A DNA stretch of 64,000 nucleotides from Lachnospiraceae bacterium. Lineage in GTDB: Bacteria > Bacillota > Clostridia > Lachnospirales > Lachnospiraceae. The notes under the pieces are model-generated. The model was not told where the DNA came from and did not search any database. It saw only the letters and a program-made list of their open reading frames with translations. Below are positions 1 to 64,000 of this stretch, in pieces (within the stretch, counting starts at the first letter, position 1; each line of letters opens with the position of its first letter). Location of the stretch: NCBI GenBank assembly GCA_024698485.1, contig JAILRC010000018.1:1-64000 (forward strand). The letters are read 5' to 3'. Made by a program: the position numbers and the translations under genes.

Positions 1-191
1 TGGGAAATGCACTTCACAAGAACCCCGATCCCGACAATATTCCCTGCTTCCGTGTTGTGAATGCAAAAGGCGAGTTGGCAGAAGAATTTGCATTCGGCGG
101 TCCCGGAGTACAGGCCAAGCTTTTGGAGGCAGAAGGGATAACGGTTGTTGACGGGAAAGTGGACCTCGAACTGTTTCAGTGGAAAAACTGA
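1..191 (+). CDS. MGMT-family (O6-alkylguanine alkyltransferase-like) protein, C-terminal part, 5' truncated by window
   Basis: Frame starting at nt 3 reads GNALHKNPDPDNIPCFRVVNAKGELAEEFAFGGPGVQAKLLEAEGITVVDGKVDLELFQWKN*, with the IPCxRVV / FAFGG / Q..LL..EG pattern of the MGMT DNA-binding domain. Confidence 0.7.
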   Translation, partial: GNALHKNPDPDNIPCFRVVNAKGELAEEFAFGGPGVQAKLLEAEGITVVDGKVDLELFQWKN

Positions 192-208
192 TTTTGTAAA
201 AAACATCG

Positions 209-364
209 TTACTGTTCACAGATATACAAGATGCTTAAACACTGAAAGCTTGCTTTCAATGAGTTTTAGCATCTTGTATATTCTGCGTAGCAGTAACGCC
301 CCCGCACTCATGAGCAAGTAGCGAAGCGGATTGCGAATGCGGGCAGTGGGCGCGTGAACAGTAA
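209..364 (+). repeat. Structured intergenic element, copy 1 (11-bp terminal inverted repeats, long hairpin, small hairpin, conserved CATGAGCAAGTA/GGATTGCGAATG junction)
   Basis: TTACTGTTCAC (209-219) / GTGAACAGTAA (354-364); long hairpin 222-281; CTGC-GTA-GCAG 283-293; shares CATGAGCAAGTA and GGATTGCGAATG with copy at 28216-28391. Strand arbitrary. Confidence 0.6.
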
Positions 365-373
365 AAAAACATC

Positions 374-404
374 TTGACTCTCACATTATGTGAGGGATTA
401 TTGT
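374..404 (+). promoter_or_regulatory. MerR-type promoter/operator: TTGACT-N19-TATTGT with CTCACAT-T-ATGTGAG palindrome in the spacer
   Basis: 15-bp perfect palindrome 380-394 in a 19-bp spacer, directly upstream of a merR-family gene. Confidence 0.55.
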
Positions 405-445
405 TGTAGTGAGCTCAGGAAAAACATCCATGGAGGTACATGTAA

Positions 446-1249
446 ATGCTTAAAATAGGCGAATTTTCAAAACTATCCAGAGTCAGTATCAGGATGCTAC
501 GCCACTACGATGATATAGGGCTTTTGAAGCCTGCGGAGACGGACGACTTTACGGGATATCGCTATTATCGTGAAGATCAGCTTTTCACTGTCGGAAGGAT
601 CACTTCTTTAAAGGATATGGGTTTTGCGTTGGCGGACATCATCAAGATCCTTGACAGTTATGATGATAAAGACAAGTTGGATGCTTTTCTTTCGGAGAGG
701 CAGAAAGAACTTACGAAGCTTTCCGAAGAAACGGAGTACAGACTGATGCTTCTGGAAACAGCCAGAAAGAGGCTGAGGAAGGAGCAAAATATGAGCTTTG
801 ACGTAACAGTAAAAACAATACCCGAGAGATATGCGGCCACAGTTCAGATGGTGGTTCCGCATTATGAAGATGAAGGTCGTTTGTGGGGAACCATGATGGG
901 AGAGTGCAAAACACTGGTTCCCGCGGATCCCTGCCTTGCGGCAGCGGAGTTTTTGGATGATGAGTACAAAGAGGAAAATGTTGAGATCATCGCATGGATG
1001 ACCGTGAACGGGAAATATGCCGACACGGAACATGTGAAGTTTAAGACACTTCCCGCTGTGAAGGTGGCAAGCTGTATTGTAAAGGGCAGCTATGATCAGA
1101 TGGGCGAGGCATATGCCACTGTGGTTTCGTGGATCAAGGAAAACGGCTACAGGATGAACGGGCATATGTTCAACATCTACCATGTGAGCCCTGCACAGAC
1201 GCAGAACCCTGACGAGTATGTGACAGAGGCCTGCTTCCCTGTGGAGTGA
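446..1249 (+). CDS. MerR-family transcriptional regulator with GyrI-like effector-binding domain
   Basis: N-terminal MLKIGEFSKLSRVSIRMLRHYDDIGLLKPAETDDFTGYRYY is a classic MerR HTH; C-terminal part resembles GyrI/AraC effector-binding domain. Confidence 0.87.
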   Translation: MLKIGEFSKLSRVSIRMLRHYDDIGLLKPAETDDFTGYRYYREDQLFTVGRITSLKDMGFALADIIKILDSYDDKDKLDAFLSERQKELTKLSEETEYRLMLLETARKRLRKEQNMSFDVTVKTIPERYAATVQMVVPHYEDEGRLWGTMMGECKTLVPADPCLAAAEFLDDEYKEENVEIIAWMTVNGKYADTEHVKFKTLPAVKVASCIVKGSYDQMGEAYATVVSWIKENGYRMNGHMFNIYHVSPAQTQNPDEYVTEACFPVE

Positions 1250-1263
1250 TAAGAGGTAATCCT

Positions 1264-2145
1264 ATGCACTTTGTGGATGCAAAAGGGATCCTGACCGGTA
1301 AGGCGGGATTTTACGGAATGAATATTTATCGCGGTTGTACCCATGGGTGCATATATTGCGACAGCAGGAGCCTTTGCTACAGATTTACCCACCCATTCGA
1401 AGATATCGAGGTTAAACAGAATGCGCCTGAACTTCTGGAAAAGGCGTTGAGATCGAAGAAGAAAAAATGCATGATAGGGACCGGCGCCATGTCCGATCCC
1501 TATATGCACTGTGAAGAAAAATTGGGACTTACAAGAAGATGCCTGGAGATCATACGGGATAATGAATTCGGCCTGGCGATACAGACAAAATCAGACCGCA
1601 TCCTGAGGGACATCGATCTGCTGGATGAGATCAACCGCAGGGCAAAATGCGTGGTTCAGATGACACTTACAACCTATGACGATGATCTGTGCCGGATCCT
1701 GGAACCCAATGTGTGTAATACAAAGCGCCGCATAGAGGTGCTGGAGATCATGCGGGAGAGAGGGATCCCCACCATTGTGTGGCTGACTCCCATACTTCCC
1801 TTCATCAACGATACGGAAGAGAACATCACCGCGATCCTTAAGGAATGTGCCCGGACAGGGGTAAAAGGTATCATAGATTTTGGCATGGGCCTCACTCTTC
1901 GTGAGGGCGACAGAGAGTATTATTATGCGGCATTGGACAGGCATTTCCCGGGAATGAAGGAAAAATACATCCGGCAATACGGCAATGCGTATGAACTGCC
2001 AAGTCTTAATGCAAAGAAATTGTCGGGGCTTTTAAAAAGTATCTGTGAGGATAACGAAATGATGTCAAGCCCCGACGAATGTTTTAAGTATATGCAGGAA
2101 CTGCCGGGCAGGTACCGGCAGCTGACGTTGTTTGATCTTAAGTAG
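1264..2145 (+). CDS. SPL-family radical SAM protein
   Basis: CTHGCIYC (CxxxCxxC), MTLTTYDDDLCRILEP, GIPTIVWLTPILPFINDT; start chosen at ATG 1264 after AGAGG (alternative GTG 1246 overlaps the merR stop). Confidence 0.85.
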   Translation: MHFVDAKGILTGKAGFYGMNIYRGCTHGCIYCDSRSLCYRFTHPFEDIEVKQNAPELLEKALRSKKKKCMIGTGAMSDPYMHCEEKLGLTRRCLEIIRDNEFGLAIQTKSDRILRDIDLLDEINRRAKCVVQMTLTTYDDDLCRILEPNVCNTKRRIEVLEIMRERGIPTIVWLTPILPFINDTEENITAILKECARTGVKGIIDFGMGLTLREGDREYYYAALDRHFPGMKEKYIRQYGNAYELPSLNAKKLSGLLKSICEDNEMMSSPDECFKYMQELPGRYRQLTLFDLK

Positions 2146-2160
2146 GGGGGGAGCAACGTG

Positions 2161-2520
2161 TTTGACCCAAATATCCAATTGCAGGGTTTCAGACCAAAAG
2201 GATTCCGTATGCTTGAAGCTGTTTAAATGCGTTTTTTTGCCCTAAACAAGCTAAAACTGCATTTGGACCAAAGGATTTGTGTGCAATCAAGGCAGTTTGA
2301 AGGTTGCTTGGTGCCATACCTTTGACCTAAACAAGGAAAAGTGCCGTTTAGAGTCAAAGAAATCCGAGAAGTTCAAAGGAATTTTAGTGAAAAACTTTGA
2401 CTTGAACATGCGAAAATGCTGTTTTAGGGCAAAGAAGCTATGTAAGATCAAAGCAAGAAGGTTGAAGAAATATGACCTAACAGCATAGAAATATCATTTA
2501 AACCATAGAAACTTGCTGTT
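2161..2520. repeat. Hairpin array A: five imperfect palindromic units, spacing 75/85/75/75 bp
   Basis: Units keyed on GACCTAAAC-like 5' arms at about 2164, 2239, 2324, 2399, 2474; e.g. CTTTGACCTAAAC / GTTTAG(A)GTCAAAG (2320-2332 / 2346-2359), 13 bp with one bulge. Confidence 0.55.
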
Positions 2521-2548
2521 GATCTTAAGAAGACGAGAGTTGTTGGGA

Positions 2549-2862
2549 ATGAACTTCACAAGAACTGATTTGGGAGAAATTGCTGAAGGGACGCACAATA
2601 TGTATTTGGAGACCGGTATCGTGTCTTAAAGAAGACGGCGCACTTTATCTGCAGATGATCTGTGATAAGGAAGGGAATGATCTGAAAAGTATCATGGATG
2701 ACCTTGACGCAGAGATAGAAACTGAGTTTTCGGATGATTCTTATGGGATTCCGTGCAGTTATTATAAGATAAAGGGACATGGAAATAAAGGATGTGGAGG
2801 AATTTGACAAAGGTTTTCCGCACAAAGAGAAACTGAAACTCCCGGGACAGATATTCGGATGA
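2549..2862 (+). pseudogene. Decayed small protein gene read across three frames
   Basis: MNFTRTDLGEIAEGTHNMYLETGI (frame from 2549), then CLKEDGALYLQMICDKEGNDLKSIMDDLDAEIETEFSDDSYGIPCSYYKIKGHG (next frame), then KDVEEFDKGFPHKEKLKLPGQIFG (third frame, stop 2860-2862); protein-like composition continues over the frame changes. Confidence 0.4.
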
Positions 2863-2886
2863 TGGTTACCGTTCGCCATCTTTATG

Positions 2887-2937
2887 TTGACAGCGGGGCC
2901 ACTATAGACTAATATAAAGTCAGACTTTAGATTAGTC
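2887..2937 (+). promoter_or_regulatory. Promoter TTGACA-N17-TAATAT with 31-bp operator-like palindrome GACTAATATAAAGTC-A-GACTTTAGATTAGTC
   Basis: Perfect -35 at 2887-2892, -10-like at 2910-2915; palindrome 2907-2937 pairs 14 of 15 positions and abuts the GGAGG ribosome-binding site of the next gene. Confidence 0.55.
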
Positions 2938-2949
2938 GGAGGTTTGGAA

Positions 2950-4182
2950 ATGGCATATATCGAAAGAGCAATATCAGACGTATTAAAAAAACGGGTGCAA
3001 TCCAGCAAATGCCTGCTTCTCACGGGGGCAAGACAGGTGGGAAAGTCTACACTTATAAAACATCAATTTGCTGACTACAATAGGGTTTCGTTCGATGACA
3101 AATTGACCAGATTGCAAGCGAAGGAAGAACCAAGACTTTTCTTTTTAAATAACCCCAGACCGCTGTTCATTGATGAGGTTCAAAAAGAAAATGGTATTTT
3201 GGAAGATGTGAAGGTCTTGGTGGATGAGTCTGATGAGAGAGGACAGTTCATTTTTTCGGGATCTCAAAAGTTGGAACTGATGAAAGGAATGAGCGAATCA
3301 CTGGCAGGAAGAGTTTCAGTGATGGAACTTTCCGGCCTTTCCTTGAGAGAAATACACAACATAAGGTTTAACAAGCATTTTGTACCGACGGATGAGTATC
3401 TCGAAGAACGTGAAAAGGAATTAAAGGATTATGATGAACTATGGGAAATGATCCATAAGGGCTCCTATCCCGAGTTATATGACGTGGACAGAGAATGGCA
3501 GGACTTTTATTCTTCTTACGTTGACACTTATCTGGAGAGAGATATAAATGAACTTATCGCCGAAGACAGCATTACGTTTCTTAAGTTTCTGACGGCAGTT
3601 GCCGCAAGAACCGGTGAAATGCTCAATTATGCCAATGTTGCAGGAGATGTTGGTGTATCAGAGCCGACAGTTAAAAAGTGGATATCCATTTTGGAAAGGA
3701 CCGGAATCGTTTATCTGCTTCAGCCATATAACGCGAGTGCGTTGTCCAGGGCGATCAAGACTCCGAAGATCTATTTCAGAGATACGGGGCTGGCATGCTA
3801 TCTGACACGTTGGCTGACGGCGGATGCCCTAAAAAACAGTGCTGTAGCAGGAAATATGTTCGAGACATTTGTTGTATCAGAAGTTTTAAAATCATTTTCA
3901 AACGAAGGGATGGACTACAGATTCAGCGTATATTATTACCGTGGGAAAGATAAAAGCAGCACGGGAGAAAATGAAATTGATCTGATCATAGAGGAGAACG
4001 GAACTCTTTATCCTATTGAGATCAAAATGACAGGTAACCCCAAAGCATCTATGGGAGGCACAAACACTGTACTTGATAAGATCCCGGATAAGAAAAGAGG
4101 AATGGGAGTAATACTCTGTCTGATCGACAAAAAGACATATCTAAAGGAGAATCTGGTTGCACTTCCACTGAAATATGTATAG
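2950..4182 (+). CDS. AAA ATPase with DUF4143 C-terminal domain
   Basis: Walker A GARQVGKST, Walker B-like FIDEVQ, ...FRDTGLACYLTRW..., C-terminal NEIDLIIEENGTLYPIEIKMTG; ATG 2950 with GGAGG preferred over TTG 2944. Confidence 0.85.
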   Translation: MAYIERAISDVLKKRVQSSKCLLLTGARQVGKSTLIKHQFADYNRVSFDDKLTRLQAKEEPRLFFLNNPRPLFIDEVQKENGILEDVKVLVDESDERGQFIFSGSQKLELMKGMSESLAGRVSVMELSGLSLREIHNIRFNKHFVPTDEYLEEREKELKDYDELWEMIHKGSYPELYDVDREWQDFYSSYVDTYLERDINELIAEDSITFLKFLTAVAARTGEMLNYANVAGDVGVSEPTVKKWISILERTGIVYLLQPYNASALSRAIKTPKIYFRDTGLACYLTRWLTADALKNSAVAGNMFETFVVSEVLKSFSNEGMDYRFSVYYYRGKDKSSTGENEIDLIIEENGTLYPIEIKMTGNPKASMGGTNTVLDKIPDKKRGMGVILCLIDKKTYLKENLVALPLKYV

Positions 4183-4200
4183 ATGATCAAGGAGGAGCAG

Positions 4201-4854
4201 ATGACATATGATAACATTACCCGAGCTGTGTTTCTTGAGCGCCCCAACCGTTTTGTTGCGGTGGTGGACATAGAGGGGCACAAAGAGACCGTCCATGTTA
4301 AAAATACGGGCAGGTGCAAGGAACTTCTAGTACCCGGATGCGAGGTGTGGCTGACTGCTCCCGGAACACCCGACAGAAAGACAAGATATGACCTGGTGGC
4401 GGTAAGGAAAAACACAGGCGTCATCTTTAACATTGACAGTCAGGCTCCCAACAAGGTTGTAAAGGAATGGCTTGTCGGGCAGGGATATGACCTGGTGCGC
4501 CCGGAATACACCTACGGGGATTCACGGATCGATTTCTATATGGAACGTGGTACCGATAAGTACCTGATGGAAGTAAAAGGCTGTACTCTGGAAAGAGAAG
4601 GCGTGGGTTACTTCCCGGATGCACCTACGGAGCGGGGGGTAAAGCACATCAGGGAACTTATAAAAGCCCACGAGAAGGGATATCATGCAATCCTTTGTTT
4701 TGTGATACAGATGGATGGCGTTTCTGAAGTGCGGGCAAATGTAGAAACTCATCCCGAGTTTGGCGTCGCACTTGAAGAGGCGAAAAAAGTCGGGGTGGAA
4801 GTGTGGTTCCTTAAATGCCAGGTTGAACCGGACAGATTGACGGTGGCAGAATAA
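4201..4854 (+). CDS. sfsA: SfsA family DNA/RNA nuclease
   Basis: HVKNTGRCKELLVPGCEVWL, DSRIDFYMERGTDKYLMEVKGCTLEREGVGYFPDAPTERGVKHIRELI; start ATG 4201 after AAGGAGG. Confidence 0.9.
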   Translation: MTYDNITRAVFLERPNRFVAVVDIEGHKETVHVKNTGRCKELLVPGCEVWLTAPGTPDRKTRYDLVAVRKNTGVIFNIDSQAPNKVVKEWLVGQGYDLVRPEYTYGDSRIDFYMERGTDKYLMEVKGCTLEREGVGYFPDAPTERGVKHIRELIKAHEKGYHAILCFVIQMDGVSEVRANVETHPEFGVALEEAKKVGVEVWFLKCQVEPDRLTVAE

Positions 4855-4858
4855 AATT

Positions 4859-4924
4859 GACCCCGGGGACGAGGATAGTGGCTCATCTTGCAAGCAAATT
4901 GAACCACTCCCCGTCCCGGGGGTC
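4859..4924. repeat. GC-rich REP-like hairpin downstream of sfsA
   Basis: GACCCCGGGGACGAGGATAGTGG (4859-4881) / CCACTCCCCGTCCCGGGGGTC (4904-4924), imperfect ~21-bp stem. Confidence 0.6.
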
Positions 4925-4998
4925 TATTTGCGCTACTTGAGAAAAGAACTGAAAAGTGTTAAATTCATTATATCAGTATCATATGAAGGAGGCATTTT

Positions 4999-5841
4999 AT
5001 GAGAGTCGATAACTATGCTGTTCTGTACAGGAGACTTGAGATCGCCCGCGATGCGATCAAAGATGACGAAAGATATGCGGAAAGCCGTCAATGTCTTGAA
5101 ACGTTTATGGATATGTACGGAGACCGTGAAGATTTTGAAGTGGACGATGAAAAACAGTTTAGTTCCGAGAAACTTGAAATAGCCATGGAACTGCATGACA
5201 CGGATCCCACCGTTGAGATGCAGCATGATGTTGCGGCTCTTTTGACAGACATATATGACGATCTGATCGCGGAAGGCAATGACGATGCCATGTGTAACCT
5301 TGGTTCCCTTTATTATACCGGAAGAGGCGGGACGCAGGATTATGAAAAAGCGGCATATTACTACGAGATGGCTTCTAAGGCCGGAAACAGGCAGGCGACG
5401 GAAAACCTCGGCTACATTTATTATTACGGACGTACGGGGGAAGTAAACTATGAAAAGGCCTTTCATTGTTTCCTGAAAGGCGCTCTGGACAACCATCTGA
5501 GATCTCTGTACAAGGTCGGGGATTTTTACAGAAACGGTTACTACGTGGAAAAAGATGAGAAAGAGGCTTTCAGGATCTACAAACTCTGTTACGATATGCT
5601 GGATGAGACCAACACTTCTCATGTGGGAGCAGACATATGCATGCGCATGGGGGACTGCTATTTTGAGGGGATCGGGACGGAAAAAGATCTGTTGGAAGCG
5701 CTGGAAAACATGCATTCCGCTGAGGAATTGTTCTATGTCCGTTTGATGGACGGAGATTTTTATCAAAAAGAGAACTTAAAGCATGTGATCGAAAGGGAAG
5801 AAGAGATCAGGAAAGAGATAAAAGAGACGATGTTGCCCTAA
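4999..5841 (+). CDS. Sel1-repeat (TPR-like) protein
   Basis: Repeated units AMCNLGSLYYTGRGGTQDYEKAAYYYEMASKAGNRQATENLGYIYYYGRTGEVNYEKAFHCFLKGA...; RBS GGAGG upstream. Confidence 0.75.
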   Translation: MRVDNYAVLYRRLEIARDAIKDDERYAESRQCLETFMDMYGDREDFEVDDEKQFSSEKLEIAMELHDTDPTVEMQHDVAALLTDIYDDLIAEGNDDAMCNLGSLYYTGRGGTQDYEKAAYYYEMASKAGNRQATENLGYIYYYGRTGEVNYEKAFHCFLKGALDNHLRSLYKVGDFYRNGYYVEKDEKEAFRIYKLCYDMLDETNTSHVGADICMRMGDCYFEGIGTEKDLLEALENMHSAEELFYVRLMDGDFYQKENLKHVIEREEEIRKEIKETMLP

Positions 5842-5845
5842 TTTC

Positions 5846-5941
5846 GTTGAAGAAACGTAAGATTTTTATAAAAAGTTTATTGAAGAAACGCACTAAAATG
5901 CGTTTCTTTTTGTTGAAGAAATGTAAGTTTAGCATTATAAT
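5846..5941 (+). promoter_or_regulatory. Three 33-bp-spaced iterons GTTGAAGAAACG, the third serving as -35 of TTGAAG-N17-TATAAT
   Basis: GTTGAAGAAACGTAAG 5846, ATTGAAGAAACGCACT 5879, GTTGAAGAAATGTAAG 5912; TTGAAG 5913-5918, TATAAT 5936-5941. Confidence 0.5.
5883..5914 (+). terminator. Intrinsic terminator built from iteron 2 and an inverted partial copy
   Basis: AAGAAACGCA-CTAAAA-TGCGTTTCTT followed by TTTG. Confidence 0.6.
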
Positions 5942-5988
5942 GTTCAATAAAGTAAAGCAAATATGTACATTTAATGGGAGAAATCAGA

Positions 5989-7317
5989 ATGTTTTTTAGA
6001 CGAAAAGTTTATGATCGATTAAAAGAGTGGAAAGAAAAATATTCAGATCAATATGCTGTGCTTCTTGAGGGAGCAAGGCGAGTCGGAAAATCGACAATTG
6101 CAGAACAATTTGCGAAGAATGAATACAGGTCATACATTTTGGTCGATTTTTCCAAGGCCGCAGAAGGCGTTATCAAGTGCTTTGACGATATAGGGAACCT
6201 TAATATTTTCTTTCTTCGTTTGCAGGCTGAAACAGGAATAACATTATATGAACATGATTCTTTGATTATTTTCGATGAGGTACAGCTTTTTCCAAAAGCA
6301 AGACAGGCAATAAAACATTTGGTGGCAGACGGAAGATACAACTACATCGAGACGGGTTCTTTGATATCGATAAAGAAAAATGTAAAGGATATTCTGATAC
6401 CTTCGGAGGAAATGAAGATTCATGTTTATCCTATGGATTATGAAGAATTTTGTGATGCGGTAGGAAACAATTATGAAATCTTAAAGCAGATCTGTAATTT
6501 GAAGAACGAGATAGGCCAGGCGACAAACCGAAAACTGATGAGAGATTTACGTCTATATATGGCAGTGGGAGGCATGCCGCAAGCTGTAAAGGCATATATT
6601 GACGGTAAGAATTTTGCGGAGATAGACAGGATAAAGCGACAAATAATAACATTGTATGAGGAAGATTTTAAAAAAATAGATCCATCGGGAAGAATTTCGG
6701 CCATGTATCATTCCATTCCCGCACAACTTGCAAAAGGAATCAGAAAATACAGAACAACTACGGCGCTCAATAAGAGAAACAACAAAACTGATGAACTTTT
6801 ATATGAATTGTTTGACTCAAAAACGGTGATCCCATGCTACAATTCTACCAATCCGCGCGTGAGCTTGACTGATACAAAGGACCTGACATGTTATAAGTTG
6901 TATCTTTCGGATACGGGGCTATTTGTAACGCTAATGTTTATGGATCGACCGGAAGTTGAAAATGAGATTTATGCCAAGTTATTATCGGATAAGCTGCCTG
7001 CGAATCTTGGATACCTTTATGAAAATCTTGTTGCACAGATGATTGCGGCAACAGATCGGGAACTTTTTTACCATACTTGGGAAAGAGAAAATAGTACACA
7101 TTATTATGAAGTGGATTTTCTGGTTGCGCACGGCAGCAAGGTCGATGCTTTTGAGGTAAAATCATCGGGAAGGGGAAAACATGAATCTATAACTGAGTTC
7201 TCAAGTAAATTTTCAAAGAATGTCCGTAACATATATTTGCTGTCACAAAAGGATATTGGAAATGAGGAGGTACTTTTGCTCAGACCGCTGTACATGATGC
7301 CTTTTTTGATGGGGTGA
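5989..7317 (+). CDS. AAA ATPase with DUF4143 C-terminal domain (second, divergent copy)
   Basis: GARRVGKSTIAEQF, LIIFDEVQLFP, YIETGSLISI, LYLSDTGLFVTLMF, YYEVDFLVAHGSKVDAFEVKSSG; ATG 5989 with GGGAG preferred over ATG 5974. Confidence 0.83.
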   Translation: MFFRRKVYDRLKEWKEKYSDQYAVLLEGARRVGKSTIAEQFAKNEYRSYILVDFSKAAEGVIKCFDDIGNLNIFFLRLQAETGITLYEHDSLIIFDEVQLFPKARQAIKHLVADGRYNYIETGSLISIKKNVKDILIPSEEMKIHVYPMDYEEFCDAVGNNYEILKQICNLKNEIGQATNRKLMRDLRLYMAVGGMPQAVKAYIDGKNFAEIDRIKRQIITLYEEDFKKIDPSGRISAMYHSIPAQLAKGIRKYRTTTALNKRNNKTDELLYELFDSKTVIPCYNSTNPRVSLTDTKDLTCYKLYLSDTGLFVTLMFMDRPEVENEIYAKLLSDKLPANLGYLYENLVAQMIAATDRELFYHTWERENSTHYYEVDFLVAHGSKVDAFEVKSSGRGKHESITEFSSKFSKNVRNIYLLSQKDIGNEEVLLLRPLYMMPFLMG

Positions 7318-7401
7318 TCAGTGGGTTGATTATTATTATCGTGTACGAAGTTAAAGCCGGTAGTATAAACTAAATAATATTATTTTGGGAGGAAACAAAT
7401 T

Positions 7402-10400
7402 ATGAAAAAAATCGATCATTTCACAGGGTGTTACAGTGTATCAAAAACCTTAAGGTTTAAGTTGATCCCTGTGGGGAAAACACAGGAAAATATTGTTGCA
7501 AAACGACTTTTGGAGGAAGATGAGAACAGGGCGGAGGATTATAAAGCGGCTAAGAAGATCATTGACCGATACCATAAGTCTTTTATTGATGATGTGCTAA
7601 AAAGTGTAAAACTATCACATCTTAATGAGTACGCATCACTGTTTTTAAAAGGAAATCGTTCAAGTGATGAAAATGAGACTCTTGAAAAGCTGGAGGAAAC
7701 GCTGAGGAACGAAATATCCAAGGCTTTTACCGAAAACGAAGGTTTTGCACTTCTTTTTAAAAAGGAACTTATTGAAGACGAATTGCCTGAAAGGCTTGAA
7801 GGCGATGAATTAAGAATTATTAATTCATTTAAAGGATTTACCACAGCTTTTTCAGGCTTCCATGAGAATAGAAGGAATATGTATGCGGCAGATAAAAAAT
7901 CGACTGCCATTGCTTTTAGATGTGTAAATGAGAACCTTCAACGCTTTTTGCAAAATATAGCTTGCTTTGAGAAGATAAAATGTATCCTTGATGCTGATAT
8001 GTGTAAAACAATTGAAAGCGATATCCTTAGCGGAGATTATAGCATCCGGGATTTCTTTGTTGTTGACTTTTATAATCTTGTTTTGACTCAGCAGGGAATT
8101 GACCTTTACAATGCTTTGATCGGAGGCGTTGTAAAAGAAGATGGAAGAAAGATACAGGGACTAAATGAATGTATAAATCTGCATAACCAACAGAATAAGG
8201 ACAGGTTACCTCATTTAAAACCTTTATATAAACAGGTGTTGAGTGATAGGACAGGGGAGTCATTCTATGGGGAAGGCTTGACTTCTGACGAAGAACTTTA
8301 TGATGCTATGCGCAATACTGTCGGCTTTGAGTCGATGATATATAAAAACTATAGGAAGGCTGAGGAATTATTTGCATCTCTTGATCTCGGTGCTTTTGAC
8401 GGGATATATGTAAAAAATGGTCCTGCGGTTACTAACATATCGAATGATGCATATGGTCATTGGGGGAATTTTACTGAAAAATGGAACGAACAATATGACT
8501 TGGCAAATGAGAAAAGTAATGCAAAAGATCTCGAAAAATTTGAGGAAAAACGCAGAAAAGATTTCAAAAAGATAGAGAGTTTTTCCTTAGGAGAGATCAT
8601 AAAACTCATGGAAGACAATGAGAAACTCCCGACTGCCGTTGTTAAGGGGATAAAAGACAGGATAGCTGCTGTTGAAATGGCCTATGCCAATGCTAAGACG
8701 GTTTTAACCGAAGGCTTTAAAACTGAAAAACAGTTGAAAAAAGATGAGGTGACCGTGGGTCGGATCAAAGCATTGCTGGATTCATTAAAGGAACTTGAAT
8801 CATTTTTGAAACAGTTCAAGGGAACAGGTAAGGAAAGCGGAAGAAATGAATTGTTCTACGGTGATTATACATTGTACTGTGATATGCTTTCGGAAGTCGA
8901 TGAGTTATATAATTCGGTTAGGAATTATGTGACTCAAAAACCGTATTCAACCGATAAATTCAAATTGTATTTTCAGAATCCTCAGTTCTTGAATGGATGG
9001 GATAGAAATAAAGAAACAGATTATCAATCTGTGATCCTTCGAAACAACGATCAGTATTATCTTGGAATTATGGATAGTAAGTCTCGAGATATTTTCAGGA
9101 GGGTTCCCGAGAGTGATGAAAAGGGGTATGAGAAGATGGTCTATAAGCAGATACCGAATGCTTCGAAATACCTTTCTTCAAAGCAGATAAATCCTCAGAA
9201 TCCACCTGAAGAGATAGTGAGAATTCTTGAAAAGAAAAAAACAGATAACAGGTCACTTACCGCGGATGAGATAAAGACATTTATATCATATATTCAAGAT
9301 GATTTTTTGAAAAACTATTCTTTTTTGAGAGATGAAAAAGGGAAGGAGTATTTTGATTTTAAATTTAAAAAGCCTGAAGCCTACCGGCGATTGAATGATT
9401 TCTTTGACGATGTTGATAAGCAGGGGTATTCTGTTAAGTTTTCCGATGTTCCGAAAACTTATGTTGATTCTTTGGTTGAAAAAGGCGAACTGTATTTGTT
9501 TAGAATATATAATAAAGATTTTTCAGAAGCGAGTCATGGGACACCTAATCTTCATACAATGTATTTTAGAAGTTTGTTCGACGGCGCAAATCAAGGTGTT
9601 ATAAGGCTTGCAGGTGAAGCGGAGATGTTTATGCGCCGCGCAAGCATTAAGAAAGATGAGTTGATAGTTCATCCGGCCAATACGGCGATCAACAATAAAA
9701 ATCCCCTGAATCCAAGGAAAACAAGGACTCTTCCTTATGATGTTATAAAAGATCGGAGATTTTCTGAAGACCAGTATGAGCTTCATATGGCCATATCAAT
9801 AAATAAGATCCCCGAAAACGGAATTAAGATCAATCATGATGTACGGAAATTCCTGAGAGAAGACGAGAATCCTTATGTTATCGGTATAGACAGGGGAGAA
9901 AGAAATCTGCTCTATGTTGTTGTTATAGATGGGAAGGGAAAAATAGTTGAACAGCACTCTTTGAATGAGATTATTAATGAAATCCATGATGTTAAAATAG
10001 TAACAGACTATCATTTTCTTTTGGACCAAAAAGAGAAGGACAGACTTGCTGCAAGACAGGATTGGACAACAATAGAGAACATAAAGGAACTGAAAGAAGG
10101 ATATATAAGCCAGGTTGTCCACAAGATCTGTGAACTTGTAGAAAAATACGATGCTATGATCGCGCTTGAAGACCTGAATTCCGGATTCAAGAATAGTCGT
10201 GTGAAGGTGGAAAAACAGGTTTATCAGAAATTTGAGAAGATGTTGATCGATAAACTAAATTATCTGGTGAACAAAAAGACACCGATAGAGGAAAAAGGGA
10301 GCGTTATACACGGATATCAGCTCACGAACAAATTTGAAAGCTTCAAGACAATGGGAACCCAAAATGGAATCATGTTCTATATCCCTGCCTGGCTTACAAG

Positions 10401-11064
10401 CAAAATTGATCCGACAACAGGGTTTTCCGACCTTTTAAAACCTAAATACACCAATATGGAATCAGCGAGATCTTTTGTTGGAACATTTGATTTTATTCGT
10501 TATAACGGAGATGAAGGATACTACGAGTTCGGAATAGATTATTCAAAATTTGGATGTGATGCGGATCATAGGAAAAAATGGACGCTTTGTTCACAGGGCA
10601 GTAGAATACGAACATTTAGAAATCCTTTAAAGAACAACGAGTGGGACAATGAAGAGGTGAATCTTACAGAGATGTTTGATACACTTTTCGAAAAGTACAA
10701 GGTCAATGGTAAATCGGGTGATCTACGTGATAAGATCTGTGGTGTGACTGAGGCGGATTTTTATAAAGAATTTTATGGTCTTTTGAGACTTATGCTGCAG
10801 ATGAGAAACAGCATAACCGGAAGGACTGATGTCGATTATTTGATCTCGCCCGTGAAAAATAGACATAATGATTTTTTTGATACCAGAAACGCGGATAAAA
10901 CACAGCCAATGGATGCTGATGCCAACGGTGCATATAATATTGCCAGAAAGGTGCTCTGGGCTATAGAAGTGTTTAAAAAGACGGAGGAAGATAAACTGGA
11001 TAAGACCAAGATAGCAATATCCAACAAGGAATGGCTTAAGTTTGCTCAAACCATGGTGGATTGA
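7402..11064 (+). CDS. cas12a: CRISPR-associated endonuclease Cas12a (Cpf1), 1220 aa
   Basis: SKTLRFKLIPVGKTQENI N-terminus, IGIDRGERNLLYVVVIDGKG (RuvC-I), ALEDLNSGFKNSRVKVEKQVYQKFEKMLIDKLNYLV (RuvC-II), MLQMRNSITGRTDVDYLISPV (Nuc), MDADANGAYNIARKVLWAI (RuvC-III); adjacent cas genes and array. Confidence 0.98.
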   Translation: MKKIDHFTGCYSVSKTLRFKLIPVGKTQENIVAKRLLEEDENRAEDYKAAKKIIDRYHKSFIDDVLKSVKLSHLNEYASLFLKGNRSSDENETLEKLEETLRNEISKAFTENEGFALLFKKELIEDELPERLEGDELRIINSFKGFTTAFSGFHENRRNMYAADKKSTAIAFRCVNENLQRFLQNIACFEKIKCILDADMCKTIESDILSGDYSIRDFFVVDFYNLVLTQQGIDLYNALIGGVVKEDGRKIQGLNECINLHNQQNKDRLPHLKPLYKQVLSDRTGESFYGEGLTSDEELYDAMRNTVGFESMIYKNYRKAEELFASLDLGAFDGIYVKNGPAVTNISNDAYGHWGNFTEKWNEQYDLANEKSNAKDLEKFEEKRRKDFKKIESFSLGEIIKLMEDNEKLPTAVVKGIKDRIAAVEMAYANAKTVLTEGFKTEKQLKKDEVTVGRIKALLDSLKELESFLKQFKGTGKESGRNELFYGDYTLYCDMLSEVDELYNSVRNYVTQKPYSTDKFKLYFQNPQFLNGWDRNKETDYQSVILRNNDQYYLGIMDSKSRDIFRRVPESDEKGYEKMVYKQIPNASKYLSSKQINPQNPPEEIVRILEKKKTDNRSLTADEIKTFISYIQDDFLKNYSFLRDEKGKEYFDFKFKKPEAYRRLNDFFDDVDKQGYSVKFSDVPKTYVDSLVEKGELYLFRIYNKDFSEASHGTPNLHTMYFRSLFDGANQGVIRLAGEAEMFMRRASIKKDELIVHPANTAINNKNPLNPRKTRTLPYDVIKDRRFSEDQYELHMAISINKIPENGIKINHDVRKFLREDENPYVIGIDRGERNLLYVVVIDGKGKIVEQHSLNEIINEIHDVKIVTDYHFLLDQKEKDRLAARQDWTTIENIKELKEGYISQVVHKICELVEKYDAMIALEDLNSGFKNSRVKVEKQVYQKFEKMLIDKLNYLVNKKTPIEEKGSVIHGYQLTNKFESFKTMGTQNGIMFYIPAWLTSKIDPTTGFSDLLKPKYTNMESARSFVGTFDFIRYNGDEGYYEFGIDYSKFGCDADHRKKWTLCSQGSRIRTFRNPLKNNEWDNEEVNLTEMFDTLFEKYKVNGKSGDLRDKICGVTEADFYKEFYGLLRLMLQMRNSITGRTDVDYLISPVKNRHNDFFDTRNADKTQPMDADANGAYNIARKVLWAIEVFKKTEEDKLDKTKIAISNKEWLKFAQTMVD

Positions 11065-11065
11065 T

Positions 11066-11620
11066 ATGGATGATATTATCTTGATCACCGAACTGAATGA
11101 TTTTATATTTTGCCCAATGTCTATTTATTTCCATAAACTGTACGGAGGAATGGATCGGGTACTCTATCAGGACACGCCGCAGCTTGAGGGGACAGCTGCG
11201 CATGAAAATGTTGATAAGGGTACATACTCAACGAAAAGAGCCATATTGACTTCGCTTAATGTATATTGTGAACAATATAGGCTGGTAGGAAAAATAGATA
11301 TATATGACGCGGAAAGGCAGGTGTTAAGAGAAAGAAAAAAACGTATTAAAGTTGTTTACGATGGATACTATTTTCAAATATATGCACAGTGTCTGGCATT
11401 ACGAGAAATGGGATATCCTGTAAAAAAAATCGAATTGTATAGTATGGATGATAATAAAACGTATCAGATTCCTTTACCTGAAGACAATGGTGATATGATG
11501 CGTAAGTTTGAAAAAACTATAGAAGATATGCGAAGTTTTGATATGGATTCTTTCACTCAGTCAAACGGGGATAAATGCAAACATTGCATTTATTCCCCGG
11601 CGTGTGACAGAGCGCGATAG
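11066..11620 (+). CDS. cas4: Cas4-like CRISPR adaptation exonuclease
   Basis: N-terminal Cys (FIFCPMSIYFHKL), LVGKIDIYD...RERKKRIKVVYDGYYFQIYAQ, C-terminal KCKHCIYSPAC cysteine cluster; ATG immediately after cas12a stop. Confidence 0.93.
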   Translation: MDDIILITELNDFIFCPMSIYFHKLYGGMDRVLYQDTPQLEGTAAHENVDKGTYSTKRAILTSLNVYCEQYRLVGKIDIYDAERQVLRERKKRIKVVYDGYYFQIYAQCLALREMGYPVKKIELYSMDDNKTYQIPLPEDNGDMMRKFEKTIEDMRSFDMDSFTQSNGDKCKHCIYSPACDRAR

Positions 11621-11631
11621 AGGAGGGTATC

Positions 11632-12645
11632 ATGCTGGAAGTAGCAGATTTCTCGAAAAAGCAGATCATTGTATACATGCCACCTAAAGGAGATAAGATA
11701 TCTTACAGGAATGATAATATTATAATATCGGATTCAGATGGTAAGATAAAATATCAGATTACCTGCTACAGGATATTTGCGCTTATTGTTGTTGGTGACT
11801 GCTCCGTTACAACCGGCATTATTAGACGGGCAAGGAAATTTGGCTTTTCCATATGCTTTATGACGTATTCTTTTAGGCTATACTCTGTTATTGGAGCAGG
11901 ATTGGAAGGAAATTTTTATCTTCATGAAAAGCAGTATTCGTACACCGGTACTGAAATAGCAAGTTTTTTAATGATTAATAAGATTAAGAACCAAAGGGAA
12001 ACTCTTAATATGATCCGACGAAAAAATCCATACATCAAAGAAGGAATAGGCATGCTTGACGGGTATCTTGAAACTCTTATTGGTGGATGTAACCTTGACA
12101 GAAATACCATACTTGGGATAGAGGGCAGTGCATCAAAAGTATACTTTGCCCGCATGTTTGCGGAACTTGGATGGAAAGGGAGAAAACCACGTGTTAAACC
12201 GGATTATATTAATAGCTTATTGGATATAGGATATACGGTACTGTTTGAATTTATCGATTGCTTGCTAAATGTTTTTGGTTTTGATGTTTATAAGGGCGTA
12301 TATCATACGTGCTTTTATATGAGAAAATCTTTGGTCTGTGATATAATGGAACCTTTCAGACCGATAGTAGATTGGAGGATTAAGAAAGGCATTGCACTTC
12401 AACAGTTCAAAAAAGAAGATTTTTTTGAATTGAATGGGCAGTGGCAGTTGGAATACAAGAAAAGTAGCGAATATATATCAGTCTTTATGAATGATATTTT
12501 GGAAAATAAAGATTATGTTTTCAGATACGTTCGGGACTATTACAGAAGTTTTATGAAAGGAAAGGATCCTTTACACTATAAAATGTTTCTGCTTGCAAAA
12601 CGTGAGCTTGAGCCGTTGGAGGAAGAGAACAATGATCGTTGTTAG
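11632..12645 (+). CDS. cas1: CRISPR-associated endonuclease Cas1
   Basis: GIEGSASKVYFARMF (Glu), VYKGVYHTCFYMRKSLVCDIMEPFRPIVD (His and Glu/Asp) catalytic motifs. Confidence 0.95.
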   Translation: MLEVADFSKKQIIVYMPPKGDKISYRNDNIIISDSDGKIKYQITCYRIFALIVVGDCSVTTGIIRRARKFGFSICFMTYSFRLYSVIGAGLEGNFYLHEKQYSYTGTEIASFLMINKIKNQRETLNMIRRKNPYIKEGIGMLDGYLETLIGGCNLDRNTILGIEGSASKVYFARMFAELGWKGRKPRVKPDYINSLLDIGYTVLFEFIDCLLNVFGFDVYKGVYHTCFYMRKSLVCDIMEPFRPIVDWRIKKGIALQQFKKEDFFELNGQWQLEYKKSSEYISVFMNDILENKDYVFRYVRDYYRSFMKGKDPLHYKMFLLAKRELEPLEEENNDRC

Positions 12646-12907
12646 TTATGACATTTCGGATGATAAGCTAAGAACGCGCTTTTCTAAGTACCTTACAAAA
12701 TACGGACATCGAATGCAATACTCGGTCTTTGAAATTGATAACAGTGAGAGAGTGTTGAAAAATATTGTGTGCGATATAAGAAACAAATTTGAAAAAAAGT
12801 TCTGTGAGGCCGACAGTGTAATAATCTTTGTTTTGTCTGGCGCATGTCAAATTTATAAATACGGATATGCAAAAAATGAGGATAGGGATCTTGTTGTTTT
12901 GAAATGA
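12632..12907 (+). CDS. cas2: CRISPR-associated endoribonuclease Cas2
   Basis: MIVVSYDISDDKLRTRFSKYLTKYGHRMQYSVFEIDNSE; ATG 12632 overlaps the end of cas1 by 14 nt. Confidence 0.94.
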   Translation: MIVVSYDISDDKLRTRFSKYLTKYGHRMQYSVFEIDNSERVLKNIVCDIRNKFEKKFCEADSVIIFVLSGACQIYKYGYAKNEDRDLVVLK

Positions 12908-12952
12908 AAATTGCAAACCTAGGTCTTTCTGATGAGGCAAAGAAAAATTTAC

Positions 12953-13027
12953 TTGAAAAAAACAGGGTTTTTCTGTATAAAATATACAAAAATGTCTGGG
13001 CAGACATATGCTCTTTTTGTATAAAAT
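12953..13027 (+). promoter_or_regulatory. CRISPR leader with two tandem promoter-like elements and a palindrome
   Basis: TTGAAA (12953-12958)-N17-TATAAA (12976-12981); TGGGCA (12997-13002)-N17-TATAAA (13020-13025); palindrome ATGTCTG-GG-CAGACAT 12992-13007. Confidence 0.5.
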
Positions 13028-13039
13028 GATGGGCCACGA

Positions 13040-14020
13040 GCTTAGACATTACTTAATTTCTACTACTATGTAGATGGTTTCTAAAGGTCTCGTCCCAGTT
13101 ATGCTTAGACATTACTTAATTTCTACTACTATGTAGATAGGAACCTGTTTTCTCGATGACAACGTAGCTTAGACATTACTTAATTTCTACTACTATGTAG
13201 ATGCTACTATCCAACCCCTCATCATATTGCTTAGACATTACTTAATTTCTACTACTATGTAGATCAAAGAGCGCATGTTGACGATAGAGAGGGCTTAGAC
13301 ATTACTTAATTTCTACTACTATGTAGATGGAAGGCTCGATTCTATCCACTCATTGGCTTAGACATTACTTAATTTCTACTACTATGTAGATCTTGTGGGA
13401 ATGTCGCACTCCATAATCGGCCTAGACATTACTTAATTTCTACTACTATGTAGATATGGGCTCTACTTCTTTAAGTCTTAAAGCCTAGACATTACTTAAT
13501 TTCTACTACTATGTAGATAAGACCGTCCTGAGGCAGCGGACACAAGCCTAGACATTACTTAATTTCTACTACTATGTAGATTTGACCAACAGGTAGGACA
13601 GGCTTTGGGCCTAGACATTACTTAATTTCTACTACTATGTAGATGGTCAGTGGTCTTGTCTTTATGGGAATGCCTAGACATTACTTAATTTCTACTACTA
13701 TGTAGATTTTGGAGGTAATCATGGAATATATACCGCCTAGACATTACTTAATTTCTACTACTATGTAGATATTACACAAACAGAGTCCTGGATCTGCCTA
13801 GACATTACTTAATTTCTACTACTATGTAGATTTCAACCACTTCAGGGGCGGAGAAAACGCCTAGACATTACTTAATTTCTACTACTATGTAGATTATACC
13901 TGGGAAAGAATCGAAATCGGGGCCTAGACATTACTTAATTTCTACTACTATGTAGATTTCAGGAGCAGGTTACTTACATAGCATGCCTAGACATTACTTA
14001 ATTTCTACTACTATGTAGAT
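13040..14020 (+). CRISPR. Type V-A CRISPR array: 16 repeats of 36 nt, 15 spacers of 25-28 nt
   Basis: GCYTAGACATTACTTAATTTCTACTACTATGTAGAT repeated; repeats 1-6 have T at position 3, repeats 7-16 have C; ends with the AATTTCTAC...GTAGAT Cas12a handle. Confidence 0.99.
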
Positions 14021-14084
14021 GAAATCTTTTGCGGATGCCTGATACACAAAAAAAGACAGAAATAGTTACCTTCAGGAGGTTGTT

Positions 14085-14855
14085 ATGAGCCTGACCAAAA
14101 CAGTTATCAGATCTGCTGCTCCGGTTCCGAAGATCGAGGAATTCGACCGTTATCTTTTTGTGGGACCGCATCCCGACGACATAGAAGTGGGAGCGGGAGC
14201 CACGGCTGCGAAACTGGCGGCGGAGGGAAAAGAGGTCTGTTTTCTGATATGCACCGACGGACGTTACGGCGATGAATATGCCCCTGAGGGCATTTCAGGG
14301 GATGAACTGGCGGAACTCAGAAAGAAAGAAGCGCTTGAGTCAGCAAAGTTGCTGGGGGTAAAAGATGTGCGATTTCTGAACTTGAGTGACGGCGGTTTCT
14401 ATGGCGATGAAGAATTGATCACAGGGATAGCTAAGACGGTGGGGGATTTCAAGCCCGACGTCATCCTGACGGTGGATCCCGATGTGAAGAGCGAATGCCA
14501 TCCGGATCATCTGAACACAGGGCGGGCTGTGAAGAGAATAGCCTTCTTTGCTCCCTTCGGAAAGATCATGGAAAAATACGGAGCAGAAAGAGCAAATGTG
14601 AAAGCTGTGGCTTTCTTCATGACCGCACGCCCCAACAGGTTTGTGAAAACAAGAGGTTTCTTTAAGAAGCAGCTGGAAGCCTTGTTCACCTGCTTCCCCA
14701 GCCAGTATCCCAAGGAGAATCCCGCTTCTGCATCGGTAAAACTATACCTCACGCTACGGGCACGGGAGTATGGCATCCGACATTTCTGCTCTGCGGCGGA
14801 GGGCTTCAGGGTGCTTGGAACGACGCATATGCATTGCCTGCCGGAAGCGGAATAG
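14085..14855 (+). CDS. PIG-L/LmbE family deacetylase
   Basis: FVGPHPDDIEVGAGATAAKLAAEGKEVCFLICTDGRYGDEYAPEG, DPDVKSECHPDHLNTGRAV. Confidence 0.87.
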   Translation: MSLTKTVIRSAAPVPKIEEFDRYLFVGPHPDDIEVGAGATAAKLAAEGKEVCFLICTDGRYGDEYAPEGISGDELAELRKKEALESAKLLGVKDVRFLNLSDGGFYGDEELITGIAKTVGDFKPDVILTVDPDVKSECHPDHLNTGRAVKRIAFFAPFGKIMEKYGAERANVKAVAFFMTARPNRFVKTRGFFKKQLEALFTCFPSQYPKENPASASVKLYLTLRAREYGIRHFCSAAEGFRVLGTTHMHCLPEAE

Positions 14856-14868
14856 AAAATAAGAGAAA

Positions 14869-14911
14869 AAGGTTCATGCCTGTCGGGTGACAGACGTGAA
14901 CCTTATTTTTT
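14869..14911 (+). terminator. Intrinsic terminator after the LmbE gene
   Basis: AAGGTTCA-TGC-CTGTC-GGGT-GACAG-ACG-TGAACCTT then ATTTTTT. Confidence 0.75.
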
Positions 14912-15028
14912 ACATGGTTGCTCTGATCTCTAAAACGGTTTCGATGGGAATCCCGCTCAGATAACTGATCTCGTGTTTGTATGTCTCCTAAAACCTGTCC
15001 CCGACTCTTGTTATGGTATATACGCTAT

Positions 15029-15405
15029 TTGTGGCTAAAACTTCATTTTCCGAAGTTTTAGCCACAATGAAATGATGCTTTGAGGCTGTTGTTTCCGGAG
15101 GTTTTTTGGCTAAAACGGAGATTTTTGAAGTTTTAGTCACAAAAATTTATGCAGGAAGTCTGAAACAACATGTGATTTTGTGACCTAAACGGCGTTTTTT
15201 GAAGTTTTAGCCACAAGAATTGATGTCGGAAGGCTGAAAAGGCCTGTAATTTTGTGACCTAAACGGCGATTTCCGGAGTTTTAGCCAAAAGAATTGATGT
15301 CGGAAGGCTGAAAAGGCCTGTAATTTTGTGACCTAAACGGCGTTTTCCACGGTTTTAGCCACAAAAATTGATGGTAAAAGGCTGCCAAACCCTGTAATAT
15401 CGGGT
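15029..15405. repeat. Hairpin array B: five units at 75/75/74/74-bp spacing
   Basis: Unit 1 TTGTGGCTAAAACTTC-ATTTTCC-GAAGTTTTAGCCACAA (perfect 16-bp stem, 15029-15067); units 3-5 share TTTTGTGACCTAAACGGCG...GTTTTAGCCA. Confidence 0.7.
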
Positions 15406-15501
15406 GTTGTCTTTATGATAGTGTAAATAAATGAGCCGGAAACACCCACTCTAGGTATTATAGGATCACTGCAATCCAAATAGTTCCGGAGGTAGAACAC
15501 A

Positions 15502-15624
15502 ATGGCTCAACTCAATATTACTCAGGATCAGGATGATATTCTTCAAATTATTTTCAAACGATTGAGAAGATGTTGTATTTATAAATCCGTTGCCACAGGG
15601 GCTATGAATGCATATAATGAGTAG
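15502..15624 (+). pseudogene. Remnant of an IS256-family transposase N-terminus
   Basis: MAQLNITQDQDDILQIIF... resembles the MAQ(I/L)N(I/L)T..Q..ILQLL start of IS256-type transposases, then diverges and stops; RBS CCGGAGG retained. Confidence 0.45.
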
Positions 15625-15674
15625 CAGAATAGGGCGATATAACACTTGATGAGAGTCGGAGGAATGGTGATCAT

Positions 15675-17219
15675 ATGAAAAGAATCCTTGTAGTTGCTTT
15701 GATCGGAGTTTTGATCTTATCCGGATGTTCCTCAAAAAGCAGAGAAGAGATTTTGCTTGAGGAAACACAAAAACACTTGGAAGAACTGACAGATATGATG
15801 TCAGAATTGACTCAAAAGGTTGACGAACAAAACAATGAAATTCTGAAACTCGAGAAGGATAATAAAGAATTGATTGCTCAGTTGTCTGCTACGCCATCAC
15901 CTACACCCACCAATACACTCACACCAACCCCAAAGCCGCAAGTGGCATATGATGGGAGTGAAGTTTCGCTGACATTTTATCACACGATGGGACAGCGGTC
16001 TGCTGATATTCTAAAAAAATATATTAAAGAATTTAATGAGATCTATCCCAATATACATGTTCATGCCAGCCGGATTGGAACATATGATGATCTCAGAGAT
16101 CAGATAAGCACTGAACTGACCGTGGGAAGTCAGCCTAATATTGCATTTTGCTACCCTGAACATGTAGCTTTGTATAATAATATTTATAGCGATTATAGGG
16201 TTATTCCTCTTGACTATTTCATAGTCGATGAGGACTTTGCAATCAGGGCTGATGGAATGATTGAAACTCTTGGGCTGACGGATTATCAGATACATGATTT
16301 TTATCACGCTTTTTTTGAGGAAGGGGCATCTTTTGCAGATGGATATATGTACTGCTTGCCATTTTCCAAATCAAGTGAAGTTTTATATTATAACAAAACT
16401 TTTTTTGAAGAAAATGGACTAAAGATACCCAAAACATGGGATGAAATGGAGGAACTGTGTTATACGATCAAAAAGATAGACACCAAATGCATTCCTTTAG
16501 GCTATGATTCTGAAGCAAATTGGTTCATCACTATGTGTGAGCAATATGGATCGGATTACACAAAAGCAGAAGATGAACAGATTCTTTTTGATAATAGGCA
16601 GAATAAGGAATTCGTCAGGAGATTTGCAAACTGGTATAAAAATGGACTTGTCACAACTCAATACTTGTATGGAGCCTATACTTCCGGCTTGTTTGTGGCT
16701 GAAACAGGGACAAAGTGCTATATGACTATCAGTTCTTCTTCAGGTGCAAGGCATCAGCTCCCGACACAAGACAGAAATGGAAATTATCCATTCGAAGTCG
16801 GAGTCTCTATGATACCGCAAGTTGATATTCTGAATCCTAAAGTGTTTTTTCAGGGCCCGAATCTGTGTATTTTCGATTCGGATGATTATCAGGAAATAGT
16901 GGCTTCGTGGCTGTTTGTGAAGTATATTACTTTGAATGCTGAATTTCAGGCTGAGTTTGCAATTGAAACAAACTTTATACCGGTTATATCATCTGCCACA
17001 GAGACGGATATCTATCAGGCATATATGAAGCAAAATGGTATTGTTCAAAGAGTTGCCGGGGTATGCCTTGAACAAGAAAACGCGTACTTTTCGACGCCTG
17101 CCTTTGCAAGTTCTGACAAGGTGAAGGATGAAGTGGGAAGGCTTATGCAAAGATGTTTTGTTCGCATAGACGGAATAGATACATTTTTTGAGGAAGCAGT
17201 CAAAAAATGTCAGTATTAA
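15675..17219 (+). CDS. Extracellular solute-binding lipoprotein with N-terminal coiled coil and Thr/Pro linker
   Basis: LILSGCSS lipobox; LEETQKHLEELTDMMSELTQKVDEQNNEILKLEKDNKELIAQL; TPSPTPTNTLTPTPKP; family-1-type SBP body (LPFSKSSEVLYYNKTFFEENGLKIPKTWDEMEEL). Confidence 0.82.
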   Translation: MKRILVVALIGVLILSGCSSKSREEILLEETQKHLEELTDMMSELTQKVDEQNNEILKLEKDNKELIAQLSATPSPTPTNTLTPTPKPQVAYDGSEVSLTFYHTMGQRSADILKKYIKEFNEIYPNIHVHASRIGTYDDLRDQISTELTVGSQPNIAFCYPEHVALYNNIYSDYRVIPLDYFIVDEDFAIRADGMIETLGLTDYQIHDFYHAFFEEGASFADGYMYCLPFSKSSEVLYYNKTFFEENGLKIPKTWDEMEELCYTIKKIDTKCIPLGYDSEANWFITMCEQYGSDYTKAEDEQILFDNRQNKEFVRRFANWYKNGLVTTQYLYGAYTSGLFVAETGTKCYMTISSSSGARHQLPTQDRNGNYPFEVGVSMIPQVDILNPKVFFQGPNLCIFDSDDYQEIVASWLFVKYITLNAEFQAEFAIETNFIPVISSATETDIYQAYMKQNGIVQRVAGVCLEQENAYFSTPAFASSDKVKDEVGRLMQRCFVRIDGIDTFFEEAVKKCQY

Positions 17220-17253
17220 GATTACTTTTTACTCTCTAAAGAAAGGTGAGATC

Positions 17254-17799
17254 ATGAACATACAAAAAGGAAGACCCCTAAACCCTGAAGGCAGGACACA
17301 AAGGGAACTGCGGACATATGATATGCTGGACGGGCTGGGGATAGGATATGACCGGGTGGACAGCGAACCCGCGGACACAATGGAAGCCTGCGATGCCATA
17401 GGAGAAGTGCTGGGGGCGGACATATGCAAGAACCTCTTTCTTTGCAACAGGCAAAAGACTGCATTTTATCTGCTCATGATGCCCGGAGATAAGAAGTTTA
17501 AGACGAAGGAACTGTCTGCTCAGATCAACTCTGCCAGACTTTCCTTTGCGGACCCCTGCGATATGCTGAGGCTTCTGGACATTGAGCCGGGATCCGTCAG
17601 TGTGATGGGGCTCATGAACGACACGGGGCATGAAGTGCAGCTGTTGATAGATGAGGACCTGCTGAAGTTTGAATATGTGGGCTGCCACCCATGCATCAAC
17701 ACTACCAGCCTCAAGATACGTACGGAAGATGTGATAAAGAAGTTCCTGCCCGCAGTGGGGCACGGATACAGAACGGTTCATCTGGTGGGAGAAGACTAA
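17254..17799 (+). CDS. YbaK/ProX-type prolyl-tRNA editing (aminoacyl-tRNA deacylase) protein
   Basis: DTMEACDAIGEVLGADICKNLFLCNRQKTAFYLLMMPGDKKFKTKELSAQI, FEYVGCHPCINTTSLKI. Confidence 0.85.
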   Translation: MNIQKGRPLNPEGRTQRELRTYDMLDGLGIGYDRVDSEPADTMEACDAIGEVLGADICKNLFLCNRQKTAFYLLMMPGDKKFKTKELSAQINSARLSFADPCDMLRLLDIEPGSVSVMGLMNDTGHEVQLLIDEDLLKFEYVGCHPCINTTSLKIRTEDVIKKFLPAVGHGYRTVHLVGED

Positions 17800-17800
17800 A

Positions 17801-19003
17801 ATGTTGATCTTAAAAGAAGCAAATATTGAAGATATTGAAAAAGAATGGCTGTTCGTGAAGGATATGCCTGCGGACGAGAACGGACTGCTGAATTCCTGGG
17901 AGGGAGTTTCCTTTGAAGATTTCAGAGACAAGGCGCTGCCGGAGATGCTGAAGGACGCGGCGGGCATAGACCTTCCCGACTGGAAAGTGCCCTGCACCAC
18001 CTATTTTCTTTGGAACGATGAGACCATTGTGGGGCAGTTCCGGCTGAGGCATCATCTGAACGATGCTCTGAGGAACGGAGCGGGCCATGTGGGCTATTTC
18101 ATCAAGAAAGAGTTTCGTGGGAAGGGATATGCCACGGAAGGATTGAGACTTCTTTTGGAGATCGCCCGTAACATCGTGCCCGAGGACGACATCTATCTCA
18201 GAGTGAACAGGACCAATCCCGCATCTCTTCGGGTCATGAAGAAAAACGGCTGCAGGATCATTTCCACAGATGAGAGCAAGTACTATGTGCGCATTAAGAA
18301 GGCGGAAAACAAGAGTTTCAGGCTGATCTTTGTGCGCCACGGCGAACCTGATTATGTTGGAGACAGACTGACAAAGACGGGTCACGCTCAGGCGGAGGCT
18401 TGCGCGGAACGCCTTAAGGATGAAGGAATAGAGGAGATCTATGCCTCGCCCATGGGAAGAGCACAGGAAACGGCGTCCCACACCGCGGAGAAGCTGGGAC
18501 TTCCCATAAAGACACTTGATTATATGCATGAAGTTGACTGGGGTGGGGAAGGAGTGCCGGACGGCGGACATCCCTGGACTGTCAGCGAAAAGATGGTGAA
18601 TGACGAGGATTTTGATTTTTATGGCGAGGATTGGAAGAAACATCCGGGATTCGAGAAAAACAAGGTTACGGAACTTTACGACGTGATCTCGGCGGGGATC
18701 GACGGATTCCTTGAGACTCAGGGCTTTAAACATGAAGGATCCAGGTTTTTATGCGAAAGAGGTGAGGCAAAGACAGTGGCTCTCTTCAGCCATGGCGGCT
18801 CCGGAGCCTGTGCCCTTGCCCACATACTTTCGCTTCCTTACCCTTACGTATGCACCTTTTTCCCCTATGCATTCACGTCCGTGATCATATTGGAATTCCC
18901 TGTTCAAAAAGGGAGATTCGTGCATCCGAGAGTAGAATTGTTTAATGATGTTTCACATATGAAAAACCTGAAGGCCGGCGGACCTCAGCGGAATATACAA
19001 TGA
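17801..19003 (+). CDS. Fusion: GNAT N-acetyltransferase + histidine phosphatase
   Basis: N-terminal GHVGYFIKKEFRGKGYATEGLRLLLEIA...RVNRTNPASLRVMKKNG (GNAT); C-terminal LIFVRHGEPDY...TGHAQAEACAERLK...SPMGRAQETA (RHG phosphatase). Confidence 0.85.
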   Translation: MLILKEANIEDIEKEWLFVKDMPADENGLLNSWEGVSFEDFRDKALPEMLKDAAGIDLPDWKVPCTTYFLWNDETIVGQFRLRHHLNDALRNGAGHVGYFIKKEFRGKGYATEGLRLLLEIARNIVPEDDIYLRVNRTNPASLRVMKKNGCRIISTDESKYYVRIKKAENKSFRLIFVRHGEPDYVGDRLTKTGHAQAEACAERLKDEGIEEIYASPMGRAQETASHTAEKLGLPIKTLDYMHEVDWGGEGVPDGGHPWTVSEKMVNDEDFDFYGEDWKKHPGFEKNKVTELYDVISAGIDGFLETQGFKHEGSRFLCERGEAKTVALFSHGGSGACALAHILSLPYPYVCTFFPYAFTSVIILEFPVQKGRFVHPRVELFNDVSHMKNLKAGGPQRNIQ

Positions 19004-19016
19004 ATGGACCCGGGGT

Positions 19017-20345
19017 TCATTTCGTGCGGGAACCGTGGTGCTTGGCTGCGGGGATCAAAGGCAGGATCGTGAGGAGCACCAGGATCGCGCCTGCGGTGAA
19101 AAGAGTGTGGGTGGGGAGATAGGCTGTGAAGCCGTTCTCGTCAATGTATTCGCCGCTCTTCTTGATGATGGGATTTGCAAGAAGGGGAGCCACGATCATG
19201 GGAATGAGGACGAAGAACAGGATCCTGATGCCTTCAAACTGACCTCTGGCGTCTTCGGGATAGAGCTGCTTGCTCCAGACGGTGACGCTCTGCAGGAAGA
19301 GCACATATCCCACTCCCAGAAGGATCACGCCCAGAAGAAGAACGGGGTTCAGTACCGTGTTCACATCAATATTTTCGGGACGAACGCAGAAGCCCAATAT
19401 GCCCACTCCGATGCTGTTTATGATGACAGAGGCAAAGGAGACCATGGGCTCTTTTTTATTGTTCAGAAGCTTTGTGCACGGAATGGTGCAGAGCATGGCG
19501 AGAGTCAGGCCTATGCCCTCGATGTAGCCCATCATGTCCGGTGTGAAACCCAGATAGTAGATCATGTAATTTCCGATGTGGGCAAAGTACATGTTGAAAG
19601 CTATGAAATAAACGGCGAGAGCCAGATTGACCCAGGCCAGTTCCTTGTGCTTTATGTAACTCTTGAAATTCAGGATGCTGATGAACTGCTTCCAAAAACT
19701 GCCCTTGACCGAGGGCTTCAGGCCCTCGACGTCTTTCATGGCAAACAGCGAGAAAAGACCGAAAAGGATGATCATACCGCCCATTACGAGGAACAGCCGC
19801 ATATAATTGTCGTTTTCGCCCACAAGGATGCCTCCCACCACGGTTCCGAGAATGGTTCCGATAATGGGCTGAGTGGCGATGGCTGCGCCCAGCTGTCCGC
19901 GGTTTTTATCGTTCATGTTGTCGTTGATCCATGCGTTGAAACCAATGTCGTTACCCATGGAACCGAAGAAACTCATGATCGCATCGGCGGAAATGACGGC
20001 AATGCCCGCGGTGAGGACTATGGAAGCCTGACGTCCCGAGCCGCCGGAGGTGATGAATTCCGTAAGACCGAAGGCAATAGTGAAGAGTCCCCAGAGTATG
20101 TAACCCAGAGAGATCAGGATCTTTCTTTTACCGATCCTGTCGGAAACGCAGCCGAAAAGAAAAGTGGAAAGGGTGGTGGCGGTGGCGGAAACTCCTACCA
20201 TTATGGAAATGATGGTGGGATCCTTTGCGATCTTGGCATATACGAAGGTGTTGAACCACTGGTTCTCAATGTTCCAGCATATCTGCCCGGCTATGCCCAG
20301 TCCCCAGATGAGCAGCCAGAAAGTAAACATATTCTTCTTTTTCAT
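19017..20345 (-). CDS. MFS transporter
   Basis: Twelve-TM-like hydrophobic profile, FGCVSDRIGKRKILISLGYILWG, MSFFGSMGNDIGFNAWINDNMNDKNRGQLGA. Confidence 0.8.
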   Translation of the reverse strand: MKKKNMFTFWLLIWGLGIAGQICWNIENQWFNTFVYAKIAKDPTIISIMVGVSATATTLSTFLFGCVSDRIGKRKILISLGYILWGLFTIAFGLTEFITSGGSGRQASIVLTAGIAVISADAIMSFFGSMGNDIGFNAWINDNMNDKNRGQLGAAIATQPIIGTILGTVVGGILVGENDNYMRLFLVMGGMIILFGLFSLFAMKDVEGLKPSVKGSFWKQFISILNFKSYIKHKELAWVNLALAVYFIAFNMYFAHIGNYMIYYLGFTPDMMGYIEGIGLTLAMLCTIPCTKLLNNKKEPMVSFASVIINSIGVGILGFCVRPENIDVNTVLNPVLLLGVILLGVGYVLFLQSVTVWSKQLYPEDARGQFEGIRILFFVLIPMIVAPLLANPIIKKSGEYIDENGFTAYLPTHTLFTAGAILVLLTILPLIPAAKHHGSRTK

Positions 20346-20498
20346 ATTCTCCTCCTTAAGTTTCCCGCGTCTCATACGTCGGGTCTGTTCATTTCCGATT
20401 ATATCAGATATTCCCTGCTTTTGCTATTTTTCTTCTTTTTTATTGAATAAACCCACGGGATAATATATATTGAGAAAAGAAAACGGAAAGGAAACGGA

Positions 20499-21416
20499 AT
20501 GATGGGAACAAAGAACGAAAAATCAAAGATCTTTTACCATCTTCCGGGACTGTTCGAGTTTTATGAACTGTACAAGCTCTTTTTGCCCCTCTTCAGGGAA
20601 CACAGGGAGTATTTCTACGAGTGGTGCGACATAGGCTCCGTTTACGGTGCTCCCGCCGACTGCATATGGGGCGGAGGCCGCGTGGGCTTCGGAGACGCGG
20701 ACCCAGTGGATACAGCTGCCCTCATGAAGGCATATGACATATCGAGCCGTCTCACCTTCAGCAATTCACTGCTTTCCGAGGAACATCTGGGAGACAGGAG
20801 ATGCAACGCTCTCTGCCGCCTTTTTGAAAAGAACGGTAATGTGAGGAACGGAGTGATACTCTCTTCTGATCTTTTGCTGGATCACATCGCGACGAACTAT
20901 CCCGATTTTTATCTCGTTTCTTCCACCACAAAAGTCCTTACGGACTTTAATGACTTTAAAAATGAACTGGACCGTCCGGAGTTCGCTTTTGTTGTGCCGG
21001 ATTTCAGGCTGAACAGGGAACTGAAGGCGCTGGAAAGCCTGACCTCGGAAGAAAAGAAAAAGACGGAATTTCTTTGCAACGAATGCTGTTGGTTCGATTG
21101 TTACGACCGAAAGAACTGCTATGAAAACGTAAGCAGGAAGAGCCTCGGGGAAGACTGCCCGGAGCATATCTGCGTTTCACCTGCGGCAAGCCGTGGCTAT
21201 CGCTTTTCGGATGCCATGAAGAATCCGGGGTTCATCGGTACGGAGGACATTTTGAAGACATATGCTCCCATGGGCTTTTCCCATTTTAAGATCGAGGGAA
21301 GGAGCCTTGGAAGCGCATTGATCCTTGAGTTTTTATTGTATTACATGACAAAGCCCGAGTATCGCTTAAAGGTCAGGGAAGAGATCTATCTGGACAGCAC
21401 ACTGGATCTTTTTTAG
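20499..21416 (+). CDS. Uncharacterised Cys-containing protein, possibly distantly related to peptidase U32/UbiU-type proteins
   Basis: Full ORF with RBS; NECCWFDCYDRKNCYENVSRKSLGEDCPEHIC cysteine cluster; C-terminal GFSHFKIEGRSLGSALILEFLLYYMTKPEYR. Confidence 0.55.
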   Translation: MMGTKNEKSKIFYHLPGLFEFYELYKLFLPLFREHREYFYEWCDIGSVYGAPADCIWGGGRVGFGDADPVDTAALMKAYDISSRLTFSNSLLSEEHLGDRRCNALCRLFEKNGNVRNGVILSSDLLLDHIATNYPDFYLVSSTTKVLTDFNDFKNELDRPEFAFVVPDFRLNRELKALESLTSEEKKKTEFLCNECCWFDCYDRKNCYENVSRKSLGEDCPEHICVSPAASRGYRFSDAMKNPGFIGTEDILKTYAPMGFSHFKIEGRSLGSALILEFLLYYMTKPEYRLKVREEIYLDSTLDLF

Positions 21417-21467
21417 AAACCTACACAGATTTTTAACATACATCGTTTAACATGGAAAGGAACAAAC

Positions 21468-22655
21468 GTGGAAAAGAAAGAATACATCCGTAAAACAAAA
21501 GAAGACAGGCCTGTGGTGGCTATATGCTATGACTTTGACAAAACTCTGACTCCGGATGATATGCAGGCTCAGGGCTACATCCAGTCCGTGGGATATGACG
21601 TCAAGGAATTCTGGACGGAATCCAACCAGCTGGCAGTGGACAACGAGATGGACCAGAATCTGGCATATATGTTCAAGATGGTAAAGGAAGCGGAAGGAAA
21701 CCTGGTGTTTAACAAGGACAACCTGAGGGAATACGGCGCGAAAGTTAAACTCTTCCCGGGAGTGGAAGAATGGTTTGAACGTATGCGCCTTTACGGTGAA
21801 GAGAAAGGCGTCATCGTTGAGCATTACATCATCTCTTCGGGCCTTAAGGAAATGATCGAAGGAACGGATATTGCCCAGAAAGGTGCGTTCACCAAGATTT
21901 TTGCCAGCTCGTTCTACTACAATTCCAGAGGACTTGCGGAATGGCCGGCACAGGTGATCAATTATACAAACAAGACCCAGTGCCTCTTCAGGATAGAGAA
22001 GGGTGTCCTGGACATTAACGACCCGGGTGTGAACGAGTACTTCCCGCCGGAAAAACTCCGTGTGCCCTTCAGAAATATGATCTACATCGGCGACAGCGAC
22101 ACGGATGTGCCCTGCATGAAGCTGGTGAACGTTCACGGTGGCTATTCCATCGGCGTTTACAATCCCGAAGAGGGAGACAAGACCAAGGTTTACAAGATGG
22201 TTAGGGACAATCGCATCAAGATGTTCGCTCCTGCGGATTACACCGTGGGCTCGCAGCTGGACACCCTGGTGAAGCAGATAATAGACAGGACCGCCTGTAA
22301 TGAGGTGCTTGAAGATCTGAGCGCGGATTACAGGAATGAGGTGAGGGAGTTTGATGCGGCCAATTCCATGGATTCCTATCAGAATGAGAAGGATGAGCTC
22401 ATCATACGCCTTGCCATGAGTCCCAGCTTTGTTTACACCCATCAGACCATTGCAAAACTCGAGAAATTCAGTGACTGGTCCGACAGTCAGAAGGAAAAAC
22501 TCCTTACCATCCTCCTGCGCAACAATCAGGTGCGTATGATCGCAGGAGATGAGGACATCAGGAACTTCTACAACAAGCTCATGGAAACCATGGATCCCAA
22601 CGATGAGAACGTGGACGCGGTGAAAGGGCTGTTTGACTGGTTTGCGCTTTTATGA
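21468..22655 (+). CDS. HAD-superfamily hydrolase
   Basis: VAICYDFDKTLTPDDMQ, HYIISSGLKEMIEG, MIYIGDSDTDVPCMKLV. Confidence 0.82.
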   Translation: MEKKEYIRKTKEDRPVVAICYDFDKTLTPDDMQAQGYIQSVGYDVKEFWTESNQLAVDNEMDQNLAYMFKMVKEAEGNLVFNKDNLREYGAKVKLFPGVEEWFERMRLYGEEKGVIVEHYIISSGLKEMIEGTDIAQKGAFTKIFASSFYYNSRGLAEWPAQVINYTNKTQCLFRIEKGVLDINDPGVNEYFPPEKLRVPFRNMIYIGDSDTDVPCMKLVNVHGGYSIGVYNPEEGDKTKVYKMVRDNRIKMFAPADYTVGSQLDTLVKQIIDRTACNEVLEDLSADYRNEVREFDAANSMDSYQNEKDELIIRLAMSPSFVYTHQTIAKLEKFSDWSDSQKEKLLTILLRNNQVRMIAGDEDIRNFYNKLMETMDPNDENVDAVKGLFDWFALL

Positions 22656-22668
22656 TGACGGAGGATAT

Positions 22669-24696
22669 ATGGTAAAGACAGTGGGAACGCCCATTGATCT
22701 TCGAAAGATCAGGGTTGAAGACCTTTTTTGGAAAAATGAGATGGAACTTGTGCGTAAAGAAGTGATCCCCTATCAGTGGAACGCTTTGAACGACAGGGTG
22801 GAAGGGGCTGAACCCAGCTTTGCTGTCAGGAATTTTAAGATAGCGGCGGACATCACCGCCAAGAGGAAGGCTTTGGGTGCAGGATACAAGGAAAAGATCT
22901 GGCCTACCGATGTTTTTTCTCTTAAACCCGAAGATCCGGAACATCCGGAAGCTCGTTTTTACGGCTTTCTTTTTCAGGACAGCGATTTTTCAAAGTGGAT
23001 CGAAGCGGTGGGTTATTCTTTGACCCAGCATCCCGACCCGGAGTTGGAAAAGACTGCCGACGGGATCATAGATGTGGTCTGTGCCGCACAGCAGCCCAAC
23101 GGCTACCTGGACACCTATTACATCATTAACGATATGTCCAAGATCTTTACAAATCTCAAAGATCATCACGAACTCTACTGTTTCGGACATCTGACGGAGG
23201 GAGCCGTGGCCTATTACAAAGCCACGGGGAAGGACAAGCTGCTGAAGGCCGCAGAGAGATTTGCGGATTTCATAGATTCAAAGTTGGGACCGGAGGAAGG
23301 AAAACTCAAAGGCTATCCCGGACATGAGATCGCCGAGATGGCGCTGGTACGCCTCTATGAAGTCACGGGAAAAGACAGGTATCTGAAACTCAGCAGTTAC
23401 TTCATAGACGAAAGGGGCAAAAAGCCCTATTACTTTGATGCTGAACATCCCGACGAAGCAAAACGTCACGGTGACGGGGAACGGTACCATTACTATCAGG
23501 CCCATCGCCCCGTCAGGGAACAGGATGAGGCTGTGGGACATGCGGTCCGGGCAGCCTATCTCTACTCGGGAATGGCCGACGTGGCGCGGCTCACAGGGGA
23601 CGAGAGCCTTAAAGCTGCCTGTGAACGCCTCTGGGACAATATAGTGAATAAAAAGATGTACATTACGGGAGGCATCGGAGGAACGTCTCACGGTGAGGCT
23701 TTCAGTTTTGAATATGACCTGCCCAACGACCTGGCCTACTCGGAAACCTGTGCAGCCATCGGGCTTGTGTTCTTCGCCGGAAGGATGCTGCGGATGGACG
23801 TTGACAGCAGATATGCGGATGTGATGGAAAGAGCGCTGTATAACACTGTTCTATCAGGCATGGCTCTGGACGGGAAGAGCTTCTTCTACGTAAATCCACT
23901 GGAAGTGGTTCCGGAAGCCTGTCACAAGGATGAAAGGAAAGCCCATGTGAAGCCTGTTCGTCAAAAATGGTTCGGATGCGCCTGCTGCCCGCCCAACATT
24001 GCCCGTACGGTAAGTTCGGTGGCTTCATATGCCTATTCGGAAAACGAAGACACCCTCTTCATGCACCTCTATGTCGGAGGACATGTGGAAAAGTCCTATG
24101 AGACAGCGGACATTTTGTGGAACATCCGTCAGGACATCATGGGAGACGGAACCGTGAAGATACTGTGTGAAAAAGCCGAAGCGAAGGGAAAAGGTGAAAA
24201 GCCTCAGACCATTGCGGTACGTATCCCCTCCTGGGCTGAAGGATACACGGTTTCCTGCGGCTCCTTCAGGCATGAGAACAAAAAGGGCTATGAATACATC
24301 ACAGGGCTCTTTAAAGAAGGAGATGAGATCACCGTCACATTTGACCGGAAGGTGCAGATCCTCAGGGCGTCTTCAAAAGTCTCGGAGGATCATGGCAAGG
24401 TGGCTGTTTCCTACGGACCCTTTGTCTACTGCCTTGAGGAAAAGGACAACGGTAAGGACCTTCATCTTCTGAGAGTGACTGCGGATCCGTCAAAAGCACG
24501 TTTAAAAGAACTTGATATTGCGGGAAACACCGTTACGGCCGTCATTCTTCCCGGAAAAAGGGAAAAGGCGAAAGAAGAGAGCCTGTATTCCCTTTACTCC
24601 GAGAGCGAGTATGAGGATGCGGAACTCACATTCATCCCTTACTATACATGGGCCAACCGCGGGGAAAACGAAATGCGCGTGTGGGTCAACAGATAA
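22669..24696 (+). CDS. Glycoside hydrolase family 127 (beta-L-arabinofuranosidase-like)
   Basis: PNGYLDTYY, YNTVLSGMALDGKSFFYVNPLE, KWFGCACCPPNIARTVSS. Confidence 0.88.
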   Translation: MVKTVGTPIDLRKIRVEDLFWKNEMELVRKEVIPYQWNALNDRVEGAEPSFAVRNFKIAADITAKRKALGAGYKEKIWPTDVFSLKPEDPEHPEARFYGFLFQDSDFSKWIEAVGYSLTQHPDPELEKTADGIIDVVCAAQQPNGYLDTYYIINDMSKIFTNLKDHHELYCFGHLTEGAVAYYKATGKDKLLKAAERFADFIDSKLGPEEGKLKGYPGHEIAEMALVRLYEVTGKDRYLKLSSYFIDERGKKPYYFDAEHPDEAKRHGDGERYHYYQAHRPVREQDEAVGHAVRAAYLYSGMADVARLTGDESLKAACERLWDNIVNKKMYITGGIGGTSHGEAFSFEYDLPNDLAYSETCAAIGLVFFAGRMLRMDVDSRYADVMERALYNTVLSGMALDGKSFFYVNPLEVVPEACHKDERKAHVKPVRQKWFGCACCPPNIARTVSSVASYAYSENEDTLFMHLYVGGHVEKSYETADILWNIRQDIMGDGTVKILCEKAEAKGKGEKPQTIAVRIPSWAEGYTVSCGSFRHENKKGYEYITGLFKEGDEITVTFDRKVQILRASSKVSEDHGKVAVSYGPFVYCLEEKDNGKDLHLLRVTADPSKARLKELDIAGNTVTAVILPGKREKAKEESLYSLYSESEYEDAELTFIPYYTWANRGENEMRVWVNR

Positions 24697-24712
24697 AGAA
24701 AGAGGTGCGGAT

Positions 24713-25396
24713 ATGCCTTATTACTATGATCAAACTTATTTCCTTGTGCTGATCGCGCTGGTGATCACTCTGATCGCCCAGCTCAACATCAGCGCCACCT
24801 ACAACAGATACAAAAAAGTGCCCAATTCCCGGGGTCTCACCGGCGGGGATGTGGCAAGGATGATGCTGGAACAGGCAGGGATCAGCGATGTCTCCGTTGA
24901 AATGACCGGCGGAAACCTTACGGATCACTATTCTCCTTCGGAGCATGTGCTCCGTCTTTCAGCGGATGTCATAGGAGGAACCTCCGTTGCGGCTGTGGGC
25001 ATAGCAGCCCACGAGTGCGGACATGCCATCCAGCACAAGGAAAATTACGGCCCCCTGTTCCTGAGGAGCGCTTCGGTGCCGCTTGCCAAGGCGGGAGGCT
25101 GGATCGCCATCCCTCTGATTGTTCTGGGATTCTGGCTGGAACTCATGGGCCTTGTGCACATCGGTATCATTTTCTACAGTTTTGTGGTGGCCTTTGAACT
25201 CATCACACTTCCCGTGGAATTCAACGCATCAAGGCGGGCTCTTGTGGCTTTGGAAAACGGCGGGATCCTGAGCAAAGAGGAACTGAAGGGCTCGAGAAAG
25301 GTGCTTTCGGCAGCGGCATTTACCTACGTTGCGGCACTTCTTTCATCGCTTCTGCAGCTTCTCAGGTTCGTTGCTCTTGCCAGAAGGAGAAGATAG
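24713..25396 (+). CDS. YugP-like membrane zinc metallopeptidase
   Basis: GIAAHECGHAIQH zinc motif, multiple TMs, SRGLTGGDVARMML. Confidence 0.88.
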   Translation: MPYYYDQTYFLVLIALVITLIAQLNISATYNRYKKVPNSRGLTGGDVARMMLEQAGISDVSVEMTGGNLTDHYSPSEHVLRLSADVIGGTSVAAVGIAAHECGHAIQHKENYGPLFLRSASVPLAKAGGWIAIPLIVLGFWLELMGLVHIGIIFYSFVVAFELITLPVEFNASRRALVALENGGILSKEELKGSRKVLSAAAFTYVAALLSSLLQLLRFVALARRRR

Positions 25397-25403
25397 AATA
25401 GTT

Positions 25404-25447
25404 TACCCTCCCCGTGAAGGATTTTTCTTCCGGAGGGGGTTATTTTT
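25404..25447 (+). terminator. Probable intrinsic terminator
   Basis: TACCCTCCCCGTGAAGG-ATTTTT-CTTCCGGAGGGGGTTA imperfect stem then TTTTT. Confidence 0.5.
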
Positions 25448-25505
25448 GTGGGAAAAATGCCGATAAAACCCATAGGGTTTGATTTATGCCTGACGATAAA
25501 AATGT

Positions 25506-25534
25506 TTGAAAAAAGATGGGATTATGTATATAAT
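25506..25534 (+). promoter_or_regulatory. Sigma-A-like promoter upstream of the mreB/mbl homologue
   Basis: TTGAAA-N17-TATAAT. Confidence 0.65.
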
Positions 25535-25572
25535 CTTTTTACGGGTTTTTATTGAAAGGAGTTTAAACAGAA

Positions 25573-26562
25573 ATGTTTGGATATGATATAGGTATTGACT
25601 TGGGAACGGCCACCGTTCTCGTTTATATAAAAGGTAAGGGCGTTGTCCTTACAGAGCCTTCGGTAGTTGCATTTGACAGGGATACGAACAAGATACGCGC
25701 CATCGGTGAGGATGCGCGTCTCATGATCGGTCGTACTCCGGGCAACATCGTTGCGGTCCGCCCTCTCCGTCACGGGGTTATCTCGGATTACACGGTTACG
25801 GAGAAGATGCTGAAGCACTTCGTGAGCAAGGCCATCGGCAAGCATCGTTTCGGACGTCAGCTCCGTGTTTCCATTTGTGTTCCTTCCGGTGTTACGGAAG
25901 TTGAGAAGCGTGCGGTGGAAGATGCGGCCTACACCATCGGTGCCAAGACCGTAGCCATCATCGAAGAGCCCATTGCCGCAGCCATCGGAGCGGGCATAGA
26001 CATTACGAAGCCCTGCGGAAGCATGGTGGTGGACATAGGCGGCGGTACAACGGATATCGCGGTGATCTCGCTGGGAGGCACCGTAGTCAGCGCGTCCATC
26101 AAGGTTGCGGGAGATGACTTCGATGAAGCCATCAGCAGATATCTGAGAAAAAACAAGAACATCGTCATCGGTGAAAGAACCGCCGAAGAGATCAAGATTC
26201 AGATCGGCTCGGCATACAGAAGACCCGAGACTCTTTCTCTTAATGTAAAGGGAAGAGGAGCGGCCAGCGGACTTCCCAAGACCATAGCGGTCACATCGGA
26301 AGAGACCGAAGAGGCATTGAGGGAGACCACATCCCAGATCGTGGATGCCATCCAGAGAGTTTTTGAAAAGACTCCTCCGGAACTGGCGGCAGACATCGCA
26401 AACAGCGGAATAGTCCTTACAGGCGGCGGTTGCCAGCTCTGGGGACTTGAAGAACTTATAGAGGAAAAGACCGGCATCAGAACCCTCACTGCGGACAATC
26501 CGAGAGTGTGCGTGGCCATCGGAACCGGTCAGTATGTAGAAGTTATCGAACATATGAGATAG
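25573..26562 (+). CDS. MreB/Mbl rod-shape-determining actin homologue
   Basis: GYDIGIDLGTATVLVYIKGKGVVLTEPSVVAFD, MVVDIGGGTTDIAVISLGG, GIVLTGGGCQLWGLEELI. Confidence 0.95.
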   Translation: MFGYDIGIDLGTATVLVYIKGKGVVLTEPSVVAFDRDTNKIRAIGEDARLMIGRTPGNIVAVRPLRHGVISDYTVTEKMLKHFVSKAIGKHRFGRQLRVSICVPSGVTEVEKRAVEDAAYTIGAKTVAIIEEPIAAAIGAGIDITKPCGSMVVDIGGGTTDIAVISLGGTVVSASIKVAGDDFDEAISRYLRKNKNIVIGERTAEEIKIQIGSAYRRPETLSLNVKGRGAASGLPKTIAVTSEETEEALRETTSQIVDAIQRVFEKTPPELAADIANSGIVLTGGGCQLWGLEELIEEKTGIRTLTADNPRVCVAIGTGQYVEVIEHMR

Positions 26563-26581
26563 AAAAAGACAGGAGAGACAC

Positions 26582-27361
26582 ATGGTCAGAGGACTGTACA
26601 CCGCATGGACGGGCATGCGCAATGAACAAAAACGTCTGGATGTTATTGCCAACAACGTTGCCAATGCAGCCACCACGGGTTTCAAAACAGAATATGTTAC
26701 ATCCCAGTCCTTTGATGATATGCTGAAGGTTAAGATCAGGGACCGTTCCGAGGACTACGACAGGGACGAGAAACTGGGAAACGTTACACTGGGCGTTAAG
26801 ATCGGCGAAGAGTACACGGACCATCAGCAGGGATCCTTAAGACAGACCGGAAACACTTACGATCTTGCCATTGACGGAAACGGCTTTTTCAGAGTGAGAG
26901 TCGTGGACATAGCAGGCAAGGAACATATAAGATACACCAGAGCGGGTAATTTCACTGTTAATTCCGAGGGCGTCATCATGGATATGGACGGCAATCGTCT
27001 TCAGGGAGACGGGGGAGACCTCATCGTTCCCACGGATGCGGCCCAGATCAACATCGACACCCACGGTGCCATCTATGCCGACGGAGAATATGTGGACACC
27101 ATCACACTGACGGATTTCGAGGATTACAAGTATCTCAAGAAATTTGCAGACACCATGTATGAGCCCGTGTCAGGAGCCACACCCATAGAGGAGCCCTCAG
27201 GACTCATCCGACAGGGTTATCTTGAACAGTCCAACGTCAATGTTGTGAGACAGATGACCAACCTCATAGTCATCACCCGTGCCTATGAAGCCAATCAGAA
27301 GGTCGTACAGACGATGGATTCCACCCTTGACCAGGCAGTTAACTCTGTAGGTAAGGTATAA
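26582..27361 (+). CDS. Flagellar hook-basal body protein (FlgF/FlhO-like)
   Basis: RGLYTAWTGMRNEQKRLDVIANNVANAATTGFKTE; LEQSNVNVVRQMTNLIVITRAYEANQKVVQTMD. Confidence 0.9.
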   Translation: MVRGLYTAWTGMRNEQKRLDVIANNVANAATTGFKTEYVTSQSFDDMLKVKIRDRSEDYDRDEKLGNVTLGVKIGEEYTDHQQGSLRQTGNTYDLAIDGNGFFRVRVVDIAGKEHIRYTRAGNFTVNSEGVIMDMDGNRLQGDGGDLIVPTDAAQINIDTHGAIYADGEYVDTITLTDFEDYKYLKKFADTMYEPVSGATPIEEPSGLIRQGYLEQSNVNVVRQMTNLIVITRAYEANQKVVQTMDSTLDQAVNSVGKV

Positions 27362-27391
27362 GAGCGGTTTTTATCTTAAGGAGGCATATCA

Positions 27392-28210
27392 ATGTTACGT
27401 TCACTTTGGACCGGCGCGTCAGGAATGATCGCCCAGCAGAATGCGGTTGATACCATTTCAAACAACCTGGCAAATGTCAATACCACAGGCTACAAGAAAG
27501 AGACTGTTGAGTTTAAGAGCCTGCTCTATTCAAAACTTCAGACCAAGACTGAGGACAACGAGGGTAACCCCAAGCCCGTCATCGGTCAGGTGGGTCTGGG
27601 TGTCAGAACGGCATCCGTCACCTCACGCTTTACTCAGGGAAATATGCTGGCAACGGGAAATTCCACGGATTTCTGTATAGAAGGAGACGGTTTCTTCATG
27701 GTGCGTACCGGCGAAGATCAGGTTTCCTACACCCGTGCGGGAAATTTCAACATATCCCTTGCTGCTGACGGTAACCTTACTCTTGCCGATGCGGACGGCA
27801 ATCAGATCCTCTCTGCCACAGGAGAGCCCATCACCTTCGAGCCCACCATCAGCACCGCCAATGTTTTTATTGACGATTACGGCAAATTCTTCTACAGAAA
27901 CCCCGACGAGACCATCACCGACCTCGAGATGCAGGTGGGCCTTGTGCAGTTCAATAATCCCACGGGTCTTGAAAAACTTTCCGGTTCCCTTCTGGCAGCC
28001 AGTGCCGCTTCGGGAGAACCCAGACTTGAGGCTGAAGACGATGCACTCAAGACCTCCAAGGTTCATTCGGGCTATCTTGAAGGCTCCAACGTCCAGACTG
28101 TCGATGAAATGGTAAACCTTATCGTTGCACAGCGCGCATATGAAATGAATTCCAAGATCATCAATGCATCCGACGAGATGCTCCAGCAGGCCAATAACTT
28201 ACGTAGATAA
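27392..28210 (+). CDS. Flagellar basal-body rod protein FlgG (FlhP-like)
   Basis: MLRSLWTGASGMIAQQNAVDTISNNLANVNTTGYKK; LEGSNVQTVDEMVNLIVAQRAYEMNSKIINASDEMLQQANNL. Confidence 0.92.
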   Translation: MLRSLWTGASGMIAQQNAVDTISNNLANVNTTGYKKETVEFKSLLYSKLQTKTEDNEGNPKPVIGQVGLGVRTASVTSRFTQGNMLATGNSTDFCIEGDGFFMVRTGEDQVSYTRAGNFNISLAADGNLTLADADGNQILSATGEPITFEPTISTANVFIDDYGKFFYRNPDETITDLEMQVGLVQFNNPTGLEKLSGSLLAASAASGEPRLEAEDDALKTSKVHSGYLEGSNVQTVDEMVNLIVAQRAYEMNSKIINASDEMLQQANNLRR

Positions 28211-28215
28211 CGAGG

Positions 28216-28391
28216 ATCAATGTTCGTATATGTGCAATAGTCTTAGCCTCTGAAAGGGTACTTTCAAGAGGCCAAGACTGTTGCACATGATGCGAAGCAT
28301 CGACCGACAAGACGCATGAGCAAGTAATATCGCAAAGTCGACTGACTTTGCATTATGGATTGCGAATGCGTCTTGGCGGATGAACATTGAT
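28216..28391 (+). repeat. Structured intergenic element, copy 2
   Basis: ATCAATGTTC (28216-28225) / GAACATTGAT (28382-28391); hairpin 28230-28288; GATGC-GAA-GCATC 28289-28301; CCGACAAGACGCAT/ATGCGTCTTGGCGG (28304-28317/28366-28379); shared junction CATGAGCAAGTA...GGATTGCGAATG. Confidence 0.65.
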
Positions 28392-28413
28392 ACATAAACA
28401 CAGGAGGTACGAA

Positions 28414-28758
28414 ATGGCTATTTCCCTCGGTTCCGATCTTTTATATAACCGGCAGCTTCAGAGCAAGGCTTCCGAAGCGTCCATAGACAAGCTTTCTTCA
28501 ACGATCTCGGGGCTTTCCGAAAACAGTACCGACGAAGAACTCATGTCTGCCTGCAAGAGTTTCGAGGAGTACCTCATCGAGCAGGTGGTGAAGAGCACCA
28601 AGGAGACACTCCTTGAGAATAATGAGGAGAAGAACAGCAAGTATCTCAGCATGTTCAGCGACAATCTGAACCAGCATTATGCAAAGCTGATCTCGGATCA
28701 CAGTAACCTGGGTATTGCTCAGATGCTTTACGATTCCATTAAACGCAACGGACAATGA
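28414..28758 (+). CDS. Rod-binding protein (FlgJ N-terminal-domain like)
   Basis: ACKSFEEYLIEQVVKSTKET...YLSMFSDNLNQHYAKLISDHSNLGIAQMLYDSI; follows flgG; RBS CAGGAGG. Confidence 0.7.
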   Translation: MAISLGSDLLYNRQLQSKASEASIDKLSSTISGLSENSTDEELMSACKSFEEYLIEQVVKSTKETLLENNEEKNSKYLSMFSDNLNQHYAKLISDHSNLGIAQMLYDSIKRNGQ

Positions 28759-30983
28759 CAGTTAAGGGTTATATTTCGAAAATCATATACAGGAATGAGG
28801 ACAATGCATATACAGTCATGACGGTAGAGACAGAAAACGATGAAGTTTGCTGTGTCGGTGTCATGGCTGTTTTTGATGAAGGCGAATATGTGGAAGTGGA
28901 GGGAGAGAGCGTATTTCACCCCCAGTACGGCGACCAGATAAACGTCACCCGCATCACTGCTATTGAGCCCACCGGAGCCGAGGACATGGAACGCTATCTT
29001 GCCAGTGGTGCCATCAGCGGCATAGGAGCGGCTCTTGCCAAGCGTATCGTAAGCAGGTTCGGTGACGACACCTTCCGCATCATGGAGGAAGAGCCCGAAC
29101 GCCTTTCGGAGGTAAAGGGCATCAGCGAAGCGGGAGCCATGCGCATAGCTGAACAGTTCGTCAAAAAGCATGAACTGCGGAATGCCATGGTCTTCCTGCA
29201 GAAATTCGGCATTTCCAATTCGCTGGCTGTGAAGATCTATGAATTTTACGGAGACAGGATGTATTCCGTTATCAGGGACAATCCCTACCGCCTGGCGGAG
29301 GATATACAGGGCGTTGGCTTTAAGTCCGCAGACGAGATCGCCATGAGGGCCGGGATCTCTCCAAACGACGATTTCCGCGTACGTGCGGCCCTTCTATACA
29401 CTCTGACTCTGGCAACGGGATCGGGACATGTCTATCTTCCGGAAGAGGAACTCATGCAGAGGACCGCGGAAATGATACCGGGAGACGAAGAGCAGATGCG
29501 CTATCAGCTTACCAAGCTCTTTACGGAAAACAAGATCGTGATAAAAGACGAGGAGACAAGAAACGTTTACATTTCCTCTTTCTACTATATGGAACTTAAT
29601 GTGGCCAGAATGCTGAACGACCTGAACTGCAAGTTCAACATTTCGGAAGACAAGATCAACGAAAGGATACAGGGAGTCACGAAAGACCTGGATCTTGAAC
29701 TGGACGATCTGCAGAAACAGGCGGTTTCGGAGGCGGCCCGTAACGGCATATTTGTTCTGACGGGTGGCCCCGGTACAGGTAAGACCACCACCATCAACGC
29801 CATCATTCGTTTCTTCGAAAGAGAAGGCATGGATGTTCTTCTGGCTGCGCCCACGGGGCGGGCGGCGAAACGTATGTCCGAGACTACGGGAAAGGAAGCC
29901 AAGACCATACACCGTCTCCTGGAACTCACAAAAAAGCCCGACGAAGGCTTGAACACGTCCGCGGGAATGGAATTCGCCAGAAATGAAAACAATCCTCTTG
30001 AGACGGATGTAATGATAGTGGATGAGGTGTCCATGGTGGACATTGCTCTTATGTATGCCCTTTTGCGGGCCATAGGCGTCGGAACCCGTGTCATCCTTGT
30101 GGGAGATGTGAACCAGCTTCCCAGCGTGGGACCGGGAAATGTGCTTAAGGACATCATTGCTGCGGAGCGGTTCAATGTGGTGAGGCTGGAAAAGATCTTC
30201 CGTCAGGCGGCGGAAAGCTCCATTATCGTCAATGCCCACAAGATCAACCGCGGAGAAGAGATCTCTCTTGACAATCGTGTGAACAATGATTTCTTTTTCC
30301 TTGAAAGAAGAGACGTAAGTGCCATAGTCGAAGGGATCATATATCTGGTCCAGACCAAGATCTCGGGCTTTGCAGGGGTCTCGCCATTCGAAGTTCAGGT
30401 CCTTACTCCCATGAAAGCGGGAGAACTGGGCTGCGAAAGACTGAATCTGACCTTACAGAACACTCTGAATCCCGGCAGTCGCGGAAAAGCGGAAAAGGTT
30501 TTCGACAACGGAAAGGTTTTCCGTGAAGGGGACAAAGTCATGCAGATAAAGAACGACTATCAGCTGGAATGGACCGTGAAGAGCAAAAGAGGCATAGTCA
30601 TCGATTCCGGCACGGGAGTTTTTAACGGCGACTGCGGCATCATCCGAGAGATCGATCTTCTTGCGGAACACATCACCGTGGAATTTGAAGAAGGAAGGAC
30701 CGTGGATTACTCGTTTTCACAGCATGACGAGCTGGTGCTGGCCTATGCCATTACCATCCACAAATCCCAGGGAAGCGAGTATCCTGCGGTGGTCATGCCC
30801 CTTCTGAACGGACCTTCAATGCTTTTTAACCGTAATGTTCTCTATACTGCGGTGACAAGGGCGAAAAAGTGTGTTACAATAATCGGAAGCTCCGATACTG
30901 TTCGTACCATGATAAGAAACACCATGGAACAGAAAAGGTACTCGGGTCTTGAACGGGCCATTCGCGACGTCAGGACAGAATGA
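28755..30983 (+). CDS. recD2: ATP-dependent RecD2-type helicase
   Basis: GGPGTGKTTTINAI, VDEVSMVD, VGDVNQLPSVGPGNVL, YAITIHKSQGSEYPAV, LYTAVTRAKK. Confidence 0.93.
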   Translation: MTVKGYISKIIYRNEDNAYTVMTVETENDEVCCVGVMAVFDEGEYVEVEGESVFHPQYGDQINVTRITAIEPTGAEDMERYLASGAISGIGAALAKRIVSRFGDDTFRIMEEEPERLSEVKGISEAGAMRIAEQFVKKHELRNAMVFLQKFGISNSLAVKIYEFYGDRMYSVIRDNPYRLAEDIQGVGFKSADEIAMRAGISPNDDFRVRAALLYTLTLATGSGHVYLPEEELMQRTAEMIPGDEEQMRYQLTKLFTENKIVIKDEETRNVYISSFYYMELNVARMLNDLNCKFNISEDKINERIQGVTKDLDLELDDLQKQAVSEAARNGIFVLTGGPGTGKTTTINAIIRFFEREGMDVLLAAPTGRAAKRMSETTGKEAKTIHRLLELTKKPDEGLNTSAGMEFARNENNPLETDVMIVDEVSMVDIALMYALLRAIGVGTRVILVGDVNQLPSVGPGNVLKDIIAAERFNVVRLEKIFRQAAESSIIVNAHKINRGEEISLDNRVNNDFFFLERRDVSAIVEGIIYLVQTKISGFAGVSPFEVQVLTPMKAGELGCERLNLTLQNTLNPGSRGKAEKVFDNGKVFREGDKVMQIKNDYQLEWTVKSKRGIVIDSGTGVFNGDCGIIREIDLLAEHITVEFEEGRTVDYSFSQHDELVLAYAITIHKSQGSEYPAVVMPLLNGPSMLFNRNVLYTAVTRAKKCVTIIGSSDTVRTMIRNTMEQKRYSGLERAIRDVRTE

Positions 30984-31017
30984 CACGGGAAAAATCACAG
31001 GAGAGGTAGTAAATATC

Positions 31018-31935
31018 ATGAACAAAACAGCGCTGGTAATAATGGCAGCAGGAATGGGCAGCCGCTACGGCGGAGGGATCAAGCAGCTGGAGCATGTGGG
31101 AACTTCGGGGGAGATCATAATGGAGTATTCCATTTATGATGCTCTTAAAGCAGGTTTTGACAAGATCGTCTTCATTACGAGAAGAGATCTTTATGATGAA
31201 TTCAAAAAGATAATCAAGCCCGCGATCTATGAAAAAGCGGAGGTAGAGTACGTTTTTCAGGAATTGGAGAACATTCCGGAAGGCTTCAGGGTGCCTGACG
31301 GCAGGACCAAGCCGTGGGGCACGGGACATGCGGTCCTTTCCTGTCTCGGCAGGGTGAAGGAACCCTTTGCGGTCATCAATGCGGATGACTACTACGGAAG
31401 CGAGGCTTTCAGGGTTATGCACGACTATCTGGCAAAGGTGGACGTCAATGCCAGACCCATGACTTTTTCCATGGTGGGCTTCGTTCTGGGCAACACTTTG
31501 AGCGAGAACGGTAAAGTCACCAGAGGAGCCTGCGAAGTGGGCACCGACGGAAAACTTCTTTCTGTTCATGAAAGATTTGAGATATACAGGGACGGCGATA
31601 TTGCAAGAGCCAGGGATCGTGAGGGAAATCCTGTCGAGATCCCGCTGGATGCGCCTGTTTCCATGAACATGTGGGGGTGCGTTCCGGCTTTTCTTGACGA
31701 ACTCAACAGCCGTTTCGGAGCTTTTCTTTCGGACATATCCGGAAATGAGCTTAAGGCAGAGTATCTTCTTCCGGAGATCATAGGCAACATGGTTGCAGAC
31801 AGGATAGCTACTGTTGACGTTCTTAAGAGCGATGACAAGTGGTTCGGCGTGACATACAAGGAAGATAAGCCCTTTGTGGTGGAGTCCTTCCAAAGATTAT
31901 ACGAAGAGGGAAAGTACCCCAAAACCCTTTTCTGA
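31018..31935 (+). CDS. Nucleotidyltransferase (NTP_transferase family)
   Basis: ALVIMAAGMGSRYGGGIKQLEHVG...PWGTGHAVLSC...FAVINADDYYG. Confidence 0.85.
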   Translation: MNKTALVIMAAGMGSRYGGGIKQLEHVGTSGEIIMEYSIYDALKAGFDKIVFITRRDLYDEFKKIIKPAIYEKAEVEYVFQELENIPEGFRVPDGRTKPWGTGHAVLSCLGRVKEPFAVINADDYYGSEAFRVMHDYLAKVDVNARPMTFSMVGFVLGNTLSENGKVTRGACEVGTDGKLLSVHERFEIYRDGDIARARDREGNPVEIPLDAPVSMNMWGCVPAFLDELNSRFGAFLSDISGNELKAEYLLPEIIGNMVADRIATVDVLKSDDKWFGVTYKEDKPFVVESFQRLYEEGKYPKTLF

Positions 31936-32001
31936 CAGGGTTTGTTAAGATTTTATAATGCCCTTGAAGTTATTGCCTAAATGTTGTAAAATAATCTAAA
32001 G

Positions 32002-32703
32002 ATGCATAGGCTTGATATATTATTTCCTGCCTGTTGCCCGATTTGTCTGAAACCTGTTCATCCGAAGGGCAGTTTCATACACGAGGCATGCAGGAGGAAA
32101 CTTAAGTTTGTTGAAAGCCCTTTCTGCATGAAATGCGGAAGAGGGATCGCGGATGAGGGTGCTGCTTTATGTTCATCCTGCAAAAAAGGAGACTTTGTCT
32201 TTGATTCGGGCAGATGCACTTTTGCTTATCATTCCGACATCGGTAATGCGATCAAGTGGGTGAAGGATGAGGGCACCCGTGAATTTATTGATTTTTTCGG
32301 GGATACCGCCGCAAAAAGACATGAAACTTTTTTGAAAGCGGTAAAGCCGGAGATCATCGTTCCTGTTCCTCTTTCCGAGAGCAGGTTGAGAGCACGGGGC
32401 TTCAATCAGTCTGAGCTGTTTGCGGAAAGTTTGGCGGGGGTCCTGGGAATCCCCGTGGGAAAGCTTTTAAAAAAGGTGCGAAACACCAGAGACCAGAAAG
32501 GTCTTAACAGGCGGGAAAGAACTCGAAATCTGGCAGGTGCTTTTGAAGCGGTTTCTTGCAAGGAAATGCCGGAGAGAGTGCTCCTGACGGACGACATCTA
32601 TACAACGGGAAGTACCGTTAATGCATGCGCTGCCGTGCTGAAGGCCGCAGGAGTAAAGGAAGTTTACTTTATATGCATTGCGGCAGGGACCGCAGATGAT
32701 TGA
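32002..32703 (+). CDS. ComF-family phosphoribosyltransferase-like protein
   Basis: FPACCPICLKP...CMKCGRGI...RARGFNQSELFAESLA...VLLTDDIYTTGSTVNACAAVLK. Confidence 0.88.
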   Translation: MHRLDILFPACCPICLKPVHPKGSFIHEACRRKLKFVESPFCMKCGRGIADEGAALCSSCKKGDFVFDSGRCTFAYHSDIGNAIKWVKDEGTREFIDFFGDTAAKRHETFLKAVKPEIIVPVPLSESRLRARGFNQSELFAESLAGVLGIPVGKLLKKVRNTRDQKGLNRRERTRNLAGAFEAVSCKEMPERVLLTDDIYTTGSTVNACAAVLKAAGVKEVYFICIAAGTADD

Positions 32704-32749
32704 CCATTAATGCAAAGAGTCGGAAATAAACATGAAAGGGTGATGACTT

Positions 32750-33160
32750 ATGGAGATGAAGAATTGTGCACATTGCGGTAAGATGTTTACCTATATTGGG
32801 GGACCGCCGCTTTGTCAGGCTTGCATCAAGAAACTTGACGAAAAGTTCGAGGAAGTAAAAAAGTACGTTTATGACAATCCCGGATGCGGTATCCAAGAAG
32901 TTTGCGACGCTATGGAAGTTACATCCGCTCAGATCAGAAAGTGGATCAGAGAAGAGCGTTTGGCATTTTCGGAAAACTCCGACGTTGCCATCAACTGTGA
33001 AAAGTGCGGAAAGAGGATCCTTACCGGTCGCTACTGCGATGCCTGCAAGAGGGAAGTAATGAACGAACTGGGAAATGCCGGAAGAAGACCGGAAGCTCCC
33101 AAGCCGGAACTCAAGAAGCGGCAGCCGGACGGAAACAAGATGAGATTCCTTGACAACTGA
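32750..33160 (+). CDS. Flagellar operon zinc-ribbon protein (YvyF/TIGR03826-like)
   Basis: MKNCAHCGKMFTYIGGPPLCQACIKKLDEKFEEVKKYVYDNPGCGIQEVCDAMEVTSAQIRKWIREERL; two zinc ribbons around an HTH. Confidence 0.75.
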   Translation: MEMKNCAHCGKMFTYIGGPPLCQACIKKLDEKFEEVKKYVYDNPGCGIQEVCDAMEVTSAQIRKWIREERLAFSENSDVAINCEKCGKRILTGRYCDACKREVMNELGNAGRRPEAPKPELKKRQPDGNKMRFLDN

Positions 33161-33173
33161 TTTTGATCACCAA

Positions 33174-33200
33174 AGGGCCACGTTCATCGTGGCTCTTTTT
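33174..33200 (+). terminator. Intrinsic terminator
   Basis: AGGGCCACG-TTCAT-CGTGGCTCT then TTTT. Confidence 0.7.
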
Positions 33201-33235
33201 ATCGGGGCTTACAGTATTTCTAAAAGGACATATTT

Positions 33236-33793
33236 ATGGAATATCAGATGAGGATAATACGGTCCAAGAGGAGGACCATTGTGATACAGATCACCAAAGA
33301 AGGGAAGATCGTGGCGCGGGTGCCGCGGTTCATGCCTGAAAGGGAGATCAAAAGATATGCCGAGAAGCACGGGGAATGGATAGAGAAAAACCTAGCGAAG
33401 ATCCTTGCGGACAAGGAAAACGCAAAGCCCGCCTTTTCGGACGAAGAAGTGAGGGAACTGATCAAACGTGCCCGTCTTGTGATACCGGAAAAAGTGGTCT
33501 ATTTCGCGGAACTCATGGGAGTGAGCTGGGGAAAGATCTCCATACGCCGGCAATCCACGGTGTGGGGAAGCTGCAGTATGAATGGAAATCTGAGTTTTAA
33601 CTGTCTTCTGGTGCTGATGCCGGAATCTGTTTTGGATTACGTTGTGGTGCACGAACTTGCCCACAGACTCCAGATGAACCATTCTTCAAGATTTTGGGCG
33701 GAAGTGGAAAAGATCATTCCGGATTACAAAGCCCGCAGAAAATGGCTGAAAGACGAGGGCGGTCAGTACCTTGACAGACTCAGAAAAAAATAG
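33236..33793 (+). CDS. YgjP/DUF45-like M48-type metallopeptidase
   Basis: YVVVHELAHRLQMNHSSRFWAEVEKIIPDYKARRKWLK. Confidence 0.87.
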   Translation: MEYQMRIIRSKRRTIVIQITKEGKIVARVPRFMPEREIKRYAEKHGEWIEKNLAKILADKENAKPAFSDEEVRELIKRARLVIPEKVVYFAELMGVSWGKISIRRQSTVWGSCSMNGNLSFNCLLVLMPESVLDYVVVHELAHRLQMNHSSRFWAEVEKIIPDYKARRKWLKDEGGQYLDRLRKK

Positions 33794-33820
33794 AAACGGC
33801 TCATCACCGTTTCTTTTTTT
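33792..33820. terminator. Terminator between convergent genes
   Basis: AGAAACGG-CTCATCA-CCGTTTCT then T7. Confidence 0.7.
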
Positions 33821-34697
33821 ATATCTCCACTCTTGTAATGCCGTCATCGGAGATGACGATCTTTCCTTCTTTCTGAAGATGCCCTATGGCACGTTTGAAA
33901 GCGTTCTTTGAAAGTCCGAACTTTGCAAGGATCAGTTCGGGGGAAGTTTTGTCGTGGTAAGGGAGAAAACCTCCTGCGGCGCAAAGGATGTCGTAGATCT
34001 TTTCACCGTCCGAACCCAGTTCCATATATGCCTTTTCCCTGAGAGCCAGTTCGAGACGTCCGTCTTCCAGCACCTTGGCAACATGAGCCACAACCGTCAT
34101 TCCGGGAAGAACCTTCTCGAAAAGCCGATGTTTGGGGATCATGGCCGAGTACTTGTCGTCAACGGCGATATATGCACCGAAGTTATCAATGAGCTCATAG
34201 CAGAGACCGTTGACCACGTCATCCTTCTTATAAGGAGCTTTGGACTCCAGCATTCTGTATACCTTCATGGTTCCGCAAAGTCTTCCAGATTTGTCGGAAT
34301 AGAGGGAAACCAGAACTTCGTCACCCTTTCTCACTCTGTAGGTCTGCTCCTTGAAGGGAAGGAAAAGATCTTTTACAAGTCCCCAGTCGAGGAAAGCTCC
34401 GATGTTGGTAACATCTTTTACCGTGAGTTTCTTTACTTCGCCCATCATGAGTTTGGGTGTGGCTATGGTGGCGATGGGTCTGTCGGAAGAATCCTTGTAT
34501 ACGAATACGGATACTTCGTCATTCTGTTTCAGTCCCACTGCTTCCTTTTTGGGGAGAAGGATGTTTTTGGAATCGATGGTCTCGTTTTCCGGGAGTTCAC
34601 CGAAAGAAGGGGCTTCAACGCCCTCGAAAGTAAGATATGCGCCGTGGTCTGCAATCTTTGCCACGCGCAGTTTTTGAATCCTGCCTAAATAAAACAT
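33819..34697 (-). CDS. CvfB-like S1-domain RNA-binding protein
   Basis: Repeated S1-like segments, GAFLDWGLVKDLFLPFKEQ...VRKGDEVLVSLYSDKSGRLCGTMK; C-terminal winged-helix-like FGLSKNAFKRAIGHLQKEGKI. Confidence 0.85.
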   Translation of the reverse strand: MFYLGRIQKLRVAKIADHGAYLTFEGVEAPSFGELPENETIDSKNILLPKKEAVGLKQNDEVSVFVYKDSSDRPIATIATPKLMMGEVKKLTVKDVTNIGAFLDWGLVKDLFLPFKEQTYRVRKGDEVLVSLYSDKSGRLCGTMKVYRMLESKAPYKKDDVVNGLCYELIDNFGAYIAVDDKYSAMIPKHRLFEKVLPGMTVVAHVAKVLEDGRLELALREKAYMELGSDGEKIYDILCAAGGFLPYHDKTSPELILAKFGLSKNAFKRAIGHLQKEGKIVISDDGITRVEI

Positions 34698-34882
34698 AGT
34701 TTTTCCGTCCTCTTTGTATTAATGATTGAGAGGTTATATCACGTCTCTCAAACTTTGTCAAGGGGGAGCGGAGAGGGAGTGAAGAGCACGGTTCGTATCA
34801 TCACGGGTTAATCTTACACTTTTTTTATTGAAAAATAGAACCTCGTGTCTTACAATGGTAATGTTTCTTTGAAAAAAATGAG

Positions 34883-36028
34883 GTGACCCGCTTGAAGAAC
34901 ATCAGTGATCAGAAAAAAATCGAATACGTTAACATAGCTGCTCTTGTTGCAATGGCATCGGCCATAGGCCTTACCGTTGCGGTGAATTATCTTCCCGCTC
35001 TCAGGGATTTCATCAGTTCGAACATCGTTTTGGACAGCGGAGTCGCAGAACTTGTGACTGCTCTGCCTTTTATCGTGTTCTGCATTATCTGCGGAACCAA
35101 GGTTACCAAGGAATTCAGCATAAAAAAGATGGCTTCGGGAAATTACATCCTGTCCATCGTTCTGGCCTTCCTTTTCAGACCTTTACTTAATTTCCTGAAT
35201 ATGTTTTCGCTCTGTTTCACCAAGAATGCCCTGACGGATTCTATGATCACCATGGTGAACACAGTACCTTTTCCTCTGGCATTGATCTCCACCGCGGTGA
35301 TCCCCGCGGTTGTTGAAGAGTTCATATGCAGGGGAGTCCTTTATCACACATACAAAAAGGCCAATCCCATCAGGGCAGTGTTCTTTTCTTCTCTGATCTT
35401 CGGACTTCTTCACAGAAACCTCAACCAGTTCCTGTACACCTTCGTGCTTGGCATCATCTTCTGCCTTGCGCTTGAAGCAACAGGTTCAATGGTATCGGGC
35501 GTTCTCATGCACCTTACCATAAACGCCACGGCAGTGATCTCGGCCTATATGCTTCCTCTGCTCTATGACTTCGCAAAAGCAACCGGAGAACTGTACGAGC
35601 AGATGGGTATGCCCGAGATGATGGATATGCTGGAGCAGTACATGGGAGACATGTCCGTGGGACGTGAAGAATGGTTTGCAAACCTTATGAAGGTGGCGGA
35701 CACTGTCGACATCTCCGTAGGCTTTGTATTTGTCAACTATCTGCCTTCCGCAGTACTTTTCACCGTTCTGGGCGGACTTGTTCTTAAGGCTATGGCAAAG
35801 AACGGAAAGAACTATGAACACTTTAGAGTGACGTTTCTCGGAGCAGAGCCCGTTGCCGTTGAAAAAGAGGCCAAGGGTCCCTATGACACCGAGACCGTTA
35901 CGGTGGAAGAGCCTCAGGGCGACAGTTTCTTAAAGATCATGACGGTTCCTCTTCTCGTCACCCTTGTCATCGGAGGCCTGTTCATATTTGTACTTCAAAC
36001 CCTGCAAATGCTTCCCAGATTTAAGTAA
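34883..36028 (+). CDS. CPBP-family intramembrane (CAAX-like) protease
   Basis: AVVEEFICRGVLYHTYK, SSLIFGLLHRNLNQFLYTFVLGIIFCLALEATGS. Confidence 0.87.
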   Translation: MTRLKNISDQKKIEYVNIAALVAMASAIGLTVAVNYLPALRDFISSNIVLDSGVAELVTALPFIVFCIICGTKVTKEFSIKKMASGNYILSIVLAFLFRPLLNFLNMFSLCFTKNALTDSMITMVNTVPFPLALISTAVIPAVVEEFICRGVLYHTYKKANPIRAVFFSSLIFGLLHRNLNQFLYTFVLGIIFCLALEATGSMVSGVLMHLTINATAVISAYMLPLLYDFAKATGELYEQMGMPEMMDMLEQYMGDMSVGREEWFANLMKVADTVDISVGFVFVNYLPSAVLFTVLGGLVLKAMAKNGKNYEHFRVTFLGAEPVAVEKEAKGPYDTETVTVEEPQGDSFLKIMTVPLLVTLVIGGLFIFVLQTLQMLPRFK

Positions 36029-36040
36029 GGAAGCGCTTCT

Positions 36041-36973
36041 TTGAAAGGAGAAACTATGAAAGATCTTATCATCATCGGAAGCGGACCTGCGGGTCTTACA
36101 GCCGCAATATATGCCAAAAGGGCCGAGCTGGACTGCGTGGTCATCGAAAAGGAAGCCATCAGCGGCGGTCAGATCATCAATACCACCGAGATCGACAACT
36201 ATCCGGGACTTTATCACATGGGAGGTTTCGATCTTGGAATGAAGTTCCGTGAACACGCCGATGCTCTCGGGGCCGAATTTGTCGAAGGCAACGTTGTGGG
36301 CTTTTCGAGAACGGATGAAAAAGTCACGGTGACCCTTGAAAACGGTGATGTTTACGAAGCAAAGACGGCCATAATCGCCGGAGGTGCGAGACATCGCGAG
36401 CTTGGAGTGGAAGGCGAGGCAAGGCTTCGGGGCGCGGGAGTTTCCTACTGTGCTACCTGTGACGGTGCTTTTTTCAGAAAGAAGATCACCGTGGTCAACG
36501 GCGGCGGAGATGTGGCGGTGGAAGATGCGCTCTTCCTGAGCCGTCTCTGTGAGAAAGTCTATCTGGTACACAGGAGAGACGAGTTCCGTGCCGCAAAGAC
36601 GCTTGTAAGTGCAGCAAAGGCTGCTCCCAACATAGAGTTTGTTCTTGATTCCGTCATCACCGAGATCAAGGGAGATCAGAATGTTTCCGCCATTACGGTG
36701 AAAAATGTCAAGACCGGAGAGGTGAAGGACCTTGCCGTAAGCGGTGTTTTCATTGCGGTGGGAATGCTTCCCGAATCGGAAGTTTATAAAAATGCGGTAG
36801 ATACGGACGAGAAGGGCTACATCATCGGAGATGAGACGGGAAAGACCTCAGCTCCCAATGTATTTGTTGCGGGAGACATCCGCACAAAAGCCCTGAGACA
36901 GGTAGTCACCGCGGCAGCCGATGGGGCCAACGCAGTGACATCTGTTGAGAACTATCTTCATACTTTGAATTAA
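36041..36973 (+). CDS. trxB: Thioredoxin-disulfide reductase
   Basis: DLIIIGSGPAGLTAAIYAKRAELD, SYCATCDGAFFRKK; start may be ATG 36056. Confidence 0.92.
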   Translation: MKGETMKDLIIIGSGPAGLTAAIYAKRAELDCVVIEKEAISGGQIINTTEIDNYPGLYHMGGFDLGMKFREHADALGAEFVEGNVVGFSRTDEKVTVTLENGDVYEAKTAIIAGGARHRELGVEGEARLRGAGVSYCATCDGAFFRKKITVVNGGGDVAVEDALFLSRLCEKVYLVHRRDEFRAAKTLVSAAKAAPNIEFVLDSVITEIKGDQNVSAITVKNVKTGEVKDLAVSGVFIAVGMLPESEVYKNAVDTDEKGYIIGDETGKTSAPNVFVAGDIRTKALRQVVTAAADGANAVTSVENYLHTLN

Positions 36974-37845
36974 CGTGCATTCAGTGCCAGTTCCGCGAGC
37001 CTTGCACAGCCCAGGATACCCTGGTTGTCGTTGAGGCTTGCGGGCACTATGTAATTGTCGATATCGGCGATCTCTTTGGTGTTTATGTATCTGTTCAGGA
37101 GATCCAGAGTCTTCTTCCTTACAAGAGGGAAAAGCTGTTCCTGATGCATCACGCCGCCTCCCAGAACGATCTTTTTTGGAGAGAGGATCATGATGTAATT
37201 TACCAGTGCCTGAGAGATGTACTCCGCTTCCAGTTCCCAGACTTCCGGAATGTCCTTCAGTTCCTTTGCGCTTTTGCCGTATCGCTTCTCAATGGCAGGA
37301 CCTGCTGCGAGTCCTTCAAAACAGTTTCTGTGGTAAGGACAGTTGCCTTCAAAACGGTCGATGGGGTTCTGGCGGAGCAAAATGTGCCCTGCCTCCGGGT
37401 GGAGCATTCCGTGAAGAAGTTTTCCGTTGGTGAGAACCCCCACACCCACACCTGTTCCGATGGTGATGTAGATGCCGTCGGACAGTCCCTTCATGCATCC
37501 GAAGGTGGCTTCTCCCAGAGCGGCTGCGTTCACGTCGGTGTCAAAACCGATGGGTATTCCGAGGGCTTCTTTGAAAGCGCCCAGAAGGTTGTAATCCCTC
37601 CAGTCAAGTTTTGGTGTTGATGTTATATATCCGTAGGTGGGTGAAGTCTCATCCAGATCAGCGGGACCGAATGTGCCGATGCCCAGAGCATCGGGTTTTC
37701 TCTCTTTGAACCAATCGATCAGAACGGGCATGGTCTTTTCGGGAGTTTCCGTGGGGAATGAAGCTCTTTCAAGGACCTCGCCTTTTTCATTTATCAATCC
37801 TGTGACCATTTTTGTGCCGCCGGCTTCCAGTGTTCCGTAAAGCAT
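36970..37845 (-). CDS. ROK-family sugar kinase (fructokinase-like)
   Basis: YGTLEAGGTKMVTGL, GIGTFGPADLD, PEAGHILL, GVMHQEQLF. Confidence 0.87.
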   Translation of the reverse strand: MLYGTLEAGGTKMVTGLINEKGEVLERASFPTETPEKTMPVLIDWFKERKPDALGIGTFGPADLDETSPTYGYITSTPKLDWRDYNLLGAFKEALGIPIGFDTDVNAAALGEATFGCMKGLSDGIYITIGTGVGVGVLTNGKLLHGMLHPEAGHILLRQNPIDRFEGNCPYHRNCFEGLAAGPAIEKRYGKSAKELKDIPEVWELEAEYISQALVNYIMILSPKKIVLGGGVMHQEQLFPLVRKKTLDLLNRYINTKEIADIDNYIVPASLNDNQGILGCARLAELALNAR

Positions 37846-37961
37846 ATATTTCCTCCCTCAGGCAAAAGCCTTAGTTGTTTTATGGAATTTTACCATAAAG
37901 GTCAGCAAATGACCATATCAATTAATCGTAAAATCAATGACTCTGAAAGGATCTTTTATAT

Positions 37962-38738
37962 ATGGACAAGTATACGGGCTTTTCGACCTGTTACGAGAAA
38001 TTCATGGACAATATCCCCTACGACAAATGGACGGAATACATTGTTTTCCTACTCAGGAAGTACGGCGTGGAGGATGGACTGGTGTGTGAACTGGGTTGCG
38101 GCACGGGCAGCATCACCAGACGCCTTGCCAAGGCAGGCTATGACATGATAGGTATCGACGAGTCTTCGGATATGCTGGAAGTGGCCATGTACGATCACAT
38201 GGATGAAAATGCGGGCATATTGTTTCTGAACCAGGATATGCGGGAAATGGAACTCTACGGAACGGTGAAGGCTTTCGTCTGCGTCTGCGACAGCATGAAC
38301 TATCTGCTTAAGGAAGAGGATCTGGTGAAAACTTTCAAACTGGCAAACAACTACCTTGAAGCAAGGGGAGTTTTCATATTTGATATGAAAACGGAATATG
38401 AGTTCGGAGTTAAGATGGGAAACCGCACCATAGTGGATAACCGCGAGGACGGGACTCTCATCTGGGAGAACAGATACGATCCCCAAAAGAAGGAAAACCG
38501 ATATGATATTACGGTCTACGATCTTTTACAGGACGAAGACGGAATATATGAACGGATAGACGAGACCCATATCCAGAGGGCCTACGATACGGAAAAGGTT
38601 AAAGCACTTATAGAAGAGGCGGGTCTGGAGTTTGTGGCGGCATTTGATGCATTTACCATGGAAGCTCCGAAAACAGATAGCGAAAGGGTCTACTATATAG
38701 CAAGGGAAAAAAGACAGGAAGGGAAATTGTATGTATAA
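37962..38738 (+). CDS. Class I SAM-dependent methyltransferase
   Basis: LVCELGCGTGSITRRLAKAGYDMIGIDESSDMLEVA. Confidence 0.88.
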   Translation: MDKYTGFSTCYEKFMDNIPYDKWTEYIVFLLRKYGVEDGLVCELGCGTGSITRRLAKAGYDMIGIDESSDMLEVAMYDHMDENAGILFLNQDMREMELYGTVKAFVCVCDSMNYLLKEEDLVKTFKLANNYLEARGVFIFDMKTEYEFGVKMGNRTIVDNREDGTLIWENRYDPQKKENRYDITVYDLLQDEDGIYERIDETHIQRAYDTEKVKALIEEAGLEFVAAFDAFTMEAPKTDSERVYYIAREKRQEGKLYV

Positions 38739-39609
38739 CGATTACATCATAAGAGGAACGGCGGCAGACGAGCAGATCAGATTTTTTGCCGCCACCACAA
38801 GAAATCTGGTGGAGGAAGCAAGGAAGGCTCACAACACAAGCCCCGTAGCCACGGCAGCTTTGGGAAGACTCATGACCGGAGCGACTATGATGGGAAGGAT
38901 GATGAAGGGGGATGACGATCTCATCACTCTCATCGTAAAGGGAGACGGACCCATAGGCGGGATTACCGTAACCGCAGATGCTCTGGGAAGAGTAAAGGGC
39001 TACGTGAACAATCCCGACGTGATCCTTCATGCCAAGGAGAACGGGCATCTTGATGTCGGGGGAGCTGTGGGAAGAGGATTTCTTCAGGTAATAAGGGATA
39101 CCGGACTCAAGGAGCCATACGTGGGACAGACGGATCTCATTTCAGGGGAGATCGCTGAGGATCTTACGGTTTATTTCGCAACTTCCGAGCAGGTGCCTTC
39201 AGCCGTAGGGCTTGGTGTCCTCATGTCAAAGGACAACACCGTAAAGCAGGCGGGAGGCTTCATCATCCAGGTTATGCCCGATGCTTCGGATGAAGTGATC
39301 TCTCAGCTGGAAAAGAAACTTACGGAAGTGACGGACATTTCAGGACTTCTTGATGAGGGTATGACACCCGAGGAGATCATCGGTTACGTTATGGAGGGCA
39401 TGAACCCCGAGGTGCTTGAAACCACAAGTGCGGGCTTCTTCTGTAACTGCTCGAAAGACAGGATCTCCCGTGTTCTTGCGGGTCTGGGAAAGAAGGATCT
39501 GGAGGACATCATCAAAGAGGGAAAGGACATCGAAGTCAATTGCCATTTTTGCGAAAAGACTTACAGCTTTTCTCCCGATGAACTTCGTGAAATCCTTGAA
39601 AATGGCTGA
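38731..39609 (+). CDS. hslO: Hsp33 redox-regulated chaperone
   Basis: IGGITVTADALGRVKGYVNNP; C-terminal CNCSKDR...CHFCEKTY zinc cysteines. Confidence 0.94.
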   Translation: MYNDYIIRGTAADEQIRFFAATTRNLVEEARKAHNTSPVATAALGRLMTGATMMGRMMKGDDDLITLIVKGDGPIGGITVTADALGRVKGYVNNPDVILHAKENGHLDVGGAVGRGFLQVIRDTGLKEPYVGQTDLISGEIAEDLTVYFATSEQVPSAVGLGVLMSKDNTVKQAGGFIIQVMPDASDEVISQLEKKLTEVTDISGLLDEGMTPEEIIGYVMEGMNPEVLETTSAGFFCNCSKDRISRVLAGLGKKDLEDIIKEGKDIEVNCHFCEKTYSFSPDELREILENG

Positions 39610-39715
39610 ACTCTCCGTTACAGTGAACAGTAGCATTAGTTAAACTAATTTTACTGATGGAAGGGCTAAGGTTATAATCCATAATGTATTTTCATTTAAA
39701 GGAGACTGTGATCTG

Positions 39716-41137
39716 ATGGTTTCATCCTGTGATTTTAACGAACTCCATGAAGAATGCGGTGTCTTCGGATCTTACGATCTGTCGGGAGGCGATGTTGCGG
39801 CAAGCATTTATTACGGATTGTCCGCTTTGCAGCATCGCGGCCAGGAGAGCTGCGGTATTGCCGTGAGCGATACCAACGGTCCTGCCGGCATAGTTAAGAG
39901 TGTCCGTGACATGGGCCTTGTGAACGAGGTTTTTACCGCTGATAAGATAAACGCCCTGAAAGGCAATATAGGAGTCGGTCATGTCAGATATTCCACTGCC
40001 GGCGGCAGCGTCAGGGAAAACACCCAGCCTTTGGTCATCAATTACATAAAGGGAACTCTCGGACTGGCCCACAACGGCAATCTTGTAAATGCTCCCGAAC
40101 TCAGAAGAGAACTGGCGCGCACCGGAGCCATTTTCCAGACCACCATTGATACTGAGGTCATAGCATATATGATCGCAAGGGAAAGGCTCAATGCTCCTTC
40201 CATAGAAGGTGCGGTGAGAAATGCCATGGGAAAGCTTAAAGGTGCTTTTTCACTGGTCATAATGAGTCCCCGCAAACTCATCGGTGCGAGAGACCCCTGG
40301 GGTTTCAGACCTCTCTGCATCGGAAAGAGGGACAACACCTGGTTCCTGGCTTCCGAAACCTGCGCTCTTGACAGCGTTGATGCGGAATTTGTCAGGGATG
40401 TTGAGCCCGGAGAGATCGTTGCCATTACTTCCGACGGGCAGCTCCTCTCCAGCAAACCCGAACAGAAATGCAGACATGCTCATTGCATTTTTGAATATAT
40501 TTATTTCGCAAGACCTGACAGCAAGATAGATGATATTTCGGTTTATGATTCCAGGATCATGGCGGGAAGGATCCTTGCCCAGACCGATCCCGTGGAAGCG
40601 GATCTTGTTACCGGCGTTCCGGATTCCGGAAGTGTGGCAGCCATGGGCTTTGCCCTTGAGTCGGGCATTCCTTACGGCATGGCTTTTGTGAAGAACAGCT
40701 ATGTGGGAAGAACCTTCATCAAACCCAAGCAGTCATCCCGTGAATCGGGTGTCAGGATCAAACTGAATGTTCTGAAAGACGCGGTAAAGGGAAAACGTGT
40801 GGTGATGGTGGATGACTCCATCGTACGCGGTACCACCTGTGCCCGCATTGTAAAAATGCTGAAAGACGCGGGAGCAAAGGAAGTACATGTACGCATTTCC
40901 GCTCCGCCTTTCCTGTTCCCCTGCTATTTCGGAACGGACATACCCAGTTCCGACCAGCTCATTGCACACAAGCACTCCATCGAAGAGATCAGAAAGATCA
41001 TCGGTGCGGATTCACTTGTGTTCCTTGACACTGCAAGGCTTTCGGAACTTGTAAACGGACAATTAACCTGTTGTGACGCATGCTTCACGGGCAACTATCC
41101 CGTAGAGCCTCCCACGGAAGATATCAGAGGATTATAA
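39716..41137 (+). CDS. purF: Amidophosphoribosyltransferase
   Basis: ECGVFG...YYGLSALQHRGQESCGIAV; VMVDDSIVRGTTCARIVKML. Confidence 0.96.
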   Translation: MVSSCDFNELHEECGVFGSYDLSGGDVAASIYYGLSALQHRGQESCGIAVSDTNGPAGIVKSVRDMGLVNEVFTADKINALKGNIGVGHVRYSTAGGSVRENTQPLVINYIKGTLGLAHNGNLVNAPELRRELARTGAIFQTTIDTEVIAYMIARERLNAPSIEGAVRNAMGKLKGAFSLVIMSPRKLIGARDPWGFRPLCIGKRDNTWFLASETCALDSVDAEFVRDVEPGEIVAITSDGQLLSSKPEQKCRHAHCIFEYIYFARPDSKIDDISVYDSRIMAGRILAQTDPVEADLVTGVPDSGSVAAMGFALESGIPYGMAFVKNSYVGRTFIKPKQSSRESGVRIKLNVLKDAVKGKRVVMVDDSIVRGTTCARIVKMLKDAGAKEVHVRISAPPFLFPCYFGTDIPSSDQLIAHKHSIEEIRKIIGADSLVFLDTARLSELVNGQLTCCDACFTGNYPVEPPTEDIRGL

Positions 41138-41138
41138 A

Positions 41139-42572
41139 ATGGCAAAAGACATATACACATCACCCCTTTCGGAAAGATATGCAAGCAAGGAGATGCAGTA
41201 CATCTTCTCACCGGATATGAAGTTCAGGACATGGAGAAGGCTCTGGATCGCTCTTGCCGAAAGTGAGATGGAACTCGGTTTAAACATTACAAAAGAGCAG
41301 ATCGAAGAACTTAAGAGCCACAAGGACGACATCAACTATGATGTGGCTGAAGCAAGAGAAGCGGAAGTGAGACATGACGTAATGAGCCATGTTTATGCAT
41401 ACGGTGTGCAGTGCCCCAAGGCAAAACCCATCATCCATCTGGGAGCCACCAGCTGCTACGTGGGTGACAACACCGACATCATCGTGATGACCGAAGGTCT
41501 TAAGCTCATCAGAAAGAAGCTCATCAATGTTCTTGCGGAACTTTCCAAGTTCGCTGACAAGTACAAGAGCCTTCCTTCTCTTGCCTTCACTCATTTCCAG
41601 CCTGCTCAGCCCACCACCGTTGGAAAGAGAGCAACACTCTGGATGATGGAACTTGTGCTTGACCTCGAGGACCTCGATCATGTTCTTGACAGCATGATGC
41701 TTCTGGGCTCCAAGGGTACCACAGGAACTCAGGCAAGTTTCCTTGAACTCTTTGAAGGAAACTACGAAAAGGTTAAGGATCTTGACAAAAAGATCGCCGA
41801 AAAGATGGGATTCGCAAAGTGCTTCCCCGTTTCAGGTCAGACCTATTCCAGAAAGACAGACACCAGAGTCTGCAACGTTCTTGCGGGCATAGCAGCAAGC
41901 GCACACAAATTCTCCAATGACATCCGCCTTCTTCAGCATATGAAGGAGATCGAGGAACCCTTCGAAAAAAATCAGATCGGTTCTTCCGCAATGGCATACA
42001 AGAGAAATCCCATGAGAAGCGAGCGTATGGCTTCCCTTTCAAGATATGTAATGGTTGAAGCATTGAACCCCGCCATCACATCCGCTACCCAGTGGTTCGA
42101 GAGAACCCTTGACGATTCGGCCAATAAACGACTTTCCATACCCGAAAGTTTTTTGGCTATTGACGGAATCTTAGATTTGTACTTAAATATAGTGGATGGT
42201 CTCGTGGTATATGAAAAGGTTATCGAAAAGCACCTGCGGGCAGAACTTCCCTTCATGGCGACAGAAAACATCATGATGGATGCGGTTAAGAACGGCGGCG
42301 ACAGACAGGAGCTTCACGAAAAGATCAGACAGCTTTCGATGGAAGCGGGGAAGAATGTCAAGGTCAACGGTCTTGACAATAATCTGCTGGAACTTATTGC
42401 AAAAGAACCTGCTTTCCAAATGACGGAAGAAAGTCTCGCAAATTGCATGGATCCCGCACGCTATACAGGCTGCGCTGCTATGCAGACCAGTGAGTTCATA
42501 GAAGGAGTCATCGCACCAATCTTAAAGGAAAATGCGGATATTCTCGGAATGACTGCTGAGATTAACGTCTAA
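41139..42572 (+). CDS. purB: Adenylosuccinate lyase
   Basis: DVMSHVYAYGVQCPKAKPIIHLGATSCYVGDNTD; QIGSSAMAYKRNPMRSERM signature. Confidence 0.96.
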   Translation: MAKDIYTSPLSERYASKEMQYIFSPDMKFRTWRRLWIALAESEMELGLNITKEQIEELKSHKDDINYDVAEAREAEVRHDVMSHVYAYGVQCPKAKPIIHLGATSCYVGDNTDIIVMTEGLKLIRKKLINVLAELSKFADKYKSLPSLAFTHFQPAQPTTVGKRATLWMMELVLDLEDLDHVLDSMMLLGSKGTTGTQASFLELFEGNYEKVKDLDKKIAEKMGFAKCFPVSGQTYSRKTDTRVCNVLAGIAASAHKFSNDIRLLQHMKEIEEPFEKNQIGSSAMAYKRNPMRSERMASLSRYVMVEALNPAITSATQWFERTLDDSANKRLSIPESFLAIDGILDLYLNIVDGLVVYEKVIEKHLRAELPFMATENIMMDAVKNGGDRQELHEKIRQLSMEAGKNVKVNGLDNNLLELIAKEPAFQMTEESLANCMDPARYTGCAAMQTSEFIEGVIAPILKENADILGMTAEINV

Positions 42573-42578
42573 GGACAA

Positions 42579-44276
42579 ATGGGTAAACAAAGAAAGATAA
42601 TTTGGATCATAGTCGCAGTGCTGCTGGTCGTATGGGCCGTAGCACTGCTTTTGATGTTCCTTGGCAAAAAGAAGCCCAAGGAGAATCTGGAGGTTGTGAA
42701 GGCGGAATATGACCTTAAGGAAAATGAGGTCATGCTGATCCTGGGTACGGATGTGAGTATTTTGAGTGCCGTAAAACAGGGGGACACCGTCTACCTTCCT
42801 CTGAGCATAATAAAAGAAAAACTGAACTCCGATTTTTATATGGATGAAGATGCGGATGATGAATCCATCACCTATGTTCTTCCCGGGGAGATCCGTCGTT
42901 TCTGGCCCAACATGAAGTTCTGCCTTGTAAACGACGACACAGTCTACACCAATGACCCCTTCTACATCATCGAAGACGGGGTTGCCTACTTTGACATGAA
43001 CTTCGTGGCTGCGGTCTCCGACGTGAGATGCAATTATTACGAGGATCCCGACAGAGTGGTGCTGGAATATGAATGGAAAGACTACCTCTACTACGAGGTG
43101 GCGGACGAAACTCCCGTTCACGTCTCTCCCGACATAGAGAGCGGCATCACCATGAAATTGAAGACCAAGACCAATGTCTTTTACATCGGCGGCTACGGCA
43201 ACAATGACGGCGATTTCGTAAAGATCATGACGGACAACGGCCTCTTCGGCTTTATCCAGAAAAAGCATGTGGCACGTTCGGTTTACAAATACATCGGCTC
43301 TTCCTACATTGCACCGGAGGAGGAACACATCCTCTATGATGAAAAGATCAAGCTGGGATGGTGGTACGTGGCTGCGGCTTCGGGAAATGAGACCTATTCC
43401 ACCTGCACCAAGAACATCACCGAGATGAACGTGATCTGCCCTTCATGGATCTCCCTGAAGGATGATGAAGGAAACATCCGTTCCTTTGCGGATACGAGAT
43501 TTGTGAGACGTGCTCACAATGACGGCTATAAGGTCTGGATCATGGTGGATTTCCCTGACGGCGAAGTGAGCCCTCACAGCAATCTTTCAAAGAACGAAAA
43601 CCGCGACCGCCTTATAAAGAACATCATCGATGAGACTGTCAGAGTGGGAGCCGACGGCGTGAACATAGACTTTGAGGCTCTTTCCTATCAGACGGGCGTT
43701 CATTTTATAGAGTTCATAAAGGAACTTTCCGTACGCTGCCATATGGCGGGGCTGGTGCTGTCCGTGGACAACCTTGTGCCCGGCCCGAGTACTGCTCATT
43801 ATGACATAGGATCTCAGGCAAGATTTGCCGATTACATCATTGTCATGGCATATGACGAGCATTATGCGGCAAGTAAAGAAGCGGGTTCCGTGGCTTCCAT
43901 CGGATTTGTGCGCAAGGCCGTCACAGCTACGGCGGAGATCTGCGACAGAAACCGTATCATCCTGGGCATACCTTTTTATACCAGGCTCTGGATGGAGGAA
44001 GGAACCGGCTTAACATCCAAGGTCTACGGCTATACGGATATGGAAAAGTACATCTCTTCCAACAAGCTGAAGAAGGTTTGGGACGAGGATCTTTGCCAGA
44101 ATTACATCGAATTTACCAAGGGTAACGTAGTTTACAAGATGTGGTGCGAAGACAAAGAATCCATAGCCTACAAATGTGCGGATGCAGCAGCGGGAGACCT
44201 GGCAGGCATCGCTGCATGGAGACTGGGATTTGAAAAGCCCGAGGTTTGGGATATAATAGAACAGTATATAAAGTAA
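42579..44276 (+). CDS. Membrane-anchored GH18-type protein with SH3-like segment
   Basis: N-terminal TM; SH3-like DNGLFGFIQKKHV; VGADGVNIDFEALS (DGxxIDxE) GH18 motif. Confidence 0.85.
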   Translation: MGKQRKIIWIIVAVLLVVWAVALLLMFLGKKKPKENLEVVKAEYDLKENEVMLILGTDVSILSAVKQGDTVYLPLSIIKEKLNSDFYMDEDADDESITYVLPGEIRRFWPNMKFCLVNDDTVYTNDPFYIIEDGVAYFDMNFVAAVSDVRCNYYEDPDRVVLEYEWKDYLYYEVADETPVHVSPDIESGITMKLKTKTNVFYIGGYGNNDGDFVKIMTDNGLFGFIQKKHVARSVYKYIGSSYIAPEEEHILYDEKIKLGWWYVAAASGNETYSTCTKNITEMNVICPSWISLKDDEGNIRSFADTRFVRRAHNDGYKVWIMVDFPDGEVSPHSNLSKNENRDRLIKNIIDETVRVGADGVNIDFEALSYQTGVHFIEFIKELSVRCHMAGLVLSVDNLVPGPSTAHYDIGSQARFADYIIVMAYDEHYAASKEAGSVASIGFVRKAVTATAEICDRNRIILGIPFYTRLWMEEGTGLTSKVYGYTDMEKYISSNKLKKVWDEDLCQNYIEFTKGNVVYKMWCEDKESIAYKCADAAAGDLAGIAAWRLGFEKPEVWDIIEQYIK

Positions 44277-44301
44277 CGGAACAGCAAACGAAGGTGATTT
44301 T

Positions 44302-45357
44302 TTGGAAACAAAAGTAATAAAGATAGACAGAAAAAACATCAGAAAAGAAGATCTTGCGGAAGCGGGAGAGATCTTGAGATCCGGCGGGCTTGTGGCTTTT
44401 CCCACGGAAACGGTATACGGTCTCGGCGGAGACGGACTGAACCCGGAGGCTTCAAAGAAGATCTATGCCGCCAAGGGACGTCCTTCCGACAATCCTTTGA
44501 TCGTCCACATAGCGGATGTGAAAGACATTGAAAAACTGGCTTTGGAAATTCCGGAACTGGCATGGAAACTTGCGGAAAAGTTCTGGCCCGGCCCCATGAC
44601 CATGATATTAAAGAAGGGGGATGCGGTTCCCAAGACCACCACAGGCGGTCTTGATACGGTGGCCATCCGTCTTCCCTCGGATGAGATCGCCAGAACCCTC
44701 ATTCGGGAATCAGGCTGTTTCATAGCCGCACCTTCCGCCAATTCTTCGGGACGTCCTTCTCCCACAAAGGCAGAGCACGTTATCGAGGACCTGTCCGGAA
44801 AGATAGACATGATCATAGACGGAGGCTCCTGCGACATCGGTCTTGAGTCTTCCATTATCGATCTCAGCGGCGAAAAGCCTCTGATCCTGCGCCCGGGTTT
44901 CATTACGCAGGAAGATTTCGAAACCGTGGCAAAGGGCGTTGAGTACGATAAGGCGGTGATCGCCAAGACTCCCGACAAGAACATCGTGGCAAAAGCCCCG
45001 GGAATGAAGTACAGGCACTATGCTCCCAAGGGATCCATCACCATTGTGGAAGGAGAGGCCACAGACGTTGCGAGATATATTAACGAAAAGGTTTCCGAAA
45101 GTGAGAAAGCAGGAGTCAGGACAGCGGTCATATGCTCCGACGAGAACAAGGATCGTTACCTGTGCAAGAACATCTACGATCTTGGTTCCAGAAAGCATGA
45201 GATCGACATTACTTCCGCCCTGTTCGATGTTTTAAGACAACTGGACACCGACGGCATAGGAGTGATCTTTGCGGAAAGTTTCGACGAACTCAGACTGTCC
45301 CAGGCGATAATGAACAGACTGAGGAAGGCAGCGGGATATAACACTGTAAAAGTGTGA
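44302..45357 (+). CDS. L-threonylcarbamoyladenylate synthase (Sua5/YwlC)
   Basis: SGGLVAFPTETVYGLGGDGLNPEASKKIYAAKGRPSDNPLIVHI; APSANSSGRPSPT. Confidence 0.95.
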   Translation: METKVIKIDRKNIRKEDLAEAGEILRSGGLVAFPTETVYGLGGDGLNPEASKKIYAAKGRPSDNPLIVHIADVKDIEKLALEIPELAWKLAEKFWPGPMTMILKKGDAVPKTTTGGLDTVAIRLPSDEIARTLIRESGCFIAAPSANSSGRPSPTKAEHVIEDLSGKIDMIIDGGSCDIGLESSIIDLSGEKPLILRPGFITQEDFETVAKGVEYDKAVIAKTPDKNIVAKAPGMKYRHYAPKGSITIVEGEATDVARYINEKVSESEKAGVRTAVICSDENKDRYLCKNIYDLGSRKHEIDITSALFDVLRQLDTDGIGVIFAESFDELRLSQAIMNRLRKAAGYNTVKV

Positions 45358-45387
45358 AAATAAAGTCAAGAAATGCGAGGAAGAAGA

Positions 45388-45819
45388 ATGATAGCTTTAG
45401 GTTGTGATCACGGCGGTTTTGAACTGATGCAGGAAGTAAAGAAGCATTTGAAAGAAAGAGGTCTGGAATTTAAAGATTTCGGAACGGATTCCACTGCATC
45501 CTGCGATTATCCTGTTTATGCAAAAGCTGTGGCAAAAGCCGTTCAGAGCGGAGAGTGCGAAAAGGGCATTTTGATCTGCGGTACGGGTATAGGTATCTCC
45601 ATTACGGCAAACAAATTTAAGGGAATACGCTGTGCACTCTGCCATGACTGTTTCTCGGCTGAAGCCACAAGACTTCACAATGACGCCAACGTTCTTGCCA
45701 TGGGCGGTCGCGTTGTAGGCCCCGGCCTGGCGCTTAAGATTGTGGACACCTTCCTTGACACGCCTTTCTCCGAAGAGGAGCGTCACAAGAGAAGGATCGC
45801 GATGATCGATGAAAAATAG
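45388..45819 (+). CDS. rpiB: Ribose 5-phosphate isomerase B
   Basis: MIALGCDHGGFELMQEVKKHL, CGTGIGISITANKFKGIRCALCHD. Confidence 0.94.
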   Translation: MIALGCDHGGFELMQEVKKHLKERGLEFKDFGTDSTASCDYPVYAKAVAKAVQSGECEKGILICGTGIGISITANKFKGIRCALCHDCFSAEATRLHNDANVLAMGGRVVGPGLALKIVDTFLDTPFSEEERHKRRIAMIDEK

Positions 45820-45863
45820 AACTGAGAATTCCGTCCATCTCATATTTTTTGATGTAATACACC

Positions 45864-46571
45864 ATGAAGCATATAGTTATTGTCGATAACGAAGAAAAGG
45901 ACAGAAAAAATCTCATAGAGTGCATAAATTTCGTTACGGAGCAGAACGGCCTTAAGGTTGCGATCACGGAATACCGTTCGGCTGAGGACTTCCTGAGCCA
46001 TTACAGTTTCGATTGCGACATCGTTTTTATGGACATCGAGCTGGACGATACAAACGGCATAGAGGCGGCGAGAAGACTCAGAAAGATTGACAGGTCCGTG
46101 GTACTGGTGTTTGTGACCAAAATGGCTCAGCTGGCGGTAAAGGGCTATGAAGTGGATGCCTTGGATTTTATTGTTAAGCCCATTGACAGGAACGCTTTTG
46201 CCCTTAAGATGCAGAGGGCGCTTTCCAGAGCCGTTTCCGGCCGTGAGGACAGGATAATGATCTCCTCCGACGGCGAGATCACGAGCATACGGATCCATCT
46301 TATCAAGTATCTTGAAGTGCAGGGGCATTACACCATCTACCATTCTCAGGAAGGCATATTTACCGAATGTATCACCCTTACCAAGGCAAAACAGAAACTG
46401 GGGGACAATCCCAATTTTGCCTGCTGTAACAGAAGCTATTATGTGAATATGCAGTATATAGACGGCATCAAAAAGGACGTCTGTATCGTTGGCGGCGACG
46501 AACTGCTGATATCGAGGCCCCAAAGAAGCAAATTCCTGCTTGCATATGCACAGTACCTGGGAGGAAAATAA
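45864..46571 (+). CDS. LytTR-family response regulator
   Basis: Receiver domain CDIVFMDIELDDTNGIEAARRLRKID and C-terminal LytTR-type domain (YLEVQGHYTIYHS...FACCNRSYYVNMQYIDGI). Confidence 0.88.
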   Translation: MKHIVIVDNEEKDRKNLIECINFVTEQNGLKVAITEYRSAEDFLSHYSFDCDIVFMDIELDDTNGIEAARRLRKIDRSVVLVFVTKMAQLAVKGYEVDALDFIVKPIDRNAFALKMQRALSRAVSGREDRIMISSDGEITSIRIHLIKYLEVQGHYTIYHSQEGIFTECITLTKAKQKLGDNPNFACCNRSYYVNMQYIDGIKKDVCIVGGDELLISRPQRSKFLLAYAQYLGGK

Positions 46572-46573
46572 CC

Positions 46574-47875
46574 GTGGATTTTTCCGAAATTTTGACAAAG
46601 AACAGTTACATGATTGAAGTGCTTCTGGCACAGTTTATACTGATCTATTCCTACCCCAAGCGTAAATATTTTCCGGTAAGGATCATTCCGGCATGCGCAG
46701 CCTGCCTGTTTCTGTCATCGTTCATCGGTGAAAAGAGCATGACATCCATTATGAGCAATCCCGATCCTGCCACCATTTTTGCTGTTTCCTTCGGAAGATT
46801 TTTCCTGATGGCGGTGGTTACCGTGATCGGCATGCTGCTTTCTTTTGACGCGTCGGTGGGATCCGTGATTTCCGCCTGCATGGGAGGAATGGCCATTCAG
46901 CATATTGGCTACCACCTTTCCGTTATGGTGGGGCTTATTCCGGTGTTTTCCAAAACAACCGTGAATCTTGAGATCATATGCTGCCTGGTCCTTACTGCCG
47001 TTCTTTATTTCCTTCTCGGAAGAAAGCTGGCGCGGACCAACTATTACAAGAATTATGACAAGCGGATGATAATGATCTCGGTGGTCATCCTGTTTATTTC
47101 CATCATAGTTTACCGCCTCTCCAGGATCGGAAACCCGGAAAACATCTATCTTAAGCTCTGCATCTCGGTTTACGCTGTCATGTCCTGTTCGCTGGCGCTT
47201 TTTATCCAGTTTTTCATGTACAGATATGCAAGGCTCTTAAGCTCCTACAACATGCAGATGAGAATAAGCGAGGAGGAGCGCAAGCAGTACAAGATCAGCA
47301 AGGAAAACATAAATCTCATAAACATCAAATGCCACGACCTTAAGCATATCCTTGAAAACTACGGCGAGCAGATCCCCAAAAACGAGGTGGAGGGGATCCT
47401 TAAAAACATCGAGGATTACGATGCATTTTTCAAAACGGGCCAGCCTGTTCTTGACGTTATTTTAAACGAGAAAAACATAAGATGCAGAAATTACGGCATA
47501 TCCATGACCTTCCTCGGAAACGGGCCGGACATCGATTTTATGAGCACCATGGACACCTATTCCATGTTTTCCAATGCCATCGAAAATGCGGTCACTGCCT
47601 TAAAAAAGCTTGATGATGCTTCGAAAAAGGTCATATCGATCACCATGAAGCGAAAAGGCGACTTCATATATATCCAGTTCAGGAACTACTTCACCGGTGA
47701 CCTTCTTATGGATGACGGCCTGCCGGTTACCACAAAAACCGAAGAGACCGGCTTCCACGGGTTTGGTCTCAAAAGCATACGCATGATCGCCGAAAAGTAC
47801 GGCGGAGGCGTTGCCATCACTGCGGAAGACGACATCTTTAATCTGGAGATCTATCTCTTAAGTTCAAATGAATAA
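46574..47875 (+). CDS. GHKL-type sensor histidine kinase
   Basis: Six-TM-like N-terminus, INIKCHDLKHILE, MFSNAIENAVTALKKL, GFHGFGLKSIRMIAEKYGG. Confidence 0.87.
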   Translation: MDFSEILTKNSYMIEVLLAQFILIYSYPKRKYFPVRIIPACAACLFLSSFIGEKSMTSIMSNPDPATIFAVSFGRFFLMAVVTVIGMLLSFDASVGSVISACMGGMAIQHIGYHLSVMVGLIPVFSKTTVNLEIICCLVLTAVLYFLLGRKLARTNYYKNYDKRMIMISVVILFISIIVYRLSRIGNPENIYLKLCISVYAVMSCSLALFIQFFMYRYARLLSSYNMQMRISEEERKQYKISKENINLINIKCHDLKHILENYGEQIPKNEVEGILKNIEDYDAFFKTGQPVLDVILNEKNIRCRNYGISMTFLGNGPDIDFMSTMDTYSMFSNAIENAVTALKKLDDASKKVISITMKRKGDFIYIQFRNYFTGDLLMDDGLPVTTKTEETGFHGFGLKSIRMIAEKYGGGVAITAEDDIFNLEIYLLSSNE

Positions 47876-47887
47876 CAATTCGTGCAT

Positions 47888-47922
47888 AAAAAACGGGTTT
47901 CGTGCAGGAACCCGTTTTTTTT
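47888..47922 (+). terminator. Intrinsic terminator
   Basis: AAAAAACGGGTT-TCGTGCAGG-AACCCGTTTTTTTT. Confidence 0.8.
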
Positions 47923-48025
47923 ATCTGAAATATGCTAAAATTTCCACGCTCGAAAAAATAAAAATTTGTGCATATTGTACATGCGACGGGCAAAAAATCA
48001 TTTTCACACCAAAAGGAGGGATACA

Positions 48026-48427
48026 GTGAAAAGGTTATTTGAAGGAAAAAGTTATGGCTTTTTTGTTACACTGGCACTTCTTGTTCTTTCTGTGGTCACT
48101 GCCATCGTTTATGCTGTCTCTTACAGCAATTATGAGAGGTACATGTCAAATGGAGCGGTGGTTGCATTGATCATTGGCACGGTTCTGTCTGTGCTGCTCA
48201 TCGTGTTCAAGCAGTTCCAGCTTTCAGCAGCTGCGGTTGCCCTTGGCGGTTTTGTGGCGATGTTGCTGTTTATCGAGAAGATCTACAATTATGTTGTGGT
48301 TGTTCTCGTCGGTATTGATCTGAGCACATTCAGTGCCGAATTCATTACCTGCTCCGCACTTTTCGGCGTTCTGCTTGTAGGCGGCATTGTGGATATTTTT
48401 CTTAAGCAGACAAAGGAGGAACAATAG
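48026..48427 (+). CDS. Small multi-pass membrane protein, unknown function
   Basis: GTG start after AAAGGAGGG; about four hydrophobic helices; immediately upstream of the GH3 gene. Confidence 0.6.
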   Translation: MKRLFEGKSYGFFVTLALLVLSVVTAIVYAVSYSNYERYMSNGAVVALIIGTVLSVLLIVFKQFQLSAAAVALGGFVAMLLFIEKIYNYVVVVLVGIDLSTFSAEFITCSALFGVLLVGGIVDIFLKQTKEEQ

Positions 48428-48428
48428 G

Positions 48429-51400
48429 ATGAATATTAAAAGAAAGCTTCAAAAAGCCGCAGCTGTGTCAAGTGCGGTGCTGTTCGGACTGTCGCTGACC
48501 GCCACAAACATTACGTGGGCCAACGCAGACAGCATTTCAGCGGCTCTTCACCAGCCCAATGCAAGCATTGTGAAGAACACCGACAAGATATATACGGCAG
48601 AGGAACTTGAATATTTCGGATCTCAGTACAGATCCATCAAAGAAGTGGTATATAACGGCTTCCGGATCCAGGAAGAAGAACAGAAGGAAGGCACGATCCT
48701 CTTAAAGAATGAGAACAATGCTCTTCCCCTTAAAAAAGGAAGCAAGGTCAGTGTATTCGGTGTTTCCGGTGCATATCCTTTCTACGGGGCATCGGGTTCC
48801 GGCGGCATCAACACTTCCGAAGCCATTGACTGGTACAAGGCTTTTGAAGGATATTCTCATTCCGATCCCGAAGCTCCCAAGGAACTCGTAAAAGGAGAGA
48901 CCCTTCTGGAGCTTAATCCCGGACTCTGCAATGACTTTACTGCTTGGGGAAAAGGTTCTGCAGGCGGATGGGGTCGCCCGGCTTCCGCCGATTTCCCCGA
49001 ATATTACCCCACATCCAGCGCAGGCAAAGTGCATATCGGTGACGTGCCCTGGAATGTGATCACTGCAACGGAAGGCTACAAGAGCATTCCTGAGTACGGT
49101 GATGCTGCGATCTACATCATAAAACGTACAGGCGGTGAGGGCTACGATCTCCCCGCAACCAGCGGTGCAAACGCTCAGTACGGCAACGAGAACTACAATG
49201 TCATTTCCACAAATGACGGCACATACGGCGACTACCTACAGCTTTCCGAAACGGAAAAGTCTGTTTTAAGGGGACTTAAGTCTCTTAAGGACAGCGGTAA
49301 GGTTAAGAAAGTGATCCTTATCCTTAACATGGCAAGCACCATCCAGCTTGACTGCCTTGACGATCCCGCATTCGGCATTGACTCCTGCGTATGGACAGGC
49401 TCTGTGGGTGAAGTCGGTACAGTGGCTGTAGCGAAGCTTTTGACCGGGGAATACAACTTCAGCGGTCATGCTTCCACCACCCTTTGGAAGGATAACCTTA
49501 AAAACCCCGTAAATAACAACTTCATGGACCAGAACTACTTCTTCACATATGACAATTATGAGCAGTTCGGTTTCATCAACCCCGCTCTGAACAACCAGTT
49601 CCAGTCTACATTCACCACATATACCGTATATCAGGAAGGCATGTATCTTGGTTACAAATATACGGAGACCAGATATGAGGATTATGTCAGCGGTACAGGA
49701 AATGCAGGCAACTACATCTACAGCGATGTTGTAAGCTATCCTTTCGGATACGGACTTTCCTACACCGATTTCGATTTCTCCAACCTTTCCGTTGAGAAGG
49801 AGGGAAAAGAATACAAGGTTTCCGTTGACGTAAAGAACACCGGAAACGTTGCCGGAAAGACTGCCGTTCAGATCTATGCGGCAAAGCCTTACGGCGAATA
49901 TGCAAAGGCCAACAATATCCAGGTTCCTTCGGTTGAACTGGTGGGATTTGAAAAGTCCCCCGAACTTAAGCCCGGTGAGACAAAGACGGTGACTGCCATT
50001 GTAAATGAAAAGTTCCTTACTTCCTATGACACGGAAGGTGCAGGCACCTACATCACAATGGACGGAACATACTACCTTATCGCTGCGGAAGATGCGCATG
50101 AAGCAGTTAACAGCCTTCTTGCGGCAAAGGGCATGACGCCTGCAAACACTAACGGCAGGATGGATGCGGAAGGACATAAGGAACTTACCTGGGAGCTTAA
50201 GTACTCCTTTGACGACAAGACCTTCTCCGTGTCTTCAAAGACCGGAAATCCCATTACCAACGCTTTCTCCTTTGCAGACATAAACACCTACGAAGGCAGA
50301 GGCAACAACCATGTTGACTACTATTCAAGAGACAATTGGGAAGGAACCGTTAAGCTTCCCGAAAGAGCGGCAGACGGCACACTTATCAAGCATAACGCGG
50401 TTCTCACTTTGACACAGAAGATGGCAGACGACATGAGAAACCAGATGGATGCAAGCGTTGTCATCGAAAAGGGCGGAGAATACCCTGCATATGGTGAATT
50501 CAACGGCTATACACTTCTGGATTTTGTTGACGTTTCCTATGACAATGTTCTTTGGGAAAAGCTTCTGGATCAGCTCACATGGGATGAGACCGTTGACCTT
50601 CTTTCCAACGGAAGACACAAGACACAGGCCATTGCATCCGTTACAAAGCCCGGAACGGGCGACGAAAACGGCCCCAACGGCTTCAGTCAGACATATGCAC
50701 ACAAGAACCTTGCGGGAAGCGCATACAGCGGCCCCACCAACCCTCTGGCAGACAGGATCGGAGGTTTTGATGCTGAAGGCAATTACATTGCAGATCCCGA
50801 CATCGAGGAAAAATACACTACAACCGGTTTCTCATCCAACGGTGTACTTGCGGCAACCTTTAACAGAGAGATCGCGGAAAAGGTGGGCAGACAGATAGGC
50901 GAAGAGGGATTATGGGGCGGCCAGTCCGGACTTCTCGGAATCGGTCTTAATATAATCCGTATTCCTTATGCGGGAAGAACCGCTGAGTATGTTTCCGAGG
51001 ACGCAAATCTTTCGGGACTTATCTCCGCACCTGAGATCGCAGCCATCGAAAGCAAGGGCGTTCACTGCTTCATTAAGCACTGTGCCCTTAACGAATGTGA
51101 AACTGCCCGTCACGGCGTATGCACATGGGTAACCGAGCAGGCTCTTCGAGAAAATTACCTTCGAGCATTTGAGATCGGGTTCCAGGACGGAGGCGCATTC
51201 AACGTAATGACTTCCTTCAACCGTATGGGCGTTGAAGCTGTTGCCAACAGCATCACCTTCACACAGAGATTCTTGCGTAATGAATGCGGACTTCCCGGAA
51301 TCGTTGAGACCGACTGTGCCGGAGACATGACAGACGGAGCACACGGCGAGGCATATGTTTCCAGGATCTGCAACGTTTACACAGGTGCCAGCGACCTGAA

Positions 51401-51725
51401 CGAGTACAACTATGCGGCAGATGCTCCCGATTACACAGGAAGCGAATTTACATTTGCCGATTTTGCTCCTGTTTCCGAAGGCGGCAGCGGAGAGTACGGT
51501 AACCTTGGACAGTCTATGCGTGAGGCTGCAAAGAGGATCCTTTACTCAACACTGCATTCCAACGCAATGAACGGCATGACCAGCGACACAAGAGTTGTAA
51601 GGATCACTCCTTCATGGCAGAAGCTTATGATTGCTGCAGACATTGTGTTCGGCGTCTGCCTTGCATCATCTGTTCTCTGGCTTGCCATGTCCCTGCTTCT
51701 TGATAAAAAAAGACGCAACCTGTAG
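48429..51725 (+). CDS. Glycoside hydrolase family 3, domain-permuted, N-terminal signal/anchor and C-terminal TM
   Basis: GTILLKNENNALPLKKGSKVSVFG and FnIII-like NTGNVAGKTAVQIYAAKP precede the GH3 N-type domain (WDETVDLLSNGRH...GIVETDCAGDM); C-terminal LIAADIVFGVCLASSVLWLAMSLLLDKKRR. Confidence 0.87.
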   Translation: MNIKRKLQKAAAVSSAVLFGLSLTATNITWANADSISAALHQPNASIVKNTDKIYTAEELEYFGSQYRSIKEVVYNGFRIQEEEQKEGTILLKNENNALPLKKGSKVSVFGVSGAYPFYGASGSGGINTSEAIDWYKAFEGYSHSDPEAPKELVKGETLLELNPGLCNDFTAWGKGSAGGWGRPASADFPEYYPTSSAGKVHIGDVPWNVITATEGYKSIPEYGDAAIYIIKRTGGEGYDLPATSGANAQYGNENYNVISTNDGTYGDYLQLSETEKSVLRGLKSLKDSGKVKKVILILNMASTIQLDCLDDPAFGIDSCVWTGSVGEVGTVAVAKLLTGEYNFSGHASTTLWKDNLKNPVNNNFMDQNYFFTYDNYEQFGFINPALNNQFQSTFTTYTVYQEGMYLGYKYTETRYEDYVSGTGNAGNYIYSDVVSYPFGYGLSYTDFDFSNLSVEKEGKEYKVSVDVKNTGNVAGKTAVQIYAAKPYGEYAKANNIQVPSVELVGFEKSPELKPGETKTVTAIVNEKFLTSYDTEGAGTYITMDGTYYLIAAEDAHEAVNSLLAAKGMTPANTNGRMDAEGHKELTWELKYSFDDKTFSVSSKTGNPITNAFSFADINTYEGRGNNHVDYYSRDNWEGTVKLPERAADGTLIKHNAVLTLTQKMADDMRNQMDASVVIEKGGEYPAYGEFNGYTLLDFVDVSYDNVLWEKLLDQLTWDETVDLLSNGRHKTQAIASVTKPGTGDENGPNGFSQTYAHKNLAGSAYSGPTNPLADRIGGFDAEGNYIADPDIEEKYTTTGFSSNGVLAATFNREIAEKVGRQIGEEGLWGGQSGLLGIGLNIIRIPYAGRTAEYVSEDANLSGLISAPEIAAIESKGVHCFIKHCALNECETARHGVCTWVTEQALRENYLRAFEIGFQDGGAFNVMTSFNRMGVEAVANSITFTQRFLRNECGLPGIVETDCAGDMTDGAHGEAYVSRICNVYTGASDLNEYNYAADAPDYTGSEFTFADFAPVSEGGSGEYGNLGQSMREAAKRILYSTLHSNAMNGMTSDTRVVRITPSWQKLMIAADIVFGVCLASSVLWLAMSLLLDKKRRNL

Positions 51726-51757
51726 GTTTTAGGCAGTAGGAAGATCTGATACAACTT

Positions 51758-51788
51758 ACCGGGAGAAAACAATATTCTCCCGGTTTTT
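51758..51788 (+). terminator. Intrinsic terminator after GH3 gene
   Basis: ACCGGGAGAA-AACAATA-TTCTCCCGGT then TTTT. Confidence 0.85.
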
Positions 51789-51816
51789 ATGATGAAAAGC
51801 TATAAAGGATGAAAAT

Positions 51817-52893
51817 ATGGAAATGACCTTAAGATGGTACGGTTCGAAATTCGACACCGTTACACTTAAACAGATCAGGCAGATCCCGGGCGTAAAAGGT
51901 GTGATCACCACTTTGTATTACAAAAAGCCCGGCGAAGTCTGGGAACAAAATGAGATCAGGGCGCTTAAGGACGAGGTGGAAGCCGCCGGCCTTAAGATCG
52001 CGGGCATAGAATCCGTCAATGTGTCCGATGCCATTAAGACGGGAAGTCCCGACCGCGACCGGGACATAGAAGCATATATTACAACGCTGGAAAACCTCGG
52101 CAAAGAAGATATACATCTTGTATGTTACAATTTTATGCCTGTTTTCGACTGGACCAGAACAGAACTTGCGAGAGTCAGGGAAGACGGTTCGACTGTCCTT
52201 GCATACACTCAGGAAGCGGTTGATGCTCTTGACCCCGAAAAGATGTTTGAATCCATTGCGGGAGACATGAACGGTACGGTCATGCCCGGCTGGGAACCCG
52301 AAAGAATGGCCCGTGTAAAGGAATTGTTTGGACTTTACAAGGACATTGATGATGAGAAGCTTTTTGCAAATCTCAAGTATTTCCTGGAAAAGATCATGCC
52401 TGTCTGCAACAGGTATGACATTAAAATGGCCATACATCCCGACGACCCCGCATGGAGCGTTTTTGGGTTGCCCCGCATCATCATAAACAAAAAGAACATA
52501 TTGAGGATGATGGATATGGTGGATGATGTACATAACGGAGTCACCTTCTGTTCCGGCTCCTACGGCACCAGCCTTGACAACGACCTCCCCGACATGATAA
52601 GAAGTCTTAAGGGAAGGATACATTTTGCACATGTAAGAAATCTGAGATTCAATTCCCCCACGGATTTTGAAGAAGCGGCCCATCTTTCATCGGATGGCAC
52701 ATTCGATATGTATGAGATCATGAAAGCCCTGTACGATATAGGCTTTGACGGCCCCATCCGCCCCGACCACGGAAGGATGATCTGGGATGAGGTTGCAATG
52801 CCGGGCTACGGACTTTATGACAGAGCGTTGGGGGCAACCTACCTTAACGGCCTCTGGGAAGCCATCGAAAAAAGCAGCACCCGTGGCGTTTAG
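51817..52893 (+). CDS. uxuA: Mannonate dehydratase
   Basis: MTLRWYGSKFDTVTLKQIRQIPGVKGVITTLYYKKPGEVW; IKMAIHPDDPAWSVFGLPRI; FAHVRNLRF. Confidence 0.95.
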   Translation: MEMTLRWYGSKFDTVTLKQIRQIPGVKGVITTLYYKKPGEVWEQNEIRALKDEVEAAGLKIAGIESVNVSDAIKTGSPDRDRDIEAYITTLENLGKEDIHLVCYNFMPVFDWTRTELARVREDGSTVLAYTQEAVDALDPEKMFESIAGDMNGTVMPGWEPERMARVKELFGLYKDIDDEKLFANLKYFLEKIMPVCNRYDIKMAIHPDDPAWSVFGLPRIIINKKNILRMMDMVDDVHNGVTFCSGSYGTSLDNDLPDMIRSLKGRIHFAHVRNLRFNSPTDFEEAAHLSSDGTFDMYEIMKALYDIGFDGPIRPDHGRMIWDEVAMPGYGLYDRALGATYLNGLWEAIEKSSTRGV

Positions 52894-52925
52894 TGAAAAA
52901 GCTTTGAAAAAACGGAGTATTTATT

Positions 52926-54539
52926 ATGATATTAAACAACAAAGGCATATCCGACAGAAGCGAGTGGGAGAAGAAAGGATATCTCCTCCCGGAGTTTGAC
53001 AGAGCGGAAATGATAAAAAACACAAAAGAAGATCCTGTATGGATCCACTTTGGAGCAGGCAATATTTTCAGGGCTTTTCAGGCCAATGTATGCCAGAAAC
53101 TTCTGAACGACGGCGTGATGAAAAGCGGACTTGTGGTGTGTGAGGGTTATGATTATGAGATCATCGAAAAAATGTACCGCCCTCATGATGACCTTGGGAT
53201 CCTTGCAACTCTTAAGTCCGACGGGACCATTGAAAAGACAGTTGTTGCATCCGTCGGTGAGAGCCTGACGCTGGATCCGGAAAGCAAAGAGGAGATCGAA
53301 AGACTTCGGGAGATCTTCAGGTCCGACAGCCTTCAAATGGCATCCTTCACCATCACGGAGAAGGGGTATGCCCTGGCAAGCGCTTCCGGAGAGATATTGC
53401 CGTTTGTTGCCGACGATTTTGAAGCCGGTCCGGAAAAAGCAACGGGGTATATGGGAAAAGTCACTTCTCTTCTGTATGAGCGCTTTAAAGCAGGAAGGAA
53501 GCCTTTGGCCATGGTTTCCATGGACAACTGCTCCCACAACGGAGACAAGCTTCTGGCGGCTGTGAACGCCTTTGCGGCTCAGTGGTCGGAAAGGGGTCTT
53601 TGCGATAAAGCCTTTGTTGAATACGTTAATGACAAAACCAAGGTTTCCTTCCCCTGGACCATGATCGATAAGATCACTCCCAGACCGGACAAAAAGGTGG
53701 AGGAGGTTCTTGAAAAGGACGGCATGGAAGGGCTTTCCGCAATTGTCACGTCCAAAAACACTTACGTTGCGCCCTTTGTAAATGCCGAGGAATGTCAGTA
53801 TCTTGTGATCGAAGACATGTTTCCCAACGGAAGACCTGAACTGGAAAAAGCCGGCATAATCTTTACGCACAGGGAGACCGTGGACAAGGTTGAGAAAATG
53901 AAGGTCTGCACCTGCCTCAACCCTCTCCATACCTGCCTTGCGGTCTACGGATGCCTGCTGGGGTTCACCGGAATTTCGGATGAAATGAAGGATGAAACCT
54001 TAAACAGAATGGTTAACCTGATCGGGTACAAGGAAGGGCTTCCCGTGGTTGTGGATCCCGGTGTGCTGGATCCCGGAGAATTCCTGGATGACGTTCTTAC
54101 AAAAAGGATCCCCAATCCGTTTATGCCGGACACTCCACAGCGAATAGCAACGGACACATCGCAAAAACTTGCGATCCGTTTCGGAGAGACCATCAAGGCA
54201 TATGCAAAAAGCAGCGACTTAAAGGTTTCCGACCTTAAGCTCATTCCCCTTGTTTTTGCGGGATGGCTCAGATACCTTATGGCAGTTGACGATGATGGGA
54301 AAATCTTTGAATTAAGCCCCGACCCCCTTCTTCCGGAAATACGCGGCTATGTTAAGGACATAAGGCTTGGACAGCCTGAAGGTGCAGTGGACAAGATCGC
54401 TCCAGTCCTTGAAAACAGTAAGATATGGGGCGTGGATCTGAAACAGGTCGGGCTATACGACACGGTGGCAGGGCTTTTCACGGAACTGATCGCAGGACCC
54501 GGTGCTGTCCGTAAAACACTCAACAAATATGTAGGATAG
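52926..54539 (+). CDS. Mannitol dehydrogenase-family oxidoreductase, probable fructuronate reductase
   Basis: VWIHFGAGNIFRAFQANV, MVSMDNCSHNGDKL, CTCLNPLHTCLAVYGCLLG; adjacent to uxuA. Confidence 0.88.
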   Translation: MILNNKGISDRSEWEKKGYLLPEFDRAEMIKNTKEDPVWIHFGAGNIFRAFQANVCQKLLNDGVMKSGLVVCEGYDYEIIEKMYRPHDDLGILATLKSDGTIEKTVVASVGESLTLDPESKEEIERLREIFRSDSLQMASFTITEKGYALASASGEILPFVADDFEAGPEKATGYMGKVTSLLYERFKAGRKPLAMVSMDNCSHNGDKLLAAVNAFAAQWSERGLCDKAFVEYVNDKTKVSFPWTMIDKITPRPDKKVEEVLEKDGMEGLSAIVTSKNTYVAPFVNAEECQYLVIEDMFPNGRPELEKAGIIFTHRETVDKVEKMKVCTCLNPLHTCLAVYGCLLGFTGISDEMKDETLNRMVNLIGYKEGLPVVVDPGVLDPGEFLDDVLTKRIPNPFMPDTPQRIATDTSQKLAIRFGETIKAYAKSSDLKVSDLKLIPLVFAGWLRYLMAVDDDGKIFELSPDPLLPEIRGYVKDIRLGQPEGAVDKIAPVLENSKIWGVDLKQVGLYDTVAGLFTELIAGPGAVRKTLNKYVG

Positions 54540-54542
54540 AAT

Positions 54543-56537
54543 ATGAACAAGAGAAAAGCTTTTTTTCTGAACGACAACTGGACATTTGAAAAAGAGGGCA
54601 AAACCGAGAAAATAAGCATTCCCCACACATGGAACGCGCTTGACGGTCAGGACGGGGGAAACGACTATTTTCGCGGAACATGCCGCTATTCCCGTTCCTT
54701 TGATCTTGTAAAGGAACCGAAAAAAGAATACTTTCTGCAGTTTGACGGCGTGAATGCTTCGGCGGAAGTGACTCTTAACGGCACAAAGCTTGGATGTCAC
54801 GACGGAGGTTATTCCACGTTCCGTTTCCGCGTGACTGACGTCCTTAATGACAGCAATGAACTTACTTTAAGCGTTTCAAATGAAAAGAATGACAGAGTCT
54901 ATCCCCAGATGGCGGATTTCACCTTTTACGGAGGTATATACAGGGATGTGACCCTGATCTCCGTGCCCGAATGCCACTTTGATCTTCTGGAGTTTGGAAC
55001 TCCGGGGATCAGAGTCACGGGAGCCTATGAGGGCGACATAACAAAGGTCCATATAAAGGCATACACCGAAGAACTTCATGAGAAGGATCCGGGGAATTAT
55101 GACAGTTTCTGCCTGAACTTCAGGATCATTGACGCAGATGGAAACATCGTTTCGGAAGTCCGGGACATTAAGGCATCGGACGGAGAAGCGGTTCTTATGG
55201 TTCCCGCCCCCATTTTGTGGGACGGCATAAGGAACCCCTATCTTTATAGGGCGGAAGCAGGACTTGTTTATAAAGATGAAAACGGACAGGAAGAAAACGA
55301 ATGTGACACAGTAACCGCAAAATTCGGCATCAGAACCTTCAGAGTGGATCCGGAAAAGGGATTTATCCTTAACGGAAGAAGCTATCCACTTCATGGTGTT
55401 TCAAGGCATCAGGACTACAAGGGGATCGGAAATGCTTTAGCAAAAGTCCATCACGAAAAGGACATGGAGCTCATACGTGAACTTGGAGCAAACACTGTCC
55501 GCCTGGCCCACTATCAGCACAGCCAATATTTTTACGACCTCTGTGACAGGTACGGCCTTATTGTCTGGGCAGAGATTCCCTATATCTCCGGTCATCTTGA
55601 AAACGGCAACGGAAACACAGTTTCGCAGATGAAAGCGCTTATTACCCAGAACTACAATCACCCTTCCATCGTGACCTGGGGACTTTCCAATGAGATCACC
55701 ATCGCTCGGGGAAGACGTAAGGCCATGCTTGAAAACCACAAAGTTCTGAACGACCTTTGTCATGAAATGGACCCGCATCGGTTTACGACTCTGGCGTGCT
55801 ATGCCATGTGCAATCCTTTTTCAAAGATCGCCCATCTTTCCGACGTTGTGGGCTTTAATCTCTATCTCGGATGGTATGTTCCGGGACTATGGCTTAACAG
55901 GCTTTTCATCAGTCTGTTTCATAAAATATACCCCGGCAGGTGTCTCTGTTATTCCGAATACGGAGCGGAAGCCATGACAGGACTTCACAGCAGCAGACCA
56001 CGCCGCGGCGACCATACCGAGGAATATCAGGCTGTTTACCACGAATATCTTATAAAATGCTTCGCAAAGTATCCTTTTCTCTGGTCAACCTATGTGTGGA
56101 ACATGTTTGATTTTGCCGCCGATGCAAGAAACCAGGGCGGTGAGCCCGGCATGAACCACAAGGGACTTGTAACCTTTGACAGAAACACAAAGAAGGATTC
56201 CTTCTATCTATACAAAAGCTATTGGAACCCGGAACCCATGGTCCACATCACGTCCAAGCGCTTTAAAGAAAGAAGGAACAGGGATATTCAGATCAAGGTC
56301 TATTCAAACGCGGATTCCGTGAGGCTTTTTGTAAACGGCAGAGAGCTTTCCGAAAAGGAAGCCGATCACGTTTTTCTGTGGAAAGTGAAACTTTTGGACG
56401 GGGAAAACAGGATCGAAGCAAAGATCAAGCTTAAAAACGGAGAAGAGATCGGTGACTGTGCGGTTTTCACAAGGAAAGACAATGCCGAAGATTATTCTCT
56501 TAAGAAAAACACAGCCGGATCTTCCAACTGGATGTAA
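54543..56537 (+). CDS. Glycoside hydrolase family 2 (beta-glucuronidase/beta-galactosidase type)
   Basis: FFLNDNWTFEKEGK, HGVSRHQDYKGIGNAL, WGLSNEI, CYSEYGAEAM, VVGFNLYLGWY, MNHKGLVTFDR. Confidence 0.88.
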   Translation: MNKRKAFFLNDNWTFEKEGKTEKISIPHTWNALDGQDGGNDYFRGTCRYSRSFDLVKEPKKEYFLQFDGVNASAEVTLNGTKLGCHDGGYSTFRFRVTDVLNDSNELTLSVSNEKNDRVYPQMADFTFYGGIYRDVTLISVPECHFDLLEFGTPGIRVTGAYEGDITKVHIKAYTEELHEKDPGNYDSFCLNFRIIDADGNIVSEVRDIKASDGEAVLMVPAPILWDGIRNPYLYRAEAGLVYKDENGQEENECDTVTAKFGIRTFRVDPEKGFILNGRSYPLHGVSRHQDYKGIGNALAKVHHEKDMELIRELGANTVRLAHYQHSQYFYDLCDRYGLIVWAEIPYISGHLENGNGNTVSQMKALITQNYNHPSIVTWGLSNEITIARGRRKAMLENHKVLNDLCHEMDPHRFTTLACYAMCNPFSKIAHLSDVVGFNLYLGWYVPGLWLNRLFISLFHKIYPGRCLCYSEYGAEAMTGLHSSRPRRGDHTEEYQAVYHEYLIKCFAKYPFLWSTYVWNMFDFAADARNQGGEPGMNHKGLVTFDRNTKKDSFYLYKSYWNPEPMVHITSKRFKERRNRDIQIKVYSNADSVRLFVNGRELSEKEADHVFLWKVKLLDGENRIEAKIKLKNGEEIGDCAVFTRKDNAEDYSLKKNTAGSSNWM

Positions 56538-56546
56538 GGAGAACAT

Positions 56547-58067
56547 ATGTCAGACACATCAAATTCCATAAACAGGGCAAAAAAATACCAGCTTATGCTG
56601 TTCCCATTAAATAACGGCGCAACCAACGTCTATTATGTTCTTGTGCTGAGCTATGTGGCAACCTTCGGTTCCAATGTGCTTACGCTTGGAGTCATATTTG
56701 CATCGGTTATGGTAACAGCCATGAGACTTTGTGACGCCATCACCGACCCCATCATCGGCGCCGTGATGGACAGGACCAACGGCAGATTCGGAAAATTCCG
56801 GCCCTTTATGCTTATTGGAAATGCCGTAATGGCTCTTTCCGTCCTTGCGCTCTACTGCCTTACGCCCTTTATCCCTTCAAACGCGGTGGGTGTCAGATAT
56901 GCAGCCTTTGTCCTTCTCTATTTTTTCTGGGTCATCGGCTACACCTTCCAGACTGCCTGCACGAGATCGGGACAGACGGTTCTCACATCCGACCCGAAAC
57001 AGAGACCGTTGTTCACGATATTTAACACCGTGGGCTCCCTGGCGGGCATGGGCATCATGCAGTTTTTGGCGCCGATTCTCAGGGCCAACGTTGCAGATTA
57101 CAGTGACCCTGCATTCTACCGCGTGTTTGCACCCGTCGGAATAGGCCTGTCCGTAGTTCTTACGATCCTTGCGGTGATCGGGATCTGGGAAAAGGACAAG
57201 CCGGAGTTCTTCGGCATCGGCGGAGAAAAGGCAGAGAGGATTGAGATAAAAGAATATATTGAGATCATCAAAAACAACGACCCTCTTAAGCGGCTCATGG
57301 TTGCGGGGGCAGGCTGCAAGCTGGCTCTTTCGGTGGCCAACAACACCACAGTCCTTTGCATGCTCTACGGCTCCATGATGGGAGACTACGACGCTCTCTA
57401 TCTTCCCATGATGATCGTGGGATATGCTTTCAGTGTTCCTTTCTTTGCCCTTACGGTGAGAACGTCCCAAAAGCACGGCCAGAAAAAGTCGCTGCTTAAA
57501 TACGTTTCCGTCGCTCTCGTTTGCTACGTGGGAGTTCTGGTGCTTTTAAGCCTTTGGGGCAGAAGCCCGGCCTTTAACCTTCGGTTCGTTTCTGACGGAA
57601 AGATCGCGATCAACCTTTATACGATCCTTTTCATTGCTTTTTTTGGCGTGGGCTACGGTGCATATTATGCAACTGCGGATATGCCGATTCCCATGGTGGC
57701 CGACTGTTCCGACTATGAAACCTACAGGTCGGGAAAATATATCCCCGGTGTAATGGGTACACTGTTCTCGCTGGTTGACAAGCTTGTGTCCTCCCTTTCC
57801 GCAACCATTGTGGGACTTGCTGTAAGCATCATCGGACTCAGATCACTTCCCACGGCGGAAACACCCTATACGGGCGGGATGAACACGGTCGTGATCGTTC
57901 TTTTCTGTGTTCTTCCCGTGATTGCATGGCTTGTGACCATCCTTTTCATGAGAAAATATTCTCTGACAAGAGAAAAAATGGAAGAGATCCAGGAGGTCAA
58001 CAGAAAGAGAAAGAAAGCTGTTTCGGAAGGCATGTCTGTAGCCGAAGCCATGGAAAGATTCAGGTGA
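56547..58067 (+). CDS. GPH-family (MFS) glycoside/hexuronide:cation symporter
   Basis: LCDAITDPIIGAVMDRTNGRFGKFRPFMLIGN and ADCSDYETYRSGKYIPGVMGTLFSLVDK signatures. Confidence 0.9.
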   Translation: MSDTSNSINRAKKYQLMLFPLNNGATNVYYVLVLSYVATFGSNVLTLGVIFASVMVTAMRLCDAITDPIIGAVMDRTNGRFGKFRPFMLIGNAVMALSVLALYCLTPFIPSNAVGVRYAAFVLLYFFWVIGYTFQTACTRSGQTVLTSDPKQRPLFTIFNTVGSLAGMGIMQFLAPILRANVADYSDPAFYRVFAPVGIGLSVVLTILAVIGIWEKDKPEFFGIGGEKAERIEIKEYIEIIKNNDPLKRLMVAGAGCKLALSVANNTTVLCMLYGSMMGDYDALYLPMMIVGYAFSVPFFALTVRTSQKHGQKKSLLKYVSVALVCYVGVLVLLSLWGRSPAFNLRFVSDGKIAINLYTILFIAFFGVGYGAYYATADMPIPMVADCSDYETYRSGKYIPGVMGTLFSLVDKLVSSLSATIVGLAVSIIGLRSLPTAETPYTGGMNTVVIVLFCVLPVIAWLVTILFMRKYSLTREKMEEIQEVNRKRKKAVSEGMSVAEAMERFR

Positions 58068-58074
58068 CTCACAA

Positions 58075-58106
58075 AAAAGACAGCAGCCGCGGGGCTGCTG
58101 TCTTTT
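58075..58106. terminator. Bidirectional terminator, perfect 14-bp stem
   Basis: AAAAGACAGCAGCC-GCGG-GGCTGCTGTCTTTT between convergent genes. Confidence 0.9.
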
Positions 58107-58662
58107 AATATGCCGAAACAAATCTTTCGTCGGTAAATTCATATTTTCCGTACCTGCTGTAAAGCAGGGCAAGATAATCGTGAGTAGTTCTCAGGGCTTT
58201 ATCGACCATGTCCGGAGTAATGAGTCCCGCTTTTGAGGCGTCCGCCAACTCATCCAGGTCTGCAACCTCAATGAGGCCGTTGGGATTTACGATCACATCC
58301 ACCAGCAGATCCTGATAAACAATTGCCCGTACTCCCGGCTCGCCTCCGGTCAGCAGATACTTGTCCGCGCCGTTCCTCAGATTACAGGTCCTTTCAACGT
58401 CCAGAGCTTCTTCTCCGCATTCCGTAACGATGTCGCAGTACCAGTGAAGGAAGTTGCCGTCTTTGTCTATGATCTTGGAGATCTTAATGCCTTTCTTGCG
58501 GTAATAGGTGGACATTCCCCGGGCAAAATCGCTGCGTGGTTTGAGAGAATTCCATCTTGTGGCGATGAGATCGTCGTTGTAGGCGATGATCTCATCATCC
58601 TTCAGAAATGTCAGTTCATTGGGTATGAAACGACGTCGGAAAAGCACGATCTTCTCGGACAT
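58105..58662 (-). CDS. DUF402 family protein
   Basis: ISKIIDKDGNFLHWYCDIV...YQDLLVDVIVNPNGLIEVADLDELADA; start chosen at MSEKIVLFRRRF. Confidence 0.75.
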   Translation of the reverse strand: MSEKIVLFRRRFIPNELTFLKDDEIIAYNDDLIATRWNSLKPRSDFARGMSTYYRKKGIKISKIIDKDGNFLHWYCDIVTECGEEALDVERTCNLRNGADKYLLTGGEPGVRAIVYQDLLVDVIVNPNGLIEVADLDELADASKAGLITPDMVDKALRTTHDYLALLYSRYGKYEFTDERFVSAY

Positions 58663-58699
58663 AACGGACTCCTTTTTAAAGAAAAAATCTTTGGTGCAA

Positions 58700-60154
58700 C
58701 TACTTTTTCCAGGTGCTGGGGCTAATGAGCAACAGCATGGGGATGATCTCAAGTCTTCCGAATAGCATGTCAAATATCATTACAACCTTCGATGTGGAAG
58801 AAAACATTGCAAAACTGTCTCCCACGCATATGTCCGCAAGACCTACGCCGATGTTGTTGTAGGTGGACATTACGGCTGCGAAGGTTGTCTGAAAATCAAA
58901 ACCGTCCAGAGCGATAAGTAAAGTCGAAAGTGCAAGTATGATCACATAAGTAATGAAAAGTCTGTTTGTTGAAGCGAGAACTTCCTCCGAAACCGCTTTG
59001 CCGTCTGCTTTGATGGTGGTGATGCGGTTGGGATGGATCTGTTTGCGCACATCTCTTCCCACCTGTTTTACGAGGAGAAGGATCCTGGCTACTTTGAAAC
59101 CGCCGCCCGTGGAACCGGCGCAGCCACCCACGAACATCAGTGTAAAGAAGATCACGTGGGTGAAGGTGGGCCATTCTCCGAAGTCTGCTACGGTGTAACC
59201 GGTGGTGGTCATGACGGAAGCACAGGAGAAGAATACGGCGATGAGGTTTTTGCCCAGACCGTAGCCCTTTATGGCGAGATCTGCGATCATGAGGATGACG
59301 GCACCGAAGTATATGCCCATGTACCATTTGATCTCTTCAAGATGAAGGGCTTCCTTGAACCGCTTCATTATCAGCAGGTAGTAGAAGGAAAAGTTCAAAC
59401 CGAAGAGGAGCATGAATACGGTGGTGACGATCTTCACGTAATCCGAGAAGGAAGCCACGGAATCGTTAAGAACTCCGAAGCCGCCGGTTCCGGCTGTTCC
59501 GAATGTGTGGCATATGGCCTGGAACACATTTATGGAAGGATCGAATACGATCAGCAGGAACTCTAAAAGAGTAAGTGCGATGTATAGTTCGTAAAGGATG
59601 ATGGCTGTTTTCTGCGCCTTGGGCACCAGCTTGCTGACGGTGGGACCCGGGCTTTCCGCCTTCATGAGGGAAAGTGGCGAACCTCCCGCCATGGGCATGA
59701 TGGCCAGGATGAAGACCAGAACTCCCATGCCGCCCAACCAGTGGGTGAAGCTTCGGAAGAAGAGATTGCAGTGAAGCATGACTTCCACGTCTCTTACAAT
59801 GCTGGCTCCGGTGGTGGTGAAGCCCGACACCGTCTCAAAGACCGCATCGAGATAGTTGGGTATGTCACCGGTGACCCTGAAGGGAACTGCACCGATGAGG
59901 GACATCAGGATCCAGCTGAGGGAAGTGGCAACAAAGCCTTCCTTACCGTAAAATCCCTTTGCCACGGAATCTTTTTTTACGAGCACCTTCGTAATGAAAA
60001 GGGCAAGAAGGACGCAGACCGCAGCTGTGACACCGTAGGCCAGAACGCCTTCGTATTCTTTGTATATAAGGCCTACCAGAGCGGGAAGCAGGAAGAAGAC
60101 TCCCTCCAGTCCCACAACGAAGCCCAGAATTCTGTAAACGCCTTTAAAATTCAT
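58700..60154 (-). CDS. TrkH-type potassium uptake protein
   Basis: GFTTTGASI, FRSFTHWLGGMGVLVF, FGTAGTGGF, MTTTGYTVADF, CAGSTGGGFKVARI, NNIGVG. Confidence 0.93.
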   Translation of the reverse strand: MNFKGVYRILGFVVGLEGVFFLLPALVGLIYKEYEGVLAYGVTAAVCVLLALFITKVLVKKDSVAKGFYGKEGFVATSLSWILMSLIGAVPFRVTGDIPNYLDAVFETVSGFTTTGASIVRDVEVMLHCNLFFRSFTHWLGGMGVLVFILAIMPMAGGSPLSLMKAESPGPTVSKLVPKAQKTAIILYELYIALTLLEFLLIVFDPSINVFQAICHTFGTAGTGGFGVLNDSVASFSDYVKIVTTVFMLLFGLNFSFYYLLIMKRFKEALHLEEIKWYMGIYFGAVILMIADLAIKGYGLGKNLIAVFFSCASVMTTTGYTVADFGEWPTFTHVIFFTLMFVGGCAGSTGGGFKVARILLLVKQVGRDVRKQIHPNRITTIKADGKAVSEEVLASTNRLFITYVIILALSTLLIALDGFDFQTTFAAVMSTYNNIGVGLADICVGDSFAMFSSTSKVVMIFDMLFGRLEIIPMLLLISPSTWKK

Positions 60155-60172
60155 AAATTCCCCCGAGACTCA

Positions 60173-61540
60173 TTAGTTAAGGATGTCGCGGATATCGTTG
60201 AGACCTTTTATGGTGGTGACGATGACCACGGTATCATTCAACTGTATCATATCGCTTCCGGAAGGAGTGATGATCTTTTTGCCGCGAACGATGGCTGCCA
60301 CCAGGATCTGAGGCTTGATGGAGAGTTGAGCCAGCGGAACGTTCAGAACTTCACTTTCTTCGGAAATGGAGAACTCAAGTCCTTCTACGGCACCGTCCAT
60401 GAGTTCGTAAAGGGCTTCCACGTTGGAACCCTTGGCGCTTCCCATGGAAGCTCTTACGTGCTGGAGGATGTATTCAGCGGTAAGTTCTCTGGGGATCACT
60501 ATGCTGCCCAGAGGAAGAGATGCGATGATGTCATCTTTTTGGAGTTTCTGGATCCTGGTGATCTGCTTGCACTCGGGAGCCACCTTATTGGCATATAAGC
60601 TCAGGAAGATGTTTTCCTCGTCAACGGTGGTGAGGGCCACAAAAGCGTCCATGCTCTCGAGTCCGTTTTCCAGAAGAGTGTCGCGGTTCTCCGCGTCGCC
60701 GTGGATGACCTCTACTCTTGAAAGCTGGGAACTGAGCAGCTGGCAGCGGTTGTGATCGCTCTCGATCACCTTGACGTTGATGCCCGCATCCGACAGCATT
60801 TCCGCGAGATAGTAGCCGGTGGTTCCCCCACCCGCTATCATTACGTCCTTAATGGATTTTAAGGATGAATTGCTTACAGTGTTATAGAAGGTGGATATGT
60901 AAGACTTGGGGAGGATGACCGAGATCACGTCTCCCTCGGTGAGTACGGTTCCTGCGTTGGGGATGGAAATGTTTCCGTCATGAACATGTATGCATATGAG
61001 AACCTTACGGTCGAATTTCTTGGAGATCTCCAGCACCTTGAGCCCGTTCAGCACGGAATCGGCGGTGACTTTAACCTTCAGCAGTTCCACACGGCCGTTG
61101 GCAAAGGAATCCACCTCCAGAGCATTTGGTATGCTGATGAGACTGTAGATCTCTTTTGCGGCTGCCAGCTCGGGGTTGATGATCATGGACATTCCGATGG
61201 CGTTCTTGAAGAAATTACGCTCAGGAAGATACTCGGGCTTTCTTACGCGGGCAATGGTGGAGCAGAGAGGATTGGCCTTTTTGGCGATCATACAGCTGAT
61301 CATGTTCATCTCGTCTTCACTGGTGACGGCGATGAGAATGTCGGCGCTTTTTACGCCCGCATCCTTGAGAGCCGAAAAAGTGGTACCGTTGCCGACTACC
61401 GCCTGTACATCAAGATTTGCAAGGGCGGGAGCCAGTTTTGCCTCATTTGTGTCTACCAGAGTCACATCATGGCTTTCCTTTGAAAGATGCTCCGCGATGA
61501 TGTAGCCGACGCGTCCGCATCCAACAATGATAACGTTCAT
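60173..61540 (-). CDS. trkA: Trk system potassium transporter TrkA
   Basis: Two RCK domains: MNVIIVGCGRVGYIIAEHLSKESHDVTLVD and IAGGGTTGYYLAEMLSDAGINVKVIE. Confidence 0.93.
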   Translation of the reverse strand: MNVIIVGCGRVGYIIAEHLSKESHDVTLVDTNEAKLAPALANLDVQAVVGNGTTFSALKDAGVKSADILIAVTSEDEMNMISCMIAKKANPLCSTIARVRKPEYLPERNFFKNAIGMSMIINPELAAAKEIYSLISIPNALEVDSFANGRVELLKVKVTADSVLNGLKVLEISKKFDRKVLICIHVHDGNISIPNAGTVLTEGDVISVILPKSYISTFYNTVSNSSLKSIKDVMIAGGGTTGYYLAEMLSDAGINVKVIESDHNRCQLLSSQLSRVEVIHGDAENRDTLLENGLESMDAFVALTTVDEENIFLSLYANKVAPECKQITRIQKLQKDDIIASLPLGSIVIPRELTAEYILQHVRASMGSAKGSNVEALYELMDGAVEGLEFSISEESEVLNVPLAQLSIKPQILVAAIVRGKKIITPSGSDMIQLNDTVVIVTTIKGLNDIRDILN

Positions 61541-61746
61541 ACAGTTTTCCCTTCATAAATGAAAAAGATATATTTGGCACATTATATCACTTTGGAAACC
61601 GATTCGCAATCCTGCCCCTCTCCGACGCACTGTTTAACAAAGTTTTTATACCATTTTCACACAAAGTGTGCTAATATCATTCTTGTATACGCTGAACAGT
61701 ATGTAATATGCGGTTTGAAAATTTTCAGAAAACACCAAGGGCGCTT

Positions 61747-62031
61747 ATGAAGAACACCATCGGAAAATCTCTGACAATGTTGTTGCAGGTGGGAATTACC
61801 ATGATGGTACCCATTTTTCTCTGTGTTGCCCTGGCAGTTTGGCTTGACAGTGTTTTCGACACCATAGCTTTTATGCCGGTGTTTCTTATTCTCGGAATAG
61901 GTGCTGCATTCAGAAATGCGTGGCTTCTTGTAAAAAGCTATACAAAAAATGACAGATCCACGGAAGCCAAAGCCATTGACGAGATCAGAAAACTTAAAGA
62001 AGAGGCAAAAAAGAATGGCAGAAAAGATTAG
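61747..62031 (+). CDS. AtpZ/AtpI-like small membrane protein
   Basis: Two-TM protein at head of ATP synthase operon; TMLLQVGITMMVPIFLCVALAVWLD...FLILGIGAAFRNAWLLV. Confidence 0.7.
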   Translation: MKNTIGKSLTMLLQVGITMMVPIFLCVALAVWLDSVFDTIAFMPVFLILGIGAAFRNAWLLVKSYTKNDRSTEAKAIDEIRKLKEEAKKNGRKD

Positions 62032-62452
62032 GGATATGCTTTCCGATAAAGGGAAAAGAACACTTCTGGAACTTCTGACCGGAGTCGTCGTATATGATAT
62101 GGCCGCATTGGCCGTAGGAGCTTTTGTATTGTTTTTTTATAAATACAACTATCACGCATATGTTCCGGGAATCCTTTTGGGAATGTCGGTGGCCTGGTTC
62201 ATGGTCATTCACATGTATCACGTGCTGGAAAAAGCCATGCTGTGCGACAAGAAGCATGCCAAGAACAAAACAAAGCTCGGAGCCCTTGTGAGAATGTTTG
62301 TTATGGTGGGAGCACTCATTGTTTCCGCTGTTCTCCCGGCCTACATCTCCATGGTGGGAGTGATGGTTGGGATCTTTGCATTGAAGATTGCGGCATTAAC
62401 ACAGCCGTTGATCGATAAAGTTTTTTCTAAATTCGTGAAGAAGGAGGAATAA
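62015..62452 (+). CDS. ATP synthase I-like four-TM protein
   Basis: Four TMs, overlaps previous ORF, directly upstream of atpB. Confidence 0.6.
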   Translation: MAEKIRDMLSDKGKRTLLELLTGVVVYDMAALAVGAFVLFFYKYNYHAYVPGILLGMSVAWFMVIHMYHVLEKAMLCDKKHAKNKTKLGALVRMFVMVGALIVSAVLPAYISMVGVMVGIFALKIAALTQPLIDKVFSKFVKKEE

Positions 62453-62455
62453 AAA

Positions 62456-63226
62456 GTGGTTTCTGTACTGAACGCGGCCCCGATCACGTCAGGCGTTGCG
62501 GCAGCCGCCGCAGAGGAAGAAGAACTTCAGCTGGGCGTCAACGGTCTCATAAAACTTGATCTGTTCGGGCATACGGCTTGGATCACCACGACTCACGTAA
62601 ACCTCTTGATCATAGTTGTGGTCATATGCATTCTTGCTCTGATCGCCAACCGGAAGATCAAAAAGGCTACTGAGGATTCGGTACCCGGACCCTTCCTGAA
62701 CATCGTAGAGATCATTGTTGAACTGATCGACAACCTGACCAGGAACAACATGGGTGAGAAACACGGAGCGAAGTTTTCGAATTACATCGGAACGCTGTTC
62801 CTCTATCTCATTTTTGCAAATCTCGCCGGTCTGTTCGGACTCAGGGCGCCTACCGCCGATTACGGTGTACCTCTCGGACTTGCGCTGATTACTTTCGGCA
62901 TCATCCATTACAACGGATTCAAGTACGAGAAAGCAGGGCACATCACGAAACTGTTCAAGCCCGTTATACTTACACCGATCAATATCATCGGAGAAGTTGC
63001 GACACCCATGTCCATGTCATTGCGTCTTTTCGGAAACGTAATGAGTGGAACGGTAATGCTGGGACTTCTGTACGGCTTACTTCCGAAAGTCCTTAAACTG
63101 TTCATATGGCCGGGCTTCGGATTTCTGCATGCCTACTTCGATGTATTCTCGGGCGCCATCCAGTCATATGTATTCGTTATGCTGACGATGGTCTTCACGG
63201 CACAATGCTTTGGAGAAGAAAGTTAA
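62456..63226 (+). CDS. atpB: F0F1 ATP synthase subunit a
   Basis: NIIGEVATPMSMSLRLFGNVMSGTVMLGLLY; FDVFSGAIQSYVFVMLTMVF. Confidence 0.94.
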   Translation: MVSVLNAAPITSGVAAAAAEEEELQLGVNGLIKLDLFGHTAWITTTHVNLLIIVVVICILALIANRKIKKATEDSVPGPFLNIVEIIVELIDNLTRNNMGEKHGAKFSNYIGTLFLYLIFANLAGLFGLRAPTADYGVPLGLALITFGIIHYNGFKYEKAGHITKLFKPVILTPINIIGEVATPMSMSLRLFGNVMSGTVMLGLLYGLLPKVLKLFIWPGFGFLHAYFDVFSGAIQSYVFVMLTMVFTAQCFGEES

Positions 63227-63272
63227 AACACTTTAGTTATGAAGAAAAAAACTATTTAGGAGGAACAATTTT

Positions 63273-63539
63273 ATGGGTAATATTACAGACAGAGGATTAA
63301 TTTTGGCTTGCTCGGCTATAGGTGCCGGAATCGCAATGATCCCCGGTATCGGACCCGGTGTTGGTCAGGGTATCGCCGCCGGTCTCGGTGCAAATGCGGT
63401 AGGACGCAATCCCGGAGCAAAGGGCGACATCATGTCTACCATGCTTCTCGGACAGGCCGTAGCAGAAACAACAGGTCTTTATGGTTTCGCAACCGCCATC
63501 ATTCTTATGTTTGCAAATCCGCTCATCGGAAAGCTTTGA
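63273..63539 (+). CDS. atpE: F0F1 ATP synthase subunit c (Na+-type signature)
   Basis: [11 protein letters not shown]...[28 protein letters not shown]. Confidence 0.96.
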
Positions 63540-63566
63540 TTGAGAAAAACCTTGAAGGAGGCCAAA

Positions 63567-64000
63567 ATGTACTATTTGGTTATATTGGAAAGTACGATGG
63601 AAGACGAACTTTTCCACATTGATTTTCAATTGGGCTTTGATGCATTAGTACAAATGCTTGCCGTAGGCTTCCTTTTCTTCTTTCTTTCCTACATCCTTTG
63701 GAATCCTGCAAGGGAGATGCTGAGAAAGCGTAAGGAAAAGATAAAGAATGAAATGGAAACTGCCAAGGCTGATATGGCTGAGGCCATGTCGTTAAAGAGC
63801 GAATATGAGGAAAAGCTTCAGAACGCAGATAAGGACGTTGACGAAATTCTTTCAGAGGGCAGAAAGAAAGCCCTTGCCCGTGAGAATCAGATAGTTGAAG
63901 AAGCTAATGAGGAAGCGAAGAAGATCCGTGAACGTGCAGAGCGTGAAATCGAACTGGAAAAGAGCAAGGTCAAGGATGAGGTCAAGCACGAGATGATCAA
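63567..64000 (+). CDS. atpF: F0F1 ATP synthase subunit b, truncated by window end
   Basis: ATG 63567 after GGAGG: MYYLVILESTMEDELFHIDFQLGFDALVQMLAVGFLFFFLSYILWNPAREMLRKRKEKIKNEMETAKADM...; not in the supplied ORF track because no stop lies in the window. Confidence 0.88.
   Translation, partial: MYYLVILESTMEDELFHIDFQLGFDALVQMLAVGFLFFFLSYILWNPAREMLRKRKEKIKNEMETAKADMAEAMSLKSEYEEKLQNADKDVDEILSEGRKKALARENQIVEEANEEAKKIRERAEREIELEKSKVKDEVKHEMI

Follow-up and report, generated by a model that had tools for sequence, protein, structure and literature searches.

Two copies of one multi-hairpin element

The window, that is, the whole 64,000-nt stretch of Lachnospiraceae DNA analysed here, carries two copies of one multi-hairpin element. 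Copy 1 has a MerR gene as its downstream neighbour, and copy 2 lies in a flagellar operon, with flgG on one side and a flgJ-like rod-binding gene on the other (from the Pfam domains of the neighbours). The parts are given below, where TIR is terminal inverted repeat, TSD is target-site duplication and R1 is a covariance model trained on nine copies that exclude copy 2.

200–207, no strand: left TSD of copy 1, AAAACATC, 8/8 identical to 366–373
208–365, plus: copy 1, very probably a 158-bp MITE, type A, with core hairpin; R1 160.6 bits, TIR pair, 8-bp TSD
208–219, plus: left TIR of copy 1, GTTACTGTTCAC, the 5′ arm of P1
221–282, plus: long hairpin P2 of copy 1 with conserved apex CTGAAAG-NNNN-CTTTCA; double-sided changes at 10 of 17 stem pairs among nine copies
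283–293, plus: short hairpin P3 of copy 1, CTGCGTAGCAG; 4 pairs, invariant in type A
309–339, plus: core hairpin of copy 1, CATGAGCAAGTA-GCGAAGC-GGATTGCGAATG, with a tandem GA/GA loop and a GTA/GGA loop; the part common to RF01699
354–365, plus: right TIR of copy 1, GTGAACAGTAAA, the 3′ arm of P1, last base altered
366–373, no strand: right TSD of copy 1, AAAACATC, pairing with 200–207
28216–28391, plus: copy 2, a diverged member of the copy-1 family; R1 93.3 bits; no remaining TSD
28230–28288, plus: P2 hairpin of copy 2
28315–28368, plus: core hairpin of copy 2, inner stem enlarged
61602–61703, minus: possible decayed third copy, unconfirmed; exact GGATTGCGAAT at 61602–61612, TIR-like ends at 61626–61703

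All arms named in the original prediction, which had proposed two copies of one architecture, were located as claimed, and R1 recovered copy 2 at full length, at exactly 28216–28391 (93.3 bits, E about 6e-26). The two copies are homologues with a common multi-hairpin fold, in which strong compensatory change surrounds a fixed core. The predicted outer stem P1 is present and extends one base further, to 208 and 365, where it is the terminal inverted repeat described below. The junction strands CATGAGCAAGTA and GGATTGCGAATG, taken at first to be unpaired, pair with each other through CAT/ATG and GCAA/TTGC, split by the symmetric loops GA/GA and GTA/GGA. The candidate third copy at 61602–61703, upstream of a TrkA-domain gene, scored a mere 1.9 bits with R1 and is unsupported.

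Both copies were more stably folded than any of 200 shuffles, at −66.7 kcal/mol for copy 1 (z −6.6) and −98.4 kcal/mol for copy 2 (z −13.5). The opposite strands reached about the same values (−70.5 and −91.3 kcal/mol, respectively), and the fold alone therefore decides neither for an RNA nor for a strand. Compensatory change, the second part of the original prediction, was borne out by the alignment of nine copies: both sides had changed in 24 of 61 pairs, compared with 9.8 ± 1.7 in shuffles (0 of 500 as high), and none of the slid pairing registers approached this figure. For the core we used the arms of 15 copies, most of them retrieved without demanding the exact core; the copies from the broad core search (L084–L201) had been chosen by exact core and were for that reason kept out. 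Eight of the 11 core pairs had changed on both sides, and 95.8% of cells were paired compared with 73.4% after shuffling. The pair adjoining GAG was C-G, G-C or U-A in these arms, and the GAG/CGA loops were fixed.

Terminal inverted repeats and 8-bp target duplications

Further copies in the source genome revealed the outer stem as a terminal inverted repeat, which in copy 1 is the 12-bp GTTACTGTTCAC, its right end differing at the last base. The source genome holds 18 exact sites of the TIR 11-mer, several of them at contig ends, compared with one site for the reversed control; both predicted copies are real and are joined by many more. Copy 1 is flanked on both sides by AAAACATC, a perfect 8-bp target duplication, and the original prediction had indeed allowed for a MITE.

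We then compared the flanks in a set of 52 complete TIR pairs drawn from several genera; the set includes a few overlapping pairs (nested copies) and related copies. An exact 8-bp duplication was found in 21 of the 52, and the flanks were alike at 7 or more of 8 positions in 28 of them, compared with 0.11% of 2652 mismatched flank pairs; duplications of lengths other than 8 bp showed no excess. A good duplication was absent from the other 24, for which decay or recombination between copies must be assumed. No duplication survives around copy 2, whose outer repeat ATCAATGTTC has only TGTTC in common with the standard TIR. Two further copies (L065 and L075) carry outer-stem changes that are matched at both ends, which goes beyond what transposase binding alone predicts. 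Four loci (L305, L347, L349 and L350) consist of TIR-only palindromes of 27–50 bp, for example GTTACTGTTCACNNNGTGAACAGTAAC, and lack good duplications.

Dispersal, interiors and empty sites

The TIR 12-mer was present in 30 of 120 sampled genera of the family Lachnospiraceae. The richest genome had 173 sites of the 12-mer and 201 of the 11-mer, with none for the reversed control in the same genome. Contigs terminate within copies, as repeats cause them to do in metagenome assemblies. TIR pairs fell into size classes of 131–133, 156–158, 189–191, 205–207, 255 and 282 bp, whose interiors are alike at the TIRs only. The host genus alone has at least three interiors behind the same TIRs, with the core in type A only, and between genera the interiors are wholly different while the TIRs and duplications are retained. 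A smaller second hairpin module, of the GGGGTCCCTCCCC...GGGGAGGACCCC type, is nested inside several MITEs (L022, L035, L303, L304, L306 and others), and its position varies: it lies within the core, on the 3′ side of the core, or in the interval from P2 to P3.

The position of copy 2 inside an operon and its near-perfect fold would suit an old, vertically inherited and immobile regulatory leader or terminator shaped by compensatory evolution. Comparison with draft genomes of congeners speaks against this. Copy 2 is absent from the orthologous site in all six congeners that have the flgG–flgJ locus, the interval measuring a few tens of bases at most in each. Copy 1 is absent upstream of the MerR gene in two congeners (G001 and G002), and in G002 the site consists of a single target. 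The empty sites alone refute vertical inheritance; in addition, the neighbouring genes vary from copy to copy with no conserved neighbour, and the 8-bp duplications are not those of an immobile element. We consider this explanation exceedingly improbable.

Taken together, the TIRs, the 8-bp duplications, the empty orthologous sites, the dispersal and the several interiors behind the same TIRs indicate that the window copies very probably belong to a short non-coding MITE dispersed over the genomes of many Lachnospiraceae of the rumen and gut. The structure is genuine, yet the element is better described as a mobile repeat than as a new RNA gene.

Candidate modes of transposition

We suggest that the element, whose interior is a chain of hairpins, was moved by a DDE-type transposase acting in trans and encoded by an insertion sequence that has the same ends. 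Duplications of 8 bp fit insertion sequence families such as IS6, IS66, IS256, ISL3 and IS1595, none of which was identified here. No autonomous element with the same ends was present among the 0.9–3 kb TIR pairs listed and examined in the draft genomes, which enclose ordinary genes: the 1.5-kb pair of G085 contains serS, and the longer pairs of G129 contain unrelated host genes. A survey of TnpB and TnpA neighbours of copies in other genera revealed no recurring transposase.

The many hairpins and the GTAG at the base of the core hairpin recall REP/RAYT elements and the PATEs of IS200/IS605, which are likewise dispersed intergenic hairpins with GTAG near the stem foot, and could point to a single-stranded DNA element mobilised by a Y1 transposase of the IS200/IS605 or RAYT type. 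Y1 transposition leaves no target duplication, however, whereas the present family has 8-bp duplications and long TIRs, and a search for Y1_Tnp genes found none in the source genome (79% complete) or in one other element-carrying genome (G004). The duplications refute Y1 transposition for the TIR family, so that we regard it as highly improbable. The Blautia-type core elements described below are exempt from that refutation, and their sharp ends without inverted repeats would suit a Y1 enzyme.

ERIC, Correia and RUP elements are bacterial MITEs of a comparable kind. The family resembles described bacterial MITEs (for example, MITEAba12; PMC6382973) in being short, non-coding, dispersed in multiple copies and hairpin-forming, with TIRs and a target duplication. 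It differs from them in that no parent insertion sequence was found, several unrelated multi-hairpin interiors occur per TIR, the whole element folds and changes are matched in both arms. Literature searches on the TIR sequence, on RF01699 function and on Lachnospiraceae MITEs gave nothing relevant, and a description of the family was absent from the open literature searched.

Relation to the Clostridiales-1 motif

An Rfam scan of the window at curated thresholds gave no match. Run at an E-value threshold, cmscan aligned copy 1 (213–360) to the full RF01699 (Clostridiales-1) model, positions 1–166. The score of 40.4 bits (window E 2e-5) falls short of the 48 bits set as gathering threshold, and copy 2 had no RF01699 match even in this sensitive run. 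The proposal of an undescribed structured RNA thus keeps its structure and its compensation but loses its novelty as an RNA, because the sensitive search assigns copy 1, below threshold, to RF01699 and because TIRs and 8-bp duplications mark the element as a MITE.

The source genome contains two other RF01699 copies above the cut-off, at 93 and 67 bits; scores in congeners reach 113 bits, and 14 control genomes gave no match. The core hairpin UGAGcA...GCGGAaUgCGAA with its covarying closing stem is present in the MITEs as in RF01699, and the likeness extends to the core UGAG-CA...GCGGA-UUGCGAA, the same two internal loops, the enclosing P1, the long P2 and the host order, with bona fide members within the source genome. 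On this sequence evidence we regard the MITE core hairpin as homologous to part of the Clostridiales-1 motif. The high-scoring RF01699 copies, like the model, carry an extra hairpin inside P1 on the 3′ side of the core, whereas the window copies carry theirs on the 5′ side, and the best four RF01699 copies, judged by eye (L054, L055, L056 and L059), have neither TIR nor 8-bp duplication. Because the core is clearly shared but the architecture is not identical, we count the window copies as related to RF01699 but not as belonging to it. The original description lists the motif as RNA ‘y’ and cis-regulatory ‘n’, with no function given (PMC2864571). No tmRNA or tRNA was found adjoining the high-scoring copies. 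In four congeners, arrays of RF01699-like units (L057, L060, L061, L063 and L064) immediately follow a terminator-like GGAGTTCCCCTCTCTGGTCGGGGCATTTTTT.

Core hairpins outside the TIR MITEs

The core also occurs in TIR-less elements (L084–L201) of Blautia, Lacrimispora, Eubacterium ramulus, Anaerocolumna and other Lachnospiraceae, with sharp ends, TTTAACC... and ...CCGCTTGAC/CCGCTTTAC, and no inverted repeats. None of eight loci of this Blautia type matched RF01699 at E ≤ 0.05. Core hairpins outside the MITEs run in the same direction as both flanking genes in a ratio of 62:15 (from rough ORF calls), whereas the TIR MITEs show no co-orientation with genes (2 versus 3). The bias could stem from RNA function or from strand-biased single-stranded DNA transposition. 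In four genomes (L092, L102, L166 and L195) the core lies antisense in the N-terminal uvrB reading frame, to which it adds residues such as YSQSAALLAHEDA. The Blautia-type core is also present on nine unannotated gut phage contigs, MT835545.1 among them, and a plasmid search for it gave no match.

These observations bear on a further explanation, in which the copies encode, or form domains of, a functional Clostridiales-1 RNA that is transcribed and has its fold under selection, and their mobility is incidental. The full-length alignment of copy 1 to the model, the above-threshold copies in the source genome, the co-orientation outside the MITEs, and the variable GAG-adjoining pair next to fixed loops, of which GA/GA and GTA/GGA resemble non-canonical RNA motifs, would fit such an RNA. 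Copy 1 nevertheless stays under the curated cut-off and copy 2 goes unmatched; the TIR MITEs show neither co-orientation nor a bias of G-U over A-C; related MITEs bounded by the same ends have no core at all; no neighbouring gene is conserved; and the paired changes come as blocks, as set out next. We judge a functional RNA of this kind to be unlikely as the explanation of the window copies, for which we retain the MITE.

Meaning of the covariation

The original prediction drew from the covariation a constraint at the RNA (or single-stranded DNA) level; the covariation stands, and the step to RNA is weakened because both strands fold about equally, there is no G-U bias and paired changes arrive in blocks. 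Among the imperfect pairs of P2, G-U (48) did not significantly exceed A-C (38; p 0.33). Two 160-bp copies, L037 and L042, differ at nine positions, all in P2, and are otherwise identical; six of the differences form three neighbouring paired double changes and three lie in the P2 loop. Stepwise compensation under selection is not expected to spare the remainder of the element, whereas template switching between arms or hairpin exchange between copies would give such a pattern. Template switching is reported to create and maintain hairpins (PMC8794818). We propose that the compensatory changes arise at least partly at the DNA level, either through arm-to-arm template switching or because copies swap hairpin blocks with one another. 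The core, in which the non-canonical loops stay constant while the stems around them differ greatly, may be under selection as RNA, and the core hairpin may be kept for a putative RNA- or protein-binding role. By analogy with SINE RNA domains, the core (the GAG/CGA tandem G-A and the GTA/GGA loop) might be a module recognised in trans as RNA and acting on the transcripts into which it inserts, an idea to which we give little credence.

The family links an Rfam RNA motif that has lacked an explanation with a mobile repeat found in abundance in the Lachnospiraceae of gut and rumen, and it accounts for breaks of metagenome contigs at its copies. It also provides a case in which strong covariation is not in itself proof of an RNA function: copies almost the same in sequence differ by whole blocks of paired changes, the pattern to be expected if palindromes were rewritten at the DNA level (compare PMC8794818). 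Were the core indeed a trans-recognised module, one RNA module would be carried on at least three unrelated repeats, namely the TIR MITEs, the RF01699 elements and the TTTAACC...CTTGAC elements.
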